Under the pieces are notes generated by a model. The model searched no databases. It was given only the letters and a program-made list of their open reading frames with translations, and was not told the origin of the DNA. A stretch of 64,000 bases of DNA from assembly GCA_019721035.1 (NCBI GenBank), contig JAHEAA010000009.1:1-64000 (forward strand), given 5' to 3'. The translations under genes and the position numbers were made by a program. Source of the stretch: Candidatus Sysuiplasma acidicola. Its GTDB lineage: Archaea; Thermoplasmatota; Thermoplasmata; Sysuiplasmatales; Sysuiplasmataceae. The first letter of the stretch is position 1; each line of letters opens with the position of its first letter. This document shows, in pieces, positions 1-64,000 of this stretch.

Positions 1-15
1 GATTATTCCAAAGAG

Positions 16-393
16 CTATAGAGAAAGTTTCTCAATCAATAGAATCGATATGAAGAGAGAGGTGGGTATTACAAAGTCTCCATCAAACACCCCTCCTCCA
101 CCCCAAGGTGCGGTAACACGAGTGATTGACCCAGCATCGCTGATTATCCCTTCGGCAAAACCAAGTATAAAAGCCACTGGTAGCAATCTTTGCATTGTAC
201 CCCGGTAAACTCTGTACGCTAGGTATGCCAAGACTGATACAAAAGCTAACGAATTCAGTCCGGCACTGGATGAAGTGATCTTCTGAAGTGTGTATATGAA
301 GGCAGAAATTATAAAAGAACTCAACAGAGAAATTGCCAATATGAGTTCGGGGTGGTTTGGTCCCCTAATTCTGGACAAGATTGTCTTATTCAA
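16..393 (-). CDS. Small multi-pass membrane protein, 5' end replaced by an IS element
   Basis: About 126 residues with three to four hydrophobic segments and no family I recognise. An ATG exists at 426, but I prefer the TTG at 393. That TTG overlaps the stop of the IS3 transposase gene (TTGA) and has a GGAGG Shine-Dalgarno motif about 6 nt before it, inside the transposase gene. The probable left end of the IS lies near 358, so the first dozen codons come from the IS and the rest from the host gene. No in-frame 5' half is visible beyond the other IS end. It is therefore likely the 3' part of an interrupted host gene, still translatable by coupling. Function unknown. Confidence 0.45.
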   Translation of the reverse strand: MNKTILSRIRGPNHPELILAISLLSSFIISAFIYTLQKITSSSAGLNSLAFVSVLAYLAYRVYRGTMQRLLPVAFILGFAEGIISDAGSITRVTAPWGGGGVFDGDFVIPTSLFISILLIEKLSL

Positions 394-1304
394 CTCAATG
401 CCTCCTTCATAGAAATTCCTTTCCATTTTTCATAGACTTCTCTTGGTGTGCAGTAACCGATTGCGGAGTGCAATCGTCTGCCGTTGTAGAACTCCACAAA
501 CCTGCCGATTGTCGCTTCGGAGTCGCCGAAGCTCTCGAACTCAAACCTTCTGATGACTTCCCTCTCCAGGATTGAGTTGAACGACTCTATGTGGGCATCC
601 TCTTTCGGTGTGTGTGGATGGATGCGCTCATGACTGATGTTCATCATTGAGAGAAACTCCTCCACGGTCCTGCAGACGAGCTGCGTACCGTTGTCATTCC
701 TGATCCTGACATTGCCGATACTGCCAATCCCCCTCTCGTGGAACGCCTGCATCATTGCCTCCCTGACGTCGTCTCCCCTGCACTGGAGTCCAAAATAGTG
801 CTTCACCGCCTCCCTGGTGAAACAGTCGATGAAACCGAGGAAGTATGCGTTCCTCTCCTCGCCGGCAATCCAGACATACTTTATGTCCGTCTCCCAGACT
901 TGGTTCGGTGCGCTGACAATGACTTTGGATTCCACCACTCTGCTGACAGGGCTGCGTCTGTTGTACGAATGGTTGAGCAGACGGTTCTCAGCCATCAGCC
1001 TGCGGACTTTCTTCCTGTTTATCACGAAGCCCTCACGCTGCAGCTGCTTCGTCACCTTTTTGTAGCCATAGCACACAAACTCCTGTGAGAGCACTGCCCT
1101 CATCTCCTCAACCACCTCACCGTTGGTCAGATACAGTGTTTCACACCCATTCCTCCTCATTGTGTGCATGGAGTCAGCCCTGCCTGCCCTCGAAGGCGAT
1201 GTGGAAGGCGCCGAATAGAAGCTGCTTCTCGGAATGTGCAGCATGTTCAGCGCATCCGTCACGGGAACACCCTTCGCGACGTATCCGGCCGCCAGTGCGC
1301 TCAT
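390..1304 (-). CDS. IS3-family transposase OrfB (DDE integrase)
   Basis: A 304-residue integrase-core transposase that cuts and joins the IS ends. An N-terminal helix-turn-helix_21 type region (YGYKKVTKQL...RKKVRRLM) precedes the rve catalytic core. The DDE residues are visible: D in WETDIKYVW, D in IRNDNGTQL and E in HIESFNSIL. The C-terminal GRRLHSAIGYCTPREVYE block is characteristic of IS3 OrfB. Its ATG overlaps the orfA stop (ATGA), which allows coupling, and the orfB frame is also open upstream of that ATG back to an A8 run in orfA, so a -1 frameshift would give an OrfAB fusion. It appears intact. Confidence 0.93.
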   Translation of the reverse strand: MSALAAGYVAKGVPVTDALNMLHIPRSSFYSAPSTSPSRAGRADSMHTMRRNGCETLYLTNGEVVEEMRAVLSQEFVCYGYKKVTKQLQREGFVINRKKVRRLMAENRLLNHSYNRRSPVSRVVESKVIVSAPNQVWETDIKYVWIAGEERNAYFLGFIDCFTREAVKHYFGLQCRGDDVREAMMQAFHERGIGSIGNVRIRNDNGTQLVCRTVEEFLSMMNISHERIHPHTPKEDAHIESFNSILEREVIRRFEFESFGDSEATIGRFVEFYNGRRLHSAIGYCTPREVYEKWKGISMKEALS

Positions 1305-1612
1305 TGTTTCGTCACCTTCCTTTTTTTTAATGCCTCGCTCAGCATCTCATTGGCGAGCTCCTTTTCAGCAAGGAGCTTCTTCAGCCTGGAGTTCTCCTTC
1401 ATCAGCTTCCTGATACCCGGTTCCAATCTCCTGGCGTATGACCTGAGGCCGTCTATGCCGAATGTGTCGTAGTTTTCCTTCCACTTGTAGTACATTGTAG
1501 GATCGACGGTGTACTTCCTGCACGTCTCCACCACTGCACCCTTTTCCTGTATCTCCTTGATTATGGCAAGCTTCTCCTCCGGCTGCCATCTCCTTCTCGA
1601 AGTCGCAGTCAC
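1301..1612 (-). CDS. IS3-family transposase OrfA (HTH_Tnp_1)
   Basis: A 103-residue DNA-binding protein of the IS3 orfA type. It opens with a helix-turn-helix (WQPEEKLAIIKEIQEKG, then VVETCRKYTVDPTMYYKWK) and ends in a leucine-zipper-like coiled coil (MKENSRLKKLLAEKELANEML). In this family OrfA recognises the IS ends and the zipper mediates multimerisation with OrfAB. The start is GTG at 1612 with GGAG close upstream. The last codons read through an A8 tract that is a candidate slippery site. Confidence 0.9.
   Translation of the reverse strand: MTATSRRRWQPEEKLAIIKEIQEKGAVVETCRKYTVDPTMYYKWKENYDTFGIDGLRSYARRLEPGIRKLMKENSRLKKLLAEKELANEMLSEALKKRKVTKQ
1319..1330 (-). promoter_or_regulatory. Candidate -1 ribosomal frameshift site in orfA
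   Basis: On the minus strand the orfA codons run TTA AAA AAA AGG, which contains the heptamer A AAA AAA in the correct register for a simultaneous -1 slip. After the slip the frame reads AAG GAA GGT GAC GAA ACA and then the orfB ATG with no stop, so OrfA and OrfB would be joined. Such A-tracts are the usual frameshift signal in bacterial IS3 elements. Use in this archaeon is inference, and no stimulatory structure was assessed. Confidence 0.45.
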
Positions 1613-2006
1613 TGTTCTCCCTCCGGACCACCCTCTATCTGACTCCTTTCCTTGAGTATTTTTCCTTCTTCCTTATTTGCCAATTTTGTCCAATGGATTA
1701 AGGGGGCAGACCAAGGAAGAGCGTAATCTGAAAAATCAGGGCACTGAACTCACTTATCGAAGCAAGCCGCTATCAAATATCTAAATATTTGCCAGTTTGA
1801 GACAAGTTTTCAAAATATCGCTGCTGTCACTTATCGGAGTAATACTTCTGGGGCTGCTGGGAGGATCAGAATCAAAATTGCCAGCCTCTTCAATATGAAG
1901 TTTTACACTGTTTCAGAGCATAGTTCTTAAGTTTCGGACACGTTGTGTATAATTGGTTATAGATGATTTGCAAATGTGCATCTACAAGTAATGGAAATGA
2001 TGGTGG

Positions 2007-2473
2007 ATGAGTGACAGGACCAAATTAGCCAATCTGTTAGATTGTCTAGGGATAGATTTGGTTGAACTAAGGGAAGTGAACAACACCGAGCTACGTCTTA
2101 AGGTGCAGAAGACCGTCTATCTACTTAACTATCTCAGGGAGAAAGGATTTGATTATCCATTTTCATTTTACGTTAGGGACCCTACTCTAGAGCGCTCGCC
2201 CTGGATTATTATAGAATTGACTCCACGCGGCCTGGTATGATCAAGAATCTGGAGGTAGTAAAGCAGTTCTTTACGCGTGAGACGTCATGGCTTGAATTGG
2301 CTTCAACGATGCTTATGGTTCACAAGGACAACGTGGGGCGTTCAAACGTCAATGAATTCGAGATAGTCAAGAATATCAAGCCCTGGATTACTCTTCCCAA
2401 GTTTCGTGAGATAATCAATGAATTCAATCAAAGCCATGTGCGTACCATGGTGAAGAATACATCACGAATTTAG
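2007..2473 (+). pseudogene. YwgA/Panacea-like (DUF4065-type) protein, frameshifted
   Basis: Two short reading frames overlap here: 2007-2240 (77 codons) and 2237-2473 (78 codons). The first carries KVQKTVYLLNYLREKG and FSFYVR, matching the KLQKLVYLL and FxxY start of YwgA/Panacea domains. The downstream frame continues with GPYSRALALDYYRIDS, which restores the family's YxxGPYS motif. Adding one G to the GGG run at 2176-2178 would join the two into a protein of about 155 residues. So one base has been lost here, by mutation or by sequence error. Panacea relatives include antitoxins; there is no toxin candidate beside this copy. Confidence 0.6.
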
Positions 2474-2724
2474 TTCAATACTCAGCTGTTACTGACTCTT
2501 ATGATGGGAGCTGACCTTGACTCACTGAACGAAATTAGGAAGAGTCTCATATGAGTAAGAATGCTATTCCGACCGACGTTTACGCGTTATCTTTTTTTCT
2601 TTCTCTACTCACGGTGCGCAGACTGCTGATATTGCAGCGACCGTTCCTAAGACACAGATTGTCCCGTGAAGCCATTCACTCAACATATGGCACTAAGATG
2701 CGGTTATAATTCGGCAACGTTAAA

Positions 2725-4605
2725 ATGGAAGTGGCTGCCTTAATAGGGTTGCCAATGGATAGTCATAGCGGCATCACCGCCACCTCCGGGGAACTTACGA
2801 GGAATCTGTCGTTCAGGGACGTGTTCTTTCTGTCATTTGGCGGTATGTCGCCATTACTCAGTCTCCTGACTTACGGCGCTGTGGCCCTCGCGTTCGGCGG
2901 ACCTCTCGCACCGCTGATAATGGTAATGGGCACACTCCTCGTCCTTGTAAACGGCCTTGTTGTAATGCAATTATCCAAGCGGTTCAGAACATCCGGCGGC
3001 TACTACACCTATGCCTTTCAGGTTCTTTCGGAGAGAGTAGGCTTCAGCACGGGCTGGGTGTATCTCTTTTATTCCATGCTGTTCGGAATGGCATATGTGA
3101 TTGGAGCCGTGTTTGTTGTCTCAACAGTCATCGGGCTGCCGAGCTTTATTACACTGATGGCCATAGTCATTCCCGCCTCAGCATTTCTGATTGCAGGCAT
3201 ACGACCGTCGGCGAAGTATGCCGTATACACGGGCATAGTGGAGATTGCTCTCATACTTGTCATAGTTGCCCTCTCATTCTATCTGACAGGAGGCGCCGCA
3301 TACCTACCCAACCCCGCCGTATACCACATCACGGGCGGTGAATTTGTACTCGGAATACTGTTCGCAATGGGTATTCCGACCGGATATGGCGCGATTGCAC
3401 CGATATCAGGCGAAGTGAAGAATTCCGAGAAGGTGATTGGAAAATCAGCGGTTTCGGTCATATTGACTGGCGGCCTGCTTGCCACCCTTTTCATATATGG
3501 AATTTCAAACCTGCTTCTACAGGAAGGGCTTAAGATTCCTGCAGGAGTTTCAGGTCTTCCGATCCTGTCCGCCATAACTCATGACTTCTCCGCATACGGC
3601 GGATATCTCACGATTGCAGTGACTGTTGCAGCACTTAATGACGGCATCCTAGCAATCCTCTCGTTTGGCGCGGCCGCCTCAAGAACAATGTTCAGAATGG
3701 GGTACGACAGATCTTTTCCCAGCATATTTGCAACGAAGATCAGAAACCAGCCGATTGTGGCAAATATTGCTGTTTCTGTTATCATACTCTCAGTACCTCT
3801 GGTTCTGATACTCAACCTGCCCTTGACAGTTTCATTTATCATTCTTGGAACAATTGCCTCCCTTGGTGGGCTCTTCATTCACATAATGGCTGGCGCCTCC
3901 CTCATGCGGGTCGGTATGAGGAGGGGGAAGAGGCTTCTCCTGAGGGGTCCGAAGGATTCAGCGCATGTGCTGTACGACTACAGGGAGGCGGTTCTCGCTG
4001 TGGTCGCTGCCACCATAACAACCGTGGAGCTGGTATATTCGGCATATTCAACGCTCCTGGTATACTCAGCGCTTTTCCTGCTCTGGATAGTTGCAGGATA
4101 CATGATACTGGACGTGAGAGATATAGTAACCAGGACGCCATATACTGCAAGGCTGTTCAAGGGCGAGTTATCCATGGCGGAAAGGTTCAAAGATCTCACC
4201 AGTCTGAAAATCAGGAGAGCGCTGCCTGATGTTGTCGTGCAGATGGACGAGAATTTGAAGAGTGCAGTTGACAGGTGTGTGTCCCTGGATGCCCAGGGCG
4301 CCGCGGTTATCGACCGCCTGTCCAATCCTGTGGGTACAATGATACTGCGTGATGTGTTCCTGCTTTCGGAAAATGAGATAATGCGGATGAAGGTCGGGGA
4401 TCTGTGGCTGGAGCGCCCTGTAACAATAGGCAAGGACAGCGATGTCACCGAAATAATCAGGACTTTCAAGGAAAGCAGGATGCCGATCCTGAGTATCGTT
4501 GACGAGAACGGGAAGCTGGTAGGAACGGTCAGGGAGAGGGAAGTGCTGATGGCACTGGGTGGAGGCGTGGAGGGGAGTGGCAGCACTGAAGCACCTGCAT
4601 CTTAG
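2725..4605 (+). CDS. APC-superfamily amino-acid permease with C-terminal CBS domains
   Basis: A 626-residue membrane transporter. Residues about 30-460 form a 12-helix amino acid-polyamine-organocation fold that begins with the typical FxDVFFLSFGGMSP segment. The remaining part is soluble and ends in a CBS-domain pair (about 500-615; VKVGDLW-like start, MPILSIVDENGKLVG at the second unit). In other transporters CBS pairs bind adenine nucleotides and regulate flux, so energy-state control is inferred. An alternative ATG at 2755 would remove ten non-conserved residues, and a TATA-like TTATAA at 2704 lies just upstream. It stands alone on this strand. The substrate cannot be read from the sequence. 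Confidence 0.85.
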   Translation: MEVAALIGLPMDSHSGITATSGELTRNLSFRDVFFLSFGGMSPLLSLLTYGAVALAFGGPLAPLIMVMGTLLVLVNGLVVMQLSKRFRTSGGYYTYAFQVLSERVGFSTGWVYLFYSMLFGMAYVIGAVFVVSTVIGLPSFITLMAIVIPASAFLIAGIRPSAKYAVYTGIVEIALILVIVALSFYLTGGAAYLPNPAVYHITGGEFVLGILFAMGIPTGYGAIAPISGEVKNSEKVIGKSAVSVILTGGLLATLFIYGISNLLLQEGLKIPAGVSGLPILSAITHDFSAYGGYLTIAVTVAALNDGILAILSFGAAASRTMFRMGYDRSFPSIFATKIRNQPIVANIAVSVIILSVPLVLILNLPLTVSFIILGTIASLGGLFIHIMAGASLMRVGMRRGKRLLLRGPKDSAHVLYDYREAVLAVVAATITTVELVYSAYSTLLVYSALFLLWIVAGYMILDVRDIVTRTPYTARLFKGELSMAERFKDLTSLKIRRALPDVVVQMDENLKSAVDRCVSLDAQGAAVIDRLSNPVGTMILRDVFLLSENEIMRMKVGDLWLERPVTIGKDSDVTEIIRTFKESRMPILSIVDENGKLVGTVREREVLMALGGGVEGSGSTEAPAS

Positions 4606-5152
4606 GGACGGTTTATCGACGGTTGCTTCATTTCCTTACTCTACCGCCTCATGCCCTGCTTTTGAACAGAATGCAATACGGCAAGACCACTCCGGGTTTT
4701 GCGTCAGATATACACTCGTTTTTGGATCGTCTTGAGGCACAGTTGTGCAATTGTCCGCTGCAGAACAGAATTGAAATGTGCAAAGAAGTGGCATCACAAT
4801 ATCCTCTCTCCTGGGTTTCAAGCGGATACGAGCTGTTTGCTGAATCCAGTACTGCGCTTTGCAAACTCGGACAAGTCGCGACGACCCTAATTACGCTTAG
4901 CCGGGAAACGGAAACGTATGAGAGTGTGATTTACGGCATTAGCAGATCAACATTACTGGCATTGTTATGGCGTTAGCTCAGCCCAAATTTATTTGTTCAG
5001 CTCTTTCGAAGGGACCGGATGGCTCAATATCTAAATATACCCCAGCATGATTTTTAAGATGACAAACATCGGAATGTCTGGTAACTTTGTTGGCGTGGTG
5101 GAGGAAACAAAGTGAATAATTACGGCATATAGCAAAGCTGGAGTTGAGTTGA
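4606..5152 (+). other. Intergenic region without a convincing gene
   Basis: Several short frames overlap on both strands, but none shows a recognisable domain, a good start context or a consistent composition. The longest is 4623-4976 on the plus strand. The stretch GGCGTTAGCTCAG at 4967 looks like the start of a tRNA, but no anticodon or T arm follows. I see nothing supportable. Confidence 0.4.
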
Positions 5153-5299
5153 ATGGGATTACTCAAGTTAATTTTGTGGGCATGTTTTATAGTGTTCTTC
5201 CCGGAAATAGCCGTGCCCGTAATACTTTTCCTGTGGTGGCAAAGTGAAATTGAGGCGAAGGAGAATCAAAGACTGGCCAGACAGGGAATCGAATCATAA
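5153..5299 (+). CDS. Small membrane protein, 48 residues
   Basis: An ATG-started frame encodes a very hydrophobic N-terminal stretch of about 30 residues (LLKLILWACFIVFFPEIAV, then PVILFLWW) followed by a charged amphipathic helix (SEIEAKENQRLARQG). This is a coherent design for a small inner-membrane protein. A GGAG motif lies about 11 nt upstream of the ATG and a TATA-like GCATATAG about 25 nt upstream. No family is recognised. It is more protein-like than the longer overlapping frame in this stretch (5244-5492), which I regard as spurious. Confidence 0.45.
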   Translation: MGLLKLILWACFIVFFPEIAVPVILFLWWQSEIEAKENQRLARQGIES

Positions 5300-5610
5300 C
5301 TATTCAATTTCTGCAGATTCAGCGGGACATACGGCGCTTGCCGTTGAAGGATACAGACTACTGGACATGGCACGAGGTATATGCGGCACTCCTGAATATA
5401 ATCAGATATCAGAATGCGCACAGGTAGGAGGCGTTCCAAAATATGGGCTGACGAAGAAGGACAAATGGACTGCAAGAAAGAGGGCAATCTGAAAATTGAT
5501 GGCACGGGTCCTCATTAATGTTACACAACACTGGAATGAAGATGGGAGACAGCTGTCACGGAAAACGATTAATCGGCGACATGTATTGCATCAGCCGGTC
5601 ATGTGAGAAA

Positions 5611-6270
5611 ATGATTGGTTTACTCGTTATAGATATGAACAACGCGTTTGTCAACAGTGAATCACCGCTCTGTGTCAGTGGCGCAAAGAAGACAGTGCCG
5701 CGTATCCGGCGCGTCGTTGATGAATGCAGGAAGAGGGGCATCCCCGTATTCTTCATAACAAGGGGGTACAGGGAGGATGGCTCAGACGTTGAACTGAGCA
5801 GATGGAAGTACTGGAGCGAGAATGGGAGACCGCTCCTTCTGAACTCAAAGGGAAAACTGTCTGGCGAATTCTACGGGCCGCTCAAGCCGAAGAAAGGCGA
5901 TTACGTTGTGCTGAAAAAGAAATGGAGCGCCTTTTTCAGGACGGAACTTGACCTTCTTCTCAGAAAGCACGACGTGGACACCGTAGTGATCACAGGCACA
6001 CAGACACCCAATTGCATAAGGGCAACGGCTTACGATGCAGACATGAATGACTTCGGCACCATTCTGATTTCAGATTGCATCTCTTCAAACACGGAGGAGG
6101 TACAGCAGGCAAACCTGAGGGATTTCAGGAATGTCGGCTTCACTGTTCTCTCTTCTGACGAATTCATTGGAAAACTAGACCGCTTCACAGGCGGGAGAAC
6201 ACTTGCCGAAACCGTCAAGACCGACGTGAAGAAGAGGTTCAACAGCAAGACAATGAAGCATCACGGGTGA
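5611..6270 (+). CDS. Isochorismatase-family cysteine hydrolase
   Basis: The mature family fold starts at once with MIGLLVIDMNNAF, so I place the start at the ATG at 5611 (219 residues). The frame is open back to 5518, but the extra residues are not family-like. The catalytic triad is visible: Asp in LLVIDMNNAF, Lys in VVLKKKWSAF and Cys in TQTPNCIRATAYDA. Members hydrolyse isochorismate, nicotinamide or related amides; the exact substrate is not evident, and nicotinamidase-like activity is only one option. The C-terminus has a short basic extension. It stands alone between two gene-poor stretches. Confidence 0.82.
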   Translation: MIGLLVIDMNNAFVNSESPLCVSGAKKTVPRIRRVVDECRKRGIPVFFITRGYREDGSDVELSRWKYWSENGRPLLLNSKGKLSGEFYGPLKPKKGDYVVLKKKWSAFFRTELDLLLRKHDVDTVVITGTQTPNCIRATAYDADMNDFGTILISDCISSNTEEVQQANLRDFRNVGFTVLSSDEFIGKLDRFTGGRTLAETVKTDVKKRFNSKTMKHHG

Positions 6271-6608
6271 TGACACCTCGTGAGTCGGGTCTACTGCTTA
6301 CAGGCGGACGCGCAGTATTGTTGACGGACACGCGCGATATATTTGGATCAGTAGCAGGTTTATTCTAATATGATTCCACAGTATCGTTTAAACCTAACAT
6401 GGAGTTTATTTGTTATGCTATTCTGTTGGCGAAAATATAATTTCTTAAGCTAATTGCTGTAAGTCGTCCAGTAATAACTGCTGAAAATAAGTTTAAAGAA
6501 AAGTCAGTAGATGTGTGCAGCACTGGTCATTCTCACTGCCGTTCCAGTCTCGAAACAAGCTGAATGTAAAGCCATGGGAGAGTGAAACCAGGAGAAGGCA
6601 AAGTGAAG
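6271..6608. other. Intergenic region, nothing recognised
   Basis: About 340 bases, AT-rich in the centre, between a plus-strand hydrolase gene and the 3' end of a minus-strand regulator gene. No reading frame, tRNA or strong hairpin stands out. Confidence 0.5.
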
Positions 6609-7139
6609 TTATCTTCTTTTCTTCTTTTTTGATGAACGCGCAGCCTCTGCGCCAGCAACATCGTCGATAAGCACGGACTCGTTGTAATTTTCTTTCAGCC
6701 TGTCAAGGACGTAGAAAGTACTGCTCCTTTCCACACCCTCGGTTTTGGTAAGTTGTTCTATTATGCCTGAAAGTTCCTTTTTTGTCCTGCACCTTATTAA
6801 CACGATAAAATCGACGTCGCCCATAACAAAATAGACTGCCCACACGCCCCTTATTCTGGAAATGGCCTCGCCTATGTTCTGAGAATATTTGGGACCGTAT
6901 CTTCCACGAACGAGTGAAATGGCCATCATGTTGTTGTCGAGTTTCTCAGGATCCAGCTGTGCATAGAATCCCTTGATTATGCCTGCGTCCTGCAGCTTGC
7001 CGACCCTGTTGTGAACGGTGGATTTAGATATCGAAAGTCTGTCAGCGATGCTCTGGAAGCTCATGCCGCCGTCAGTGGAAAGTATCTGGAGCAACATTCT
7101 GTCGAGCCTATCGAGTTTTTCATGTGCTTCCTTTGCCAT
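6609..7139 (-). CDS. Lrp/AsnC-family transcriptional regulator
   Basis: A 176-residue regulator. Residues about 8-60 form the winged helix-turn-helix (LDRMLLQILSTDGGMSFQSIADRL, then STVHNRVGKLQDAGIIKGF). Residues about 70-155 match the RAM/AsnC ligand-binding domain (VWAVYFVMGDVDFIVLIRC). The C-terminus is a short strongly basic tail (SSKKKKRR), unusual for the family and possibly an extra DNA contact. Family members sense amino acids and regulate amino-acid metabolism. An aminotransferase gene lies upstream on the same strand about 360 bp away, so it may be a target, though no operator was identified. Confidence 0.9.
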   Translation of the reverse strand: MAKEAHEKLDRLDRMLLQILSTDGGMSFQSIADRLSISKSTVHNRVGKLQDAGIIKGFYAQLDPEKLDNNMMAISLVRGRYGPKYSQNIGEAISRIRGVWAVYFVMGDVDFIVLIRCRTKKELSGIIEQLTKTEGVERSSTFYVLDRLKENYNESVLIDDVAGAEAARSSKKKKRR

Positions 7140-7498
7140 GATGTGTGATAATCAGTCAAAATACAATAAATTATGTCGGCATTCAGTTTCGTGTAACGGT
7201 TGTATCTTCAAGGCATTCTTGCAGATCAACATTTGCAGGTGGATGCCATCGACCCAACTGTCCACAGTGAAGTGAGAACCTACCGAGCTGCATAAGGAAT
7301 AACAGCCACCAGCTGACCACAATCTTTCTCTCTGTGTGAGTATGGCATGACCTTCACACGCCGTCCTGGGCTTGCAGGTCTCCGAAGGAGGAATACCTGT
7401 TTCTCCGGAACCGGCACATGGCAGCTGGTGCTGGAACGCGTGTGTCAGCATATCCATTCCACGCTATTACGGATAAAATGAAGTTCATTGCTTGTTTT
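7140..7498. other. Intergenic region, nothing recognised
   Basis: Lies between the regulator and aminotransferase genes, both on the minus strand. It should contain the promoter of the regulator gene; a TATA-like TTATTGTATTTT on the minus strand lies near 7170. The frames crossing it are not protein-like. Confidence 0.4.
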
Positions 7499-8872
7499 TT
7501 ACGTGCCGGCAAGGGAATCGGAGACTGCCAGAGATTCGTCGAGCACCTCAATACCGTGGTCTATTTCCTCTTTCGTCACTATCAGGGGCGGTGCGATGGT
7601 GAGATGTGTAATCCATGAGTTGACATAAACACCTCTCTTCATCATCTCCTGAGACACTTTTCCCGCCACTGTCTGTCTTCCTTCAAGTTTGTCCTCTCTG
7701 GTGTTGAACGGCTCCTTTGTATCCCTGTTTTTTACAAGCTCAACGGCCCAGAACATACCGACTCCCCTGACATCTCCTATGCTGACGTGCCTCTCCTTCA
7801 GCTCTGCAAGACTTCTGCCAAGATACTCTCCAATTTCAGCAGATCGCTTAATCAGATTGAGCCTCTTGTATTCATCAATTGCAGCAACCGCGGGGAGCAG
7901 CGTCAGCGGATGCGCCTCATATGTATGGCCATGCTGGAAGACATTGTCCTCGAAGTAATCGGCAATCTCCTTGGTGGTTGCAGTCAGGGAGAGAGGAGCA
8001 TAGGCGCCGGTTATGCCCTTCGCTGTTGTCAATATGTCCGGCCTGACTTTCCATCTGTTGACTGCAAACCATTCACCAGTCCTTCCCCATCCAGACATCA
8101 CTTCATCTGCAATGAGCAGTGCACCATGTTCGTGTGTTATCTCACTAAGCCGCTTCATGTAGCCGTCAGGCGGAACAATAACACCGTTTGTGCCTGTCAC
8201 CGGCTCAACCATGACTGCTGCAACATTTCCCTCATGCCTGAACATGTAGTCGACATATTCCGCGCACGCGATGCCGCATTCAGGATATTTCAATCCCAGC
8301 GGGCATCTGTAACAGTATGGGTCGGGCGCCCTGACCACTCCACCTGCATTCCCCGGAGTTTCCGAAGCATATCGCCTGTGGTCACCTGTCAGCGCTATAC
8401 TGGCTGCCGTTGAACCGTGGTACGAGTCGTACCGGGTGATGATTTTAAATTTCCCCTCCTTCCTGAAAAACATCCGGGCGATTTTGACGGCGGCCTCATT
8501 GGCTTCCGTACCTGATGTCCCGTAGAAGAATTTTACCAGATTGTCGGGCAGGACTTCGAGCAGCTTCTTCGTCAGTTCCACCCTCGCAGCTGTTGTGAAC
8601 TCCGGTGAAATGTAGGGCAGCGTGCGTGCCTGTTCGGCTATTGCATCGATCACCTTCCTGTTGCCGTGACCAAGGTTGCTGCACATGAGCTGGGATGAAA
8701 AGTCGAGGTAGGTGTTACCTTCCGAATCGGTGAAGTTGCAACCCTCTGCACCGACAATTAATTTCGGCTTCCAGCCTTCCTGTTTCTTCCAGGTACCGTA
8801 GTTGTAATGCCTGGTAATCGCAGCGCCATCCTCTACCACAGTGGCATCCGTTTTCTTGGTATCTGCCTTCAT
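7499..8872 (-). CDS. Class III PLP-dependent aminotransferase
   Basis: A 457-residue fold-type I aminotransferase of subgroup III, which includes ornithine, GABA, taurine and beta-alanine aminotransferases. Visible landmarks are GTSGTEANEAAVKIAR (cofactor phosphate), YDSYHGST, the aspartate in LIADEVMSGWGRTG that contacts the pyridine nitrogen, and the Schiff-base lysine in TTAKGITGAY. The segment DPYCYRCPLGLKYPECGIAC is typical of the taurine/beta-alanine:pyruvate-like branch. It probably moves an amino group from an omega-amino acid or amine to a keto acid in the cytosol. The exact substrate pair is not resolved. Confidence 0.9.
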   Translation of the reverse strand: MKADTKKTDATVVEDGAAITRHYNYGTWKKQEGWKPKLIVGAEGCNFTDSEGNTYLDFSSQLMCSNLGHGNRKVIDAIAEQARTLPYISPEFTTAARVELTKKLLEVLPDNLVKFFYGTSGTEANEAAVKIARMFFRKEGKFKIITRYDSYHGSTAASIALTGDHRRYASETPGNAGGVVRAPDPYCYRCPLGLKYPECGIACAEYVDYMFRHEGNVAAVMVEPVTGTNGVIVPPDGYMKRLSEITHEHGALLIADEVMSGWGRTGEWFAVNRWKVRPDILTTAKGITGAYAPLSLTATTKEIADYFEDNVFQHGHTYEAHPLTLLPAVAAIDEYKRLNLIKRSAEIGEYLGRSLAELKERHVSIGDVRGVGMFWAVELVKNRDTKEPFNTREDKLEGRQTVAGKVSQEMMKRGVYVNSWITHLTIAPPLIVTKEEIDHGIEVLDESLAVSDSLAGT

Positions 8873-9280
8873 TTTATCCTACCTGCATGCCTGTGACGGC
8901 AATCACAGAGCGTTTATCCACGCTGTAACATTACGGCCATTGCCATTATTTAAAGTTAATCGAATTCACTATATTGCTGGAAATTATATACCATAATGGC
9001 GGTTGCATAAGACAATATGTCAAATAACATCGAAATTATTTGACTTTTTGCCCAGCAGCCCCTACGAATGCTTGGAGCTATTCAGTGCCGAAATGCAGAT
9101 TGTGCCCGGTCTGCGGAAAATGATTCAAATACTCATTTCAGGCGCACCCTCAATGCCTGTGCGCAACAAAAGATCGATATCCTCTCAGGAAGTCCTCCTT
9201 CCGCTCTCCGTTATGCATAATCATGTGTGATGTCATCAGTAGAAAATTATCATGTTCAACGAAAATGCGCCATCCGTAGT
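8873..9280. other. Intergenic region with one hairpin
   Basis: Lies upstream of the aminotransferase gene and downstream of the split membrane-protein gene. Apart from the inverted repeat at 9019-9044, nothing supportable is present. The frame at 9003-9230 has no recognisable features. Confidence 0.4.
9019..9044 (+). terminator. Perfect 8-bp inverted repeat followed by T5 (plus strand)
   Basis: The arms GTCAAATA (9019-9026) and TATTTGAC (9037-9044) are perfectly complementary around a 10-nt loop and are followed by TTTTT. It could be a stem-loop terminator or a dimeric-regulator operator. No plus-strand gene ends just upstream, which argues for the operator reading. Confidence 0.3.
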
Positions 9281-9979
9281 TCACGTATGAATCAGCTTAT
9301 TAAACATCGCTAAAATTCGTCTTTGCCAGCCGGACTCCACCGGAGTTGCAACGGCAGCCACAAGCATCAGCTGCGAAGATATCCGGGAGATTGCATTCAT
9401 CAGGTAATCTAACGTGTTTCCAGTCCGGGGTGCCCCGTAACCCGCGGCTATCCAGGCAAGCATTGCCATGGCATAGATTGCGGCAAGTGGCATGACATAT
9501 CGCAGATTCCTTTTGTTGGACCACGGCATCACCGTGAGCACCAAGAGCAGGCCGGAAACAGTGGCGCTGACAGCTCCCGCACTTCACCAGTAGTATTGTG
9601 ACCAGTATATGGCATTCCCCACATCTGCCGGAACCAGAAACCATGCACTGACAAAGAACTGTTCATACACGTTGATCATTCCGATAGATGCTGCGTTTGC
9701 GACGAGTGCTCCAATTACAAGTGACGCGATGGTGCTCCTGTGCTTCCTTTCCCGAATAAAACAGAAATAGCAGACGCCGACGAATGAGAGGTCAACCGCA
9801 ACATAGGTGAACGGATAAACCGTATTCGAATAGCCAGCAACCTTAAAGATCAAATGTCCGGCCGAGTCTCTTTCGGGATTGAAAAGTGCAGTTGCTGCGG
9901 CATAATCGAACCAGAATCCGAATGACGTTGCAAGTGCAAGCCAGAGCCAGATCGCGACATTCCCGCCCTTATACTCCAC
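9281..9979 (-). pseudogene. Multi-pass membrane protein interrupted by in-frame TGA
   Basis: Two hydrophobic segments lie in one continuous reading frame separated by a single TGA at 9586-9584. The upstream part (9979-9587) encodes 131 residues with about four transmembrane helices and ends AIYWSQYYW. The frame then stays open for about 100 codons, beginning SAGAVSATVSGLLLVLTV, with two or three more helices, to a stop at 9281. A single 232-residue protein of six to seven helices is the natural reading. Either a sense codon (TGG or CGA, for example) mutated to TGA, or the codon is read through. The second part could also be translated from a GTG at 9544. No family recognised. Confidence 0.65.
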
Positions 9980-10380
9980 GCGGAATGGATGGTTGCCTAA
10001 GTTATGAAATTTGTCTGCTGCGGCAGCCGATGACTGTTTCGTGTTTTAGCATTCTATGAAAATTTCACTGAACGTTTGATGCGACCCTTACAGTGACTGC
10101 TGCATAATACGCATATTAATTCAACATAGTGTGCTGTTGCACCTCCCTGATTACACTGGATGAGATAGATTCTCTATTCACCAACAATGCCAAAGTGCCG
10201 AATTTAGCGGTATTCGCCAATCTCCACGTAATGTGATATGTGCTTCAGCACGACAGTTTTGACTTCCGCAATTTCAGCGGCGGCGGTTTCGAGTTCACCG
10301 AACTGTTCAAAGGTCTTAAAGGGGTTCTGAGCAGTTGAAGGTAGGATAGCGTTTTATAGACAGAGAGGCGGTGTGTATCG
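9980..10380. other. Intergenic region preceding the IS607 element
   Basis: About 400 bases with no convincing reading frame. A TATA-like GTTTTATAG at 10350 sits about 25-30 nt before the tnpA start at 10381 and is the likely promoter of the transposon operon. The left end of the IS607 element must lie here but has no inverted repeat to mark it. Confidence 0.45.
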
Positions 10381-11349
10381 ATGAAATTATCCGAGTGGGC
10401 ACGACAGGCAGGTGTGCGTTACGAAACCGCATGGAGATGGTACAAGGCATGCATCCTCCCGGTTCCGGCGACACGATTGCCCACAGGGACCATCCTTGTG
10501 CTGCCGTCGGCTCCCCCCTCGCCCTCTGTTGCCCTGTATGCGAGAGTCTCTTCACATGACCAGAAGGCAGACCTCGCGCAGCAGACTGCTCGACTTGTCA
10601 CATACGCCACCGGAAAGGGCTGCAAGATCGGGAAGGTTGTCGAGTAAGTCAGTTCAGGACTCGACTGTCACTGTTCCAAGGACTTTGTCAAATTTTCCTT
10701 AAAACTCAGGCTGCTTCATGATTTCTGTGAATGCTGTCCGCTGCAATCACAATTGTCGTCGTCAGTTGCGGACATTGCCCTGATTGCTATGCAGCGGACA
10801 CTGTCAGTATTGTGCAATAACATGTTTCGGCGACCTCCCCCTGTCGCCGTTTAAATAGTCTGTAAGACTAGAATGATGCATGAGGATGGCGCGTTATCGG
10901 CTCCGTGGCAATGCCCGTGCGGTGCCACACATGACCGTGACATACGATCGCGGCCGAACCAGGATGTCTGCCCGTGACCCGGGCAGGAGCGGGAGGCTGA
11001 TGAGGCAGTTCAAAGATGCTCAGCGGAAGCCTTCAAGTCAACATTTTCAAGCAAAAGTGGACAGTGTCGTTCCAAGTTGCTCGTCATCCTCCGTGATCCC
11101 GAGATCGGAGGCATCGTCGTGGAGCATCGTGATCGTCTTGCGAGATTTTGTACAGAGTATATCGAAGCGGCCTTCGCCGCTTCAGGCAGGAGGTTCATCG
11201 TGATGGAACAGGGTGAGGAACAGGGTGAAGTGGAGGATGACATCGTGAGGGACATGACGGAAGTACTCATATCCTTCTGTGCACGGCTCTACGGGCGCGG
11301 GTCTGCCGGAAACAGAGCAAGGAGAGCGCTGGAGGCAGCACGGGCATGA
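10381..11349 (+). pseudogene. IS607-family serine recombinase TnpA, disrupted
   Basis: The N-terminal part (10381-10647) has a MerR-like helix-turn-helix (LSEWARQAGVRYETAWRWYK) and the serine-recombinase start VALYARVSSHDQKADLAQQ with the catalytic serine. It stops at TAA (10645), where relatives have Glu in VxEVGSGLNGH. The frame then continues VSSGLDCHCSK, is split by a 396-bp insertion, and resumes LLVILRDPEIGG and IVVEHRDRLARF to a TGA at 11349. Removing the insertion restores the family alignment exactly. There are thus two independent inactivating lesions. The downstream piece may still be translated from TTG 11077. Confidence 0.88.
10681..11068 (+). mobile_element. MITE-like element inserted in tnpA, 8-bp target duplication
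   Basis: A 388-bp insertion flanked by identical 8-bp GTTCCAAG copies (10673-10680 and 11069-11076). Its ends are imperfect inverted repeats. The left begins GACTTTGTCAAATTTTCCTT and the right, complemented, GACACTGTCCACTTTTGCTT, with about 18 of 24 positions matching. It has no transposase. Inside are a long inverted repeat (GTCCGCTGCAATCA at 10736 against 10781-10799) and a second hairpin (CGGCGAC/GTCGCCG at 10828-10849). A TATA-like TTTAAATAG follows, then an ATG frame at 10873 encoding a short CPCGATHDRDI peptide that recalls zinc-ribbon ends of transposon proteins. Confidence 0.7.
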
Positions 11350-12461
11350 ATATCATTCGCTCGACACGGTGCTCTCTCACGGAGGCCACTCAGGCCAAGG
11401 TGGAGCTACTCGCCACTGTCCTGACGGAGTATGGACGGGTGGTGAACCACTTCATCAATCTCTGGTGGGGACACGGCCCTCCACCAAAAAAGACGGAACT
11501 CCTCAAGGAAGTCATTGCCGTTCCAGGCACCTGGCTGTCGGCCCGTCTTCGCAAGGTGGCGGCGAGAGAGGCCATTGACATGATCCGCGCCTCGAGAGAG
11601 CGGGACGGGAAAGACGCTGTCAAGCCCGTCCATAAGGGCAAGCGGATGTATGTCTCCTCGACCATCGCTTCTCTCACCCACGACGCTGCCGCAAAGGAGT
11701 TCGACGCATGGTTGCACATTGCAAGCGTGGGTCGTGGCATCACCATGAATCTCCCCGTGCGGTTCCACAGGCACTATCACCGCTATGCTCAGGACCCGGG
11801 AGCGCGCCGATTGGAGTCCTACATCATCACCGAGGATTCAGTGCAGCTGGCATTCGAGGTGGATGTGGGGGAACCCCGTACTGTTGGTCCTGAGCTTGGA
11901 TTGGATACGGGCATCAACACGCTCGCCGCTCTCTCGGACGGGACGCTCCTGGGGACAGACATCAGGCCGATGGTTGAACGTATCAAGAGATGCAAACACG
12001 GTTCGAACGGGCAGAAGACTGCCCGCCGTGCCATCAAACAGCGGATGGCGGAGGTGGCGAAGGAAGTCCTGTCCACTGGTCCCTCAGTCATAGTGACTGA
12101 GGATCTTACGCTCCTTTCTCATGGAAGGAAGACACAGCGTCGCGTGTCTAAAAATATGCGGCGTAGTCTCGGTGCGTGGACATACCGTAACTGGCTTAAC
12201 CGGCTGGAAATGGCCTGCCAGACGAACAGTGTTCGATTCGAGCGGGTTCCACCGGCATACACCAGTCAGCGGTGCCATGAATGCGGCCACATCGGGAAGG
12301 GGAACCGGAACGGGGAGAGTTTCTGCTGCCGGAAGTGTGGCTACGCCGGCAACGCGGATGTAAATGCTGCGAAGAACCTCCTGATACGGTTCTGGGGCAA
12401 GACCCCGACCCTGCACCAGCCTACGGTCGGTGCTTCAAACGGATGTCATACAACGCTATGA
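11346..12461 (+). CDS. tnpB: TnpB, RNA-guided RuvC-like nuclease of IS607 element
   Basis: A 371-residue TnpB. The RuvC catalytic residues are present: Asp187 in LGLDTGINTLA, Glu252 in IVTEDLTLLS and Asp338 in GNADVNAAKN. The zinc ribbon CHECGHIGKGNRN...CRKCG between RuvC-II and RuvC-III has its four cysteines. TnpB family members bind an RNA made from the transposon right end and cut matching DNA next to a target-adjacent motif. The start ATG overlaps the tnpA stop (ATGA), implying coupling. Unlike tnpA, it shows no damage, so the nuclease may still be functional while the recombinase is dead. Confidence 0.92.
   Translation: MNIIRSTRCSLTEATQAKVELLATVLTEYGRVVNHFINLWWGHGPPPKKTELLKEVIAVPGTWLSARLRKVAAREAIDMIRASRERDGKDAVKPVHKGKRMYVSSTIASLTHDAAAKEFDAWLHIASVGRGITMNLPVRFHRHYHRYAQDPGARRLESYIITEDSVQLAFEVDVGEPRTVGPELGLDTGINTLAALSDGTLLGTDIRPMVERIKRCKHGSNGQKTARRAIKQRMAEVAKEVLSTGPSVIVTEDLTLLSHGRKTQRRVSKNMRRSLGAWTYRNWLNRLEMACQTNSVRFERVPPAYTSQRCHECGHIGKGNRNGESFCCRKCGYAGNADVNAAKNLLIRFWGKTPTLHQPTVGASNGCHTTL
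12395..12440 (+). ncRNA. Candidate TnpB guide (omega/reRNA) 3' scaffold
   Basis: The 3' end of tnpB contains CCGACC (12405-12410) complementary to GGTCGG (12425-12430), and GCACC (12413-12417) complementary to GGTGC (12429-12433). The two pairings are nested and partly compete, as in pseudoknotted reRNA scaffolds. TnpB guide RNAs normally overlap the 3' end of the gene and continue past the transposon end. The limits and the guide boundary are inference. Confidence 0.35.
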
Positions 12462-12517
12462 CTTCCGAGCTGTCATTGTCTTGAAAGTGAAATGCGATTT
12501 CGTTCAAGGCTTGCCTC

Positions 12518-12625
12518 ATGCAACGGGCCTATCGCGCAAGCCTCCTCGATCATGTCCGCTCCAATCAGCATCGCTTTGCATGGGGCATTCAGTCACTGAA
12601 TTCGATTCTCGATGAGGATTCTTGA
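12518..12625 (+). CDS. Short orphan frame, possible transposon-gene remnant
   Basis: A 35-codon ATG frame (MQRAYRASLLDH..., with FAWGIQSLNSILDED) just downstream of tnpB. The sequence is strongly helical and protein-like, and the frame stays open a few codons upstream of the ATG. It could be the end of an older gene cut by the IS607 insertion, or a small passenger. I do not recognise a family. Confidence 0.2.
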   Translation: MQRAYRASLLDHVRSNQHRFAWGIQSLNSILDEDS

Positions 12626-12660
12626 CGAGTCTTGATCCGGGCGAGTTTGAAGCATTCAAA

Positions 12661-13008
12661 TCAGTTCTTTTCTATCCAGTCGAAAAGCTGAATGAGATTG
12701 TCACGTAGTTCACAGCCTCTGTCAGTCAGTGAATATTCTACAACAAGCGGTCTCCTGTCTATTACCTTTCTCTGTATCAGATTCAAGACTTCAAGTTCTT
12801 TGAATCTCATGGAAAGGAGATTGGCTCTAGGTCTGCCTATGCTTTCCAGAATCTTGTTGAAACCCATGCCTTTTTCATTACCAAGGAGACCTATGATCAG
12901 AAGCGTATATTTCTTTCCCAGGACTCTCAGTATGGCCTCTGATGGAAAGATGCATATTGTTTTCTCCCCATGCCTGATCATACACGCCTTTTCACTGATT
13001 CCCTTCAT
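12661..13008 (-). CDS. HxlR-family winged-helix transcriptional regulator
   Basis: A 115-residue protein carrying the HxlR pattern: AILRVLGKKYTLLIIGLLGN, then FNKILESIGRPRANLLSMRFKELE, then LIQRKVIDRRPLVVEYSLTDRG. An N-terminal CysxxxxH segment (ACMIRHGEKTIC) with two cysteines precedes the domain and could bind a metal or sense thiols. It is divergent from a CopZ-like metallochaperone gene across 169 bp. A minus-strand TATA-like TTTTATAATAA lies about 30 nt before its ATG. Control of the neighbouring metal gene is inferred from the arrangement. Confidence 0.85.
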   Translation of the reverse strand: MKGISEKACMIRHGEKTICIFPSEAILRVLGKKYTLLIIGLLGNEKGMGFNKILESIGRPRANLLSMRFKELEVLNLIQRKVIDRRPLVVEYSLTDRGCELRDNLIQLFDWIEKN

Positions 13009-13177
13009 ATCGATGACATGTACTACCGATTATTATAAAATCATCATAAAAGGCTGCACGCCCGTATTTCCGCTTCAGTTCAAAACATTAAAGGTGGTGT
13101 AAATTTTGGGACTGCTGCATTTATAACGTCGCGAGACCTGATTATCACGGAATCATGCAATTTGAGTGTGTGATTGA

Positions 13178-13960
13178 ATGAAATCTGTCACAGGCAGATC
13201 AATCGTTCCGGCAGCCGAATACACAAACGCCGCATCATCAGGGGCAAATGACGGCGAAAGGTACTGTATAGTCTGCGGGAACAAAGGAACAAAAGTCTTT
13301 GCGACTACCATGCGAAATCATGTGGACGTCAGATACTGGTCCCTCATCGATGATACGTACCGTTTTTCCACCACCCCTGGATGCAATGTGGTTTATTACA
13401 GCAATGCTGCAGGAATTTATTTTTTGACCGATGAGGTTAAGACTCCGTGTGCCCTCAAGGAAACGGATTCAGTGAAGCCGGTCTGTTATTGCATGGGCAT
13501 AACAGAAGACAACATCAAAGCCGAAATACTGGGCAAGGCATGCTGTGATTCGCTAGAGGATATCGAAGCTTATACGCGGGCGGGAACAGGCAAGTGGTGC
13601 TTTGTGACCAATCCGAGCGGAAAATGCTGCAGAGATTACCTTCCATCGATAGTCGACAAATTCCTTAAGCAGGTTAAAGAACCGCGCGTCAGGTTGCTGC
13701 TCGCAGACGTGGCAAGCAGACTCTCGCGCGAAAGTGATGATTTTACTGACATCACGCTCAGCGTTCAAGGAATGACGTGCGAAAGTTGTGCTGTGCTAGT
13801 AAAAGAAGCTCTTAAGGGTGCAGGGGCAGATTCAGTCTTAGTATCATTGAGTGGAAAGACCGTCACCGCGAAGGTGCCGGAAGGTCTCAGTCCTGAAGAG
13901 GCGGCGAGGGCAGTTACTGATGCTGGTTTCGAAGCTGTGGTGACTGAAAAGAGTACATAA
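13178..13960 (+). CDS. CopZ-like iron-sulfur metallochaperone with C-terminal HMA domain
   Basis: A 260-residue fusion. Residues 29-90 form a zinc-binding N-domain of the Archaeoglobus CopZ type (CIVCGNKGTKV start). Residues about 100-165 contain the cysteine-rich region for a [2Fe-2S] cluster (VCYCMGITEDNI, KACCDS, GKCC). Residues about 190-256 are a heavy-metal-associated domain with the metal site GMTCESC. In CopZ the N-domain is proposed to reduce Cu(II) and the HMA domain to deliver Cu(I) to a P-type ATPase. Mercury or another soft metal is also possible. No ATPase gene is adjacent. A TATA-like ATTTATAAC lies near 13114. Confidence 0.87.
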   Translation: MKSVTGRSIVPAAEYTNAASSGANDGERYCIVCGNKGTKVFATTMRNHVDVRYWSLIDDTYRFSTTPGCNVVYYSNAAGIYFLTDEVKTPCALKETDSVKPVCYCMGITEDNIKAEILGKACCDSLEDIEAYTRAGTGKWCFVTNPSGKCCRDYLPSIVDKFLKQVKEPRVRLLLADVASRLSRESDDFTDITLSVQGMTCESCAVLVKEALKGAGADSVLVSLSGKTVTAKVPEGLSPEEAARAVTDAGFEAVVTEKST

Positions 13961-13989
13961 TGCGTGAAACATGGTTGCCTTTTCGTTCA

Positions 13990-14075
13990 CGCCCTGGCCG
14001 GGATTTGAACCCGAGTCCCAAGCTATCTGCCGAAAGCCGACAGGCTTGGATGATAGGCCACTACACTACCAGGGC
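13990..14075 (-). tRNA. tRNA-Asp(GTC) with 13-nt intron
   Basis: The acceptor GCCCTGG pairs with CCAGGGC, the T arm reads TCGGGTTCAAATCCCGG and the discriminator is G. The anticodon stem CAAGC/GCTTG encloses CTGTCG, a 13-nt insert (14025-14037) and A. Removing the insert after position 37 gives the loop CTGTCGA with anticodon GTC. The insert's GGCAG segment pairs with the anticodon loop, leaving 3-nt bulges (CG|G and AT|A) at both splice sites, an archaeal bulge-helix-bulge. CCA is not encoded. On the minus strand a TATA-like GTTAAATATG lies about 25 nt upstream. Confidence 0.93.
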
Positions 14076-14130
14076 TTCCATGGGCCAAAACGATTGTGCA
14101 TATTTAACTTGCGCAGAGCGGACATGATGT

Positions 14131-14505
14131 TCAGCTGCCCGTCAGTATTCTGATTATGGCGTCCGCCGGTCTTCCATCGGTCTGCATCAGTGCCTGCCTA
14201 GCCTGCTCCACTGTGCATCCAGTCTGGCTAACAACGAGGTCGATGTCCTCCTGCTGTATAACTGGGCCTGAGTGGATGCTCTCTGAAGCGGTTGCGCCGC
14301 CAATTACCGGCTCTCCAGTGACTTGGTAAATTTGTTGTCCTGACACTTTTACCATGACGACCGTTGGTTTCGAAAATCTGTATTCTTTGGATTTCGTTCT
14401 GATGATCACTTCGCTGACATCGTCAATCTCTTCTGTCTGCATACCCATCTTTTTCATTGCCATCTTCATCTGGCGCGGGTCTATCTTTCCTAGTCCGGGT
14501 ATCAT
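14131..14505 (-). CDS. nac: Nascent polypeptide-associated complex protein
   Basis: A 124-residue archaeal NAC. The N-terminal segment with DPRQMKMAMKKMGM is followed by a NAC beta-barrel (residues about 25-70; VIIRTKSKEYRF, then VVMVKVSGQQIYQV). The C-terminal UBA domain (about 85-122) reads EDIDLVVSQTGCTVEQARQAL. Archaeal NAC forms a homodimer at the ribosome exit tunnel and shields emerging chains. The size matches the family. It lies just downstream of tRNA-Asp on the plus coordinate and is transcribed in the same direction. Confidence 0.95.
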   Translation of the reverse strand: MIPGLGKIDPRQMKMAMKKMGMQTEEIDDVSEVIIRTKSKEYRFSKPTVVMVKVSGQQIYQVTGEPVIGGATASESIHSGPVIQQEDIDLVVSQTGCTVEQARQALMQTDGRPADAIIRILTGS

Positions 14506-14686
14506 GATATCACAGCAATCCTACGCACGCATCGGTACACAAAGCATGCATATATAATTGAGGCAGTCCGTGTCAGGCCACCTCCTACCTGTGTCATATC
14601 GCTGCAGTTTTAAAGTCCGGCATCTTCTGCCTCAGTAGTGAACTGCCGTGATGCTGACACCGGCGGGAAGCTGGAGCGCAATTTAA

Positions 14687-15376
14687 ATGACCCCCACTCA
14701 AGGGAATATCCGGTGCATTGTAACGGATGTTGACGGAACCCTGACTTCCTACGACAGGCGAATCAGTGTCGGTGCGATAAACACACTGAGGCGCATTCAG
14801 GATGCCGGCATCACAATAATACTGGCGACCGGAAACGTCCTTCCCATCGCATACGGTCTTTTCAAAATGATAGGTCTTACAGGTGCGATAGTGGCAGAAA
14901 ACGGGGGTGTTCTGTACCACAACCAGACAGTGGAGTATCTCAACAGCCCCCAGAAACCTCTCGAGGCTTTCAACTTTCTGAAGAGCAGGCTGGACGTTCA
15001 CAGGCTATTCACAGATCAGTGGAGAATGACCGAAGTCGCTCTGGAGCCCTCGGCGGATACTGAGGCCGTCAGAAGATTGCTCAGCGGGCACGATGTCAAC
15101 GTGGAGTCGAGCGGCTTCGCAATACACATTCAGAGCAGAAATTTCACAAAATTCAAAGCCGTTTCGAGAGTATGCCACACCATGGGTATTGCGCTCGAGC
15201 ATGTTGCGGCGTTCGGTGACGGTGAGAATGATATCGAGATGCTGAAGAACTGCGGCATTGGTATAGCTGTTGCTAATGCACCCGAGCACGTAAAGAAAGT
15301 GGCATCGCATGTCACGAAATCGAGCCATGGAGATGGCTTCGTTGAAGGCATCGAATGGCTTGCCATTCTGCGATGA
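14687..15376 (+). CDS. pgp: Phosphoglycolate phosphatase, HAD superfamily (Thermoplasma type)
   Basis: A 229-residue haloacid dehalogenase-like phosphatase that dephosphorylates 2-phosphoglycolate. HAD motif I is TDVDGTLT (nucleophile Asp14, acid/base Asp16), motif II is the ATGN stretch, motif III is the lysine in NFTKFKAV and motif IV is FGDGENDIEM. The C2-type cap between motifs II and III fits the archaeal family whose crystal structure was solved from Thermoplasma acidophilum. The start ATG lies about ten bases after a TATA-like ATTTAAATGA, so a leaderless or nearly leaderless message is possible. Confidence 0.92.
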   Translation: MTPTQGNIRCIVTDVDGTLTSYDRRISVGAINTLRRIQDAGITIILATGNVLPIAYGLFKMIGLTGAIVAENGGVLYHNQTVEYLNSPQKPLEAFNFLKSRLDVHRLFTDQWRMTEVALEPSADTEAVRRLLSGHDVNVESSGFAIHIQSRNFTKFKAVSRVCHTMGIALEHVAAFGDGENDIEMLKNCGIGIAVANAPEHVKKVASHVTKSSHGDGFVEGIEWLAILR

Positions 15377-15579
15377 AGTCGAGTGTGCTTTCAGACTTCT
15401 TACAACGTTCTGCCACTGTAACAGCCCGAACAAACCGGCCTGTCAACCGCAAAATGTCTATCGCACGTTGCCAATCCGCAAATGGAGCACGTTCTGCGGC
15501 TAAGGCCGCCGCATATGTGGCACAATCCTGAAACGCTCATGCAGTTTGTCAGGGCGACATGCTATTTCAGGAGTTCGAA

Positions 15580-16074
15580 TCATAGGAGTTTTTTTGCCGT
15601 TTCTTCATCCATTGATATCGACTTCAGCGCATACTTTAACGCTTTTTTCTGGATCATCTCGCGAGTCTTGTCGTCCAGAAACCTTTCCATGAATATGGGG
15701 GCTTTTCGTGCATATTCTGCTGCAAATTCAGAATAGAACTGTGCCGATGATTCAGGCTCAAGCTCCGCAGCCCTGTTGTAGGCCGCTTCAGCATCGTTGA
15801 AGCGGCCATTCTCCGCACAGAAAAAACCAAGAGAACTCTGATAATATGCGTTCGCGGGATCATACTCTATGGCTTTTTTGTAGAGTGCGAGTATCTCGTC
15901 AATCGTAACCTGTGAAAGCGCCAGGGATGCCTCTGCACGCCAGAAGTACGCTTCGGCATTTTTTGGATCGCTCTTCAGTACTTTGGCAAATTTTTTGACT
16001 GCATCTTCGGGTCTCCCCTCATTTAGCAGCTGTATTCCATCTTCAAGATCCTTTCTGCTGTCTTCACCGGGCAT
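15580..16074 (-). CDS. Tetratricopeptide-repeat protein
   Basis: A 164-residue soluble protein with three to four TPR units over residues about 5-115: DGIQLLNEGRPEDAVKKFAK, DPKNAEAYFWRAEASLALS, DPANAYYQSSLGFFCAENG and FNDAEAAYNRAAELEPES. The C-terminal 50 residues are helical and lysine-rich. TPR arrays bind partner proteins; the partner is unknown. It is a single gene facing the RNase HII gene across about 250 bp that holds no other gene. Confidence 0.85.
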   Translation of the reverse strand: MPGEDSRKDLEDGIQLLNEGRPEDAVKKFAKVLKSDPKNAEAYFWRAEASLALSQVTIDEILALYKKAIEYDPANAYYQSSLGFFCAENGRFNDAEAAYNRAAELEPESSAQFYSEFAAEYARKAPIFMERFLDDKTREMIQKKALKYALKSISMDEETAKKLL

Positions 16075-16327
16075 TTTTCATCACTGTGTGTCGCTCGCGC
16101 AATTTGGCACAGTACGCCTGTACCTGTCGATGATAAATCAGCTTTCCTCTTAAAGGTTGCCTGAAAATTTATGGTACGAGTATCTTTTCGTCCATCTGTC
16201 GTGTTCTTTCTCCCTGCCATTTCGTTTTTTTTTTGAGATAGCTTCAGTTCTTGAAGTGATTTGAATTCTGCGGGCGAAGGAATATGTTATCTTATGGCAA
16301 CACGTTTCACACCTGTCGGATTATATC

Positions 16328-16984
16328 ATGGCGGACAAGGGACGGACAGTTCAGCTCGGAGCAGATGAGGCAGGTCGGGGCCCCGTTATGGGACCGATGG
16401 TTTTGTGTGCGCTCGCAGGCGAACCTGAAGAACTTGCGGCAATAGGGGTGAGAGATTCCAAGAAGCTATCGCCTTCAAGACGGAATGAGCTGTTTGAGCA
16501 GCTGCACTACGTTTCAAAATGGGAAATCCATGTAGTCTGGCCACAGGAGATTGACAATGCGGTTAATATGTCGGCGTTAAACATGCTTGAGCTGACGCAC
16601 TTTGCCCAGTTGCTCAGTCTGTTTGACTGTCCTGGGGCTTATGTCGACGCTCCTGATGTCGACGAACGCCGTTTCTCTCTAGAAGTGTCAAAACTTTGTG
16701 GCAAGTTGGTTGTTGCCGAGCATAGGGCGGACGAACGATATCCTTCGGTCTCGGCCGCATCCATCATCGCAAAGGTGACGAGAGACAGGCTTATTGATGG
16801 ATTGAAGACGGAACTCGGTTCGGATTTTGGAAGCGGATATGCCTCCGACAGGAAGACCGTACTGTTTATAGAAGAGTATGTGGCCAGGTGCGGCGTTCTC
16901 CCGCCTTATTGCAGGCATTCGTGGGAAACTTCGAGGCGAATACTGGCAAACAGTAAGATTAAAAACCTCGAATATTTCAGGTAA
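16328..16984 (+). CDS. rnhB: Ribonuclease HII
   Basis: A 218-residue enzyme that cuts the RNA strand of RNA-DNA hybrids and removes single ribonucleotides from DNA. The N-terminal GADEAGRGPVMGPM supplies the catalytic Asp13-Glu14. GVRDSKKLSP and the Asp in GAYVDAPDVD follow, and YPSVSAASIIAKVTRD carries the late conserved residues. Length and motif order match archaeal RNase HII. It is followed after 4 nt by an SCP2-like gene, probably in the same message. Confidence 0.95.
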   Translation: MADKGRTVQLGADEAGRGPVMGPMVLCALAGEPEELAAIGVRDSKKLSPSRRNELFEQLHYVSKWEIHVVWPQEIDNAVNMSALNMLELTHFAQLLSLFDCPGAYVDAPDVDERRFSLEVSKLCGKLVVAEHRADERYPSVSAASIIAKVTRDRLIDGLKTELGSDFGSGYASDRKTVLFIEEYVARCGVLPPYCRHSWETSRRILANSKIKNLEYFR

Positions 16985-16988
16985 GTCA

Positions 16989-17321
16989 ATGATAGAGGAC
17001 CTGATCAACGGAGCGATAAGCAAGTTCAATTCAAGGGTGGAGAAGGACCCTGTTCTGCAAAAAGAGCTGGAGGGAATGACAAGAACGGTTCAGGTTGAGC
17101 TGAAGGACGGTAAGAGCTTCTGTTTTAGCCTCCAGAAAAACAGGATGGGCGATCTTCACGAAGGAAGGCTTGAAAATCCTGATATTAAGATAGTTTCTGA
17201 CGAGGCTACGCTGTCCGGACTTCTGACTGGAACCATCAGACCCATGAAGGCATGGGCTACAAAGAAAGTTCAGTTCAAGGCATCTCTTGAAGATCTGATG
17301 AGAATACGCAAATTCTTCTGA
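16989..17321 (+). CDS. SCP2 sterol-binding-domain-like protein
   Basis: A 110-residue protein that begins 4 nt after the rnhB stop, with AGGTAAG just upstream as ribosome binding site. I chose ATG 16989 because upstream codons lie inside rnhB. The fold pattern (RTVQVELKDGKSFCFSLQ, then NPDIKIVSDEATLSGLLTGTIRPMKAWATKKVQFK, then LEDLMRIRKFF) matches the SCP2 domain, which binds lipids or acyl chains in a hydrophobic tunnel. The role in archaea is unknown. The link to rnhB is probably only transcriptional. Confidence 0.8.
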   Translation: MIEDLINGAISKFNSRVEKDPVLQKELEGMTRTVQVELKDGKSFCFSLQKNRMGDLHEGRLENPDIKIVSDEATLSGLLTGTIRPMKAWATKKVQFKASLEDLMRIRKFF

Positions 17322-17430
17322 TCCACGATTCCTTTTGCAAATTGCCCGCGTTATTTTGCGGCCGACTTACCAGGCATATCAAGAATGAAAGCTTTATTAT
17401 GGGGGCACCAATCAGTCTAACACAAAACAA

Positions 17431-17518
17431 AGCGGGGTGGGGTAGCCAGGACATCCCGTCGGGCTCATAATACTCATGGGAAACCCGAAGAACGATCGTT
17501 CAAATCGATCCCCCGCTA
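17431..17518 (+). tRNA. Initiator tRNA-Met(CAT) with 13-nt intron
   Basis: The acceptor AGCGGGG/CCCCGCT with an A1-U72 pair is characteristic of archaeal initiator tRNA. The T arm is GATCG TTCAAAT CGATC and the discriminator is A. The anticodon stem TCGGG/CCCGA encloses CTCATA, a 13-nt insert (17470-17482) and A; excision gives the loop CTCATAA. The insert's TGGG pairs with CTCA, leaving 3-nt bulges TA|A and AA|A. A TATA-like CTTTATTAT lies about 35-40 nt upstream. CCA is not encoded. Confidence 0.93.
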
Positions 17519-17586
17519 CTGAAAACCGCTCTCCGCTGTTGAGTCTGGCAATTGTTTTATAAGCAGTAATGTTTCTGCCGGGCTGA

Positions 17587-17808
17587 ATGGAAAAGGTCAA
17601 CCTCTGCAAAAAATGCATCAACTGGGACCATCGCCCCGAAGGGAACCCCGGTGAACGAATGGGTTACTGCCTTTCACGTAAGAGACTGGTCGGACCGCAT
17701 TATGAATGTGAATTCTATCAGCTGAAAACACCCGAAAGGATGGCCATCATGAACAGAAAACTGTACGGATCCATCGACGAGTCCGGCGCAGAAGAAATGG
17801 AATTCTGA
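17587..17808 (+). CDS. Small four-cysteine protein, probable metal binding
   Basis: A 73-residue protein with Cys7, Cys10, Cys28 and Cys41 (LCKKCINWD, MGYCLSRK, YECEFYQL), spaced as for a single zinc or iron site. The C-terminal half is helical and acidic. It starts about 70 nt after the initiator tRNA gene and may be co-transcribed with it. No function can be assigned. Confidence 0.7.
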   Translation: MEKVNLCKKCINWDHRPEGNPGERMGYCLSRKRLVGPHYECEFYQLKTPERMAIMNRKLYGSIDESGAEEMEF

Positions 17809-17870
17809 GCGATCTGCCTTTCTTTGGATGTGAATATATTTTATCGGTGAAGCCGTTTTAGCCTCGCCGG

Positions 17871-18432
17871 ATGAAAGTCAGGCACAGGACAAAAGAAAAC
17901 GCATTACCCGAGGACGTGTACCGTTGGAAGGTGGTTCTGTCTGAAGAAAATTGTCAGGAACACGGTTATTGTCTGTCTTGTGGCAGGACTCGTTGCACTC
18001 AACGTTTTTACGGGCTTTTACAACAACACGAAGCCTGCCAACTCCTATCCGGGTTATCCTTCTATCATGTTTGCCTATAATGCCGGAAACATAACAGTTT
18101 TCATCCACGGCGCTCTTGGCCCTTATTTTTACAACAATATCACCGTTACTGGCAGTTACAGTTACGCGGGGAATCATTCTCTGAGACTGGTTAAGTATGC
18201 AAATAACACATATTACCTCGGGCTTCAGGTGCGTGCATCAATTATGTCAATAAATGCGACGGCAATAGACAGCTCACAGAGCACGGAGTACTATTACAAC
18301 GCGAGTATAACCGTCAATCCTTCCGCTACGGTAAGCGTCGAGAAGCAGGTTGCCGGAAGCAGACACATTCATGTTCTGGTCCTCGGCAATACTCCATATG
18401 TTGGTGCAATGGAGGGCATTAAAATTGCCTAA
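17871..18432 (+). CDS. Putative exported or membrane-anchored protein, probable frameshift near its 5' end
   Basis: From GTG 17980 the frame encodes 150 residues, rich in Asn, Tyr, Ser and Thr, a beta-rich extracellular composition with several N-x-S/T sites. A typical signal-anchor, LKKIVRNTVIVCLVAGLVAL, is encoded in the same frame but upstream of 17980, with no ATG, GTG or TTG to start it. The ATG at 17871 has a TATA-like ATATATTTTA 28-35 nt upstream and opens MKVRHRTKENALPEDVYRWKVVL in another frame, ending where the anchor begins. One base too many near 17935-17945 would explain this. A CTG start at 17941 is the alternative. Confidence 0.5.
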
Positions 18433-18730
18433 ATTGTCAATTTCCGGTGTTATATGGTCTGCAGTCATTGCGATTCTTGTGCTGTTCGAGATACTTCAGT
18501 TCTCCGGTATAATACGATTATCATCGATTGCTGCAAATTTCTACATATTCATGTTTTCTCTTGTAACGATCTCCATACTGGCTGTCATAGGTGCAATTTT
18601 TCTTGGAATAACAATAGCGCACAGACTTCTGGAATCAAAGGGGTTCACCCCGTTTGAGGTGGAGATGCTTGCAATGAAGGAGCAGATTTCAGAAATGCGC
18701 AAAGCCATCGATGAACTCCTGCGTAAGTAG
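18425..18730 (+). CDS. Small membrane protein with C-terminal helix
   Basis: About 101 residues. Two transmembrane helices (GVIWSAVIAILVLFEILQF and YIFMFSLVTISILAVIGAIF) precede a charged helix (EMLAMKEQISEMRKAIDELL) likely to form a coiled coil. I chose the TTG at 18425, which overlaps the upstream stop by a few bases and has GGAGGG about 7 nt before it. Upstream frame residues lie inside the preceding gene. It is probably an operon partner of the exported protein before it. Family unknown. Confidence 0.65.
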   Translation: MPKLSISGVIWSAVIAILVLFEILQFSGIIRLSSIAANFYIFMFSLVTISILAVIGAIFLGITIAHRLLESKGFTPFEVEMLAMKEQISEMRKAIDELLRK

Positions 18731-18742
18731 CACGCACAAGTG

Positions 18743-19780
18743 TTAAACGAGGCGCTCCGGGCAGATGTTCCTTCTGGAGCAGTTGAGGCATTTACCCGGT
18801 CTGTTGTGATTCCTGTGTGCGTTTCCCGCATCTTCTGCACTCTTCATCTCTGATACTTTTGTCATCAGAAGTTTTTCCACCTCGTCGTCGTAATCCACGG
18901 CAAATCTCTTTGTACCGTAATATATGAAACCGAAATCCGGCCTCTTACCGTAGTTGTCCTCAACGAGTTTGCAATAGGCTGAAATCTGTATCACGTGGGA
19001 GAACAGAGGCCCGGATGGTACTCTCCCTGACTTGAATTCCACAGGCATCAGCATACCGTCACTCTCTACTATGAAATCCGGTCGACCAGAGATGCTTCGG
19101 TTCTCTGAAACAAGCACAGGATGGCTGTCGTCGCCTATGTATACGATCTTCCCGCTGATGTTCATACTTCTTTCGAGTCGTAATGCCTTCTCTTCCACCC
19201 TCAAATCAAGGTAGAGAAAGCTACTTGCGCCAATGAGCCAGATGAGTGATGCTGTCTCCAGTATCTCTGCCAGAAGTGTGTTGACCTGAAGTATGGTCAC
19301 AGACATTATGGACAGGACCATAGACAGCGTAGCCAGGAAGAGGATAAGCCGTTCCGTCAGCCTCTTCCTGCTGTAGACCTCCGTCCTGGTCAGATAAAGT
19401 ATTGACAGCGAGAGCAGTAGCCACACCACCGCCACAAGCAGCAGTATTCTTGAGATCATGAGCTTCTGGTCAAAGTTCACGAGTGAAATGCCTATCGCGG
19501 CGAGGGCCGTCGCAATCACGGCGTAATACATGATCATCCTGCTGTAGAGGACACTTTCTGCCTGTTTTCCAGACAGGTTGGACAGATCAGCACTCAGCTT
19601 TTCGTGTGCCAGAGTGCCTGCGCTGGTATTCTCTCCCTGTGTAGTGTTATCGCTCCTGCTGAGCCACCAGCTCATGGGGCAGTAACAGAACTTTTCCACC
19701 TCGCCCGCGGAGAAAGATCTATCTGCCATTGAGACCGATTGCTTCATGGAAGGATAAAAACGATTGCATGTGCTTTTCAA
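18743..19780 (-). CDS. Cas4-like PD-(D/E)XK nuclease with membrane insert
   Basis: A 345-residue protein. An N-terminal Cys pair (FCYCPMSWWL, residues 32-34) and a histidine in AGTLAHEKL (59) match the start of Cas4/RecB nucleases. About 110 residues (81-192) with four hydrophobic helices then interrupt the fold. The nuclease core follows: Asp235 in GRPDFIVES, Glu248/Lys250 in PVEFKSG and QISAY at 265-269. Finally Cys331, Cys334 and Cys340 (CLNCSRRNICP) complete a four-cysteine iron-sulfur site. All catalytic residues are present. Translation may start at TTG 19780, overlapping the upstream stop (TTGA), or at ATG 19729, which begins MADRSFSAGEVEKFC. No CRISPR genes are near. Confidence 0.82.
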   Translation of the reverse strand: MKSTCNRFYPSMKQSVSMADRSFSAGEVEKFCYCPMSWWLSRSDNTTQGENTSAGTLAHEKLSADLSNLSGKQAESVLYSRMIMYYAVIATALAAIGISLVNFDQKLMISRILLLVAVVWLLLSLSILYLTRTEVYSRKRLTERLILFLATLSMVLSIMSVTILQVNTLLAEILETASLIWLIGASSFLYLDLRVEEKALRLERSMNISGKIVYIGDDSHPVLVSENRSISGRPDFIVESDGMLMPVEFKSGRVPSGPLFSHVIQISAYCKLVEDNYGKRPDFGFIYYGTKRFAVDYDDEVEKLLMTKVSEMKSAEDAGNAHRNHNRPGKCLNCSRRNICPERLV

Positions 19781-20562
19781 TTCGCAAACTTTTTACTTGC
19801 GCTTAGTGCCTTTTCGAGCTCGCCGAGTATGCTTTCGTCTCCGATGAGAATGGAATCTTCGCTCTTCATGTCATCTATGTAGCCAAACCAGTAGAGAACA
19901 AGCCCTTTTCCAAAAAGCGTCACATATTGGTGGAACTGTCTCCTGTTGTTCTTTCTCAGCTCGATATCATCGCCGAACGACGCCTTCGAATCTATCCATT
20001 TGATTTCATAACCGTTGTAATCCAGCGGCTCATCAAGGAGGAAATCCGGAGTCTTCGGAAACTTTCCGCGCAAATCCGCTTCAGTCCTGTATTTTATGCC
20101 CTGTTCGTCCAGCCATTTGGCAAGCTTCTCCTCTCCCTTTATTCCACGCTGTTTCTGAACTTCGGCACCTTCCGGAGAATAAAGTATGTCGCTCTTCCTT
20201 ATGGCAATCATTTCAGATTTCAGCCTCTTGTCCGTTATTGTTTCTGGCTCCCTGACCATCTTCCAGAAACGCTTTCGGCCCACGTTGTCCTGCGACATCA
20301 GTATGAGTCCGAGTAATATTGGCGGAAAATTGAGCCTCCTTGCTATTTTGACCATCGGCTCGCCGTTCTTCCATCTTCTCAGGAGAGATGGTGCCATTTC
20401 TACGATCTGGTAATAATCGCGCGTCGCGAATCTCACAGTGCGCTGGGTGTAAATTACCAGCATTAGCTCTTCATCAAGCTTTGTCTTTTCGGCCATCTTG
20501 GCTATGTCCTCAGGCCTGCGGAGAGAATAGTATATGTCGGAATACAAGTCCCTGTTCATCAT
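19777..20562 (-). CDS. TPD-motif (CDIN1/C15orf41-like) PD-(D/E)XK nuclease-fold protein
   Basis: A 261-residue protein. Residues 1-100 are helical (LRRWKNGEPMVKIARRLNFP). The core has PEGAEVQKQRGIKGEEKLAKW, then the name-giving TPDFLL (171-176), then YEIKWIDSKASFG (185-197), which supplies the E-x-K-like and SKA elements. These match the archaeal and eukaryotic TPD family, whose human member is codanin-1 interacting nuclease 1. The biochemical role in archaea is unknown. It overlaps the Cas4-like gene by TTGA, so the two are surely co-translated. The strand and spacing suggest it is the first gene of the pair. Confidence 0.85.
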   Translation of the reverse strand: MMNRDLYSDIYYSLRRPEDIAKMAEKTKLDEELMLVIYTQRTVRFATRDYYQIVEMAPSLLRRWKNGEPMVKIARRLNFPPILLGLILMSQDNVGRKRFWKMVREPETITDKRLKSEMIAIRKSDILYSPEGAEVQKQRGIKGEEKLAKWLDEQGIKYRTEADLRGKFPKTPDFLLDEPLDYNGYEIKWIDSKASFGDDIELRKNNRRQFHQYVTLFGKGLVLYWFGYIDDMKSEDSILIGDESILGELEKALSASKKFAN

Positions 20563-20710
20563 CGTACGTTCCTTTTAAGCTGAAATCCGCCCCTCGTCAG
20601 GATTGGATGGGCCGATTCCCACCCATACTGGGGAACTAGATAATAATAAATATCGATTGCTCAATCGCTCACATGTCGGCTGAAGGCTCACCGACAAAGG
20701 CAGGATTAAG

Positions 20711-21394
20711 TTGACTCAGTTGAATTTTTTCACGTCAGAAGAGGTGCCACCATGGCTGCCTCCACCGGCCAGAGAAGCGCGCAGCTATGCTTTCTGGGCA
20801 CAGATCGTTGCACTCATTGAAATTCCCATTTCTGTGGTCCTTTCTATTGTTTCATTTTATTATTACTTCAAGTTCTCAGCTCCGGGATATGTGATAGTGA
20901 ATCCCAATGCGGCCGCATATTCCACGTCATATCTGTGGCTCTCGGTCTACTTCCTTGCAGTAATCTTCGTTTCAATACTGGAAATTAGTTTCATAAAGGC
21001 GCATGTGAGTTCGCTTATTGACACTGGCAAGTTCGTCCCTGCTGAGGAGCGGGCAATCATCTGGGGTATTGTGTCCATTCTCTTCGGCTTCCTGCCGGGA
21101 ATTTTCCTAATTGCCTGCGCGTATCGTCTACGTGCGATGAACAGTGAAATGCCACAGAGCGCCATGCAGAGTGTTGGCTCGCAAACTGATGTCCATACAA
21201 CGGCGAAGCAAGAAGTACCTCAGCAATGGCATCCGCAGAAACAGGAACAGCAGACCAGGCCGCAGCAGTACAACGTGCCCGCGGCAACAACAACCCCAAG
21301 GCATCACACTGACATGGTAAAGTGCAAGAAGTGCGGTGCTTCTTATCCTGCGTTCATGCACGCCTGTCCGAATTGCAACGAGCCGAAGAGTTGA
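20711..21394 (+). CDS. Membrane protein with C-terminal zinc ribbon
   Basis: A 227-residue protein. Three to four transmembrane helices lie over residues 25-145 (IVALIEIPISVVLSIVSFYY; LWLSVYFLAVIFVSILEISF; AIIWGIVSILFGFLPGIFLI). A Gln/Pro/Thr-rich linker (about 150-200) follows, then a zinc ribbon CKKCGASYPAFMHACPNC. The zinc ribbon is cytosolic or extracellular depending on topology. The TTG start at 20711 overlaps the stop of a 13-codon ATG frame at 20673, which itself sits about 30 nt after a TATA-like ATAATAAATA. This could be a short leader or a small indel. Function unknown. Confidence 0.7.
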   Translation: MTQLNFFTSEEVPPWLPPPAREARSYAFWAQIVALIEIPISVVLSIVSFYYYFKFSAPGYVIVNPNAAAYSTSYLWLSVYFLAVIFVSILEISFIKAHVSSLIDTGKFVPAEERAIIWGIVSILFGFLPGIFLIACAYRLRAMNSEMPQSAMQSVGSQTDVHTTAKQEVPQQWHPQKQEQQTRPQQYNVPAATTTPRHHTDMVKCKKCGASYPAFMHACPNCNEPKS

Positions 21395-21528
21395 GTCTGC
21401 CAATGTTGTTTCCTCCAGCATTATCCTCCACGGAACATGTCAGGTTGCAGCCTTACCTGGACGCAGCGTGGCAACGATTCACTGCAAAAGATAATTGTTG
21501 ACCTTTTGCTATCCACCGACGTCAGGGT

Positions 21529-22497
21529 GTGAATACAGTGAAATTTGCAAACATATCATTTGTCGGGCATTCGAGTGAGAAAATGGCCTCCTTCGCCCAG
21601 AAACTTGCGAAAAAGGGCACGGAAAGCGACATAGCGATATTCGACAAGAGAGAGGGCGATATTGCAATGAGCATCGCCGTACCCAAAACTTATCCTGAGC
21701 GTATGCAGCCGCTTCTCCAATCCCTCAGGCTCTCGGACGCATCTGTTCTGTTTGCAGATGCGGTAGACGGCACGCTGGGAGAACTAATAGTTTCGCTCAG
21801 CACTTTTGGCCTTCCCGGTGTTGTAGTTGCAGACAGTGCAATCTCCGAAAAGGTCTTTTCTATTGCGAAAACAAGACTCCCTGGCTGGACTATGCTGGAG
21901 TACGACGACGATTGCGAACGAAAACTCCGGGAATTCATCATGAACCTTGAAGTCAAGAGGGAGCAGGATGGAGAATTCTGGAGGGTTGACGTGGACCATT
22001 CCTTCGAGGTCAAGGGCATCGGCACCGTCGCACTGGGAATAGTCAGAAGTGGCACCGTGAAGGTGCATGACAGGGTATTTGGCCAGCCAGGAGGATCTGA
22101 AGGCTCAGTGCGTTCGATTCAGATATTCGATGTTGACCACGGTGAGGCGGCGGCTGGAAGCAGGGTTGGCCTTGCCCTTAAAGGGATGATGCCGGTGCAG
22201 GTTCCGCGGGGGACCGTTCTGACGAACAACGCCCGTTTCCAGTCGGCGAAATCCGGCAGTTTGAGTTTCAACCGTGAAGGCTTTTATAAAGAGCCGCTGG
22301 AAGGTGGAAAGATTATCCATATCAATGCAGGTCTGCAGTGCGTACAGTCCAGGATCATTGATGCCGGGGAGCGGATAGACATTGAATTTGATCAGGAAGT
22401 GGCATTCGGCGAGGAGATTGCAATTCTTTTCAATGCAAGGCCACCCGGCCAGCTCAGAATCGCCGGTAGCGGAGCTATTTCGCGGCTCATAGCCTGA
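21529..22497 (+). CDS. EF-Tu/SelB-like translational GTPase relative lacking the P-loop
   Basis: A 322-residue protein. The first 145 residues follow a G-domain outline, but the expected GHVDHGKST is GHSSEKMASFAQK and no NKxD is seen, so GTP binding by the usual motifs is unlikely. Residues about 150-240 match EF-Tu domain 2 (FEVKGIGTVALGIVRSGTVKVHD; GSRVGLALKGM; VPRGTVLTNN). The rest resembles domain 3. It looks like the degenerate SelB-like paralogues of Thermoplasmata. A role in binding tRNA or the ribosome without GTP turnover is inference. Confidence 0.75.
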   Translation: MNTVKFANISFVGHSSEKMASFAQKLAKKGTESDIAIFDKREGDIAMSIAVPKTYPERMQPLLQSLRLSDASVLFADAVDGTLGELIVSLSTFGLPGVVVADSAISEKVFSIAKTRLPGWTMLEYDDDCERKLREFIMNLEVKREQDGEFWRVDVDHSFEVKGIGTVALGIVRSGTVKVHDRVFGQPGGSEGSVRSIQIFDVDHGEAAAGSRVGLALKGMMPVQVPRGTVLTNNARFQSAKSGSLSFNREGFYKEPLEGGKIIHINAGLQCVQSRIIDAGERIDIEFDQEVAFGEEIAILFNARPPGQLRIAGSGAISRLIA

Positions 22498-22541
22498 AAG
22501 ATTTAACTATGGGTTCCGTCTGGAGAGTTAAGATGAGCTTC

Positions 22542-23150
22542 CTTTCCTCTCTCTTCAACATCAGCCTGGGCCTCCTGCTCTCACTTGGATATGCCGGCAT
22601 ATTCTATCTATTGACGCTGGACAGCATGATGGTGCCGGCCGCGAGTGAGGCAATCCTGACGCTGGCCGGCGTATTGTGCTTCGAGGGAAGATTCAACCTT
22701 CTTGCCGTCATACTGATTGCGACGATAGCCTCATTGCTCGGTTCAACTGTCTCCTGGGCGATTGGAAAATATGGAGGAAGGCGCTTTCTTGAGAAACACG
22801 GGAAGTACCTGTTTATCAGGAAAAAGGAGTTGGATCGCGGAGACGCATTCTTTCGCGATCACGGGGAGTCGGCTGTCTTCTTCGGTCGCATCATTCCGCT
22901 TGTAAGGACATACATATCGCTCCCGGCAGGCATAGCGGCGATGGGATACAGGCGGTTCATCATATTCACACTTGGCGGCACACTCATCTTTGTTACAATG
23001 CTTACGCTTCTCGGATATGAGCTCGGAAGCAATATCTCTTTGCTCAATGCAGCGCTGAATTACTTCAACGGCGCTGCTATTGTGATAGCATTGCTATTTG
23101 TTGCGGGAATTATTTACTCCGTTATGAGGGCAAGAAGACGCGCAACGTGA
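22542..23150 (+). CDS. DedA-family (VTT-domain) membrane protein
   Basis: About 202 residues with five to six hydrophobic segments. The family signature is clear: LTLAGVLCFEGRFN, TIASLLGSTVSWAIGKYGGRRFLEK and the RIIPLVRTYISLPAGIAAMG loop. DedA proteins act in membrane lipid scrambling or transport and affect proton-motive force homeostasis. I prefer ATG 22542, preceded by GGAG at 8 nt, over ATG 22509. It follows the GTPase-like gene closely and may share its message. Confidence 0.88.
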   Translation, partial: LSSLFNISLGLLLSLGYAGIFYLLTLDSMMVPAASEAILTLAGVLCFEGRFNLLAVILIATIASLLGSTVSWAIGKYGGRRFLEKHGKYLFIRKKELDRGDAFFRDHGESAVFFGRIIPLVRTYISLPAGIAAMGYRRFIIFTLGGTLIFVTMLTLLGYELGSNISLLNAALNYFNGAAIVIALLFVAGIIYSVMRARRRAT

Positions 23151-23207
23151 GGCGCAGCTGTCGCCTGCGGCGCAAGTTTATAAGTGGTGCGATGATTGAC
23201 ATGCCGC

Positions 23208-23729
23208 ATGACCGATGACGTGGCAGATTTCAAAACGGCCGTTTCACGGTTTCCTACAGGCGTGACTGTGATAGCCACGAGTGACGGCACAAATCTTGCT
23301 GGCATGACGGCAAATGCGATATTTTCGCTTTCTCTGAGTCCGCCATCAGTTGTCGTTTCTCTTCAGAACGACGCCGAAACGACGAGACTCATAGGCATAA
23401 CGAGGAAGGGTGCGGTTTCTTTTCTTTCCGCCGATCAGCGCCATGTTTCGGAGACTTTTTCCCGGCGCAACAGTCAGGCGGAAAAGTTCCGGACAGTTCC
23501 GTGGCTGAAAGGTAACAACGGTCAGCCAATCATAGAAGGGTGCATTTCCGCGCTGGAGATATCTGTGCAGAACATCATCCCCGCCGCAGACCACCAGCTC
23601 GTGATTGCCAACGTTACGCGGGTCGTCAATTCCGGCGGACGTCTCCCGCTGATATATTATGCCAGCAGTTATGCGACTATGGAGCCAGACGGCAAACTTG
23701 TTTTGCCGCAAGGACGGCGCAATTATTGA
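23208..23729 (+). CDS. Flavin reductase-like FMN-binding protein
   Basis: About 173 residues of the flavin_reduct domain: FKTAVSRFPTGVTVIAT, LAGMTANAIFSLSLSPPSVVVSL, and a C-terminal HQLVIANVTRV...LIYYASSYATM. The family reduces free FMN or FAD with NAD(P)H for a partner oxygenase, or uses bound FMN itself. No oxygenase gene is adjacent. ATG 23208 is chosen over TTG 23196 because a TATA-like GTTTATAAG lies about 28 nt before it, implying a leaderless message. It converges with the ABCE1 gene, nearly touching it. Confidence 0.87.
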   Translation: MTDDVADFKTAVSRFPTGVTVIATSDGTNLAGMTANAIFSLSLSPPSVVVSLQNDAETTRLIGITRKGAVSFLSADQRHVSETFSRRNSQAEKFRTVPWLKGNNGQPIIEGCISALEISVQNIIPAADHQLVIANVTRVVNSGGRLPLIYYASSYATMEPDGKLVLPQGRRNY

Positions 23730-25499
23730 CTATTCATCGTAGTAGAAGTTGCCAGTGCTCTTCTGCTCCCGGTCGAGTCTTGAGTCGAGCTTGTTTATCC
23801 TGGGTCTCGCCGTGCTGCCGTCCCTTCTGAATGTTATATTTATAGATTTCAGGAATGTATTCATTCCGTTTTTCATGCTCATCGGAGTCGAACCGTGACC
23901 GGAAAGTCCGGATTCTCCGGAAAATATCATCAACCGGTCAGCCACAAGATCCATGAAGTAAATGTCATGCTCCACAACAATAGCAGACTTCTTGCTGTTC
24001 TCAATCACACGTCGTATTACTCTCGACGTGTTCATTCTCTGCGCGGAATCCAGGTAAGCCGACGGCTCGTCAATCAGATAGATGTCTGCGTCTCTTAGAA
24101 GACAGAGCGAAACAGCCACTCTCTGAAGTTCACCTCCGGACAGACTGTCCACGTTCTTGTCCATGAGGTGTCTCAGTTCCATCGGCTCGACCACTTGCGA
24201 AACGTAGAACTGCTGTGTAAATCTCTCTGCCGCAGTCGATGACAGAAGTTCCTCTACGGTTGCCCCGCTCCCTGCGCTTATGTACTGTGGCTTGTAACTC
24301 ACAGTCATTTTACCGTCAACAATGCCGTCGTCCGGTTTTTCAACTCCCGCAAGCATCTTGATGAAGGTGGTCTTTCCTGTGGCGTTGGGACCCAGCACGC
24401 CTATCACCTCACCCTTGCCTATCTCACCTGCTTCAACACACAGAGAAAAGCCTGGATATCGCTTTTCCAGCGACGTGTACGAAAGTATTGGTGCATAAGC
24501 GCCTTCCCTATCTGATGACCTCTTCTGGAAATCTATTGCGTAATCTCTGAATCTTATGTTGTCCTCCCTGATCCTGCCATCAAGATAGGCGTTTATTGCA
24601 GTCCTTGCGCCCATTTCGTTGGATACGACGCCGTATGCACCATAGACGCCGTAGAAAATGTATACATTGTCGGAAATGAAGTCAAAAATGGCAAGATCGT
24701 GTTCCACAACGACTATTCTCTTCCCCTTTGCCTCTCTCCTTATCAGGGAAGCGAGTTTCAGTCTTTCATTTATATCCAGATAAGAAGAGGGTTCATCGAT
24801 AAGGTACACATCCGCATCTTTGCAGAAGGTTGCGGCTACTGCGACCTTCTGAAGCTCTCCGCCTGAAAGATGCGATATTTTTCTCTCCATGGCATTCTTG
24901 AGTCCCAGTTCCTCAACAAGATCCCGGAGTATATCGCGTTCATCAACCTTGCCGAGTAGCTCGCTGACTACGCCGTTAAATGTTTTCGGTATGCTGTCCA
25001 CATACTGCGGCTTTGTCGCTGTCCTGATTTTCCCGCTGTACAGCTTTTCAAAATATTCTTTCATCCCTGTTCCGCGAAAGAATTCTATAACTGCGTCTTT
25101 GTCTGCCTGAGCCTCAAAATTGCCGAGGTTGGGTATGATATTGCCCGAAAGGACTGAAATTGCCGTGGACTTGCCTATCCCGTTTGAACCGAGTATGCCT
25201 ACAACCGCATCTGTTCTGGGAGTGGGAAGACCGTAGAGCCTGAAAGAGTTGATCCCGTATCTGTGTATTGTGTCTTCGCTCATTTCGTCCGGCAGTCCCT
25301 CAATTCGAAGAGCATCAAAAGGGCACTTGTTCACGCATATCCCGCATCCGATACAGAGATCCTCGAAGACAACGGGTTTTCCTTCTTCTCCCATCTTGAT
25401 ACAGTCTGTTCCAGCACGGACAACCGGGCAGAAAAAAATACACTCCTGATTGCACTTCTTCGACTGGCATCTGTCTTCGAGCAGTACTGCGACTCTCAT
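23730..25499 (-). CDS. rli: ABCE1/RLI ribosome-recycling ATPase
   Basis: A 589-residue twin-ATPase. The N-terminal iron-sulfur domain has the cysteines CQSKKCNQECIFFCP and a second cluster motif CIGCGICVNKCPFDA. Two ABC ATPase domains follow: Walker A GSNGIGKST with signature LSGGELQKVAVA, and Walker A GPNATGKTT with LSGGELQRVAVS. The hinge region lies near residues 300-345. ABCE1 splits 70S ribosomes after termination or after rescue by pelota, which is also in this window. Length and motif order are canonical. Confidence 0.96.
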   Translation of the reverse strand: MRVAVLLEDRCQSKKCNQECIFFCPVVRAGTDCIKMGEEGKPVVFEDLCIGCGICVNKCPFDALRIEGLPDEMSEDTIHRYGINSFRLYGLPTPRTDAVVGILGSNGIGKSTAISVLSGNIIPNLGNFEAQADKDAVIEFFRGTGMKEYFEKLYSGKIRTATKPQYVDSIPKTFNGVVSELLGKVDERDILRDLVEELGLKNAMERKISHLSGGELQKVAVAATFCKDADVYLIDEPSSYLDINERLKLASLIRREAKGKRIVVVEHDLAIFDFISDNVYIFYGVYGAYGVVSNEMGARTAINAYLDGRIREDNIRFRDYAIDFQKRSSDREGAYAPILSYTSLEKRYPGFSLCVEAGEIGKGEVIGVLGPNATGKTTFIKMLAGVEKPDDGIVDGKMTVSYKPQYISAGSGATVEELLSSTAAERFTQQFYVSQVVEPMELRHLMDKNVDSLSGGELQRVAVSLCLLRDADIYLIDEPSAYLDSAQRMNTSRVIRRVIENSKKSAIVVEHDIYFMDLVADRLMIFSGESGLSGHGSTPMSMKNGMNTFLKSINITFRRDGSTARPRINKLDSRLDREQKSTGNFYYDE

Positions 25500-25544
25500 C
25501 TTACACCACTCTGAAGGAAATCAGCATTGCACTTTAACCTGTCC

Positions 25545-26516
25545 CTACGGGGCACCGCTGCCAAGCTTCTCGACGTATCCAAGCCTCCGTGCCTTCCTCA
25601 TGGCTGAGAAGAAGGAGACGATGCCAACGAGGCCCACGCTGAAGACCACGAGAAAGAATCCAATCCCCAGATTATCGAGATTATGCACGTTTATGCCAGT
25701 ATTCAACCCAATGTTCAGTATGTTGGGCATTGCTATCACCAACAGACCGGAGATGGCAAATGCCAGCCCGCCATAGAGAAGCACGCTTGTTGTTATGTTG
25801 CCGGTCACAAAATCGATTCCCTCCTTAGTGAGTTTCCCGACTCGTCTCAGGGTTCCGGCGAAGAAGGCGCCGAACAGCAACTGCATGGTCATCGTTCCAA
25901 GACCAAATAGCAGACCCGGTACAAAACCGAGCCAGGGGCTTGGCATCGAAGGTGAAAAAACCGTATAGAGTATGAGTGCAAAGGCACCGAATCCGAAGCC
26001 GGCTATCAGACCGTGTACCAGTGCCAGCCTGGATGGTATGGGCTGGGTCGCAAAGGCGCCGTCGCGGCTCTCGATCGGGTTGGCAGTATGTCCGAATTCG
26101 CTGTCCTGCTCCGAGCTGTGTTTACTGTGTAATCCGAACAGGTGTTCCATGAGTCTTTCCAGGACATGTATGTGAAAGTAGTGTCTCTTCCGTGCAAAGT
26201 AGACTCCTGCAGCAGCCATTGCAGCCCCTACCGCAATGTATGTGATTCCGAACGACAGTGCAGTCATGAATATCCCTGCGAGAGCGAAATATGCAACCTC
26301 GGAGAGTATGGCCCTTTGTATGGTGAAACCCGCGGAAAATATCAGTCCGGCTTTAGCGCCCTGTCTGGATCCTCCACTGCTTACGGAATATGAGAACGTT
26401 ATAGGCCACGTGTGTTCATCCGGGGTTATTCCGTGAACAACTCCAAGCAGGTAAGAGAGCATCAGTACTGTCGTAAAACCCGTGTCTGTCGGATTCCAGA
26501 GATTCACGCTGATCAA
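25545..26516 (-). CDS. Nickel/cobalt-type (NicO/UreH-like) membrane transporter
   Basis: A 323-residue membrane protein with seven to eight helices. The first helix carries GVVHGITPDEHTWP, a variant of the HX4DH metal-site motif of NicO, RcnA and UreH proteins. A central soluble loop (about 105-165) is rich in His and acidic residues (HYFHIHVLERLMEHLFGLHSKHSSEQD), as in metal carriers. The gene begins one base after the stop of a DtxR-like regulator gene, and a palindromic operator lies ahead of both, so it is most likely a metal-controlled uptake or efflux protein. Which metal is not evident. Confidence 0.75.
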   Translation of the reverse strand: MISVNLWNPTDTGFTTVLMLSYLLGVVHGITPDEHTWPITFSYSVSSGGSRQGAKAGLIFSAGFTIQRAILSEVAYFALAGIFMTALSFGITYIAVGAAMAAAGVYFARKRHYFHIHVLERLMEHLFGLHSKHSSEQDSEFGHTANPIESRDGAFATQPIPSRLALVHGLIAGFGFGAFALILYTVFSPSMPSPWLGFVPGLLFGLGTMTMQLLFGAFFAGTLRRVGKLTKEGIDFVTGNITTSVLLYGGLAFAISGLLVIAMPNILNIGLNTGINVHNLDNLGIGFFLVVFSVGLVGIVSFFSAMRKARRLGYVEKLGSGAP

Positions 26517-26517
26517 G

Positions 26518-26952
26518 CTACTGGCCCCCTTCCGTTCCTACTCTTATCGGATCTCCATGAGGGCAGGATGCAGGGTTACCGATCTTTCTAAGAATCGCTA
26601 GACTCGTTCTTGTGTCCAGGAAGTAATCGAAAGCCTTAATGTCTCTGCATGCTTTTTCCATGGAAATGCCACTTTGCACAAAAAGAGATTCCAATACGCG
26701 GTGATTTAGTACTATTCTCTCGTATTCGGCATCACCTTCTTCCGTGAGCGTAATCATACCATTCCTCGACTCAGCCAAGTTTTTCCCTTTAAGCCTACCT
26801 ATGATCTCAAGAGCCGAGGGCGAGCTGATACCCATGATTCTTGCGACTTCACACAACCTCGCTGGAAAAGGCGCAACAGTACTTTCCCTGATTGCTACAA
26901 GACAATCTCTTTCTTTCTTTGTCATCCCGGATAATCTCTTTTTTTCTTTCAT
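26518..26952 (-). CDS. DtxR/MntR-family metal-dependent regulator
   Basis: About 144 residues. The winged helix (GMTKKERDCLVAIRES, LCEVARIMGISSPSALEIIGRLKGKNL) is followed by the dimerisation and metal-binding region (LNHRVLESLFVQSGISMEKACRDIKAFDYFLD). The C-terminal CPHGDPI is the usual end of the metal-binding domain. Such proteins bind Fe(II) or Mn(II) and repress uptake genes. I prefer ATG 26952; a GTG at 26964 is possible. The palindrome at 26965-26981 just upstream, over the expected transcription start, suggests autoregulation of this two-gene operon. Confidence 0.88.
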   Translation of the reverse strand: MKEKKRLSGMTKKERDCLVAIRESTVAPFPARLCEVARIMGISSPSALEIIGRLKGKNLAESRNGMITLTEEGDAEYERIVLNHRVLESLFVQSGISMEKACRDIKAFDYFLDTRTSLAILRKIGNPASCPHGDPIRVGTEGGQ

Positions 26953-26964
26953 CTTATTAGCCAC

Positions 26965-26981
26965 ATTAGGGTAACCCTAAT
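26965..26981. promoter_or_regulatory. Palindromic operator ATTAGGGTAACCCTAAT
   Basis: Near-perfect dyad of 8+1+8 bases upstream of the DtxR-like gene. It resembles the TTAGG...CCTAA half-sites of DtxR/MntR boxes. On the minus strand a TATA-like CTTAAATAC lies near 26995, putting the expected start of transcription on the palindrome, so regulator binding would block initiation. The binding protein is inferred to be the adjacent regulator. Confidence 0.7.
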
Positions 26982-27152
26982 AATGTAAGGTGCAGTATTT
27001 AAGGATTTACAATTCACGATTAGAGGCAATGCCGTAACCATGCAGCCACGTGTCCGCACACCACACTTGGGATAGAATTAATAATCTGATGAAGATAGTC
27101 TGCCGGAAAACCGGATGAATCTGTCTGATGTATATGCTGTGAATCGGCAAGG

Positions 27153-29342
27153 ATGATGGTAACTGTGACAAAATATGTTGTAAATGTTGCATGGCCGTAC
27201 GCCAACGGTGCGATACATGTTGGTCATGTCGCTGGTTCGCTTCTTTCACCGGATATCTTTTCCCGTTACCAGCGGATGAGAGGGAATAATGTACTGATGG
27301 TTTCAGGAAGCGATCAGCACGGAACCTCAGTTGTCATAACGGCCGAGAAAGAGGGCATTTCTGTAGATCGGGTAGCAGAAATGTATCACAAATCCAACAA
27401 GGAGGCTATTGAATGGCTGGGAATACAGTTCGACCTTTTTACTAAAACGCATACTCAGAACCACTTCGACGTCGTGCAGTCTTTTTTCAGAAAACTGTAT
27501 TCAGACGGTCATCTTTATGCGAAAACCACCGACCAGTATTACTGTACAACAGACAAGCGGTTTCTGGCCGACACGTACGTCTCCGGTACCTGTCCGAAAT
27601 GTGGATATCAGGAGGCAAAGGGAAATCAGTGCGAGGTCTGCAAAACCATATTTGAACCGGGAGAACTGAATGAAGTGAGATGCACTCTCTGCTCAAATCC
27701 CGTTGTGCTGAAAGGTTCCGAGCAACTCTTTTTTTCACTCTCTGCTTTTTCCGGGCGCCTTCACTCATTCCTTTCCGGCAAAAATTATTGGAGGCAGAAC
27801 GTGCTTGATTTCTCATTGAACTGGATTTCGTCCGGTCTCGATGACAGATCTGCCACGAGGGATCTTGACTGGGGCATCCCTGTTCCTGTTCCAGGTTTCG
27901 AAAAGAATGTAATTTATGTGTGGTTTGAAGCAGTAATCGGTTATCTGTCTGCTTCCATAGAGTGGGCAAGAAACAGGGGTGAACCGGAAGCTTGGAAGCA
28001 GTTCTGGCAGGATGAGGAGGCGATGCATTATTATTTCATGGGTAAGGACAACATTCCGTTCCACACAATCATTTGGCCTGCTATGATGATGGCGCACGGT
28101 GACCTCGTGCTACCTTATGATGTTGTCGCCAACGAGTACCTCACGCCGGACAATTCAGGGATGAAGTTTTCAAAGAGCCGGGGAGGGGCACCGGAAATCA
28201 GGGAACTCATGAGGAAATTCACGCCGGAACAGCTTCGCTACTATCTCACATCCGTGATGCCTGAGGGCAGGGACAGTGTCTTCCGCCTGGATGACATGGT
28301 ATCAAAGGTTAATAACGAACTCGTCGCGACACTAGGCAATTATTTTCACCGAGTGCTTTCTTTTTCATTCAAGAATTTCGGCGAATTGAAGAGACCTGAT
28401 ACATGGTCTGAGAATGAGCACGTTATACGGGAATCTGTCAAGGCTGCTTCTCTGATATCTGAATTGATCGAGGGATGCGAGTTCAAGAAAGCACTGAAAG
28501 CGCTGATGGATCTTGCTCAGTCAGGCAATCAGTACTTTGACAGATGCGCTCCATGGTTTTCAATCAAGACAGACAGGACAAAATGCTCTGCAGATCTCTT
28601 TGCGAATCTGGAGCTGATCAGGCGCATTGCCATACTCAGCTTCCCGTTCCTTCCGTTTGCCTCCGCGTCTGTCATGTCATTCCTCGGCTATGCTGACTGC
28701 GCAGGAGAACTGCGCTGGGACAGGCTGGACGCAGTTCCAGAGCACTACTTAATCAAGGAGCCGAAACCGGTGTTCAGCCGTATCGACCCAGATATGTTGA
28801 AAGATGCGCCGGTAGATAGCCCGGACGTCATCCCTCTAGACCTTCGGGTTGGAAAGATCATTTCAGCGAGAAAGCACCCGTCTGCGGAAAAATTGCTGCT
28901 GCTCGAGGTTGATACTGGAGAGAGGAGACAGATTGTGGCCGGTTTGAGGCAGCATTATGCCGAAGAGGCGCTTGTCGGGATGAGTGTTGTAGTTGTCGCA
29001 AATCTTGCGACAGCCAAGCTCAGGGGTTACGAGTCGCAGGGTATGATGCTTGCAGCAGAAAGTGGGGGTGCAGTGAAACTGCTCAGACCGTATTCCGAAG
29101 TACCGGTCGGAAGAATCGGAGAAGACAATGAGCCTATGAGGACAATCAGCATTGATGAATTCCGGAAAGTTGATCTCAGAATTGCCGGATACAGCGGCGG
29201 CATAGTGTCCCTATCTGACGAAAAGCCGGAACTTGAAATCGCCGTTGTCGTATCCGGAGGGAAGCCATTGCCAATCAGGAAGGGTGATGTTTTCATAACG
29301 GTGGACGGAGGACGAATCGGTGTTGGTTCAAGGATAAGATGA
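27153..29342 (+). CDS. metG: Methionyl-tRNA synthetase with fused C-terminal tRNA-binding domain
   Basis: A 729-residue class I synthetase that charges tRNA-Met, including the initiator tRNA in this window. The HIGH region is PYANGAIHVGHVAG, the KMSKS loop is KFSKSRG, and the zinc-knuckle insert has four CxxC motifs (CTTD..., CPKCGYQ, CEVC, CTLCS). The anticodon-binding domain is followed by an EMAPII/Arc1-type OB-fold (LDLRVGKIISARKHPSAEKL to GYESQGMMLAA). The start MMVTVTKYVVN is near-canonical; an in-frame ATG one codon later is equivalent. It overlaps the next gene by ATGA. Confidence 0.97.
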   Translation: MMVTVTKYVVNVAWPYANGAIHVGHVAGSLLSPDIFSRYQRMRGNNVLMVSGSDQHGTSVVITAEKEGISVDRVAEMYHKSNKEAIEWLGIQFDLFTKTHTQNHFDVVQSFFRKLYSDGHLYAKTTDQYYCTTDKRFLADTYVSGTCPKCGYQEAKGNQCEVCKTIFEPGELNEVRCTLCSNPVVLKGSEQLFFSLSAFSGRLHSFLSGKNYWRQNVLDFSLNWISSGLDDRSATRDLDWGIPVPVPGFEKNVIYVWFEAVIGYLSASIEWARNRGEPEAWKQFWQDEEAMHYYFMGKDNIPFHTIIWPAMMMAHGDLVLPYDVVANEYLTPDNSGMKFSKSRGGAPEIRELMRKFTPEQLRYYLTSVMPEGRDSVFRLDDMVSKVNNELVATLGNYFHRVLSFSFKNFGELKRPDTWSENEHVIRESVKAASLISELIEGCEFKKALKALMDLAQSGNQYFDRCAPWFSIKTDRTKCSADLFANLELIRRIAILSFPFLPFASASVMSFLGYADCAGELRWDRLDAVPEHYLIKEPKPVFSRIDPDMLKDAPVDSPDVIPLDLRVGKIISARKHPSAEKLLLLEVDTGERRQIVAGLRQHYAEEALVGMSVVVVANLATAKLRGYESQGMMLAAESGGAVKLLRPYSEVPVGRIGEDNEPMRTISIDEFRKVDLRIAGYSGGIVSLSDEKPELEIAVVVSGGKPLPIRKGDVFITVDGGRIGVGSRIR

Positions 29343-30001
29343 AGTTAGATCTGCATAATCACTCCATATATAGTCCTGACTCGAATGTGGAGCTAAGGGA
29401 CGCAGTGGCTGCAGCAAGGCGCAGAGGCATGGACGGCATGGCGTTTACAGACCATAATACTGTGAAAGGTTCAATTGCTGCGCAGTCCTTCAGTACTGAA
29501 GACTTTGTGATATTAACAGGATGTGAATTGTCTACTGCAGAAGGACATCTTCTCTGCATAGGCATAATTGACGATATTCCTTCAGGCTCAGGCATGGCTG
29601 AGGCTATTGAAAAGGTGGAGTCGCTTGGTGGAATCGCTGTTCCGTCCCATCCGTTCAGACTTGGCACCGGGGCAGGGATGGATACACTGATCAGACTGAA
29701 TGTGAAAGCCATTGAAACGGTCAATGGCAGGAATCATCACGCTCGAAACAAGAGTGCACTCGCTTTTGCCTCCTCGCGTGGCACAGGTGGTACTGGCGGA
29801 AGTGATTCACATTCTTCGGACGAGATTGGGCGCGCCTATACTGTCATAGATGGCGAAAACCTGGGTGCAGACGACATCATACAAGAAATTGCCTCAGGCA
29901 GAACCACGGGTGCCGGTACCGGACAGACGTTTTCTGGCTCGGCAAGGACGATGTCTAAAATAGTGTCCGAATTCATACGCAGAAAGGGCAAACACATCTG
30001 A
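29339..30001 (+). CDS. PHP-domain metal-dependent phosphoesterase
   Basis: A 220-residue protein of the polymerase and histidinol phosphatase superfamily. The metal-ligand motifs are in order: LDLHNHSIYSPDS, AFTDHNTVKG, GCELSTAEGHLL, VPSHPFR and GGSDSHSSDEIG. Close relatives are TrpH-like 5'-3' exonucleases/AMP phosphatases. The specific substrate is not evident. It overlaps metG by 4 bp and precedes pelota, so the three form one operon of translation-linked genes. Confidence 0.88.
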   Translation: MKLDLHNHSIYSPDSNVELRDAVAAARRRGMDGMAFTDHNTVKGSIAAQSFSTEDFVILTGCELSTAEGHLLCIGIIDDIPSGSGMAEAIEKVESLGGIAVPSHPFRLGTGAGMDTLIRLNVKAIETVNGRNHHARNKSALAFASSRGTGGTGGSDSHSSDEIGRAYTVIDGENLGADDIIQEIASGRTTGAGTGQTFSGSARTMSKIVSEFIRRKGKHI

Positions 30002-30017
30002 ACAGGCGGTGCTCTCA

Positions 30018-31046
30018 ATGCGCATACTCAGACAGGATCCGAAAACAGGTGAAATAACTGTTCTCGTTACGAATTCAGATGACCTGTGGCATCTTTACAA
30101 CATCATACGCACCGGGGACGTAGTGAAGGGGCACACTTACAGACGGGAGGAAGCCAGGGAAGACGCCATCAGAGCACAGAGAGAATCCAAAGTGCGCATC
30201 TATCTAACCGTCCGGGTGGAGAAGGTGGAGTTCACAGAGTTCAGCAGTATGCTCAGGGTAACTGGGACGATCGAGGAAGCCGAATTCGGCTCGGGACTTC
30301 ACCACACCTTCAACGTCGAAGAGGGAACGGAGATAACAATTGTCAAGGAGGAGTGGCACGCCGCATCCCTTGAAAGGCTCAGGGAGGCTGCTTCCGGCAA
30401 GGGGGCCGCAAGATTCATCTGTATCTCGATAGAGCACGGCGAAGCAACCGTCGCCGTCATCAAGAGTTTTGGCGTCGACGAGGTTGCTACAATACATGGC
30501 AGAAAGTCTAAGGACGAGGCCGCGTCCAGAGATCGGGATGAAACATCCGCATCCATCATTCGGCTGGTGAAATCGTTGCCACGCATGCCTATTCTGGTAG
30601 TGGGACCGGGCTTCATGAAGGATGACTTCCTTCGCGAGGCGCGGGCGGCCGAACCTTCACTTTTCTCTAATGCACAACTGATTCAGACCGGGCAGGCCGG
30701 TATGGCAGGCATAAGAGAGGCAGTTTCCAAACCGGAGAATGCAAAATTGTTCCAGGAGGCGCGGATCGCGGAAGAGGCAAGAGTCGTAGAGGAGATAAAG
30801 AAGCTCATAGCGACCGACGGACCGGTGACGTTCGGAATCGAACAAATCGTGGAAGCGCTGGATGCCGGAGCTGTCTCCAGGCTGGTTGTCACGGACAGGC
30901 TGCTGAGAGAGAGCGCCACGGAGCGTCTGATGAAAAAGGCGGAGGAAAAGGCGGGGGTAGTGATGGTTGTAACGTCAAGATGGGAACCCGGAAGACAGAT
31001 TGACGCACTTGGCGGTGCGGCCGCCATACTCCGTTACAAGCGCTGA
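30018..31046 (+). CDS. pelA: Pelota/Dom34, mRNA surveillance factor
   Basis: About 342 residues beginning MRILRQDPKTGEITVLVTNSDD, the canonical archaeal start. It has the three eRF1-like domains: an Sm-like N-domain (about 1-125), a central domain (GEATVAVIKSFGVDE, about 130-250) and a C-terminal domain (about 255-342, ending GGAAAILRYKR). Pelota binds the empty A site of stalled ribosomes and recruits ABCE1 to split them. ATG 30018 is used; the three residues before it from GTG 30009 are not conserved. It is co-transcribed with metG and the PHP gene. Confidence 0.96.
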   Translation: MRILRQDPKTGEITVLVTNSDDLWHLYNIIRTGDVVKGHTYRREEAREDAIRAQRESKVRIYLTVRVEKVEFTEFSSMLRVTGTIEEAEFGSGLHHTFNVEEGTEITIVKEEWHAASLERLREAASGKGAARFICISIEHGEATVAVIKSFGVDEVATIHGRKSKDEAASRDRDETSASIIRLVKSLPRMPILVVGPGFMKDDFLREARAAEPSLFSNAQLIQTGQAGMAGIREAVSKPENAKLFQEARIAEEARVVEEIKKLIATDGPVTFGIEQIVEALDAGAVSRLVVTDRLLRESATERLMKKAEEKAGVVMVVTSRWEPGRQIDALGGAAAILRYKR

Positions 31047-31049
31047 ACT

Positions 31050-31823
31050 TCAGGTCTTGTAATCGTTTTTCCTAAATTCATAAATTCCAACGCCCTTGGT
31101 CCAGAGTGTCTGTTTGAGCCCGGTTGAATCGAGTTTTTCCCCTCCTTCGGCCAGGAGTATGTATCCTGAGGGTATTGTGTTCAAAGACGCACGATTCTCG
31201 AGATGCATGGGGGTCAGTGCCCTTGCTTCTTCATTCAGCAGAAAAACGCTTCCAAGTCTGTCCTGCACAAATGAAAGGTGCCTCCTTTCCAAATCCCTTT
31301 TGTCCGCTGTCCGCGGATCGAAAGCAAGCCATGCCGTAGGCAGCAGCCCCCCGAACATGCCGATATGCTCCATCTCATCAAGCAGAACATTAGCGGGGCT
31401 GAATCCCGGTAAAATGTTAGCACCGTTTTCAGCCTGCCAGAGTGAGACACTGCTTCTCCTTCTGAATCCGGCCCTCTCAGTAACGGATATTGAGGCAATG
31501 TTGATGTCGCTGATCATCAGCCTGAATACGGTTTCTCCGGGCATGGTTGTGGCAAAACGCGTCAGAGCACCACCGATGCCGGTTCTTCTCCACGACTTGC
31601 CAACTCTCAATCCAGACAGCCAGATGCTGCCATCGGGCAAATGTTCGAAGTGAGACATTCCGGCGGCCGCTTCGTGCACGAATGCGATGAAGACACTTTC
31701 ACGCTCTATCCATTCCTGAATAACATCCGGAAGATAGTCATCCGGCTCCAGCTCCTCAAGAATAGGAGCAAGTTTGTGCAACTCTTCCTTCCTTGCGATC
31801 CTGATTTCCACTTCGCCATTCAT
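31050..31823 (-). CDS. GNAT-family N-acetyltransferase
   Basis: A 257-residue protein. The N-terminal GNAT domain (residues about 5-140) has the acetyl-CoA loop [14 protein letters not shown] in place of the Q/RxxGxG/A motif, and the strand [11 protein letters not shown] before it. The C-terminal 110 residues are a second, less recognisable alpha/beta domain. The substrate is unknown. Its ATG overlaps the stop of the urocanase gene by 4 bp, so it is an operon partner of hutU, which suggests but does not prove a role in the same pathway. Confidence 0.83.
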
Positions 31824-33478
31824 GTCAGTTTACCGGTGTATCCGAATCGTACTCCCTTCCTTATTATCTCTCTCGAGTTTCTATAACCCGCATCGGCATG
31901 CCTTATCAGACCCAGTCCAGGATCTGCATTGAGCACTTTCGCGATCTTTCCCTCCTGTCGGTCAGTCCCATCAGCAACGACTACTAAACCAGCGTGTATT
32001 GAAGTGCCTATTCCTGTCCCACCTCCCTGATGCACAGAGACCCAGGTTGCACCGGATATTGCATTCAGGAGTGCGTTCAAAATTGGCCAGTCCGCAATTG
32101 CATCACTGCCGTCCATCATATTCTCAGTCTCCCTGTACGGCGAGGCAACTGAACCTGTGTCGTGATGATCCCTCCCAATCGCCACTGGCGCCGATACTTC
32201 TCCATCTCTTACAAGCCTGTTGATCATCAGGCCGGCTTTCTCCCTATCTCCGTATTTCATATAACATATGCGTGCTGGAAGCCCCTGAAAGTGCACCTTT
32301 TTCCCGGCTAGTTCAATCCATCTCTTAAGGTGTATGTCGTCGAATTCCTTTATTATCTCCGCATCTATTCTTTTTATGTCGTCCGGATCGCCGGATAGCG
32401 CGACCCACCTGAACGGACCTGAACCAATTGCGAAGAGCGGGCGTATGTATGCCGGCACATACCCCTCAATCTCATAAGCGCTTTCGAATCCACCCTCCTT
32501 CGCCCTAGTCCTGATATTGTTTCCGTAGTCGAACACGTTTGAGCCGTTTTTCCTGAACCACAGCATTGCCTGCATTTCCAGAACAATGCTCCTGTATACG
32601 GCTTGTCGGTACTCTTCAGGCTTTTCTTTGCGTAATACATCCGCATCCTTCAGACTCATGTCCGCGGGTATGTATCCTTCCATAATGTCGTGGGCCGCCG
32701 TCTGATCGGTAACAATATCTGGCACGATTCCTCTTCTCGAAAGCTCCGTGTAGGTGCTCGCCGCATTGCCAAGAAGCCCTATGGATATTGGCCTGTTCTG
32801 GCTCAGGGACACGTCCTTCATTCTGAGGGCTTCATCTAGACTCTCGGTCCATGTATCGAGATAACCGTCATGTATTCTCCTGTTAATCTTTTCCCTGTCA
32901 ACTTCAACAATTATGCCCGTTCCACCGTTCATTGTGATTGCCAGAGGTTGCGCTCCACCCATCTCGCCCAGGCCGGACGAAAGCACCCACTTTCCTGCCA
33001 GCGAATCCCTTCCGAAGGTCTGATTCGCTATGGCATGAAGTGTTTCGTAGGTGCCCTGCAGTATTCCCTGCGTTCCAATGTATATCCACGAACCAGCCGT
33101 CATCTGGCCGAACATCGTCAGTCCCCTTTTCTCGAGATCCCAGAAAATGTCATCGGTCGCAAATTTTGGAACTATCTGTGAATTGACAATAAGCAGTCGC
33201 GGCATTTCTTCCCCGGTTGTGAAGACTCCAACCGGTTTTCCGGACTGAATAAGAAGCGTTTCATCATTGCCGAGAACTTTGAGGGCAGCCACAATGCTTT
33301 CAAAGGCTTCCCAGCTCCTAGCAGCCTTGCCTCGACCGCCGTAGACGATGAGTTTCTCAGGTTCCTTCGCGACCTCAGGATCAAGATTGTTCATAAGCAG
33401 CCGTAGTGCCGCCTCCTGCCCCCATCCTCTGCAGTTGAGTTCACTGCCTCGTGGCGCCCTCATGTTTCTCCTATCCAT
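31820..33478 (-). CDS. hutU: Urocanate hydratase
   Basis: About 552 residues. Urocanase converts urocanate to 4-imidazolone-5-propionate in histidine breakdown, using tightly bound NAD+. Family landmarks are [20 protein letters not shown] near the start, [37 protein letters not shown], and [23 protein letters not shown] near the end. The length is typical. I use ATG 33478, with a TATA-like AACATATAG about 25 nt upstream. A GNAT gene follows by overlap. The other hut genes are not in this window. Confidence 0.95.
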
Positions 33479-33574
33479 TTGACCGCCAGTCAATATATCT
33501 ATATGTTAAAAAAATCTCGCCGCCAAACTTCCAACATTTTAAGGGAGCAAATATGTGGCTTCATTGCCGCTTAA

Positions 33575-35653
33575 TCAGAGCTTGTATCTCTTCAGCCTTT
33601 TCTCATCTTCCTTAGAGAATGGCTTCACTCTTTTTGGGTGTGCAGAAATAAACACCCCGGTAGTAGAGGCCAACGCAATCAGGAATGAAACTGAAAGCCA
33701 GTACAGGTTCGTCGCATCGGAGAAGAACGTGAAGCCATTGAAAACATTATTGCGAGACTGAATACTCTGGACAAGGAGTGCAGACTGAAACGAACCGGTG
33801 AGCTGCACATTGGTGACGTTGAATATATTGCCCTGCGCGGCGTTGAATACTATTCCAGTTTCGGAATATATGCCATTGGAAACTACGGCTGTATAGACGA
33901 AGTGGTTATGATTGGACCAGTATAGGTATATTCCATGCGGCTCGGTGCCGTAAACGGACCAGGAGGATGCTCTGAATGTGTTGTTGCTCGAATACTGCAG
34001 AAGCAGCGCCTGTGTGCCAATCAGATTCACTGTCACGTTAGATATCGTATTGCTTCCGGAATCGATGAGCACCATTCCTGCATCGCCGTATGTCCCGTCA
34101 GATGCAACAGTTGTTGAATCAACAGTATTTCCGAATGCTCTGAAGATATAAACCGCCGTAGATACAAAACCGCCTGAAAAGAACATGTGCAGGTTGCTTA
34201 TGGCACTGTCATTGGTAAAAAGAACAGAACATCCATCGATGAAACCGCCGTTGAGTCCCGGGGCGTTAACCATGCGTACGCCGTTTATAGTTATCCCGGA
34301 TGAGCCGGCGATAGTTAGGCCATAAAATTCAGCAAAATTGAATTCGTCGGGTATCAGTTCGACAAATGCATCATACAATGCAGATTGCCTGCATTTGACG
34401 AACTGAACGGCGGATATGACGTTCCTCTCGTATATTTTGTCAAGTAGTATTCCAGATGAGAATACAATTCGTATCCCGAAAAGACTGCCGAATGCTGAGT
34501 CACCTACAAGAGAAACATTGGTGCTGTTCTGCAAAATGATTGTAAAGATGCCCCCAATAGAACTCACATTTGATATGGTGCCGCGAATTAGTGCATCTGC
34601 GATGATCCCGGCATAGTCAGATGTCGTAACAATCTGGCTTACATTGGCGAGCCATCCATCATATAGGACAATTCCTGTTTCTCCTCCAGCTATCCTAAGA
34701 GAGTCAATATTCGTAAAATTACAGTCGGTTATAAACACCGCTGCACTGGTCTTAGGTGAAGTATTACTTGTTGCATTGTCAGAGCCGAAGATCGAATTTT
34801 CCACCCTGATGTGCAGAGACTTTGTTGCGGACAGTCCCGAGTCCGCCTGCGTCCCGGAATCGTTAAGGTAATTGCCGCTGAAGATTAGACTGCGCGACGA
34901 CGCGACGGAAATCACAGTAAACGGAGTACCATGTGAGGCATTTGCCTGAATGAATGGTGTTGGTGTCGACACAAAGGAATCCCCGGTCATCACAACATCT
35001 CGGCATATAGATACGGCAATCAGCGCTCCAACACCATAAAATCCGCTTAAACGCAGTAAAATGGAGCTTGAATTCACAGAGTCGATTATCGGTCCAGTGG
35101 CGTAAAGTTTTGAATCATGCACTGACGCGAAGGAATTATTCAGTTCAATCATTGCAGCAGGCGAAGGCGCAGATGAATTACCGTTCAGCATACTCCTGTT
35201 TATGATGAGCCGGGAATCGAGAAATTTCATTGTGAACTGGCCATAGTTGTTCACGGCGTGGCTGATTTCAATGTTTGTGTTGTTGAAAATTGCAGTCGAA
35301 TTGAAGAAGGAAAGCGAAACGGGCCTGGAGATGGATGAGTTTACGACGATTGTTTCGTTTGAAGCCGTAAAATTAATGTTATTGTATGAGCTGTTCGAAG
35401 TAATATAAACCGTACTAGATCCCTTCGATGGCAATGAGGGTGCTAAGGTGCTGAAATTAACATGAATGGCCTCCGCGTGTGTTACCTGCGCTTCTTTGAG
35501 TTGGATAGTGTTAGTATGCGATGGAGACGCTGGATACTCACAGCCTGCAATCGGCTGGTCCGTCGCAGCCGCTAATAAAAGAATGCAGATGCATATGATC
35601 AGTATCTCCAGTTTGTGTTCCAAGCACGCGCTTCCCTTGCTTTCCGCTTTCAC
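33575..35653 (-). CDS. Surface-anchored right-handed beta-helix (NosD-like) protein
   Basis: A 692-residue secreted protein. The N-terminal signal (LEILIICICILLLAAATDQP) precedes about 600 residues of short repeating turns rich in Asn, Ser and Gly with regular hydrophobic residues (for example SNTISNVTVNLIGT, NNTFRASSWSVYGTE, RNNVFNGFTF). These are typical of the parallel beta-helix seen in NosD/pectate-lyase-like proteins. A C-terminal helix (YWLSVSFLIALASTTGVFI) and a basic tail (KRLKRYKL) would anchor it in the membrane with the helix outside. It probably binds or acts on carbohydrate at the cell surface. No catalytic motif is evident. Confidence 0.8.
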   Translation of the reverse strand: MKAESKGSACLEHKLEILIICICILLLAAATDQPIAGCEYPASPSHTNTIQLKEAQVTHAEAIHVNFSTLAPSLPSKGSSTVYITSNSSYNNINFTASNETIVVNSSISRPVSLSFFNSTAIFNNTNIEISHAVNNYGQFTMKFLDSRLIINRSMLNGNSSAPSPAAMIELNNSFASVHDSKLYATGPIIDSVNSSSILLRLSGFYGVGALIAVSICRDVVMTGDSFVSTPTPFIQANASHGTPFTVISVASSRSLIFSGNYLNDSGTQADSGLSATKSLHIRVENSIFGSDNATSNTSPKTSAAVFITDCNFTNIDSLRIAGGETGIVLYDGWLANVSQIVTTSDYAGIIADALIRGTISNVSSIGGIFTIILQNSTNVSLVGDSAFGSLFGIRIVFSSGILLDKIYERNVISAVQFVKCRQSALYDAFVELIPDEFNFAEFYGLTIAGSSGITINGVRMVNAPGLNGGFIDGCSVLFTNDSAISNLHMFFSGGFVSTAVYIFRAFGNTVDSTTVASDGTYGDAGMVLIDSGSNTISNVTVNLIGTQALLLQYSSNNTFRASSWSVYGTEPHGIYLYWSNHNHFVYTAVVSNGIYSETGIVFNAAQGNIFNVTNVQLTGSFQSALLVQSIQSRNNVFNGFTFFSDATNLYWLSVSFLIALASTTGVFISAHPKRVKPFSKEDEKRLKRYKL

Positions 35654-35757
35654 TCCATGGTCGGCTAGGCTGATAACTTTTTTTGCAGATCGCCTTGCCT
35701 GCGTAAAAATCTATATAACTGGAATCTCTGCGTCTTTTTTGATTGCTGGAATTCGAT

Positions 35758-36882
35758 ATGCCTGTTACCGATGAAGTTGTGAAGAAGGCTCTGTGGTTCT
35801 ACCATGATGAAGTGAAGGATGCCGAGGTGTACAGCAGCCTAGGAGCGAAGGAGCAAGACAGCAAGAGAGGCAGATTCCTGAAGGAACTGGGAGAGATGGA
35901 AAGGAATCACGCCGATTTCTGGAAGGATTTTCTACAGAAGCGTGGGGTCGGCAACTTGGATTACAGATACCCTTCGTACAGGAGAAAGTTCATACTTCTT
36001 CTTCGCAGGATCATCGGCCTCCCCATGGTTATACGGCTGTTCGAAAGGGGGGAAGAGGCAGTGATTAAGGAATACAGTGAATTCCTCACTACACAGCTAA
36101 TTGACGAAGAGCAGCGAAAGAAACTTCACAGTATAGTCACTGATGAAATACTTCATGAAGAGTATTTTGCGACGCAACTCAGCGGCATGTCAAACAGACT
36201 CGAATCCATCAGGGACGTTTTCTACGGTATGAGCGACGGCTTGGTGGAAGTACTTGCCGCAGTAGCCGGACTTGTGCCGATAGTCAAGACACCCGTGCTT
36301 GTGGCAGCCGGGGGTCTGGTAGTGGGCATTTCCGGCACGCTTTCCATGGCAATAGGCGCATACATGTCCACAAAGGCTCACGTGGAAATCGGACGAAGGC
36401 AGACAGACAGAGTTGCAAGGGAAATTGAATTAGTGAGCGTCGAAGAGAGAATTGAGAGATTGAAGTCGCTCTTCAAGAATATGGGTTTTGAAGATGCTTA
36501 CATCAATGAAGCCGCCGAATCAATGGCCCGCAACGGCAATGTTTCGACCGAATTCTACGTGCGGAACAAGCTGGGCAGATCAACCGTTAGCGAAGAAAAC
36601 CCGAGGCGGGCGGGTCTGCAAACCGGTCTCTTTTATCTTATAGGTTCAGCATTCCCGATACTTCCTTTTGCATTTGTGGGTGGAATTACCGGTCTCATAC
36701 TGTCAGTAATAGCCGTTGCTGCGGCACAGACTGCCGCGGCGACAGTCATATCACTCTCTTCAGATACGTCTGTGTTGAAGAAGGTGCTTGAAACAGTTGG
36801 ACTCACGCTTGGCGCAGCTGCTGCCACATTCATACTCGGAAACATAATGTTTGCATTACTGCATCTGCCGGCAGTGCCTTGA
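35758..36882 (+). CDS. Ferritin-like/VIT1 fusion, iron or manganese transporter
   Basis: About 374 residues. Residues 1-150 are a rubrerythrin-like four-helix bundle with metal-binding Glu/His residues (LWFYHDEVKDAEVYSSL, EMERNHADFW, IVTDEILHEEYFATQL). The remainder is a CCC1/VIT1 transporter: FYGMSDGLVEVLAAVAGLV, LVVGISGTLSMAIGAYMSTKAHVE, a cytosolic helical hairpin and three final helices. Such membrane-bound ferritins export iron or manganese. The fusion implies that the metal is bound or oxidised before transport. ATG 35758 is chosen; a TATA-like CTATATAAC lies upstream. It is transcribed alone. Confidence 0.9.
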   Translation: MPVTDEVVKKALWFYHDEVKDAEVYSSLGAKEQDSKRGRFLKELGEMERNHADFWKDFLQKRGVGNLDYRYPSYRRKFILLLRRIIGLPMVIRLFERGEEAVIKEYSEFLTTQLIDEEQRKKLHSIVTDEILHEEYFATQLSGMSNRLESIRDVFYGMSDGLVEVLAAVAGLVPIVKTPVLVAAGGLVVGISGTLSMAIGAYMSTKAHVEIGRRQTDRVAREIELVSVEERIERLKSLFKNMGFEDAYINEAAESMARNGNVSTEFYVRNKLGRSTVSEENPRRAGLQTGLFYLIGSAFPILPFAFVGGITGLILSVIAVAAAQTAAATVISLSSDTSVLKKVLETVGLTLGAAAATFILGNIMFALLHLPAVP

Positions 36883-36939
36883 CAGGACAATCGCTCATGT
36901 CATGGTCCAAATGGTCTGCAGGCACTGCAGAAACATGGT

Positions 36940-38100
36940 TCAATCCCCGGTCATGGAATATTTCCTGTCTTTCCATAATACTTTGAACCCTGCAACTGCC
37001 CTCAGGAATGCGCTCGTCGAAATGAGCAAATATATTCCTATGGAAACCGGAAACAGAAGAGCGATATATGCAGGACTTCCTGTACCTATCTGGAATATCA
37101 GCATTCTGAGGATGACAAATACAAGAGACAGCGACGAAACGGCAAGAAGCAGAAGACTTCCATCGAATATGGAGTAATACATCATCCAGAATGGAAGGTA
37201 AAATGTGAATGCTAGGTATAGAATTCCAGCCAAATGGATGTGATATTTTCTTCCTACCTCTCCCTGAATGTCTCTCACCACGCCTTCCCACAGTTCTCCC
37301 CTGTTTCTGTACATTCTCGTGCTCAGATAGCCGCTCGCCCAGTAAAATCTGATTTTCATGCCGTTCTTTCTGAAGAGCTTCGCGAGATTGACATCCTCCA
37401 CTATCTTTTCCCTGATGGCGCGGTGCGTGCCGCACTTCTCATACGCTTCCCTCTTCATCATCATATATTGTCCGTTGGCCATCGCCACGCGTCCCCTGTC
37501 CCGGTTCATTAGTGGTGGCATGTAAAGCAGCATGATAAACTGAGCAAATAATGGAAGCATGAGTTTCTCCCAGAACCCTTTCATCACCATTTTCGGCCCG
37601 AGCGAAAGCAAATCTGTATTCTCATGGAGCATCGACCTGACAGTCGTGGAAACTGTTTCACGCGTCAGTACCATGTCTCCGTCAACGAAGAGAAGTATCT
37701 CTCCCCGGGATTCCTTGTATCCAAGAAATGCGCCCCAGTTCTTGCCGGTCCACCCGGTAGGTCTCTCACTCTCTCTAATGATCTTTATCCTGTCGCCGTA
37801 GCTCTGTAATATTTCCCATGTACCATCCTCGGAATTACCATCTGCAACGATCACTTCCAGGCCCGTGTAGTCCTGATTAAGTACGGAGTCGATGCAGCCG
37901 CGTATGTCGTTTGCTTCGTTCCTGCAGGGAATTATGACACTGACTGTCGTTCCAGGCTGATGAGTTCCTTCTTCAGAACCGGGCAGATGGTTGTCAATGC
38001 TGTCGACGTTTATTGCAAGCAGAAACACGATTCCCAGCGAAATGAATGAGTATATCGCAAAGAAACAAAACAGCAAAAGTGTAACTGTGTTCAGATGCAC
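36940..38100 (-). CDS. Family 2 membrane glycosyltransferase
   Basis: About 386 residues. A single N-terminal helix (LLLFCFFAIYSFISLGIVF) precedes a GT-A domain with VSVIIPCRNEANDIRGCIDSVL, LEVIVADGNSEDGT and the DxD-like LFVDGDMVL, then YMMMKREAYEKCGTH and EDVNLAKLFRKNG. Two to three C-terminal helices follow. It uses a nucleotide sugar on a lipid or carotenoid-like acceptor at the membrane; the acceptor is unknown. The frame is open to 38190, but I prefer GTG 38100, which follows AGAGGC and a TATA-like ATAAATATA. The extra 30 residues have no family match. Confidence 0.85.
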   Translation of the reverse strand: MHLNTVTLLLFCFFAIYSFISLGIVFLLAINVDSIDNHLPGSEEGTHQPGTTVSVIIPCRNEANDIRGCIDSVLNQDYTGLEVIVADGNSEDGTWEILQSYGDRIKIIRESERPTGWTGKNWGAFLGYKESRGEILLFVDGDMVLTRETVSTTVRSMLHENTDLLSLGPKMVMKGFWEKLMLPLFAQFIMLLYMPPLMNRDRGRVAMANGQYMMMKREAYEKCGTHRAIREKIVEDVNLAKLFRKNGMKIRFYWASGYLSTRMYRNRGELWEGVVRDIQGEVGRKYHIHLAGILYLAFTFYLPFWMMYYSIFDGSLLLLAVSSLSLVFVILRMLIFQIGTGSPAYIALLFPVSIGIYLLISTSAFLRAVAGFKVLWKDRKYSMTGD

Positions 38101-38320
38101 GCCTCTGAACAAATTCGCTGTATATTTATTGTTAACCCGCAACACGAGCGCAGTTTGGTGGATAGCCAGATGCGCTAACTCCTGTTGCATTTTTGTACAC
38201 GACTGCTGCTGTTATGAATCCATGGGAAGTCCATCCTTCTGAAAAGGTTGAATAACCTCGCTGCCATTTGCCACAACTGACAGGTTCCGTCTTTCAAGGA
38301 ATCGCGATGGTAGATTTCAA

Positions 38321-39526
38321 ATGGCATTGCAATACACATCACCCCTGCTTACCATTGGAATACTGTTCTTTTTCGCCAAGGTTGTTGGCCTCATCGCAAA
38401 GCGTTTTCACCTTCCCTCGGTAATCGGCGAAATACTGGGCGGCGCCATCCTCGGCCCGTATGCGCTTGGAGGCTACATTGACGCCTGGACCGGCATCGAT
38501 CTGATTAATGTCAACAGCACAGTTCTCCTTTTTTCGCAGGTTGCTGTCGTTCTCATAATTTTTTCAGCGGCCGCCGAAAACGGCCTTTCAGGCCTCAGAC
38601 AGGCGGGAGCCTATGCTGTTCTGGTTGCTGTTGGGGGTGCACTTCTTCCTGTGGTACTCGGTTTTTACTTCTACATAGCAACAGGAAGGTCGCTATCTGG
38701 TGCCATCCTTATCGCATCTACAATGGCAGCTACCAGCCTTGCCATAACGGTACAGTCTATGGAGCGCTTCAAGGAGAAATATGGCGTTGAGGCGAACCTG
38801 ATTTTCAATGCCGCCGCGATAGATGATGTAGTCAGTGTCGTTATTCTTGCAGTTGCTCTGACGGTGCTCAATTCGCGCAAGGGTGTTACAACTCTCAGTG
38901 TGTTTTCAATTGCTATTGCAGCAACTTTCACCTGGTTTGTCATGCTCGTTGCATCGCTCACAATTATCCCGCAGTTCATTAAGATCGTTGCAAGGCTGAA
39001 AGATGACAGCGTTCTGGAATCCGCATCGCTGGCTGTTGCATTCGCTATGTCTTCGATTTCGGCGTTTGTCGGTCTCTCAACTGTGGTCGGTGCGTATCTT
39101 GGCGGCATATCAATGGCAGGTTCGCTTGCCAAGGAGCATGCAAGAAGATTCAGCAATATTCTCAAGGATGCACTTGGGCCTCTCTTTTTTGCTGTAATTG
39201 GGGCTGAATTAAATTTTGGCGATTTTCTAAACCTTTACTCACTGTTGGGCATGGCATTGCTTACCGTTATTGCCGTTCTCGGAAAGATAGCCGGCTCAGG
39301 AGCAATGGCCTTTTTAAAATTCCGGCACATCCAAAGTGCGCTCCGGGTAGGTGTAGCGATGGTCCCAAGAGGAGAGGTTGGATTGGTAATCGCGGGAATT
39401 GCGCTCGAGCAGGGCGTTGTGACGCAGTCACTCTACGGCGAGATAATCGGAATGGTTCTGCTGACGTCTGTAATCGGGCCAATTCTGCTACAGCGACTCT
39501 ACCATCTGGCACTCAGACCGGATTGA
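38321..39526 (+). CDS. CPA2-family cation/proton antiporter (Kef/NapA-like)
   Basis: A 401-residue membrane protein with about 12 helices. Signature regions are FHLPSVIGEILGGAILGPYAL near the start, NAAAIDDVVSVVILAVAL (the two conserved Asp of the transport site) and AMVPRGEVGLVIAGIALE near the end. It exchanges Na+ or K+ for protons across the cytoplasmic membrane, relevant for pH homeostasis in an acid-adapted archaeon. There is no TrkA or other regulatory domain. The gene stands alone. Confidence 0.9.
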   Translation: MALQYTSPLLTIGILFFFAKVVGLIAKRFHLPSVIGEILGGAILGPYALGGYIDAWTGIDLINVNSTVLLFSQVAVVLIIFSAAAENGLSGLRQAGAYAVLVAVGGALLPVVLGFYFYIATGRSLSGAILIASTMAATSLAITVQSMERFKEKYGVEANLIFNAAAIDDVVSVVILAVALTVLNSRKGVTTLSVFSIAIAATFTWFVMLVASLTIIPQFIKIVARLKDDSVLESASLAVAFAMSSISAFVGLSTVVGAYLGGISMAGSLAKEHARRFSNILKDALGPLFFAVIGAELNFGDFLNLYSLLGMALLTVIAVLGKIAGSGAMAFLKFRHIQSALRVGVAMVPRGEVGLVIAGIALEQGVVTQSLYGEIIGMVLLTSVIGPILLQRLYHLALRPD

Positions 39527-39738
39527 ATCGTATTCCTGTCATGATATGGAGGCGCTGAGGGTGCCGTTTTCTGACAATGAACTGTAGAAGCTCACCACTT
39601 GCATGAGTGTAATGCACCAGATGCATCCAGTGAAGTTCTGCTGAATGCAAAATTGTTCAACGATTGATCTAAAATCAAACCAAAAAACAAAAAAGGCAAA
39701 TGGAAATGGTTTAACGTACACTCCATATTGTCCAAAAT

Positions 39739-41247
39739 TCAGGCTGCTTCCGCCGCTGCTGCGTGTGGTCTGGCAGCATATGCTATCAGGCTGCCTATGA
39801 CGGCTACTGTCACATTTACCGCGACTGAGAACAAACCGATATAAAGCAGTCCGTACGGGGATTTATAGAAGCTTGTGACAAGTTTACCGAAGTGGTTGGC
39901 ATACTCAACAAGATATATTCCGGAAATCAATCCAATTGCCCAGCCTGCGGTCATAGCATATTTGTTCATGCGCCTGAGGAACAGGCCCATGAAGACCGGT
40001 GCAATCGTCTGAAGTATCAATATTCCGCCGAGCAGCTGAAGCTGAATTGCGTATGTCAGCGGTACGATAAAGACAAATCCCAGTGCAACGAACTTGAATA
40101 CGGCAGAGAAGATCTTTGCCAGCTTCGCTTCTGTTTCGGGTTTCATGCCTGGCGAGAATTCCTTGAACACATTCCGGACGAGCAGATTCGCCTGGGACAT
40201 GGCCATTATTGATGCAGGCACTAGTCCGCCTATGAATATCCCCAGAAACGCCAGCCCTGAGAACCAGGGCGGCAGCGAATACTGTATTAAAGCGGGAACA
40301 ACAAGAATGCCCCTTGTTGCCGCGGGTGTCTTGGCAAGATATGCCATTGCCGGCCCTACTGCATAGACCAGTATGCCGAACATGGCGAGCAAAGCAAGAC
40401 CAACTCCATATATTGGCAGCAATGCTGTGCTGAGTCTGAGCTTCTTTTCACTGGAAGCGCTCAGGGAGCCGTTAACTGCGTGGGGATATAGAAACAGTGC
40501 AAGTGCGCTTCCAAGCCAGAGCGTCCAATATGCAGAACCAGCAACTGGCGCGAGCTTACTGAATGCAGGCTTTGCCGCGAAAGCTTTTGCAAACCCCCCG
40601 AAGTGTGCGGGAACGACAATAATCACCACAATCACTGTTAAGAAGATGAGAATGTCCTTGAATACTGCCGTCAGCGTTGCTCCACGGAGTCCACTTGTAA
40701 ATGTGAACAACGCAAGCACGATGAATGATAGGACAAGTGCGATCTCGATGATGGCGGAGGAGTTAGCGCCGAGTCCCTGCAGCATGACTGTAAGAACAGC
40801 AGTCATGCCGACAATCTGCAGTGCGATATACGGTAGTTCTGCAACTATTCCAGTCAGAGCGATAAGTATTGCAAGTACTGTGCCGAATCTGTGCTTTACA
40901 AAGTCAGCGGCTGTAACATAGCCGTGCTTCCTCGCTTCAATCCAGAGCTTTGGCATGGTGACCATTGCTATGGCAAATGTCACTGCAACGTACGGAACGG
41001 CATAAAAGATGATCGCCCCCGAAGCGAAGACACCTGACGGAACGGCGACGAAAGTGTACGCGGTGTATAAATCTGCTCCGATGAGGAACCATGCCAGGAA
41101 TGGACCGAGTCTCCGCCCGGCAAGTGCCCAGTCTCCAAGATCGGCGAGATTGCCTTTTCTCCATCTGCTTGCATAGAACCCGAGGAAGGCGAATATTGCA
41201 AAAAGAACCAGGAATACGGAAATTTCTGTAATCTGGTCAGTAGACAT
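39739..41247 (-). CDS. Sodium:solute symporter (SSS family)
   Basis: A 502-residue transporter with 13 helices. It has the SSS pattern [33 protein letters not shown] near the N-terminus and [22 protein letters not shown] later. It takes up a monocarboxylate, amino acid or similar solute with sodium; the nearest pattern is the MctP/acetate-pyruvate branch. A DUF3311 gene precedes it, overlapping by 11 bp, the usual partner for this branch. The two genes are probably one functional unit. Confidence 0.9.
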
Positions 41248-41515
41248 CGGATTTCCCTCCTCTTCCGCTGTTCAGCAGTAGCGCTGCAAATACGAATAAT
41301 ATTGCAGAAATGACAAGCCACACAGTCTGGTACCAGTAAAAATAAGGTATTCCATACAATGTAGGACTCACTTTGTCAAACGATCCTAGGTCAAGATAAG
41401 CAGCAAATGGAATCAGCAAAAGTATTACTGCTGCAATATCTTTTCCTGCGCTCCGCTTGGCACCATTCTTACTTCCTTCGGCCAAATTTTTCCCCTCTAT
41501 TTCAAAATCTAACAA
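41237..41515 (-). CDS. DUF3311 small membrane protein, partner of SSS symporter
   Basis: A 92-residue protein. A basic N-terminus precedes two transmembrane helices ([16 protein letters not shown] and [23 protein letters not shown]), with the [14 protein letters not shown] segment typical of DUF3311. Such proteins precede SSS symporters in many genomes and are thought to help transporter assembly or function. The overlap with the symporter start supports translational coupling. Confidence 0.85.
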
Positions 41516-41687
41516 TCTTTCTCAAGAGGTTTAATTTCCCTGAGCACAGCCAGACGCTTGGCATCACACGCTGTAGGCTGGGTAATCTTTTACCTTAGGT
41601 TGGATTTCGTGCCAGGTTTGTGTGGGTAATGATCAGATCGATACTTAAAGATTTTTAACAGGCTGCTGCATTGGATGAGTAGTCCGA

Positions 41688-41906
41688 TCACTCTGCGGAC
41701 AGGCCACTTTCCACCATATTGTTAAGTTCTACCGTCCAAGAATTAATGTTCGCTACTTGCTTTCTGAGGAAACGAACTATCTCTGTTTCCTCACCGATCT
41801 TCAGCAGTACGACCACATTCGAATGCCGTATGTGATTCAGCCATTCAAGCATGCCTGCTATCCTGCTATGTTCTTTTTCCATAACTAGAATGACTGTCGT
41901 CCGCAT
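41688..41906 (-). CDS. Small protein, alternating strand-helix pattern, unknown
   Basis: About 72 residues (MRTTVILVMEKEHSRIAGML onward). Short strands (TTVILVM, NVVVLLKIG) alternate with helices (EIVRFLRKQVANINSW), like a small alpha/beta domain. The frame is open ten codons further up to a GTG or ATG-type start at 41936. No TATA-box or Shine-Dalgarno is decisive. It may be real because of the regular pattern, but there is no family match. It sits alone between the symporter operon and an amidohydrolase. Confidence 0.4.
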   Translation of the reverse strand: MRTTVILVMEKEHSRIAGMLEWLNHIRHSNVVVLLKIGEETEIVRFLRKQVANINSWTVELNNMVESGLSAE

Positions 41907-42205
41907 GGTGCTTATGACAGTATCACAAACTGTCATTTGCTGGAGTGATTCGGTAGGGAATTCTTAGACACTCGTTACTGAGTCAGTTTCACGAGAAGCT
42001 CGTCGTACGAGGAGAGTTTTGCTTCGCCTTGAGTTTGTCGGCGGGTGGAATGGAGAGCCTGTTGTCATATATGAATGGAAATCCGGATTGATAAGGCATT
42101 CAATGATTTACCGGGCGTTGTCCCTACCATAGGTTCCTGGAATTTGTTGCAGGGTTTTATATTCCGAATTGAAAAGTCTTAAAGGGCATTCGCCTTTTAC
42201 AGTTC

Positions 42206-43339
42206 ATGAATTACGTCAAAGCAAAGGTTCTGTACGACGGAACTGCAAATGCTGTAAGGAACGATGTTTTCATCAGCTATGATCGAGACAGGATAACTGC
42301 CATAGGAACGACTCAACCGAAAGGCGAAATGATCGCAGAGGGTGTTGTGACGCCCGCCTTCATCGACGGCCATTCCCACATAGGGCTTGCCAGAAGCGGT
42401 GAACCGTCTGCAGAGGAAGAAGGTAATGAGCATATGGATCCAATGCTCCCGATGGTGAACGTTCTCGATTCTGTGTATATGGATGATTTTGCTTTCAGGG
42501 AAAGCATAGAACACGGCGTGCTCTACTCCCATGTAATGCCAGGGAGCGGAAACATCATAGGTGGAAGGACTGCGCTGATCAGGAATTTTGCAGAAGACAT
42601 ACGTGAGGCGTTCATTTCAAGGCCCGGCATCAAAGCTGCGTTGGGATATAATCCTCGCTCAACAACTGACTGGAAGGGAACCAGACCGACGACGAGGATG
42701 GGTGCAATATCTATATTGAGAAATGAGCTCAACAAGGCATTAAAAGCATCAAGGCTAATGAAGAAAAAGCGAAAGACAATCGATGAAATCGAGCCCCAGA
42801 CGGAAGCTCTCATAGACATACTGAACGGAAAGCAGAGGCTGATGGTTCATGTTCATAAAGAGGACGATATTGTCAATCTGATTAATCTGATGTCAGAATT
42901 TGGCTTCAGAGCAGTGATTAACCACGCAGGGGATGTACATTCATCCAGGCTCTGGGAAATAGTGGCAAGAGAGGGACTTTCAGTAATTTACGGGCCGGTG
43001 GATGCTTTTTCCTACAAGGTTGAGCTTAAGCACGAGCGCTGGCAAAACGTCAGATTCATCGCTGAGTCGAATATAGATTATTGCCTCATGACAGACCATC
43101 CAGTCGTGCTACAGAGGAATCTTTTCCTCCAGCTTCGTTTCTTCCTCAGGTATGGCCTGACAAAGGAGCAATCGATAGCACTCATCACAGGCAATGCTGC
43201 GAATATTCTTGGCTGCAGGGATATAGGCATACTCGAAAAGGGCAGAATGGCATCGTTCACAGTGTGGAATAACGATCCATTCTCCCTCGATGCATGGCCG
43301 GAAACCGTCGTGGGAGAGGGGAAAACGCTAATAGGCTGA
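42206..43339 (+). CDS. Amidohydrolase-superfamily metal-dependent hydrolase
   Basis: A 377-residue TIM-barrel hydrolase resembling imidazolonepropionase/dihydroorotase-like proteins. Metal ligands are visible in FIDGHSHIG (HxH), LMVHVHKEDD (His), VINHAGDVHS (His) and LMTDHPVV (Asp). It hydrolyses an amide or cyclic amide bond; the exact substrate is not evident. It is not the standard HutI, though it lies about 9 kb from hutU. ATG 42206 follows a short AT-rich stretch. Transcribed alone. Confidence 0.82.
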   Translation: MNYVKAKVLYDGTANAVRNDVFISYDRDRITAIGTTQPKGEMIAEGVVTPAFIDGHSHIGLARSGEPSAEEEGNEHMDPMLPMVNVLDSVYMDDFAFRESIEHGVLYSHVMPGSGNIIGGRTALIRNFAEDIREAFISRPGIKAALGYNPRSTTDWKGTRPTTRMGAISILRNELNKALKASRLMKKKRKTIDEIEPQTEALIDILNGKQRLMVHVHKEDDIVNLINLMSEFGFRAVINHAGDVHSSRLWEIVAREGLSVIYGPVDAFSYKVELKHERWQNVRFIAESNIDYCLMTDHPVVLQRNLFLQLRFFLRYGLTKEQSIALITGNAANILGCRDIGILEKGRMASFTVWNNDPFSLDAWPETVVGEGKTLIG

Positions 43340-43367
43340 AGATGCCCCTATGTCGCACTGCCGCGCT

Positions 43368-44090
43368 TCATCTTTCCTTCGTGAATTCCTTCTTCCTCTC
43401 TGCGTCGAGTTCACAGACTTCTACGTTGACTGCGGCCACTTTCGCAACCGATGACGCAAACTCCGCTATAATGTCACCGCGCACGGCGATGAGCATATTC
43501 CCCGCCGCAGCATCCACATATGTCCTGAAGCCGGAACAGCCCATGCTCACCGCAACCGGTGCTCTTCCGCTTAAGACAAACGGTATGACTGAGCAAGCTG
43601 GGCGCCCGGTCAGCGGGACATTGAATGGATGGGCGCCGTAGAGGCTGGCGGCTTCCAGAGCAATCATCGCGCCGGATGGCCTGCAGAACATTACAACAGC
43701 TGTAGGGTCTATGTCACGTTTTCCCAGTGGGCCGTAATAGACAAATTCTGGCGCGCTGCTGTTATGTGGTATTTTCGCTGCTTCTCCTTTTCCCAGATAC
43801 CCTTTTTCTTCCATCCAGCCAAGTGTCTCCGAGAGCCTGGATCCAAGCTCGCCAGAAGGCCTGATGCCAAGTACAAAGGCACCTATTTCGCAATTTTCAT
43901 GCGCAGAAAGCGGTGCGTAAATCTCTTTCTGTGTGCCTATTCCCCAGAATGAACAACCGGCCGGCACACTGTGAGGATATCTCTCGATACCCAGGGGTTC
44001 AGCATTCAAGTAGGAAATCTGGACTGGCGCAGACTCGAGTTTCAGATCCCTTTTGAGATTTTCAGACAGTTCTGTCAGGTCGTCTTCCAT
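43368..44090 (-). CDS. DUF169-family protein
   Basis: A 240-residue protein matching the archaeal and bacterial DUF169 pattern: L(K)RDLKLESAPVQISYL at the start, PAGCSFWGIG..., ENCEIGAFVLGI, and the C-terminal PVAVSMGCSGFRTYVDAAAGNMLIAVRGD. Conserved cysteines occur in SFW and ENCEIG. The function of the family is not established. It converges on the amidohydrolase gene, which ends about 30 bp away. Confidence 0.85.
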   Translation of the reverse strand: MEDDLTELSENLKRDLKLESAPVQISYLNAEPLGIERYPHSVPAGCSFWGIGTQKEIYAPLSAHENCEIGAFVLGIRPSGELGSRLSETLGWMEEKGYLGKGEAAKIPHNSSAPEFVYYGPLGKRDIDPTAVVMFCRPSGAMIALEAASLYGAHPFNVPLTGRPACSVIPFVLSGRAPVAVSMGCSGFRTYVDAAAGNMLIAVRGDIIAEFASSVAKVAAVNVEVCELDAERKKEFTKER

Positions 44091-44329
44091 GTTTCAATCA
44101 CATTCATGAACTTCCTATATACCTTCCGAGACAGACTTTTCGCCTCGAAGGCTGCGTTGCACGCTGTCACTGTTTTTACCAGGCGGAAGTAGTGGATTCA
44201 ATTAGCCGCAAAGCGACTGATTCATCATTTAACTCTCATTTCGAATAGTGCGGATTCCTGCAGATCGGAATAGGTTTATTTAGGCTACCCATTTACACAC
44301 ACTCAACGGAATTAACGGAGTGTTGCGAA

Positions 44330-44527
44330 ATGTGTAAGTTCTGCAGTGACGAAAAGTGTTCATGCGACTGTGTGTACCCTGAAAGAGTTAGGAAGGAATT
44401 GCGCAACCTGTACTCGCAGAACCTGATTGACATAGACAAATGCATAATCACCTGTATCAAGTGCAGGCACCAGCTTGTTTACACAGTTCCATCGATGCAT
44501 CAGCACAGTGCTACGGCAATGGAATAG
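44330..44527 (+). CDS. Cysteine-rich small protein, possible metal binding
   Basis: A 65-residue protein with eight cysteines at 2, 5, 10, 12, 14, 38, 42 and 45 (MCKFCSDEKCSCDC, then CIITCIKC). The clusters are spaced for one or two zinc or iron-sulfur sites. It begins at ATG with a TATA-like GTTTATTTAG at about 44273, some 55 nt upstream. It does not match any family known to me. Coding potential is supported by the cysteine pattern only. Confidence 0.55.
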   Translation: MCKFCSDEKCSCDCVYPERVRKELRNLYSQNLIDIDKCIITCIKCRHQLVYTVPSMHQHSATAME

Positions 44528-44563
44528 CAATTTCACACGTACTTTCCCAATATCTATCATAGC

Positions 44564-45037
44564 TCAAATGTTGTTGGCGCCAACGCCAGTCCTTTCCATT
44601 GCCTTAAGCGCCTCTGCAATATGCCTTTTCGGCTGGAGCTGGGAACTGAAGACATGAAGCACAGTGCCATCCTTTCCAATCAGGTACGTCGTTCTTCCAG
44701 GAATTATGCCTAGCGAACGCTTCACGCCGAATAAGTCTGCTATCCGGTGACCACCATCGCTTAGGAGGTGAAAAGGCAAGGAGTGCTTCTGTTTGAAACT
44801 CGTGTGTCTTTCCGTGCCGTCCGTGCTTATGCCTGCAACCCTTACCCCCTTCTTTACGAACAGGTCATAATTATCCCGGAATTCGCATGCTTCAGTTGTG
44901 CAGCCGCTTGTGAAATCCCTCGGAAAGAAGTAAATGATCAGCGGCCCTTTTTTCAGCTCTTCGTAGAGGTGAAATTGATTTCCATTTTCGTCAGGTAGAG
45001 TGAAATCAGGTACTTTCATACCTACCGGCACATCCAT
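44564..45037 (-). CDS. Peroxiredoxin, Bcp/PrxQ type
   Basis: A 157-residue thiol peroxidase. The peroxidatic Cys46 lies in the family motif PRDFTSGCTTEACEF and the resolving Cys51 follows by five residues, as in atypical two-Cys Bcp enzymes. N-terminal VPDFTLPDENGNQF is the usual start. It reduces H2O2 and organic peroxides in the cytosol with electrons from thioredoxin-like partners. Length is standard. It precedes the M1 aminopeptidase gene on the same strand. Confidence 0.94.
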   Translation of the reverse strand: MDVPVGMKVPDFTLPDENGNQFHLYEELKKGPLIIYFFPRDFTSGCTTEACEFRDNYDLFVKKGVRVAGISTDGTERHTSFKQKHSLPFHLLSDGGHRIADLFGVKRSLGIIPGRTTYLIGKDGTVLHVFSSQLQPKRHIAEALKAMERTGVGANNI

Positions 45038-45093
45038 GAATATGCATCGCCTTCGCTATGACTTAAACATTGCCTTCGATCACGCGGGATACA

Positions 45094-47502
45094 TCACATT
45101 CCTGCCCGAAGCCTCTTCATCAGGCCGACGTACGCTTCCAGCAGCTCCAGTCCCTTCCGTATGCCCATATCCGCCTCTTTCACAGTATGAGTGTTGAAGT
45201 AATCCCTCACTTCATCAGGTCTCCGCGTCCCGGCTCCGCTGATGAGATTCTCCACCATAGCCGAGTTGAGTCCTGTGCCCGAATAGGTCTTCAGAAGTTT
45301 TTCTCTGTTGTCCACGAACCACTTCCATACGGCATCCCTGCTTTCGTTGTTTGAAGTTGCCACTATTACCATGTAGGCTATGTGGCCAATGTTCACTTTA
45401 CCTGTAAAAGAGAGCTCCAGCGCCCTGCGATTAAGCTCGCCCTCTTTGAATGAAACCATTGCTATCGCAATCTTCATCGCGTCCTGATCACTTCCTGCGG
45501 AAGTCATTTCCTTCAACAATCTGTCAAACGCATTCTCGCCGTTAACACGGGCATAAGATATTGCAACTGCCTGCCTGAGCTCTGGCTCAACCTCATTCCA
45601 TTTGTCAAAGAGTGATGCCATTTGCGCTGCGAAAACATTATCGATCCTTGTAAGTCCGTTGCTTAACCGTTCCCTGAGAACTGCGTTTCCTCTGTCTTCC
45701 CTGACCCTCCTCCTTACACCGATCCTTCTCAGGTGGCTACGACAGAAACTAGTGTAGATTTTTTTCAAATCTTCCCTCTCCGGAACTAGTTCTGTAAGGA
45801 ATCCCAGTTGAGAGTTCATCACACTTACGATGAGATAGTCGTTGTCCCGCGCAACTTTCCTGGCGAACTGCAAATACATATTTACGTCTGTTTCTCCCGA
45901 TATCAGAAACATGAACAGATCGGACATCAGCCCCCATCGTCCTGCGGCTCCAATGCGATTGATGTCATGCTTTAATTTTGAATAAAGCGTATCGTCATAC
46001 TTCACCCTGTAAAATCCTGTTCTGTCGCCGTTGATGAGAAACTCACTTACCCGCTTGGCGCCGATTGTCGTGTTTTTCCGATCGAACAGCATTGTCTTTC
46101 TCCTGCCGTTGAGCGTATATGTCAGGGGAATCGGCCAAATGTCCTTTGAACCTCTGCCTGAAATAATAAAGCGTTCCTGACTGAGCTCGATTTTATCCCC
46201 CTTGATTGTTGCGCGAACAAGCGGATGCCCCGGCTTGCCTATCCACGATTTCATAATCCTGCCAATATCCTGGCCGGATGCCCTTGCAAGAGCATTCCAC
46301 AGATCGCTGCTTTCGGCGTTGCCGTATGCAAACTCCCTCAAGTATGCTGAAACACCCCTCCTAAATGCCCTACTGCCAAGGTAATTTTCAATCATCCTGA
46401 GAACACTCGCTCCCTTTCCATAACTTATTTCGTCGAATATCTCGCCTATTTCTTCGGGCCTGTCAACCTTAACCTCTATGGGGTGCGTGTTCTTCAGCGA
46501 ATCCGCATGCATCGATCGTCCTGTTTCGCTGAGGATAAAATCAGACCACGTATTCCACTCGGGATATATTCCGTCAACAATTCTGTTGCTCATGTATGTC
46601 GCAAAACTCTCATTGAGCCACAGATCGTTCCACCATTTCATCGTGACCAGGTTTCCGAACCACTGGTGCGCTATCTCGTGCGCAAGGACAATCGCAACGA
46701 CTCTCCTGTTATATTCGCTGGTGGATTTGTCAACGAGCAGCGCATATTCCCTGAATGTTATGCTTCCCCAGTTTTCCATTGCACCTACTGCAAATTCCGG
46801 AACACCGACAAGATGCAATTTTGATAGAGGGTAGGGTATGGAATAGAATTTTTCATACTCCCTCAGAAATTTGAGCGCGTTCGAAAGTGCGAACGATCCT
46901 TTTCCTCGCTGCGCCTGAGTAGATGCGGCGATAATGTGCAGGGTTCCGTCCTTCCTGGACGACTCCGCGAACCTGCCAATGCCTAGATAGAGAAGATAAG
47001 TCGACATCAACGGTGTGGGTTTGAAAATATACTCCCATTTACCGTTCCTTTCAGTCCTGCTCAATACCTCGGTATTGGAAATCGCCAGAAGTCCTTTGTC
47101 GACTGTTACACGTATATTGAAGATTGACTTGTAGGCAGGATGATCTATACATGGTATGAAGCTCCTCGCACCCGTAGGCTCAAACTGTGTGGTGAGCACG
47201 TAGTCATCTTTGGATTTGGATTTGTAGAATCCCTGTAATCCGCCTTCAAGAACTCTGCCGGAAAAACTAATTTTACAGGTGACTTTTCGGTGTACGCCCG
47301 TGTTAACTGACAGTTTGCAGTTCTTCCTGTCGTACTTCCATACGGCTTTTTTTCCATCGATGCTTACGTCTTGTATATCGAGCCGATCGCTGTCAAGGAC
47401 TACCGTCCTCTCCGTGTTCGCGAAACTCACTGTGCACTGACCACTGTACCGCAGACCTTTGAAATCCACATCAAGCGAAATGTCATAAAGAACAACTTTC
47501 AT
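45094..47502 (-). CDS. M1 aminopeptidase, tricorn interacting factor F2/F3 type
   Basis: About 802 residues. The M1 motifs are GAMENWG (substrate N-terminus binding), HEIAHQWFGNL with zinc ligands His-His and the Glu in WLNESFATYM. In Thermoplasma, factors F2 and F3 trim oligopeptides from the tricorn protease and proteasome down to amino acids. Domain layout (N-terminal beta domain, catalytic domain, small beta sandwich, C-terminal helical superhelix) fits the length. I prefer ATG 47502, with a TATA-like AGATAAATAC about 28 nt upstream, so the message is nearly leaderless; TTG 47517 is possible. Confidence 0.93.
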   Translation of the reverse strand: MKVVLYDISLDVDFKGLRYSGQCTVSFANTERTVVLDSDRLDIQDVSIDGKKAVWKYDRKNCKLSVNTGVHRKVTCKISFSGRVLEGGLQGFYKSKSKDDYVLTTQFEPTGARSFIPCIDHPAYKSIFNIRVTVDKGLLAISNTEVLSRTERNGKWEYIFKPTPLMSTYLLYLGIGRFAESSRKDGTLHIIAASTQAQRGKGSFALSNALKFLREYEKFYSIPYPLSKLHLVGVPEFAVGAMENWGSITFREYALLVDKSTSEYNRRVVAIVLAHEIAHQWFGNLVTMKWWNDLWLNESFATYMSNRIVDGIYPEWNTWSDFILSETGRSMHADSLKNTHPIEVKVDRPEEIGEIFDEISYGKGASVLRMIENYLGSRAFRRGVSAYLREFAYGNAESSDLWNALARASGQDIGRIMKSWIGKPGHPLVRATIKGDKIELSQERFIISGRGSKDIWPIPLTYTLNGRRKTMLFDRKNTTIGAKRVSEFLINGDRTGFYRVKYDDTLYSKLKHDINRIGAAGRWGLMSDLFMFLISGETDVNMYLQFARKVARDNDYLIVSVMNSQLGFLTELVPEREDLKKIYTSFCRSHLRRIGVRRRVREDRGNAVLRERLSNGLTRIDNVFAAQMASLFDKWNEVEPELRQAVAISYARVNGENAFDRLLKEMTSAGSDQDAMKIAIAMVSFKEGELNRRALELSFTGKVNIGHIAYMVIVATSNNESRDAVWKWFVDNREKLLKTYSGTGLNSAMVENLISGAGTRRPDEVRDYFNTHTVKEADMGIRKGLELLEAYVGLMKRLRAGM

Positions 47503-47609
47503 GACTACGACTCTCAATAATTGTATTTATCTTTTGGGCCGACCCATCGGTACGCCGAAATGATAAAATTTTGAATACATGGAAGTTTATTGCCAGAGCG
47601 TGAATTACT

Positions 47610-49067
47610 TTGGCACCTGATTTTTCTGTAGCTGCTAACCATCCGCTTGCCACCCGAGCCGGATTGGAGATACTCGAGAGAGGAGGGAACGTGTATGATG
47701 CCGCTCTTGCAGTAAGCGCATCTCTGGTTGTGGTCCAGCCGCATCTCAACGGCCTCGGAGGCGACTTGTTCGCAGTTGTCGATGATGGCGGTGTTCGTTC
47801 AGTAAACGGCAGTGGTTACGCGGCGGAGCTTGCAACTGCTGATTTTTTCTCATCGAGAGGGCTCTCCTCAATACCCAAGCGAGGACCCCTTTCGTCATTT
47901 GTTGTGCCAGGTATGGTTTCCGCATGGAAACTGTTGTCGGAGCAGTGCACGATGGACATGCCTGACTTATTCAGGAGGGCGATTCAGTACGCAACTGAGG
48001 GATTCAGAGTTCAGAACAGCCTATTCAATTCTATCAGTCTCACAAAAAGTGATGACAGTGACTGGGGGAAAATATACCACGACATATCCAAAGGCGGAAC
48101 CATCTATCAGAAGGAACTGGGCAACACGCTCAACCTAGTTTCCAGAGATGAGGGTCATTCCTTTTACCACGGGGCCCTGGCGAAGTCCATTGAGGCTGAC
48201 ATGCTGGCAAAAGGAGGACTTATACGTTTCAGCGACATGGATGGTTACGAAGCGAAATGGGTTGATCCGATTAGCACGACTTACAGGGGACGAACTGTGT
48301 ACACTACACCGCCCAACAGCCAGGGTGCCACTTTGCTTTTCTGGATGAACATGCTTTCCAGACATTCTCTCTCCTCGATGGAAAAGAATGACTATTATGG
48401 CACTTTACTGTCAGCGATGAACATCGCTTATCATTACCGATCGCGTTTTATCGGTGATCCGGAATATGTCATTCTTCCACCTCATCTTCTTTCACCGGAA
48501 TACCATTATGTTGCCGAAGATGCCAGCAGGGCAAGGGCGGATTCCCTTTCCGATACAACGGCATTCTCTGTTTATGACGGCAATGCAGGCATAAGCGCTA
48601 TACAAAGCAATTACATGGGTTTCGGTTCCGGCCATACTATACAAGGTACCGGTATAAACATGAATAACAGAGGTTCGTATTTCACCCTTGACAGTTCGCA
48701 TCACAATCATGTGGCACCTCACAAAAAGACTTTTCACACACTAATGGCAACCGTTTGCAAGGGTCCCGAAAATCTTTATCTGAGCTCCATGGGAGGTGAT
48801 GTGCAGCCACAGACAAACATACAGATTATTTCTAGAATCCTCGACATGGGTGAGGACATTCAGCATGCAATCGCAGCACCACGCTTCTGCTATCCTGCAT
48901 CAATATATTCCAGCTCGACGCTGTATGCCGAGAAGAGTCTTGGGCTGAAACTTGCTGAACCTGTGGATGACAACAACAGCATGATGGGCCACGCTCAGGG
49001 TATCATTGTTTCCGACACAGTGACACCCGGTTTCGATCCGAGAGGCGATGCTTTCGAAAAGTACTGA
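47610..49067 (+). CDS. Gamma-glutamyltranspeptidase-like Ntn hydrolase
   Basis: A 485-residue protein of the GGT family. The N-terminal ANHPLATRAGLEILERGGNVYDAALAVSASLVVVQPHLNGLGGDLF is typical, and the nucleophile is the Thr316 of SDTTAFSV, where autocleavage yields the small subunit. QSNYMGFGSG follows. It is shorter than bacterial GGT and has no signal peptide, so it is cytosolic, as in related archaeal proteins. It may hydrolyse gamma-glutamyl peptides or act as an acylase. TTG 47610 has a TATA-like GTTTATTG upstream; this start is likely but not sure. Confidence 0.86.
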   Translation: MAPDFSVAANHPLATRAGLEILERGGNVYDAALAVSASLVVVQPHLNGLGGDLFAVVDDGGVRSVNGSGYAAELATADFFSSRGLSSIPKRGPLSSFVVPGMVSAWKLLSEQCTMDMPDLFRRAIQYATEGFRVQNSLFNSISLTKSDDSDWGKIYHDISKGGTIYQKELGNTLNLVSRDEGHSFYHGALAKSIEADMLAKGGLIRFSDMDGYEAKWVDPISTTYRGRTVYTTPPNSQGATLLFWMNMLSRHSLSSMEKNDYYGTLLSAMNIAYHYRSRFIGDPEYVILPPHLLSPEYHYVAEDASRARADSLSDTTAFSVYDGNAGISAIQSNYMGFGSGHTIQGTGINMNNRGSYFTLDSSHHNHVAPHKKTFHTLMATVCKGPENLYLSSMGGDVQPQTNIQIISRILDMGEDIQHAIAAPRFCYPASIYSSSTLYAEKSLGLKLAEPVDDNNSMMGHAQGIIVSDTVTPGFDPRGDAFEKY

Positions 49068-49184
49068 TGACTCTATCTAATTCCTGCGTTATCGGGCGCA
49101 TTGTCTCGTCGTACCGGGATGGTCAAACACAATATTAATATGCCATTACTTTTTACAGAAACTCAGTAAATAGAGGTTATATGT

Positions 49185-49634
49185 ATGGTTGACCTGGAAA
49201 GCCTTGATTACAAACCAAAACCGATAGACGAAAATTTTCTGAACGACCAGGAACATTATCCAGTTACAAGTCCGCATAAGACGTATGCAGATACGGAACA
49301 TGAAGTCAGAGCGGAAGGTGTTCAGAGAATGGATGCCGAAGGAAAGCCGTATCCCACCAAACTCGGAATACACGGTACAAATGTTGCTGTGGATTGGGAG
49401 GCATGTGTGGCGGACGGCGAGTGCATGGATGTCTGCCCTGTAACGCTTTATGAGTGGTTTCTCAATCCCGGCCAGATGGGCGTCAACAATGACAAGAAGA
49501 TTGCCGACGATAAGGAGCTTTATGCTAAATACAGGACAGACAAGTGCGATCCTGTCAGAGAGAAGGAATGCGTCTATTGCATGGCGTGTGTTCCAGTCTG
49601 CCCAACCGGCGCAATCAAGATAACGGAAGGTTAG
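49185..49634 (+). CDS. Zinc-containing ferredoxin
   Basis: A 149-residue electron carrier. The N-terminal extension (residues 1-75) with histidines (EHYPVTSPHKTY, EHEVR, LGIHG) and an acidic residue binds the zinc of Sulfolobus/Thermoplasma-type ferredoxins. Two cluster motifs follow: CVADGECMDVCPV and CVYCMACVPVCPTGAI, for [3Fe-4S]/[4Fe-4S] clusters. The first lacks one of the usual cysteines (GEC), as in this subfamily. It accepts electrons from 2-oxoacid:ferredoxin oxidoreductases. AGAGGT precedes ATG by about 9 nt, with a TATA-like AATATTAATATG further up. Confidence 0.93.
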   Translation: MVDLESLDYKPKPIDENFLNDQEHYPVTSPHKTYADTEHEVRAEGVQRMDAEGKPYPTKLGIHGTNVAVDWEACVADGECMDVCPVTLYEWFLNPGQMGVNNDKKIADDKELYAKYRTDKCDPVREKECVYCMACVPVCPTGAIKITEG

Positions 49635-49843
49635 AGCAGTAGCGACAAAACAATCCACTCAAACCGTTTAACCATCTGTTTTTATGCGTTGTTTATCGCC
49701 TTCAGTTGTTTTTTTCATGGCCGTGCAGCTCAATGCCCCATCCTCAGACCTGCTGTGTTTCCAGAATACGCCGCCATGGACAAAAACCCGATCTTTTAAT
49801 AACATCAGTCGGTTAGATGACCAAGCAATGGATCGTGAATAAA

Positions 49844-50236
49844 ATGAGCATTTTCAAGAAGGAGAAAACATACGGCAAGCAGACCGACATAAATGCACTG
49901 ACTCAGTCGGTTTACAACCACCTTCGACAGGAAGGGTGGAAGGCGCAGCAGAAGGCAGAGGGAAACAGAGGCATTATTCAAGCTCAGAAGGGAGGAATTC
50001 TCAGAGACATTATAGCTGCAGAACACGCCCTAATCATCACTTTTGAACAGGTGCCTGAAGGAACGAAGTTAACAATGGGTGCTGGTAAATGGGTCCAGAA
50101 TCTGGGCGTGATGGCTGTGGAGACATTGCTTCTTTCTCCCTTGTTCATCCCTCTGGACGTTTCCGAAATGCTGTGGACTGATCATGTGGAGAAGGGTTTG
50201 ATGCATGAAATCGACAGCATAGTCGATTCTGTGTGA
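49844..50236 (+). CDS. Conserved small protein of unknown function
   Basis: About 130 residues. A basic N-terminus (MSIFKKEKTYGKQTD) precedes a helical segment, strands IIQAQKGG and ALIITFEQ, a KWVQN motif and a hydrophobic stretch (VMAVETLLLSPLFIPLDVSEMLW) that may be membrane associated. The pattern recalls small proteins with a W...K...G core found in several archaea, but I cannot name a family. I prefer ATG 49844 over ATG 49817 since the former begins the compact domain. Transcribed alone. Confidence 0.6.
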   Translation: MSIFKKEKTYGKQTDINALTQSVYNHLRQEGWKAQQKAEGNRGIIQAQKGGILRDIIAAEHALIITFEQVPEGTKLTMGAGKWVQNLGVMAVETLLLSPLFIPLDVSEMLWTDHVEKGLMHEIDSIVDSV

Positions 50237-50414
50237 AAGTGCGTGATTTTGTCTGCGGATATTTGAAACGAGATTGGCGACAGCGCTTATCCGTCGAATC
50301 CTATGGGATGCAGACTGACAAAATTCCATTTGGCCGGCGTAGAGTCAGTGTAAGTTTCCACTGGCGATACTTAAAGCCAGATTCAATGGTGATAAAATCA
50401 AATAAAGGGTTTTG

Positions 50415-50430
50415 ACCGCCTTACGGCGGT
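50415..50430. terminator. Hairpin ACCGCC-TTAC-GGCGGT downstream of SSB gene
   Basis: A perfect 6-bp stem with a 4-nt loop between the convergent 3' ends of the unknown gene (plus) and the SSB gene (minus). On the minus strand it is followed by pyrimidine-rich sequence with T-runs (CCCTTTATTTG), so it may act as a terminator or stabilise transcripts. Archaeal termination relies mainly on T-runs, so the role is uncertain. Confidence 0.35.
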
Positions 50431-50454
50431 CCGATAACTGGTGGGTGGGTTGCT

Positions 50455-50904
50455 TCAGAACCTTCTGGATCTGTCGTCCCGTCTGCCGCCGCCGTAGGAA
50501 GGCCTGCGCCTGTCCCCGCCGTACGAGCGCCTCTCTGGCTGCTCATACTCTTTGTCGCTCACGTTCACTGCGGTGCTGGGATCGGAAACATCAACTTCGC
50601 TCTTCATTATCTTTCCGTATTTCCCTACGTTCACCCTTATGTGTCCCTTTACAAGTGAGACATATCCGTTCTCTATCTGGATCGTCTCGCCCTCAGACAC
50701 TGTGCCTATCTGGTCCTGCCAGAGGCTCAGTACAACGCTGCCGGACTCGTCTGCTATTGGCACTTCTGCCACCTTTCTCGAAGGTCCAAACTTGGAAGGG
50801 ATCTCTTTCGATTCCCCTACAGAAAGTACCTTGGCTATCACATTGACGCTCTTAGATTCAGGCGTCAAATCGGCTATTTTTGTCATTTCCTTGCTCTGTT
50901 CCAT
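50455..50904 (-). CDS. ssb: Single-stranded DNA-binding OB-fold protein
   Basis: A 149-residue SSB. The OB-fold is residues about 12-100 (VNVIAKVLSVGESKEI, GSVVLSLWQDQIGTVSEGETIQIENGYVSLVKGHIRVNVGK), matching the SSB/RPA-like proteins of Thermoplasma and Sulfolobus. The C-terminal 40 residues are rich in Arg, Gly, Tyr and Ser (RRSYGGDRRRPSYGGGRRDD), a disordered tail unlike the acidic tip of bacterial SSB. Binds DNA ends in replication and repair. The start at ATG 50904 and the seventh codon (Met) are both possible. Confidence 0.9.
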   Translation of the reverse strand: MEQSKEMTKIADLTPESKSVNVIAKVLSVGESKEIPSKFGPSRKVAEVPIADESGSVVLSLWQDQIGTVSEGETIQIENGYVSLVKGHIRVNVGKYGKIMKSEVDVSDPSTAVNVSDKEYEQPERRSYGGDRRRPSYGGGRRDDRSRRF

Positions 50905-51285
50905 CTAAATTCTTCCTTGTTTAAGCTATGCCTTCCACACAGAAGGCAACGATTCCATTTACGGCCACTTATTTAATATGTCGCATTGTTGTACAATAAT
51001 GAGCATTAGCGTTGGCCAGCATCATGGATTGGCAATAGCATGGTAGTTAATCTCTTTTTACAAATCCGAAGATGGCCATCGGTATGATAGATACCGCCTC
51101 ACGCCACAAAATCGAGCCATGAACCAAATGGCTTGGAGTTGAGTTCAAATGCATCGCCTTGAACGTCGTCACTCACTGTCGTCACTCACTGGGTACATGA
51201 ATCGGTACATGAATCGCGTGGGCATGCAATCTGGCGTGAAGATGTTATCTGAAATTTCAAATATCTTTAAGATCTCCACTGCTGC
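50905..51285. other. Intergenic region with tandem repeats
   Basis: About 380 bases between divergent SSB and SRPBCC genes. Contains the tandem repeats at 51167-51216 and promoter sequences for both genes. No frame or RNA is supportable. Confidence 0.45.
51167..51216. repeat. Two adjacent short tandem duplications
   Basis: CGTCACTCACTG occurs twice with a 13-bp period (51167-51179, 51180-51192), immediately followed by GTACATGAATCG twice with a 12-bp period (51193-51204, 51205-51216). Two unrelated duplications back to back suggest local slippage. The pair sits about 70 bp before the start of the SRPBCC-domain gene, where it could alter promoter spacing. Confidence 0.7.
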
Positions 51286-51741
51286 ATGGTGACGAAGACT
51301 TACAATCTGTCCCTGGATTTTGAGGCGCCATTGAATTTTGTGTATCGATGGTGCACCGACTACAGAGAGGATGACCTGAAGATCATCGGCAGCAAGGTTA
51401 AACGACACATCATCTCAAAGTCAAGAACCAGAGCAGCATGGATCAACCATTTCGTCATCAATGATATGGAGGTGGAGAATGTCAGAATTGTCACGCTTAA
51501 TCCTCCCAGCAAATGGTCTGTTCTGGGATTGGGTGAAGACTTAGATGAAGAGGGGCATTATGTCCTGAAAACAGTGGGTAAAAATAGAACACGACTGACG
51601 ATGACATTCAAGGTGAAATACAAGTCTGCTCCGGTTGAAAATAAGAGAGCATGGGAGGGGCAACTTGCTGAGGAATGGGACAAGTACAGGACTGTGCTCG
51701 AACAGGACTATGGAGAGTCAGGCCGGCGGAGAAAGTTGTAG
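51286..51741 (+). CDS. SRPBCC-fold (polyketide-cyclase-like) protein
   Basis: A 151-residue protein with the START/SRPBCC pattern: YNLSLDFEAPLNFVYRWCTDYREDDLKI at the start, strands in the middle (VENVRIVTLNPPSKWSVLG, YVLKTVGKNRTRLTMTFKVKYK) and a C-terminal helix (AEEWDKYRTVLEQDY). Such proteins bind hydrophobic ligands in a cavity. No catalytic residue is evident. It begins with ATG at 51286 about 20 nt after AT-rich sequence (AAATATCTTTAAG). The gene is transcribed alone, and the ligand is unknown. Confidence 0.78.
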   Translation: MVTKTYNLSLDFEAPLNFVYRWCTDYREDDLKIIGSKVKRHIISKSRTRAAWINHFVINDMEVENVRIVTLNPPSKWSVLGLGEDLDEEGHYVLKTVGKNRTRLTMTFKVKYKSAPVENKRAWEGQLAEEWDKYRTVLEQDYGESGRRRKL

Positions 51742-51900
51742 TTGTGGTGATTAAAGTTCGAGAATTGCACTTCAAGGGGCATGGTGGTCCACTATTAGAG
51801 CTTCAATGTTCTATTTTTACTGTGTAGGTTCCTAAGCTCCAGTCAATCAAGTCTTGCGAGCCGTATTGCAACGCTCGCGAGGCGCGCAAATCGGAATCGG

Positions 51901-52125
51901 TTATTTAAGAACAATTTCCACCAGCTTGTCTCTGGATTTCGCGCCTTTAATGATTGACACTTCCGATTTCCGGACGTGGAAGTGTTCTGACAAAATGGAT
52001 ATGAGTCGCCTGTTGGCACGACCGTCAACTGCTCTTTCGTCAACTTTGACTTCAAGGTTTGTGCTGCTCACCTCCACCACTCGTGCTTCCTTAGCATTTG
52101 GAATCACGTGCACTTTTATCCGCAT
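51901..52125 (-). CDS. DUF167/YggU-family protein
   Basis: A 74-residue protein beginning MRIKVHVIPNAKEARVVEV and containing the DUF167 pattern (VKVDERAVDGRANRRLISILSEHF, VSIIKGAKSRDKLVEI). Family members are conserved in bacteria and archaea, and no function is firmly known. I start at ATG 52125 because a TATA-like CTTTTATATC sits about 28 nt upstream. A longer frame to 52188 overlaps the upstream membrane gene stop. It lies just downstream of a HX4DH membrane gene on the same strand. Confidence 0.85.
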   Translation of the reverse strand: MRIKVHVIPNAKEARVVEVSSTNLEVKVDERAVDGRANRRLISILSEHFHVRKSEVSIIKGAKSRDKLVEIVLK

Positions 52126-52187
52126 CGGATGCGTGTGCGCACGAACAGATATAAAAGTTGCGAGCGTGTGCACATTAGGCGTAGTCA

Positions 52188-52760
52188 TCAGAATAGTAAA
52201 ACGTACAGGGCTGTGAGCAGGAGCATTGCGCTAACGATATAATCTGTCACTTTCGGGCTCATTTTTTTCAGCAGCGTCAGCATTCCATGGGACGCGAGGT
52301 AGACAACGGCTATTATCGTCACCGTTGTAACGACTACAAATACAATGACAAGCAGACTTATGAATTCCGCTCCAAGGGAAGCTGATGCCAGGAATATCGG
52401 GACGAGTGCAGGATCGGGAATGATGCTGGCAAAGAGTGATGCTTGTTGCATCTCTGTGCTTCCTTCTTTCTCGAGGAACGCATTGATCGTGATGTACAGT
52501 GCGACAACCACCAGGACTATGACGGAGGCTGTACGGAGTAATAAGGCGCTCAGATAAAGCGTACCGACAAACGCAATGAGTCCGGATAGCGCAGTAGTGG
52601 ATGTGCCATGAGCGATTCCGATAACCGCGGAAAGGGACGTTGTTCTTTTCTGTGAATATCCTTTTCTTGCCTTGAGGGCTACCAGCGGCAACCAGTGATC
52701 AGGCGCAATCATGTGAGTGAAGGCAATAATTGAAACGATAACGATGTAGAGATAGGGCAT
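52188..52760 (-). CDS. Six-helix membrane protein with HX4DH motif, metal-transporter-like
   Basis: A 190-residue membrane protein. The first helix ends AFTHMIAPDHWLPLVAL, which matches the HX4DH metal-binding signature of NiCoT/NicO transporters, and the next helix has VIGIAHGTSTTALSG. Three further helix pairs follow, ending ALYVLLF. It is shorter than usual NicO proteins and has no His-rich loop. A role in transport of divalent metal ions is a reasonable guess; other TauE/RDD-like small exporters are possible. Different from the 25.5 kb gene in size. Confidence 0.6.
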   Translation of the reverse strand: MPYLYIVIVSIIAFTHMIAPDHWLPLVALKARKGYSQKRTTSLSAVIGIAHGTSTTALSGLIAFVGTLYLSALLLRTASVIVLVVVALYITINAFLEKEGSTEMQQASLFASIIPDPALVPIFLASASLGAEFISLLVIVFVVVTTVTIIAVVYLASHGMLTLLKKMSPKVTDYIVSAMLLLTALYVLLF

Positions 52761-52890
52761 TTTGAGCCCGATGCACCTGCTTTAATAAAGATTGTCCGAT
52801 TAGTCGACAGGACTGTCGATCACAGCCGCGTAATGGCGTATAAAGACACTGGCCGCCCTTTCCATCTCCCGGCAGTTTAATCCACATACT

Positions 52891-54450
52891 TCATCTGCTG
52901 TGAAATTTTTGTCTTAGGGCCGATTTGTCTATCTTCCCTACGCTGGTCAACGGCATCTGTTCGACCAGTTCCATACTTTCGGGTATCCACCATTTCGATA
53001 TTTTACCATCCTTCACAAGATCCATCAGGTGATCCATTAACTGTTCTCTGGTGAAATCACTGCCAGCCGTTGGTTTGATCACGGCAAGTGGTCTTTCTCC
53101 CCACTTATCGTCAGGTACGGCAATAATCGCCGCCGTTTCAACACCGTGGACTTCGCATATTGCCGACTCAAGTATGCTGCTTGGTATCCACTCTCCGCCG
53201 CTCTTTATGACATCGCTCACTCTGTCGACAACCTGCAGCCCGCCTTTTTCAGTCAGCCTCGCAACGTCTCCAGTCCTGAACCATCCGCCGGAGTACGCGA
53301 GGCGCGTCCTCTCCTGATCGTTGTAATATCCGCCAGGTAGCCAGGGCGTCCTCACATACAGCTCACCTATTTCTCCTGCCGGAACGTCCGTGCCTGCGGG
53401 AGAAGTAATTTTCACTTCTGCAAAAGGAACAGGGTGCGTGGTTCTCCTGAGCATGTCTATCGACTCGTCACCGCCCAGATCCTCAGGCAATATTGATATT
53501 GCCACGGCAAGCATATCCGTGCCGCCGTATATCGTTGAGAAGTGTATGCCGCGGGATGACATTTTGCTGGCAAGGGAGAGTGGAACTGTGCTTCCTCCAA
53601 CAAGAATTTTCAGTCCCTTGAGCTCTCCATCACTCTCCTTGTTGAGCAGTTCGTGTATCATGGTTGGAATGGCGTTGATCCATGTTATTCCCTCATCCTT
53701 TATCGATTTCAGTGCCGCTTTCGGTTCGAACCTACCGCCAAGTACGTAATTGCTTCCAAGGTATGACGCATGAAAAAGGGTGCCCCATGCCCACAGATGG
53801 TAGAATGGTATTAGAGGCATGATTGTGTCTCGACTGCTGAGAGAAGCCGGTGTGTTGAAGTGGCCAAGCTGGTGCACGATACTGATTGCTCCGTGCACTG
53901 TTTTCTCGTGTGTGTATATGACGCTCTTCGGAGCTCCCGTTGTTCCAGAAGTGCAGAGTATTGAGTACGGATCGGTGCCGCTGATATCTACAGCAGGCGG
54001 ATCCGTAGTGCCGTCGTTCACCAGTTTTTCATATGATCTGCCGGGTGCGATACCGTCCATCGAGACTATCATGTCTTTGTCTGCGCCGGCACCTTCCGGC
54101 AACTGTTCAAATTCTTTGGAAACGCAGAACCACTGTACTCCGGTTTGTTTCAGCGTCTGTAATATCTGACCGGGAGGAAGCCGTATGTTTATCGGGTATA
54201 CCACGGCCCCCAGGTTGCCTGCAACGTAAAGCATCTCTGCGAAGGCGGGAGTGTTCCAGTCCGCCACACCGATTACTGAGCCCTTTGTAATTCCGATCGA
54301 ATTGCATGCGTTTGTAGCTCTGATTACTCTGTCATAAGTTTCGGCATAAGTTCTGGAAACACCTCTGAAAATTATCTTTCTGTTTGGAAACAGTCGCGAT
54401 GCACGCTCCAGGAAAGACATCACAGTGAACCCTTTGTGCATCGATATCAC
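52891..54450 (-). CDS. AMP-forming acyl-CoA synthetase
   Basis: A 519-residue member of the adenylate-forming family that activates a carboxylic acid to acyl-CoA via acyl-AMP. The P-loop-like motif is ILCTSGTTGAPKSVIYTH, the A5 region TIYGGTDMLAVA, the A7 aspartate GGWFRTGDVARL, and the C-terminal lysine in LTSVGKIDKSAL. The pattern fits medium- to long-chain fatty acyl-CoA ligases (AlkK-like). The start overlaps the stop of the acyl-CoA dehydrogenase gene (ATGA), so the two act on the same substrate in fatty-acid breakdown. Confidence 0.9.
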   Translation of the reverse strand: MISMHKGFTVMSFLERASRLFPNRKIIFRGVSRTYAETYDRVIRATNACNSIGITKGSVIGVADWNTPAFAEMLYVAGNLGAVVYPINIRLPPGQILQTLKQTGVQWFCVSKEFEQLPEGAGADKDMIVSMDGIAPGRSYEKLVNDGTTDPPAVDISGTDPYSILCTSGTTGAPKSVIYTHEKTVHGAISIVHQLGHFNTPASLSSRDTIMPLIPFYHLWAWGTLFHASYLGSNYVLGGRFEPKAALKSIKDEGITWINAIPTMIHELLNKESDGELKGLKILVGGSTVPLSLASKMSSRGIHFSTIYGGTDMLAVAISILPEDLGGDESIDMLRRTTHPVPFAEVKITSPAGTDVPAGEIGELYVRTPWLPGGYYNDQERTRLAYSGGWFRTGDVARLTEKGGLQVVDRVSDVIKSGGEWIPSSILESAICEVHGVETAAIIAVPDDKWGERPLAVIKPTAGSDFTREQLMDHLMDLVKDGKISKWWIPESMELVEQMPLTSVGKIDKSALRQKFHSR

Positions 54451-56087
54451 GCTCCTTCATCTATTCGTATCAGCCGTCCCGCTTCTGCCGCCGCCTTTGG
54501 TCCGTATGTCTGCCGCTCAACGAACCTTTTTGAATACAGTTCAGCCACGCTCAAAAGCCTCTCTGAATTTAGCCTGTTTGCCGCATGGATCAGCTGGATG
54601 ACGGCTATCGAGTGTCCGAGATCGTTTAACAAGTCCTTTGCGAAGAACTGCGCTTCGGCATCAGATTTACTGGAAAGCGATTCCAGTGTCTCGTGAATCC
54701 TGTTCTCAGATGTCTCGAGTATCGGCATGCCGAATCTGATATCCATCTTCATGCCAGAAACATCTTCCAGCAATTTCAGATGTGCCTTCTTTTTTGATAT
54801 TGCCTCCAGCATGTCCAGTGCCTGTATGTTGCTCGGTCCTTCCCAGATTGGCGTAATGAGCGCTTCCCGGTGCAGCCTCTCTATCGGGAAATCGCTCAAA
54901 AATCCAAGACCTCCGTGCAGTTCCATTGCCATCTTTGTCACGTTTGCGGCCATCTCCGCCGTAATATTCTTTGCAATGTGCGTCAGGAGTCTGGCATAAT
55001 GATAATCCATGCTGTACGGCGGCCTGTCTTTCCAGCTTCTTTGGAACATATCCACTGCCTTGAATCCGAGTGCCATGGCGCCCTCGAGATAAACTTCCAT
55101 GTCCAGCAGATCGCGAGCATAAAGCGGATGGTCTATCAGATGCTTCCCGAAGGCAATTCTCTTCTTTGAATAATAATAGGTTTCAAGGAGGGCTTTTCTT
55201 GCTATGCCAAGTGCTGCGACCGAATTTGCGAGACGGGACACCATCAGGTTTTCCATGGTGTAGTAGATTCCCTCGCCCACTTCACCGATTAGGATGGCTT
55301 CTGAATTACTGAATTCGACTTCTCCTGTGGGGACGCTTACAGTACCACTCTTTTCCTTTAGCCTTCGCACTGCGAAATTTTTGGCTCCTCTGACATTATA
55401 TTCAGGTACAAGAAAGAGGCCCAGTCCTTTCGCCCCTTCTCTGCCATTCTCTATTCTTGCGGTGACCAGAGCGACATCCGCCAGGCCCGCGTTGCTGGAA
55501 AAGTACTTTGTGTCTCCGTCAATCTTCCATCTGCCGTCGCTGAGTGTTGCCTTCACTTTATTTGCCCCTAGGTCGCTTCCGCCCTGTATCTCCGTAAACC
55601 ACGTAGCACCGTACATGATGTCCTCTTTGTCTCCGATCAAGTGAGGAAGAAATTTCTTCGCCTCACCGTCTCCATACTTGTGTATTGCATACGCTGTCTG
55701 ATTGGTTACTGTGATGATGCAGCCGATGCCAGGATCCGAGACGAGATACAAAGCGGCGAAATGTTTCATCCAGTCGCCATTGTGGTAAGGGGACCTGTTT
55801 ATGCCGTAGTCTCTTACCAGTTTTTCAAGAGCCCAGAGCTCTGACGGTTCGAGCCACACTTTGTCAACTCTGTCACCGTCTATGCTCCACATAACGTGTT
55901 TCGGTCTGCCAAATTTATCGACGTGGTCTGCAATCTCATACAGTTCCCGCCCCGCAAACTTTCCAAGACTGGACAGGTCAGGCACGAATCCGAGATGATA
56001 TTTAAGTATGGACTGAAAGGGCCTGTCAATGTCAAAATGATTCCTGTCATATGCGTTTGACAAGTGACCAAACGGAGATTTATGCAT
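54447..56087 (-). CDS. Acyl-CoA dehydrogenase, AidB-like branch
   Basis: About 546 residues from MHKSPFGHLSNAYDRNHFDI. Family motifs are MYGATWFTEIQGGSDLGANK, WKIDGDTKYFSSNAGLADVALVTARI, LHGGLGFLSDFPIERLHREA and LITPIWEGPSNIQALDML. The last is typical of the large AidB-type acyl-CoA dehydrogenases, which bind FAD and in part also act on nucleic acids. With the acyl-CoA synthetase downstream it most likely does the first oxidation of fatty acyl-CoA. ATG 56087 has a TATA-like CATATAGG 25 nt upstream. The frame is open to 56279, but those residues, though Cys-rich, look non-native. Confidence 0.88.
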   Translation of the reverse strand: MHKSPFGHLSNAYDRNHFDIDRPFQSILKYHLGFVPDLSSLGKFAGRELYEIADHVDKFGRPKHVMWSIDGDRVDKVWLEPSELWALEKLVRDYGINRSPYHNGDWMKHFAALYLVSDPGIGCIITVTNQTAYAIHKYGDGEAKKFLPHLIGDKEDIMYGATWFTEIQGGSDLGANKVKATLSDGRWKIDGDTKYFSSNAGLADVALVTARIENGREGAKGLGLFLVPEYNVRGAKNFAVRRLKEKSGTVSVPTGEVEFSNSEAILIGEVGEGIYYTMENLMVSRLANSVAALGIARKALLETYYYSKKRIAFGKHLIDHPLYARDLLDMEVYLEGAMALGFKAVDMFQRSWKDRPPYSMDYHYARLLTHIAKNITAEMAANVTKMAMELHGGLGFLSDFPIERLHREALITPIWEGPSNIQALDMLEAISKKKAHLKLLEDVSGMKMDIRFGMPILETSENRIHETLESLSSKSDAEAQFFAKDLLNDLGHSIAVIQLIHAANRLNSERLLSVAELYSKRFVERQTYGPKAAAEAGRLIRIDEGA

Positions 56088-56334
56088 GAGATCAATGAGA
56101 GCTGTCCGGCCTATATGATTGTTGCCGGTATTCTGTGTCTTGACACTTTTTCCCCGCTGACACTTCCCGCACTTTTGTGCTCTTTCCGGACTATTGTCAT
56201 TCCACTCTGTAGCGAGTCCCGAAGCGCACGGTTCACAACAGGCGCATGCTGAGAGTGGAACGGTCAGTTGTATCTTCAAAATTTCTCCATGGAAGACGAG
56301 AAGATTGATGAATTGGCATGCATTCTGTTAATGC

Positions 56335-58197
56335 ATGACCCGGTCGGTAAAACATGACGATTACCTCAGATCACTTTTCAGTGTTCCAGCTGTTGATTCG
56401 TTCGCCGTATCTGCCAACAGCAAATTGGTATTCAGCTCAAACATTGATGAGTGTCTGCAGCTGTATCTGCTTGACAGTGCGCGCGCTGACGCCGATGGCG
56501 CTGTTCGGCTGACTACAGATAACGAAACAAAAACATCACCCGTTTTTTCAGAGGATGGGAAGAGTATTGCGTATTTTTCAGATCGAGGTGGTGATGAAAA
56601 CTTTGACTTGTTTGCTCTTGCGCTTAACGGGTCTGATGAATCCGATGATAATCCGGTCAGCAAGAAGGCTGTCAATCTTACACCATCTACAGATTACGCA
56701 ATTTTGCCTCACGTCAGCTTTTCTCCCGGCTGGAAATATGCTGCCGTAGTTGCTAACATGGAAGGTGACTTTGCAACCTATGTCCTTAATGTCACGGAGG
56801 GCAGTTTCAGGAGAGTTACGCATCATAATTTTTCCGACATTACCGCAGATTTTTCCCCTGATGGAAAGAAGCTTGCGGTGACTTCCAGTGTTTCTGGACA
56901 GGAGTTCGCGGTTTTCATTCTAAACTTGGAAAACGGAAACGTTTCGCCGATTTCTGATCCGAATACAGGAATGAGAATAGACGCATCATCTCCAAGCTGG
57001 TCAACCGATGGAAGATTGCTTTCATTTGTCTCCTCAGCCAGCGGATATGCACATATCGGCATTCTTGCCACGGAGGATGGGTGCATAAACTGGGTTACAA
57101 GCGGACAAACGGAACACCTGAGTCCTGCCCTGTCGCCGGATTCCAAATGGATTGCATACGAGGTGAATGACGGGGTCAATATAAGCCTGGAGATACGGGA
57201 ACTGGATCGTCAGTGGAATTCAGTGCAGGTGAAGCGCCCGAAATTTACGCCTGGAATCGTTAACAGTATAAAGTTCTCTCCGGACTCAAAACATGTGTAT
57301 TTTCTGTTCAGCGGGAGCAGAGTCTCATCAGATGTTTTCAGATATTCTGTAGCTGAGGATAATTTCGAACAGATAACACACAGCATATCGCATGACATAG
57401 ACGTCAGCCGATTTATAGACGGAAGGACAGTGAATTACAAGAGTAAGGCGGACGGTACGAATCTGAGGGCACTGCTTTTCCTGCCGGGAGACGGGGGGGA
57501 GGAGAAAAGACTGCCGGCAGTGCTGCAGATACACGGCGGACCAGCATGGCAGGCAAGTAACTATTGGAACCCGCTGAGGCAGATGCTGCTTTCAAGGGGC
57601 ATTGCGGTTATCGCGCCTAACTACAGAGGGAGCACCGGCTCCGGCAGGAAATTTATGGAGGCAAACAGGTTTGTGATGGGTAATCTCGATATTGCCGACT
57701 GTGTATCGGCCGTCGACTATCTTATTCAGGAAGGGCTGGCGGACCCGAATAGAATCGCGGTAATGGGTGAGTCTTTCGGCGGATATCTTACCATGTGTGC
57801 GCTCACAAAATACGAAAACAGATGGGTGTGTGGTTCAGCTACAGTGCCTTTTCTCAACTGGTTCACGGAGATGGAAAATGAGCGCGAGGATCTCAGATTC
57901 TGGGACCTGCAGAACATGGGGAATCCGGAAACAGATGCGGAGAGACTCAGAGAAGCATCACCAATATTTTTCATTGACAGAATAAGAGTCCCTGTACAGA
58001 TAATCGCCGGGGCAAATGATCCGCGATGTCCTCTTGAGGAGTCCATACAGGCAAAGGAAAAACTCGAGAGCCTTGACATGCCCGTCGATTTTAAATTTTA
58101 TGAAGATGAGGGGCATAGTTTCTCGAAACTCAGCAACATCGTAGATTCCAACATGAGGACACTTGCGTTTCTGGAAAAACACCTTGTAGGCTATTGA
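56335..58197 (+). CDS. S9-family prolyl oligopeptidase / acylaminoacyl-peptidase
   Basis: A 620-residue serine peptidase. Residues 1-360 form a WD40-like beta-propeller (FSEDGKSIAYFSDRGGDENFDL, LSPDSKWIAYEVNDG, FSPDSKHVYFLFSG) that admits short substrates. The C-terminal alpha/beta-hydrolase domain carries the triad: Ser in GESFGGYL, Asp in GANDPRCP and His in DEGHSF. It cleaves oligopeptides or removes N-acylated amino acids in the cytosol. A 22-codon ATG frame starting at 56289 overlaps the beginning in another frame. The start is ATG 56335, alone on its strand. Confidence 0.92.
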   Translation: MTRSVKHDDYLRSLFSVPAVDSFAVSANSKLVFSSNIDECLQLYLLDSARADADGAVRLTTDNETKTSPVFSEDGKSIAYFSDRGGDENFDLFALALNGSDESDDNPVSKKAVNLTPSTDYAILPHVSFSPGWKYAAVVANMEGDFATYVLNVTEGSFRRVTHHNFSDITADFSPDGKKLAVTSSVSGQEFAVFILNLENGNVSPISDPNTGMRIDASSPSWSTDGRLLSFVSSASGYAHIGILATEDGCINWVTSGQTEHLSPALSPDSKWIAYEVNDGVNISLEIRELDRQWNSVQVKRPKFTPGIVNSIKFSPDSKHVYFLFSGSRVSSDVFRYSVAEDNFEQITHSISHDIDVSRFIDGRTVNYKSKADGTNLRALLFLPGDGGEEKRLPAVLQIHGGPAWQASNYWNPLRQMLLSRGIAVIAPNYRGSTGSGRKFMEANRFVMGNLDIADCVSAVDYLIQEGLADPNRIAVMGESFGGYLTMCALTKYENRWVCGSATVPFLNWFTEMENEREDLRFWDLQNMGNPETDAERLREASPIFFIDRIRVPVQIIAGANDPRCPLEESIQAKEKLESLDMPVDFKFYEDEGHSFSKLSNIVDSNMRTLAFLEKHLVGY

Positions 58198-58289
58198 GCC
58201 CGGCCTATTTCTGTTTCGGGCTGCGTTTAAACAGACAAGCATGAAATCAAGGCAAAATTTATACAACATACGTTCTTCCTGAGATATCC

Positions 58290-60104
58290 ATGACAAACCT
58301 CCGCCCGCAACTTGTCGATGAGCATAATATCAGCAACCACGGGATTATCGGGGACACGTACAGCACTGCACTAATCACGCGCGAGGCAACAATAGACTGG
58401 TGCTGCTTCCCTAGGATGGACTCTCCGGCGGTATTTTCATCAATATTGGACAGCGGAAAAGGGGGCGAAATGCGAATCGGCATAGTCGGCGGCGAATCCA
58501 GCGCCCAGCGCTACATGAAGAATACCAATGTTCTCGTGACTTCGCTGCATTCATCATCGGGCAATGTTGACGTTATTGATTTCATGCCTGTAGAGCGTGT
58601 TGGTGATCACGTCTATTCGAGACACGAAATACACAGAATCATCAGATGCACGGACGGCAGCGTCGATTTGAATATATCCTTCAATCCTGCATTCAGGTTT
58701 GGCACCGTCCATACGATTTTGCATATTGAGAAGGACGTATGCGTCGCTGAGTACAAAAGCGATAATTTAACACTTTATGGAGCCAGGGGACTGAAACTTG
58801 AGAAAAATTGTGCAACCACCACTGTAAAGCTGTCACGCGGGGAGAGTCTGAATCTCGTGCTGAGGTGGGATGGCTCCGCTTCATCGGTCTTCGAAATGGA
58901 TTTCAGCGAACGTCTTCTTGAGGAAACCGTTAGATACTGGAGTGAGTGGGCCGAGGCAACGGGATATGAAGGCAGATGGAAGGAAATTGTAATCAGATCT
59001 GCGCTCGTGCTGAAACTTCTGACGTATTCACCCACTGGAGCAATATGCGCAGCTGCGACAACGAGCCTGCCCGAATCAATAGGCGGGGAGAGAAACTGGG
59101 ACTACAGATACTCGTGGATAAGAGATTCAACATATGCCCTCCGGGCGTTCAATCTGCTTTCGCACAGGGAGGAGGAGCAGAACTACTTTTTCTGGCTTCT
59201 GCATCTGTTGCGAGGAAGGGCTTCAAGACCTGAGAATCTGAGAGTCATGTATACGGTGGAAGGCGATCCGGTACCCGACGAGATCGACCTTCCCGAGTTG
59301 ACCGGTTACATGGATTCCCGTCCGGTGCGCGTTGGCAACGGTGCCACGTCGCAAGTGCAGATAGACATTTTCGGACCCATTGTCGATGCCGTGTATTTTA
59401 CCTTTGTTCCGACCGGAAAAGTGCCGGACCAGATGTGGAGAATAGTGAAGGCAATTGCCGAATACGTCACATCGAACTGGACAAAGGCAGATATGGGCAT
59501 CTGGGAGATGAGAAACGGCAGGAAGAGACATACTCATTCAGCTGCCATGTGCTGGACCGCCTTGAACAGGGCGTCGCAGATTGCAAGAATCACCGGCTAC
59601 GCCGAGGACGCGGAAAGTTGGGACAAGACGGCCAGCAGCATCAGAGAATCGGTGCTGAAGGCATCCGTTGGTCATGACAGTACTTATATCTCAGGCATAC
59701 TCGATGGGAAATGGCTCGATTCGAGCGTTCTTGTCCTGCCCTCTACAGGCATGATAAGCGCAAAGGACAAAGTGTTTGTGGAGACGCTTAGAACTATTGA
59801 GAAGCGTCTGGTGTCCAATGGGCTTGTGATGCGTTATGTGGAGAGCGACGGATTGAAGGGAAAAGAGGGGGCCTTTTCGTTGTGCACTTTCTGGTATATC
59901 GACGCTTTGTACCGCGCCGGGGAGATTGCAAAGGCGCTCGAGCTCTTCGAGAAAATGCTGGGAAGGTGCAATCACCTCGGCCTCCTATCCGAGGAGATAG
60001 ACCCCGCGACGGATGAATTCCTGGGCAACTTCCCACAGGCATTCAGTCATCTGGGATTGATAAACACCGCTTGTCTCCTTCAGGACATACCGCTAATGAA
60101 ATGA
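58290..60104 (+). CDS. Glycoside hydrolase family 15 (trehalase/glucoamylase)
   Basis: A 604-residue GH15 enzyme. The N-terminal domain (residues 1-230; HGIIGDTYSTALITREATIDWCCFPRMDSPAVF) precedes an (alpha/alpha)6 barrel with ESIGGERNWDYRYSWIRDSTYALRA and the second catalytic Glu region LGLLSEEIDP. In Thermoplasma GH15 proteins have trehalase activity, which fits breakdown of the compatible solute; glucoamylase is the alternative. ATG 58290 has a TATA-like ATTTATACAA about 28 nt upstream, so the message is nearly leaderless. There is no signal peptide, so it acts in the cytosol. Confidence 0.93.
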   Translation: MTNLRPQLVDEHNISNHGIIGDTYSTALITREATIDWCCFPRMDSPAVFSSILDSGKGGEMRIGIVGGESSAQRYMKNTNVLVTSLHSSSGNVDVIDFMPVERVGDHVYSRHEIHRIIRCTDGSVDLNISFNPAFRFGTVHTILHIEKDVCVAEYKSDNLTLYGARGLKLEKNCATTTVKLSRGESLNLVLRWDGSASSVFEMDFSERLLEETVRYWSEWAEATGYEGRWKEIVIRSALVLKLLTYSPTGAICAAATTSLPESIGGERNWDYRYSWIRDSTYALRAFNLLSHREEEQNYFFWLLHLLRGRASRPENLRVMYTVEGDPVPDEIDLPELTGYMDSRPVRVGNGATSQVQIDIFGPIVDAVYFTFVPTGKVPDQMWRIVKAIAEYVTSNWTKADMGIWEMRNGRKRHTHSAAMCWTALNRASQIARITGYAEDAESWDKTASSIRESVLKASVGHDSTYISGILDGKWLDSSVLVLPSTGMISAKDKVFVETLRTIEKRLVSNGLVMRYVESDGLKGKEGAFSLCTFWYIDALYRAGEIAKALELFEKMLGRCNHLGLLSEEIDPATDEFLGNFPQAFSHLGLINTACLLQDIPLMK

Positions 60105-60136
60105 GTAAAAGGTTTCTGATATCTGATAACGCAGAT

Positions 60137-61807
60137 TCACATCATGCCGGGTGGCATTCCGCCCATTCCACCGCCCATGCCAGGAGGCATACCTGGTGGC
60201 ATTCCTCCGCCGGACGGCATTCCTGCACCTTTCCTTGCGGCGATTATGTCGTCTATGCGCAGGATCATCACTGCAACTTCCGTTGCCGATGCGAGAGCCT
60301 GCTTCTTGACACGAATAGGTTCCAGCACTTTCGCTTTAACCATGTCCTTGATCTTGCCGCTATCCAGCGAGATGCCTTCGGTGTGTTTGGACCCCTTTGC
60401 ACTATGGCTCGTCTTGAGTTCGAGCAGTATGTCTATGGGATCCAGTCCAGCATTCTCCGCAAGCGTCCTCGGGAGTATTTCCAGCGATTCGGCAAATGCT
60501 TCCACTGCGAGCTGCTCTCTTCCTCCAACGCTTGATGCGTAGTCCTTAAGCCTCAGAGAGAGTGCCGTTTCTACCGCGCCGCCGCCTGGAACAATCTTAC
60601 CGTCCTCAATCGCAGCCGCCGTGACTCTCATTGCATCGTTAAAAGCCCTCTCCAGCTCCTCTACCACATGTTCCGTTCCGGCCCTGAGCAGAACTGTGAC
60701 GGACTTTGGATTCTTGCAGCCTGTAACAAACGTCATGTCTTCTTCCGACACCTTCTTCTGTTCCACTCTCTTCGCCCTGCCAAGGTCCTTCTCTGTAATG
60801 TCTCTCACGTTTGCGACGATTCTTCCGCCCGTTGCCTTGGCAAGCTTTTCCATATCGGACTTTTTTGCCCTCTGCACTGCGTAGATGCCGTTTTTCGCGA
60901 GATAGTGTTGCACTATGTCGCCTATGCCCTTCTCGCAGATGACTACGTTGGCACCCACGGCTTTTACTCTGTCTGCCATCTCCTTCAGCGTCTTTTCCTC
61001 CTGGTCCAGGAAGGACTGCAGCTTGCCAGGATCCCTTATCTGGATGCTGGATGAAACTTCAGTTTTCTTGACTTCAAGTGCCTGGTTGACCAGTGCAATT
61101 TTCGCTTCATCGACGTATTCCGGCATCCTCGAATGGACTCTCTCCTTGTCAAGTATGATGCCCTGTATGAGCTGAGAATCCGAAACGGCGGCTCCGTGCT
61201 TCTTCTCCACCTTGATGTTGCTCGTGTCGGCCCTCACCTTTCCGCCCGATTCGTCAAGAATGGCAGTCACGGCCTTCACAGCAAGTTCTGCCACATAGTC
61301 AGTATTGCCACCCACATTCTTTCCGGTCACTGCTGTTTCAGCAATACTCTTCAGCGTTTTCTGATCTTTACGGTCCACGTTCATGGCCATCTGTTCCAGA
61401 AATTCGGTCGCCTTGTCCTGCGCGAGCTTGTACCCGACAGCGATTACTGTAGGGTGTACATTCCTGTCGACCAGCTCTTCTGCCTTACGCAGAAGTTCGC
61501 CTGCAAGAACGACAGCAGTCGTAGTTCCGTCACCGACTTCATTGTCCTGCGTCTTGGCCACTTCAACAAGCATTTTTGCCGCAGGATGTTCCACTTCCAG
61601 CTCTTTGAGTATGGTGGCTCCGTCATTGGTTATGACCACTTCCCCAAGTCCGTCAACGAGCATCTTGTCCATTCCGCTCGGTCCGAGCGTTGACCTCACG
61701 GCGTCCGCAATAGCAATCGCGGCTGCGATGTTTCCATGCCTGGCAGATTTACCAGTTTCCCGCTCTGTGCCTTCCTTGAGTATTATAATCGGCTGTCCCT
61801 GTAACAT
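60137..61807 (-). CDS. ths: Thermosome subunit (group II chaperonin)
   Basis: A 556-residue ATP-dependent chaperonin that folds proteins in a double ring. Motifs are [56 protein letters not shown], and [13 protein letters not shown] near the end, with the usual Gly/Met/Pro tail ([23 protein letters not shown]). Start ATG 61807 has AGGTGA about 5 nt upstream and a TATA-like GTTAAATACC further upstream, marking a strong regular promoter. It converges with the GH15 gene. Confidence 0.97.
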
Positions 61808-61953
61808 GCTTCACCTGTTACATTACGATAGTTAAACGGTATTTAACACTGATGCCTGATCGACTGGAATCGCAAGACCTCACGTCTATCTCTCACCGTT
61901 CTCGCGTATTTCACGATAACCCTGTGTTGTCACGTTCACGCAAAATGGGCACA

Positions 61954-63231
61954 TTAAAACTGGTCCAGCGTGCGCTGATCCTTGAAATTTCTCAGTATCG
62001 AGCTGTGTGCCAGCCACCTCTCATGAGGTATGTCCAGAACTGAGGATATGAATGAAACTGCGCCGGCAAGTGATTCGAAGCTTCTGGGCTGAGTCCTCAG
62101 CGTTTCCCTCACATGCTCCCTCACATTCCACACCCCGATGGGCATTATGTAACCCGGGTGTGACTCCCTCATTATTACCACACCTGCCTGTATCCCCTCG
62201 CGCCGGAACAGTTCGTTGACCGCGAGCCTCGCAGCATAATAACATCCGCCTATTTCGGCGTATTCGCTCCTGCCGCTGAAGAATTCATGTGAAGATATCA
62301 TCCATATCTGCTTCCCAGTGGGATTCCAGGTGGTGTTTGGATACCACGCCTCTATGAGTTCATAGCGCCACGTTGTAGGGAGCATCAGTATAATCCATCT
62401 GTTATCCAGGGCGCTGTATGAATAGACTCGGTAGTCCCACAGCGTATCATTGTACCTGTTTTCTCTAAGCATCGCCTTTCCAATCATGTCGTCGACTGCT
62501 GTTATGCTCCATCTTGTGGGAACCATTCTCCTGTTTTTCCCAATCCCAAACACACCGGTACTGAACGCTCTCTGTATCGCCGAAACCTTCACTTCAGACT
62601 TGTATAGCTGTTCCACCGCGCTCCTCGCATCCAGATCTGTATCGAAGAATGCTTTCTCAATCTTCTGGTCGAAACGACCGGTGCTGGCAATTATTCTTTC
62701 TATCCTTCCAGATCGGCCGAACGGTTGCACGCTGTCGTCTAGTGCAAAAGTCACTCCCGGGCTATTCGAGAATTTGACCTCAATCTCCGGCATTGTCCTT
62801 GACATCGATATCTCCTGCACCAGGTCATGAATCCTGTCACCGTCGGGCCTGTCTACCCTTGCTCTGTGCTTTCCCCTGACGAGGGAGAAGCGCATTTGCG
62901 TGATCTCTTCAAGACTCTTTCCAACCCACATTTCAGGAGTATCCATTATGTCTGTGTTCTCCTCCCCGGGAGCTATGAATGGTCCAATGTCAACCTTCGG
63001 ATATCCATATCTGCCGATGAAGACCCCTGGAGGAGATAATCCGTCCATTTCCTGGGTTGAGGTAATCTTCTTTACCTTATTGTCTGCGAAATACTTGACG
63101 AGTATTGGGCAGGCGGATTTTCCGCAGAGCATTTTCGTTCCTCTGCACCTGACACATATGGAAACAGAATAAGGCGTGTCAGAGGAGGCGAATATGTCTT
63201 CCGATGCAGCAATTTGGACCGGCCGCAACAC
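61954..63231 (-). CDS. nreA: NreA-like DNA repair protein with PCNA-interacting tail
   Basis: About 425 residues. An N-terminal zinc site (CVRCRGTKMLCGKSACPI) precedes the Nre core (SPPGVFIGRYGYPKVDIGPF, EMWVGKSLEEITQMRFSLVRGKHRARVD). The last residues QRTLDQF form a PIP box (QxxLxxF) for binding PCNA. Nre proteins act in repair of DNA damage such as mitomycin C lesions in archaea. The frame extends to 63267, but the sequence there (GTTTAAATAC) is a TATA box 25-30 nt before GTG 63231. So I start there, giving a leaderless message. Confidence 0.92.
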   Translation of the reverse strand: MLRPVQIAASEDIFASSDTPYSVSICVRCRGTKMLCGKSACPILVKYFADNKVKKITSTQEMDGLSPPGVFIGRYGYPKVDIGPFIAPGEENTDIMDTPEMWVGKSLEEITQMRFSLVRGKHRARVDRPDGDRIHDLVQEISMSRTMPEIEVKFSNSPGVTFALDDSVQPFGRSGRIERIIASTGRFDQKIEKAFFDTDLDARSAVEQLYKSEVKVSAIQRAFSTGVFGIGKNRRMVPTRWSITAVDDMIGKAMLRENRYNDTLWDYRVYSYSALDNRWIILMLPTTWRYELIEAWYPNTTWNPTGKQIWMISSHEFFSGRSEYAEIGGCYYAARLAVNELFRREGIQAGVVIMRESHPGYIMPIGVWNVREHVRETLRTQPRSFESLAGAVSFISSVLDIPHERWLAHSSILRNFKDQRTLDQF

Positions 63232-63283
63232 GTGGAATGAGACTACCGGGGTGTATTTAAACGGCACGGGGGCTGACCCGAAT

Positions 63284-64000
63284 TCAACCTGCCCATGAAT
63301 TCAAGTCAATCACTTTATTCAAGGATGGAATGCTTCCCCTGTGGAGCATGCGTATGTTCGTTCCCTTGAGAACGTATGAACTGGAGCGAAGTATGTTGAA
63401 AATCGAATAGCTCCCGGTGTAGAAACGGATGTTCATACGCTCCTTTTCATTCTCCCTTGCAAATTCTTCACCGGCGGATATCAGGGCAGATGCTTCAGTA
63501 TCCACTGACGCACTTCCGCGGAGCATCATGATCCTTATCGAACTGTTGTTTGAACCGTCAGACGTGCTGTAGGTGTATACCAGCGCAAAGCCCAGAGGCT
63601 CTTCGCCCCTTGTCAGGAACAGCGTTTCTCCTGTGTTGTGCTTCATCGAATAATAGACCTCCCTGGAATAGTCCAGTTCAGGCATGGAAAGGGAAGAGAG
63701 CGTCTTCACAGCATTCAAAGCCGCTTCCTCTCCCATCTCACTGTACCTTACAATGCTCGTTCCTGGAGGGGGAAAGACGTCCCGGCGTCTGGGCGCATAG
63801 AGTGATTTCTCCATGAGATAGGTCACTCTATCGGGATAGAAGCCAAGATTCGAGTAAAGGACCACATTTTTCATTGTTTCAGGCATTGTTTCCAGGCCAA
63901 TCACGGAACAACCCCTGTTTTCCAGATATGAAATGGCTCCCGTGATCAGCTTCTTACCCACTCCGGCGTTCTGGTTGTTAGGCAGCACCTCGACTGGACC
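63284..64000 (-). CDS. GNAT-family acetyltransferase, 5' end beyond the window
   Basis: At least 238 residues; the frame is open to the window edge (VEVLPNNQNAGVGKKLITGAI). LPNNQNAGVGKKLI is the acetyl-CoA binding motif (QxxGxG), followed by GLETMPETMKNVVLYSNLGFYPDRVTYLM, the end of a GNAT domain. The remaining 150 residues form a second alpha/beta domain that may be a degenerate GNAT unit (FLTRGEEPLGFALVYTYS). The complete protein presumably begins beyond 64000, upstream of this motif, with the first strands of the domain. Substrate unknown. Confidence 0.85.
   Translation of the reverse strand, partial: GPVEVLPNNQNAGVGKKLITGAISYLENRGCSVIGLETMPETMKNVVLYSNLGFYPDRVTYLMEKSLYAPRRRDVFPPPGTSIVRYSEMGEEAALNAVKTLSSLSMPELDYSREVYYSMKHNTGETLFLTRGEEPLGFALVYTYSTSDGSNNSSIRIMMLRGSASVDTEASALISAGEEFARENEKERMNIRFYTGSYSIFNILRSSSYVLKGTNIRMLHRGSIPSLNKVIDLNSWAG

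Follow-up and report, generated by a model that had tools for sequence, protein, structure and literature searches.

DNA ends are processed by nucleases of the Cas4, Dna2 and AddB types, and MGME1, Dna2 and the EXO5-type nucleases of the RecB family thread single strands; none of the latter three is known to carry a membrane insert comparable to the one described here. Cas4 (COG1468, PF01930, TIGR00372) combines the PD-(D/E)XK fold and its D-ExK-QxxxY residues with a GxxxH helix and four cysteines, one N-terminal and three C-terminal, and the known members are soluble single-chain proteins. Solo-Cas4 proteins are encoded outside CRISPR loci and, in the main text of a phylogenomic survey, are treated as passed on vertically and without a known function (PMC5704561); a search of that main text by term returned neither membrane inserts nor split Cas4 forms, and searches of the open-licence literature found nothing relevant on membrane Cas4 or on the archaeal Lamin-tail/phospholipase-D (LTD-PLD) proteins considered below. 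ACE1, of the Argonaute-associated Cas4 family, is likewise a solo Cas4-type nuclease outside CRISPR, its structures being those of compact proteins of ~266 residues (9iab). Cas4-type nucleases can act on incoming DNA: Synechococcus cells that lose a Cas4 homologue transform more readily (PMC7125226), and in the same genus plasmid transfer or maintenance is reduced by a Cas4-like nuclease (PMC10653904). The TPD/CDIN1 family (PF14811) also bears on the locus: its human homologue was tested extensively without any nuclease activity being seen (PMC7261414), and Codanin-1, the partner of CDIN1, is a eukaryotic protein.

Here, we describe a protein, Cas4-TM, that passes the sequence and fold tests for Cas4 and departs from the soluble single-chain layout of the known members. 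Its gene lies on the minus strand of the window (the whole stretch of 64,000 nucleotides analysed) at 18743..19729, stop codon included, and encodes 328 amino acids counted from a conserved ATG at 19729. Pfam, NCBIfam and PADLOC searches and family alignments place it among the Cas4-type PD-(D/E)XK nucleases, with profile scores of 3.8e-12 for PDDEXK_1, 4.9e-7 for Cas_Cas4 (PF01930) and 4.6e-19, above the cut-off, for TIGR00372 cas4. The AlphaFold model (mean pLDDT 89) consists of a Cas4/MGME1/Dna2-type nuclease from which the insert rises as long helices, and Foldseek matched it to Cas4 (8d3l, E 4.6e-6), human MGME1 (5zyv), ACE1 (9iab) and Dna2 (5ean). Profiles and predicted fold thus agree with the original prediction, made from the letters of the window, that the gene is Cas4-like. 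Unlike the MGME1, Dna2 and EXO5-type set, Cas4-TM has no helicase domain, and, unlike in the ACE1 case, no Argonaute gene was recognised beside it in the window.

The catalytic domain is divided into two pieces. The N-terminal piece (residues 1-59, 19553..19729) contains the cluster cysteine C17 (19679-19681) and H42 (19604-19606), is supported by invariant columns and corresponds to the separate N-gene of the split versions discussed below; the C-terminal piece (residues 190-328, 18746..19162), defined by profile search, alignment and Foldseek, holds D218, E231-x-K233, Q248, Y252, C314, C317 and C323. Across 64 homologues C17, H42, D218, K233, Q248, Y252, C314, C317 and C323 are invariant and E231 is conserved at 90% or above, so that the D-ExK core, QxxxY and the four cysteines are retained as had been claimed. 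The four cysteines probably bind a [4Fe-4S] cluster.

Between these pieces, and between residues 59 and 181, hydropathy and the model agree on four transmembrane (TM) helices that separate the N-terminal cysteine/GxxxH helix from the D-ExK core; the predicted splitting of the Cas4 domain by a membrane insert is therefore upheld, and the insert breaks the uninterrupted soluble chain otherwise typical of Cas4. It comprises a first hairpin (residues 60-118, 19376..19552, minus strand, with TM helices at 66-84 and 95-113), recognised by hydropathy and by homology to the second, and a second hairpin (residues 119-180, 19190..19375, minus strand, TM helices at 128-146 and 156-174), recognised by hydropathy, hhalign and the AlphaFold model. 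Profiles of the two aligned over 55 columns with an hhalign probability of 99.1 (E 6.4e-19), shuffled or reversed controls reaching at most 6.3, and by this sequence comparison the insert is a tandem repeat of a single TM hairpin. The model shows the first TM helix and the last one as parts of long helices that leave the nuclease domain (residues 33-82 and 151-189). Nearly all forms in the phylum have 2, 4 or 8 TM helices by hydropathy; simple hydropathy called three in 7 of 79 proteins of the four-TM class and in one f44 protein, calls taken as reflecting a missed weak helix. Lysine and arginine are enriched in the loops on the nuclease side, which, together with the mostly even TM counts, supports a cytoplasmic location for both nuclease pieces. 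The eight-TM versions (L157, of 580 aa, L160, L155, L156 and L168) apparently have four hairpins within one Cas4 domain, and the C-terminus of the L160 open reading frame (1929-3884) runs into a seemingly TRAM-like RNA-binding domain (EEVTITDIGKKGDGLTRVDGRVIFVPG).

In some genomes the protein is made in two parts. Weaker Cas4 matches in families f1 (the window's own family, as a second copy), f9, f17, f26 and f43 proved to be C-terminal halves beginning with a TM helix, and each sampled C-half has an upstream partner gene encoding the first cysteine, a GxxxH-like motif and a terminal TM helix. Those examined in f1, f9 and f17 are C-halves of split membrane pairs, and we rejected their reading as ordinary soluble Cas4. 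In a fresh sample from f9 and f17, the N-gene product was tail-anchored in 20 of 20 loci, and in all 20 the distance from the N-gene stop to the C-half TM helix lay between -27 and +30 nt; the split point is thus the hairpin loop, as it also is in f43, leaving one TM anchor on each half. The window genome itself has a second, split copy (G000:C3, ~65,580-66,352; L013 1079-1399 and 1387-1851), whose two genes, again cut in the hairpin loop, overlap by 13 bp and lie behind a saccharopine-dehydrogenase-like gene. The same arrangement occurs on plasmids of the bacteria Singulisphaera, Paludisphaera and Bacillus subtilis, where Pfam places PDDEXK_1 positions 1-43 weakly on the N-gene and about 111/122-247 on the C-gene. 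The plasmid pairs (L189 1235-2007, L190 1091-1872 and L191 1179-1917) are annotated as a hypothetical protein followed by a PD-(D/E)XK or Dna2/Cas4 domain protein, and their surroundings include methyltransferases and MobF relaxases, or a helicase, a toprim protein and pilus-type ATPases. A frameshift artefact was rejected as the source of the split forms, which recur in 20 of 20 independent loci and in annotated plasmid records. The cut in the hairpin loop identifies the membrane hairpin as the joint between the catalytic halves, and, because a hairpin joins both catalytic pieces in every form, attachment to the membrane belongs to the architecture rather than being an accident of a single gene. 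In a phylogenetic tree that included four CRISPR Cas4 sequences, fused and split forms stood apart from the latter with a support of 97, the deeper branching being poorly resolved.

Upstream on the same strand, at 19777..20562, lies a gene for a TPD/CDIN1-family protein, a predicted PD-(D/E)XK nuclease with a helical N-terminal part. Alignment and a PF14811 match (1.3e-41) make it a clear member, as had been predicted; both family motifs are present and conserved, T-P-D172 (20044-20046) and D/E190-S-K192, and its model (pLDDT 94.7) gave weak restriction-enzyme-like structural matches. Farther upstream, a divergent gene (20711-21394, plus strand) encodes a membrane protein with a C-terminal zinc ribbon, and this gene (cluster 5) is found upstream of TPD in several other families too. 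Both open reading frames of the original prediction are present on the minus strand; the TTGA overlap between them, by contrast, is a start-codon artefact. The TTG that would create it is not a start codon in the nearest relative (84% identical), the equivalent of ATG 19729 is the start in all seven family genomes, and a TATA-like box, TTTTTATC, at 19753..19760 (minus strand) is conserved in these genomes ~31 bp before the ATG. With the start so placed, ~47 bp lie between the stop codon of TPD and the cas4-TM ATG, and the translational coupling that had been supposed is unsupported. A TATA-like A+T peak recurs at -36 to -25 of the cas4-TM start across 52 loci, which together with the conserved box makes a promoter of its own and a leaderless mRNA probable for cas4-TM.

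The linkage of the two nuclease genes varies as well. Of 109 genomes, 35, from seven families (f1, f3, f6 in one case, f19, f20, f29 and f30), carry TPD immediately upstream of cas4-TM and in the same orientation; the genes are thus neighbours in relatives of the window genome, where the insert is a membrane one and the catalytic residues are conserved. In most other families they occupy separate loci, closed chromosomes included, or TPD is absent: f7 and f13 are without TPD, and f6 and f9 have TPD without fused Cas4-TM. Co-occurrence among 198 genomes was weak (odds ratio 1.8, p 0.08, shared ancestry ignored). The pairing that had been anticipated was found as adjacency in seven families, and a TPD-Cas4 functional unit is not supported; we regard TPD as an optional accessory in some lineages.

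Relatives of Cas4-TM were found throughout the phylum Thermoplasmatota. The fused form occurs in 112 of the 198 genomes tabulated from a class sample of 200, mostly as one copy per genome, and is near-universal within most families. Its neighbours in the window, which include genes for an RNase HII-like protein and an ABC-type ATPase, are of the housekeeping kind and form no defence island. No relatives were found in viral_contigs, nor in phages for the Bacillus C-half, and a viral or phage origin was rejected. Taken together, vertical inheritance, the mostly single copy, phylum-wide occurrence, near-universality in most families, lack of viral relatives and the housekeeping neighbourhood suggest a core function and speak against a patchily distributed defence gene.

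Two other neighbours are stronger than TPD: a convergent 2-TM gene and the gene for a secreted LTD-PLD protein. A gene for a protein with two TM helices and a cytoplasmic tail (cluster 7; 18428..18730, plus strand, defined by alignment) lies tail-to-tail with cas4-TM; a convergent gene of this kind, separated from cas4-TM by 3-63 bp, occurs in 52 genomes from 10 families and is the most conserved neighbour, and its product carries the motif FTPFEEEMLxMK. It is preceded by a cluster 3 gene (17980..18432, plus strand, from neighbourhood clustering and alignment), whose product has one N-terminal TM helix or lipoprotein-like signal and an extracytoplasmic domain; genes for lipoprotein-like or anchored extracytoplasmic proteins precede the 2-TM gene at many loci. 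The gene pair at 17980-18730 had no confident Pfam match. One or both genes also stand beside cas4-TM at two loci outside the class (L159, L163). We regard the downstream GlmS and nucleotidyl-transferase genes of f3, f20 and f29 as unrelated synteny.

The secreted LTD-PLD protein has a Lamin-tail, two PLD domains, often a PKD domain and a C-terminal TM helix (e.g. L146 3341-5977 and L116 3836-5956, among others). Its gene immediately precedes cas4-TM in the same orientation in families f14, f18, f21, f23, f24 and f27, and in f13 it lies close by. In the members read, each PLD domain has an HxKx4D motif, giving two HKD motifs per protein, and LTD-PLD is a candidate surface nuclease of Thermoplasmatota; alternatively, the substrate of its PLD domains may be lipid and not nucleic acid. 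LTD-PLD and Cas4-TM co-occur strongly in the 198 genomes (odds ratio 10.6, p 1.6e-13, shared ancestry ignored). A full LTD-PLD homologue is absent from the window genome and the rest of f1, and f6 has LTD-PLD mostly without Cas4-TM; the pairing is therefore not obligate.

The architecture of Cas4-TM is well supported; the metal cluster, the nuclease activity, the single-stranded substrate and a role in DNA entry are inferred. We suggest that TM hairpins inside the catalytic domain would hold the nuclease on the cytoplasmic face of the membrane, the long first and last TM helices placing the catalytic domain directly beneath it. From there it would digest or trim single-stranded ends of DNA arriving at the inner face, as part of the uptake or scavenging of extracellular DNA; in many families, the secreted, membrane-anchored LTD-PLD protein would be its partner on the outer face. 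The predicted fold, which resembles end- or single-strand-acting Cas4, MGME1, Dna2 and ACE1, counts for DNA-end trimming, and the secreted PLD partner counts for DNA that comes from outside. An outer nuclease working with one at the membrane, as proposed here, has its parallel in the bacterial transformation machinery, with ComEC and a surface nuclease, but we identified no DNA-import channel: ComEC (PF03772) was found in 0 of 200 class genomes as against 10 of 14 control genomes, and ComEC-type uptake was set aside. Our preference for this reading is tentative and stops somewhat short of even confidence.

The PLD partner and the Synechococcus effects on incoming DNA tilt the choice towards uptake or scavenging and leave as main rival a membrane-stationed, CRISPR-independent defence that degrades viral or plasmid DNA during injection or transfer. 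Such a defence would suit the membrane location, the matches to PADLOC Cas4-family and PLD profiles, the plasmid split pairs near methyltransferases and MobF relaxases, the lowered plasmid transfer or maintenance in Synechococcus (PMC10653904) and the anti-correlation of Cas4-TM with Cas1 (odds ratio 0.36 among 198 class genomes, from counts that ignore shared ancestry). It fits poorly with near-universality in most families and a housekeeping context, and the PADLOC matches (Cas4/DruK/DrmC) reflect superfamily only, with no defined multi-gene defence system; solo-Cas4, moreover, evolves like ordinary genes according to the main text of Hudaiberdiev et al. (PMC5704561). We consider defence rather doubtful. 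A membrane-bound Cas4 of CRISPR adaptation is barely conceivable: the TIGR00372 cut-off is passed, but Cas1 was not found in the window genome and is absent from most carriers, Cas4-TM is not encoded with cas1/cas2, and the tree sets it apart from CRISPR Cas4. The link to CRISPR was rejected on these grounds, in agreement with the original prediction of a membrane-inserted, Cas4-type nuclease with putative Fe-S cysteines outside CRISPR.

A membrane-attached nuclease for chromosomal repair or recombination, partnered with TPD, is improbable. The adjacency in 35 genomes of seven families, the intact nuclease motifs of both proteins and the processing of DNA ends by Cas4/Dna2/AddB-type nucleases speak for it, yet the genes mostly occupy separate loci and come and go independently, cas4-TM has a separate putative promoter and extensive tests of the human TPD homologue revealed no nuclease activity (PMC7261414). 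No better placed is the idea that the hairpins are a sensor or regulatory switch responding to membrane damage, for example by degrading DNA upon infection or death: hairpin number varies, two-piece forms must assemble in the membrane and a 2-TM gene with its lipoprotein-like neighbour is conserved alongside, but the insert joins two essential catalytic pieces in every form, which an anchor explains at least equally well, and no sensor domain was found. Beyond uptake or scavenging by the tethered nuclease, a broader reading, which at present we hold unlikely, is that membrane Cas4 (fused or split), surface LTD-PLD and the lipoprotein-like/2-TM pair might form a hitherto undescribed apparatus for DNA import or extracellular-DNA processing in Thermoplasmatota, whose sampled class lacks ComEC, with the same split form of membrane Cas4 working on bacterial plasmids.

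Solo-Cas4 proteins are among the commonest CRISPR-related proteins without a known job. A phylum-wide, membrane-embedded branch in which the hairpin is the catalytic joint would give them a concrete place of action, and connects them with a nuclease-like secreted partner among archaea that have no standard DNA-uptake channel. Conservation outside CRISPR across an archaeal phylum points to an undescribed form of DNA processing at the cell membrane.
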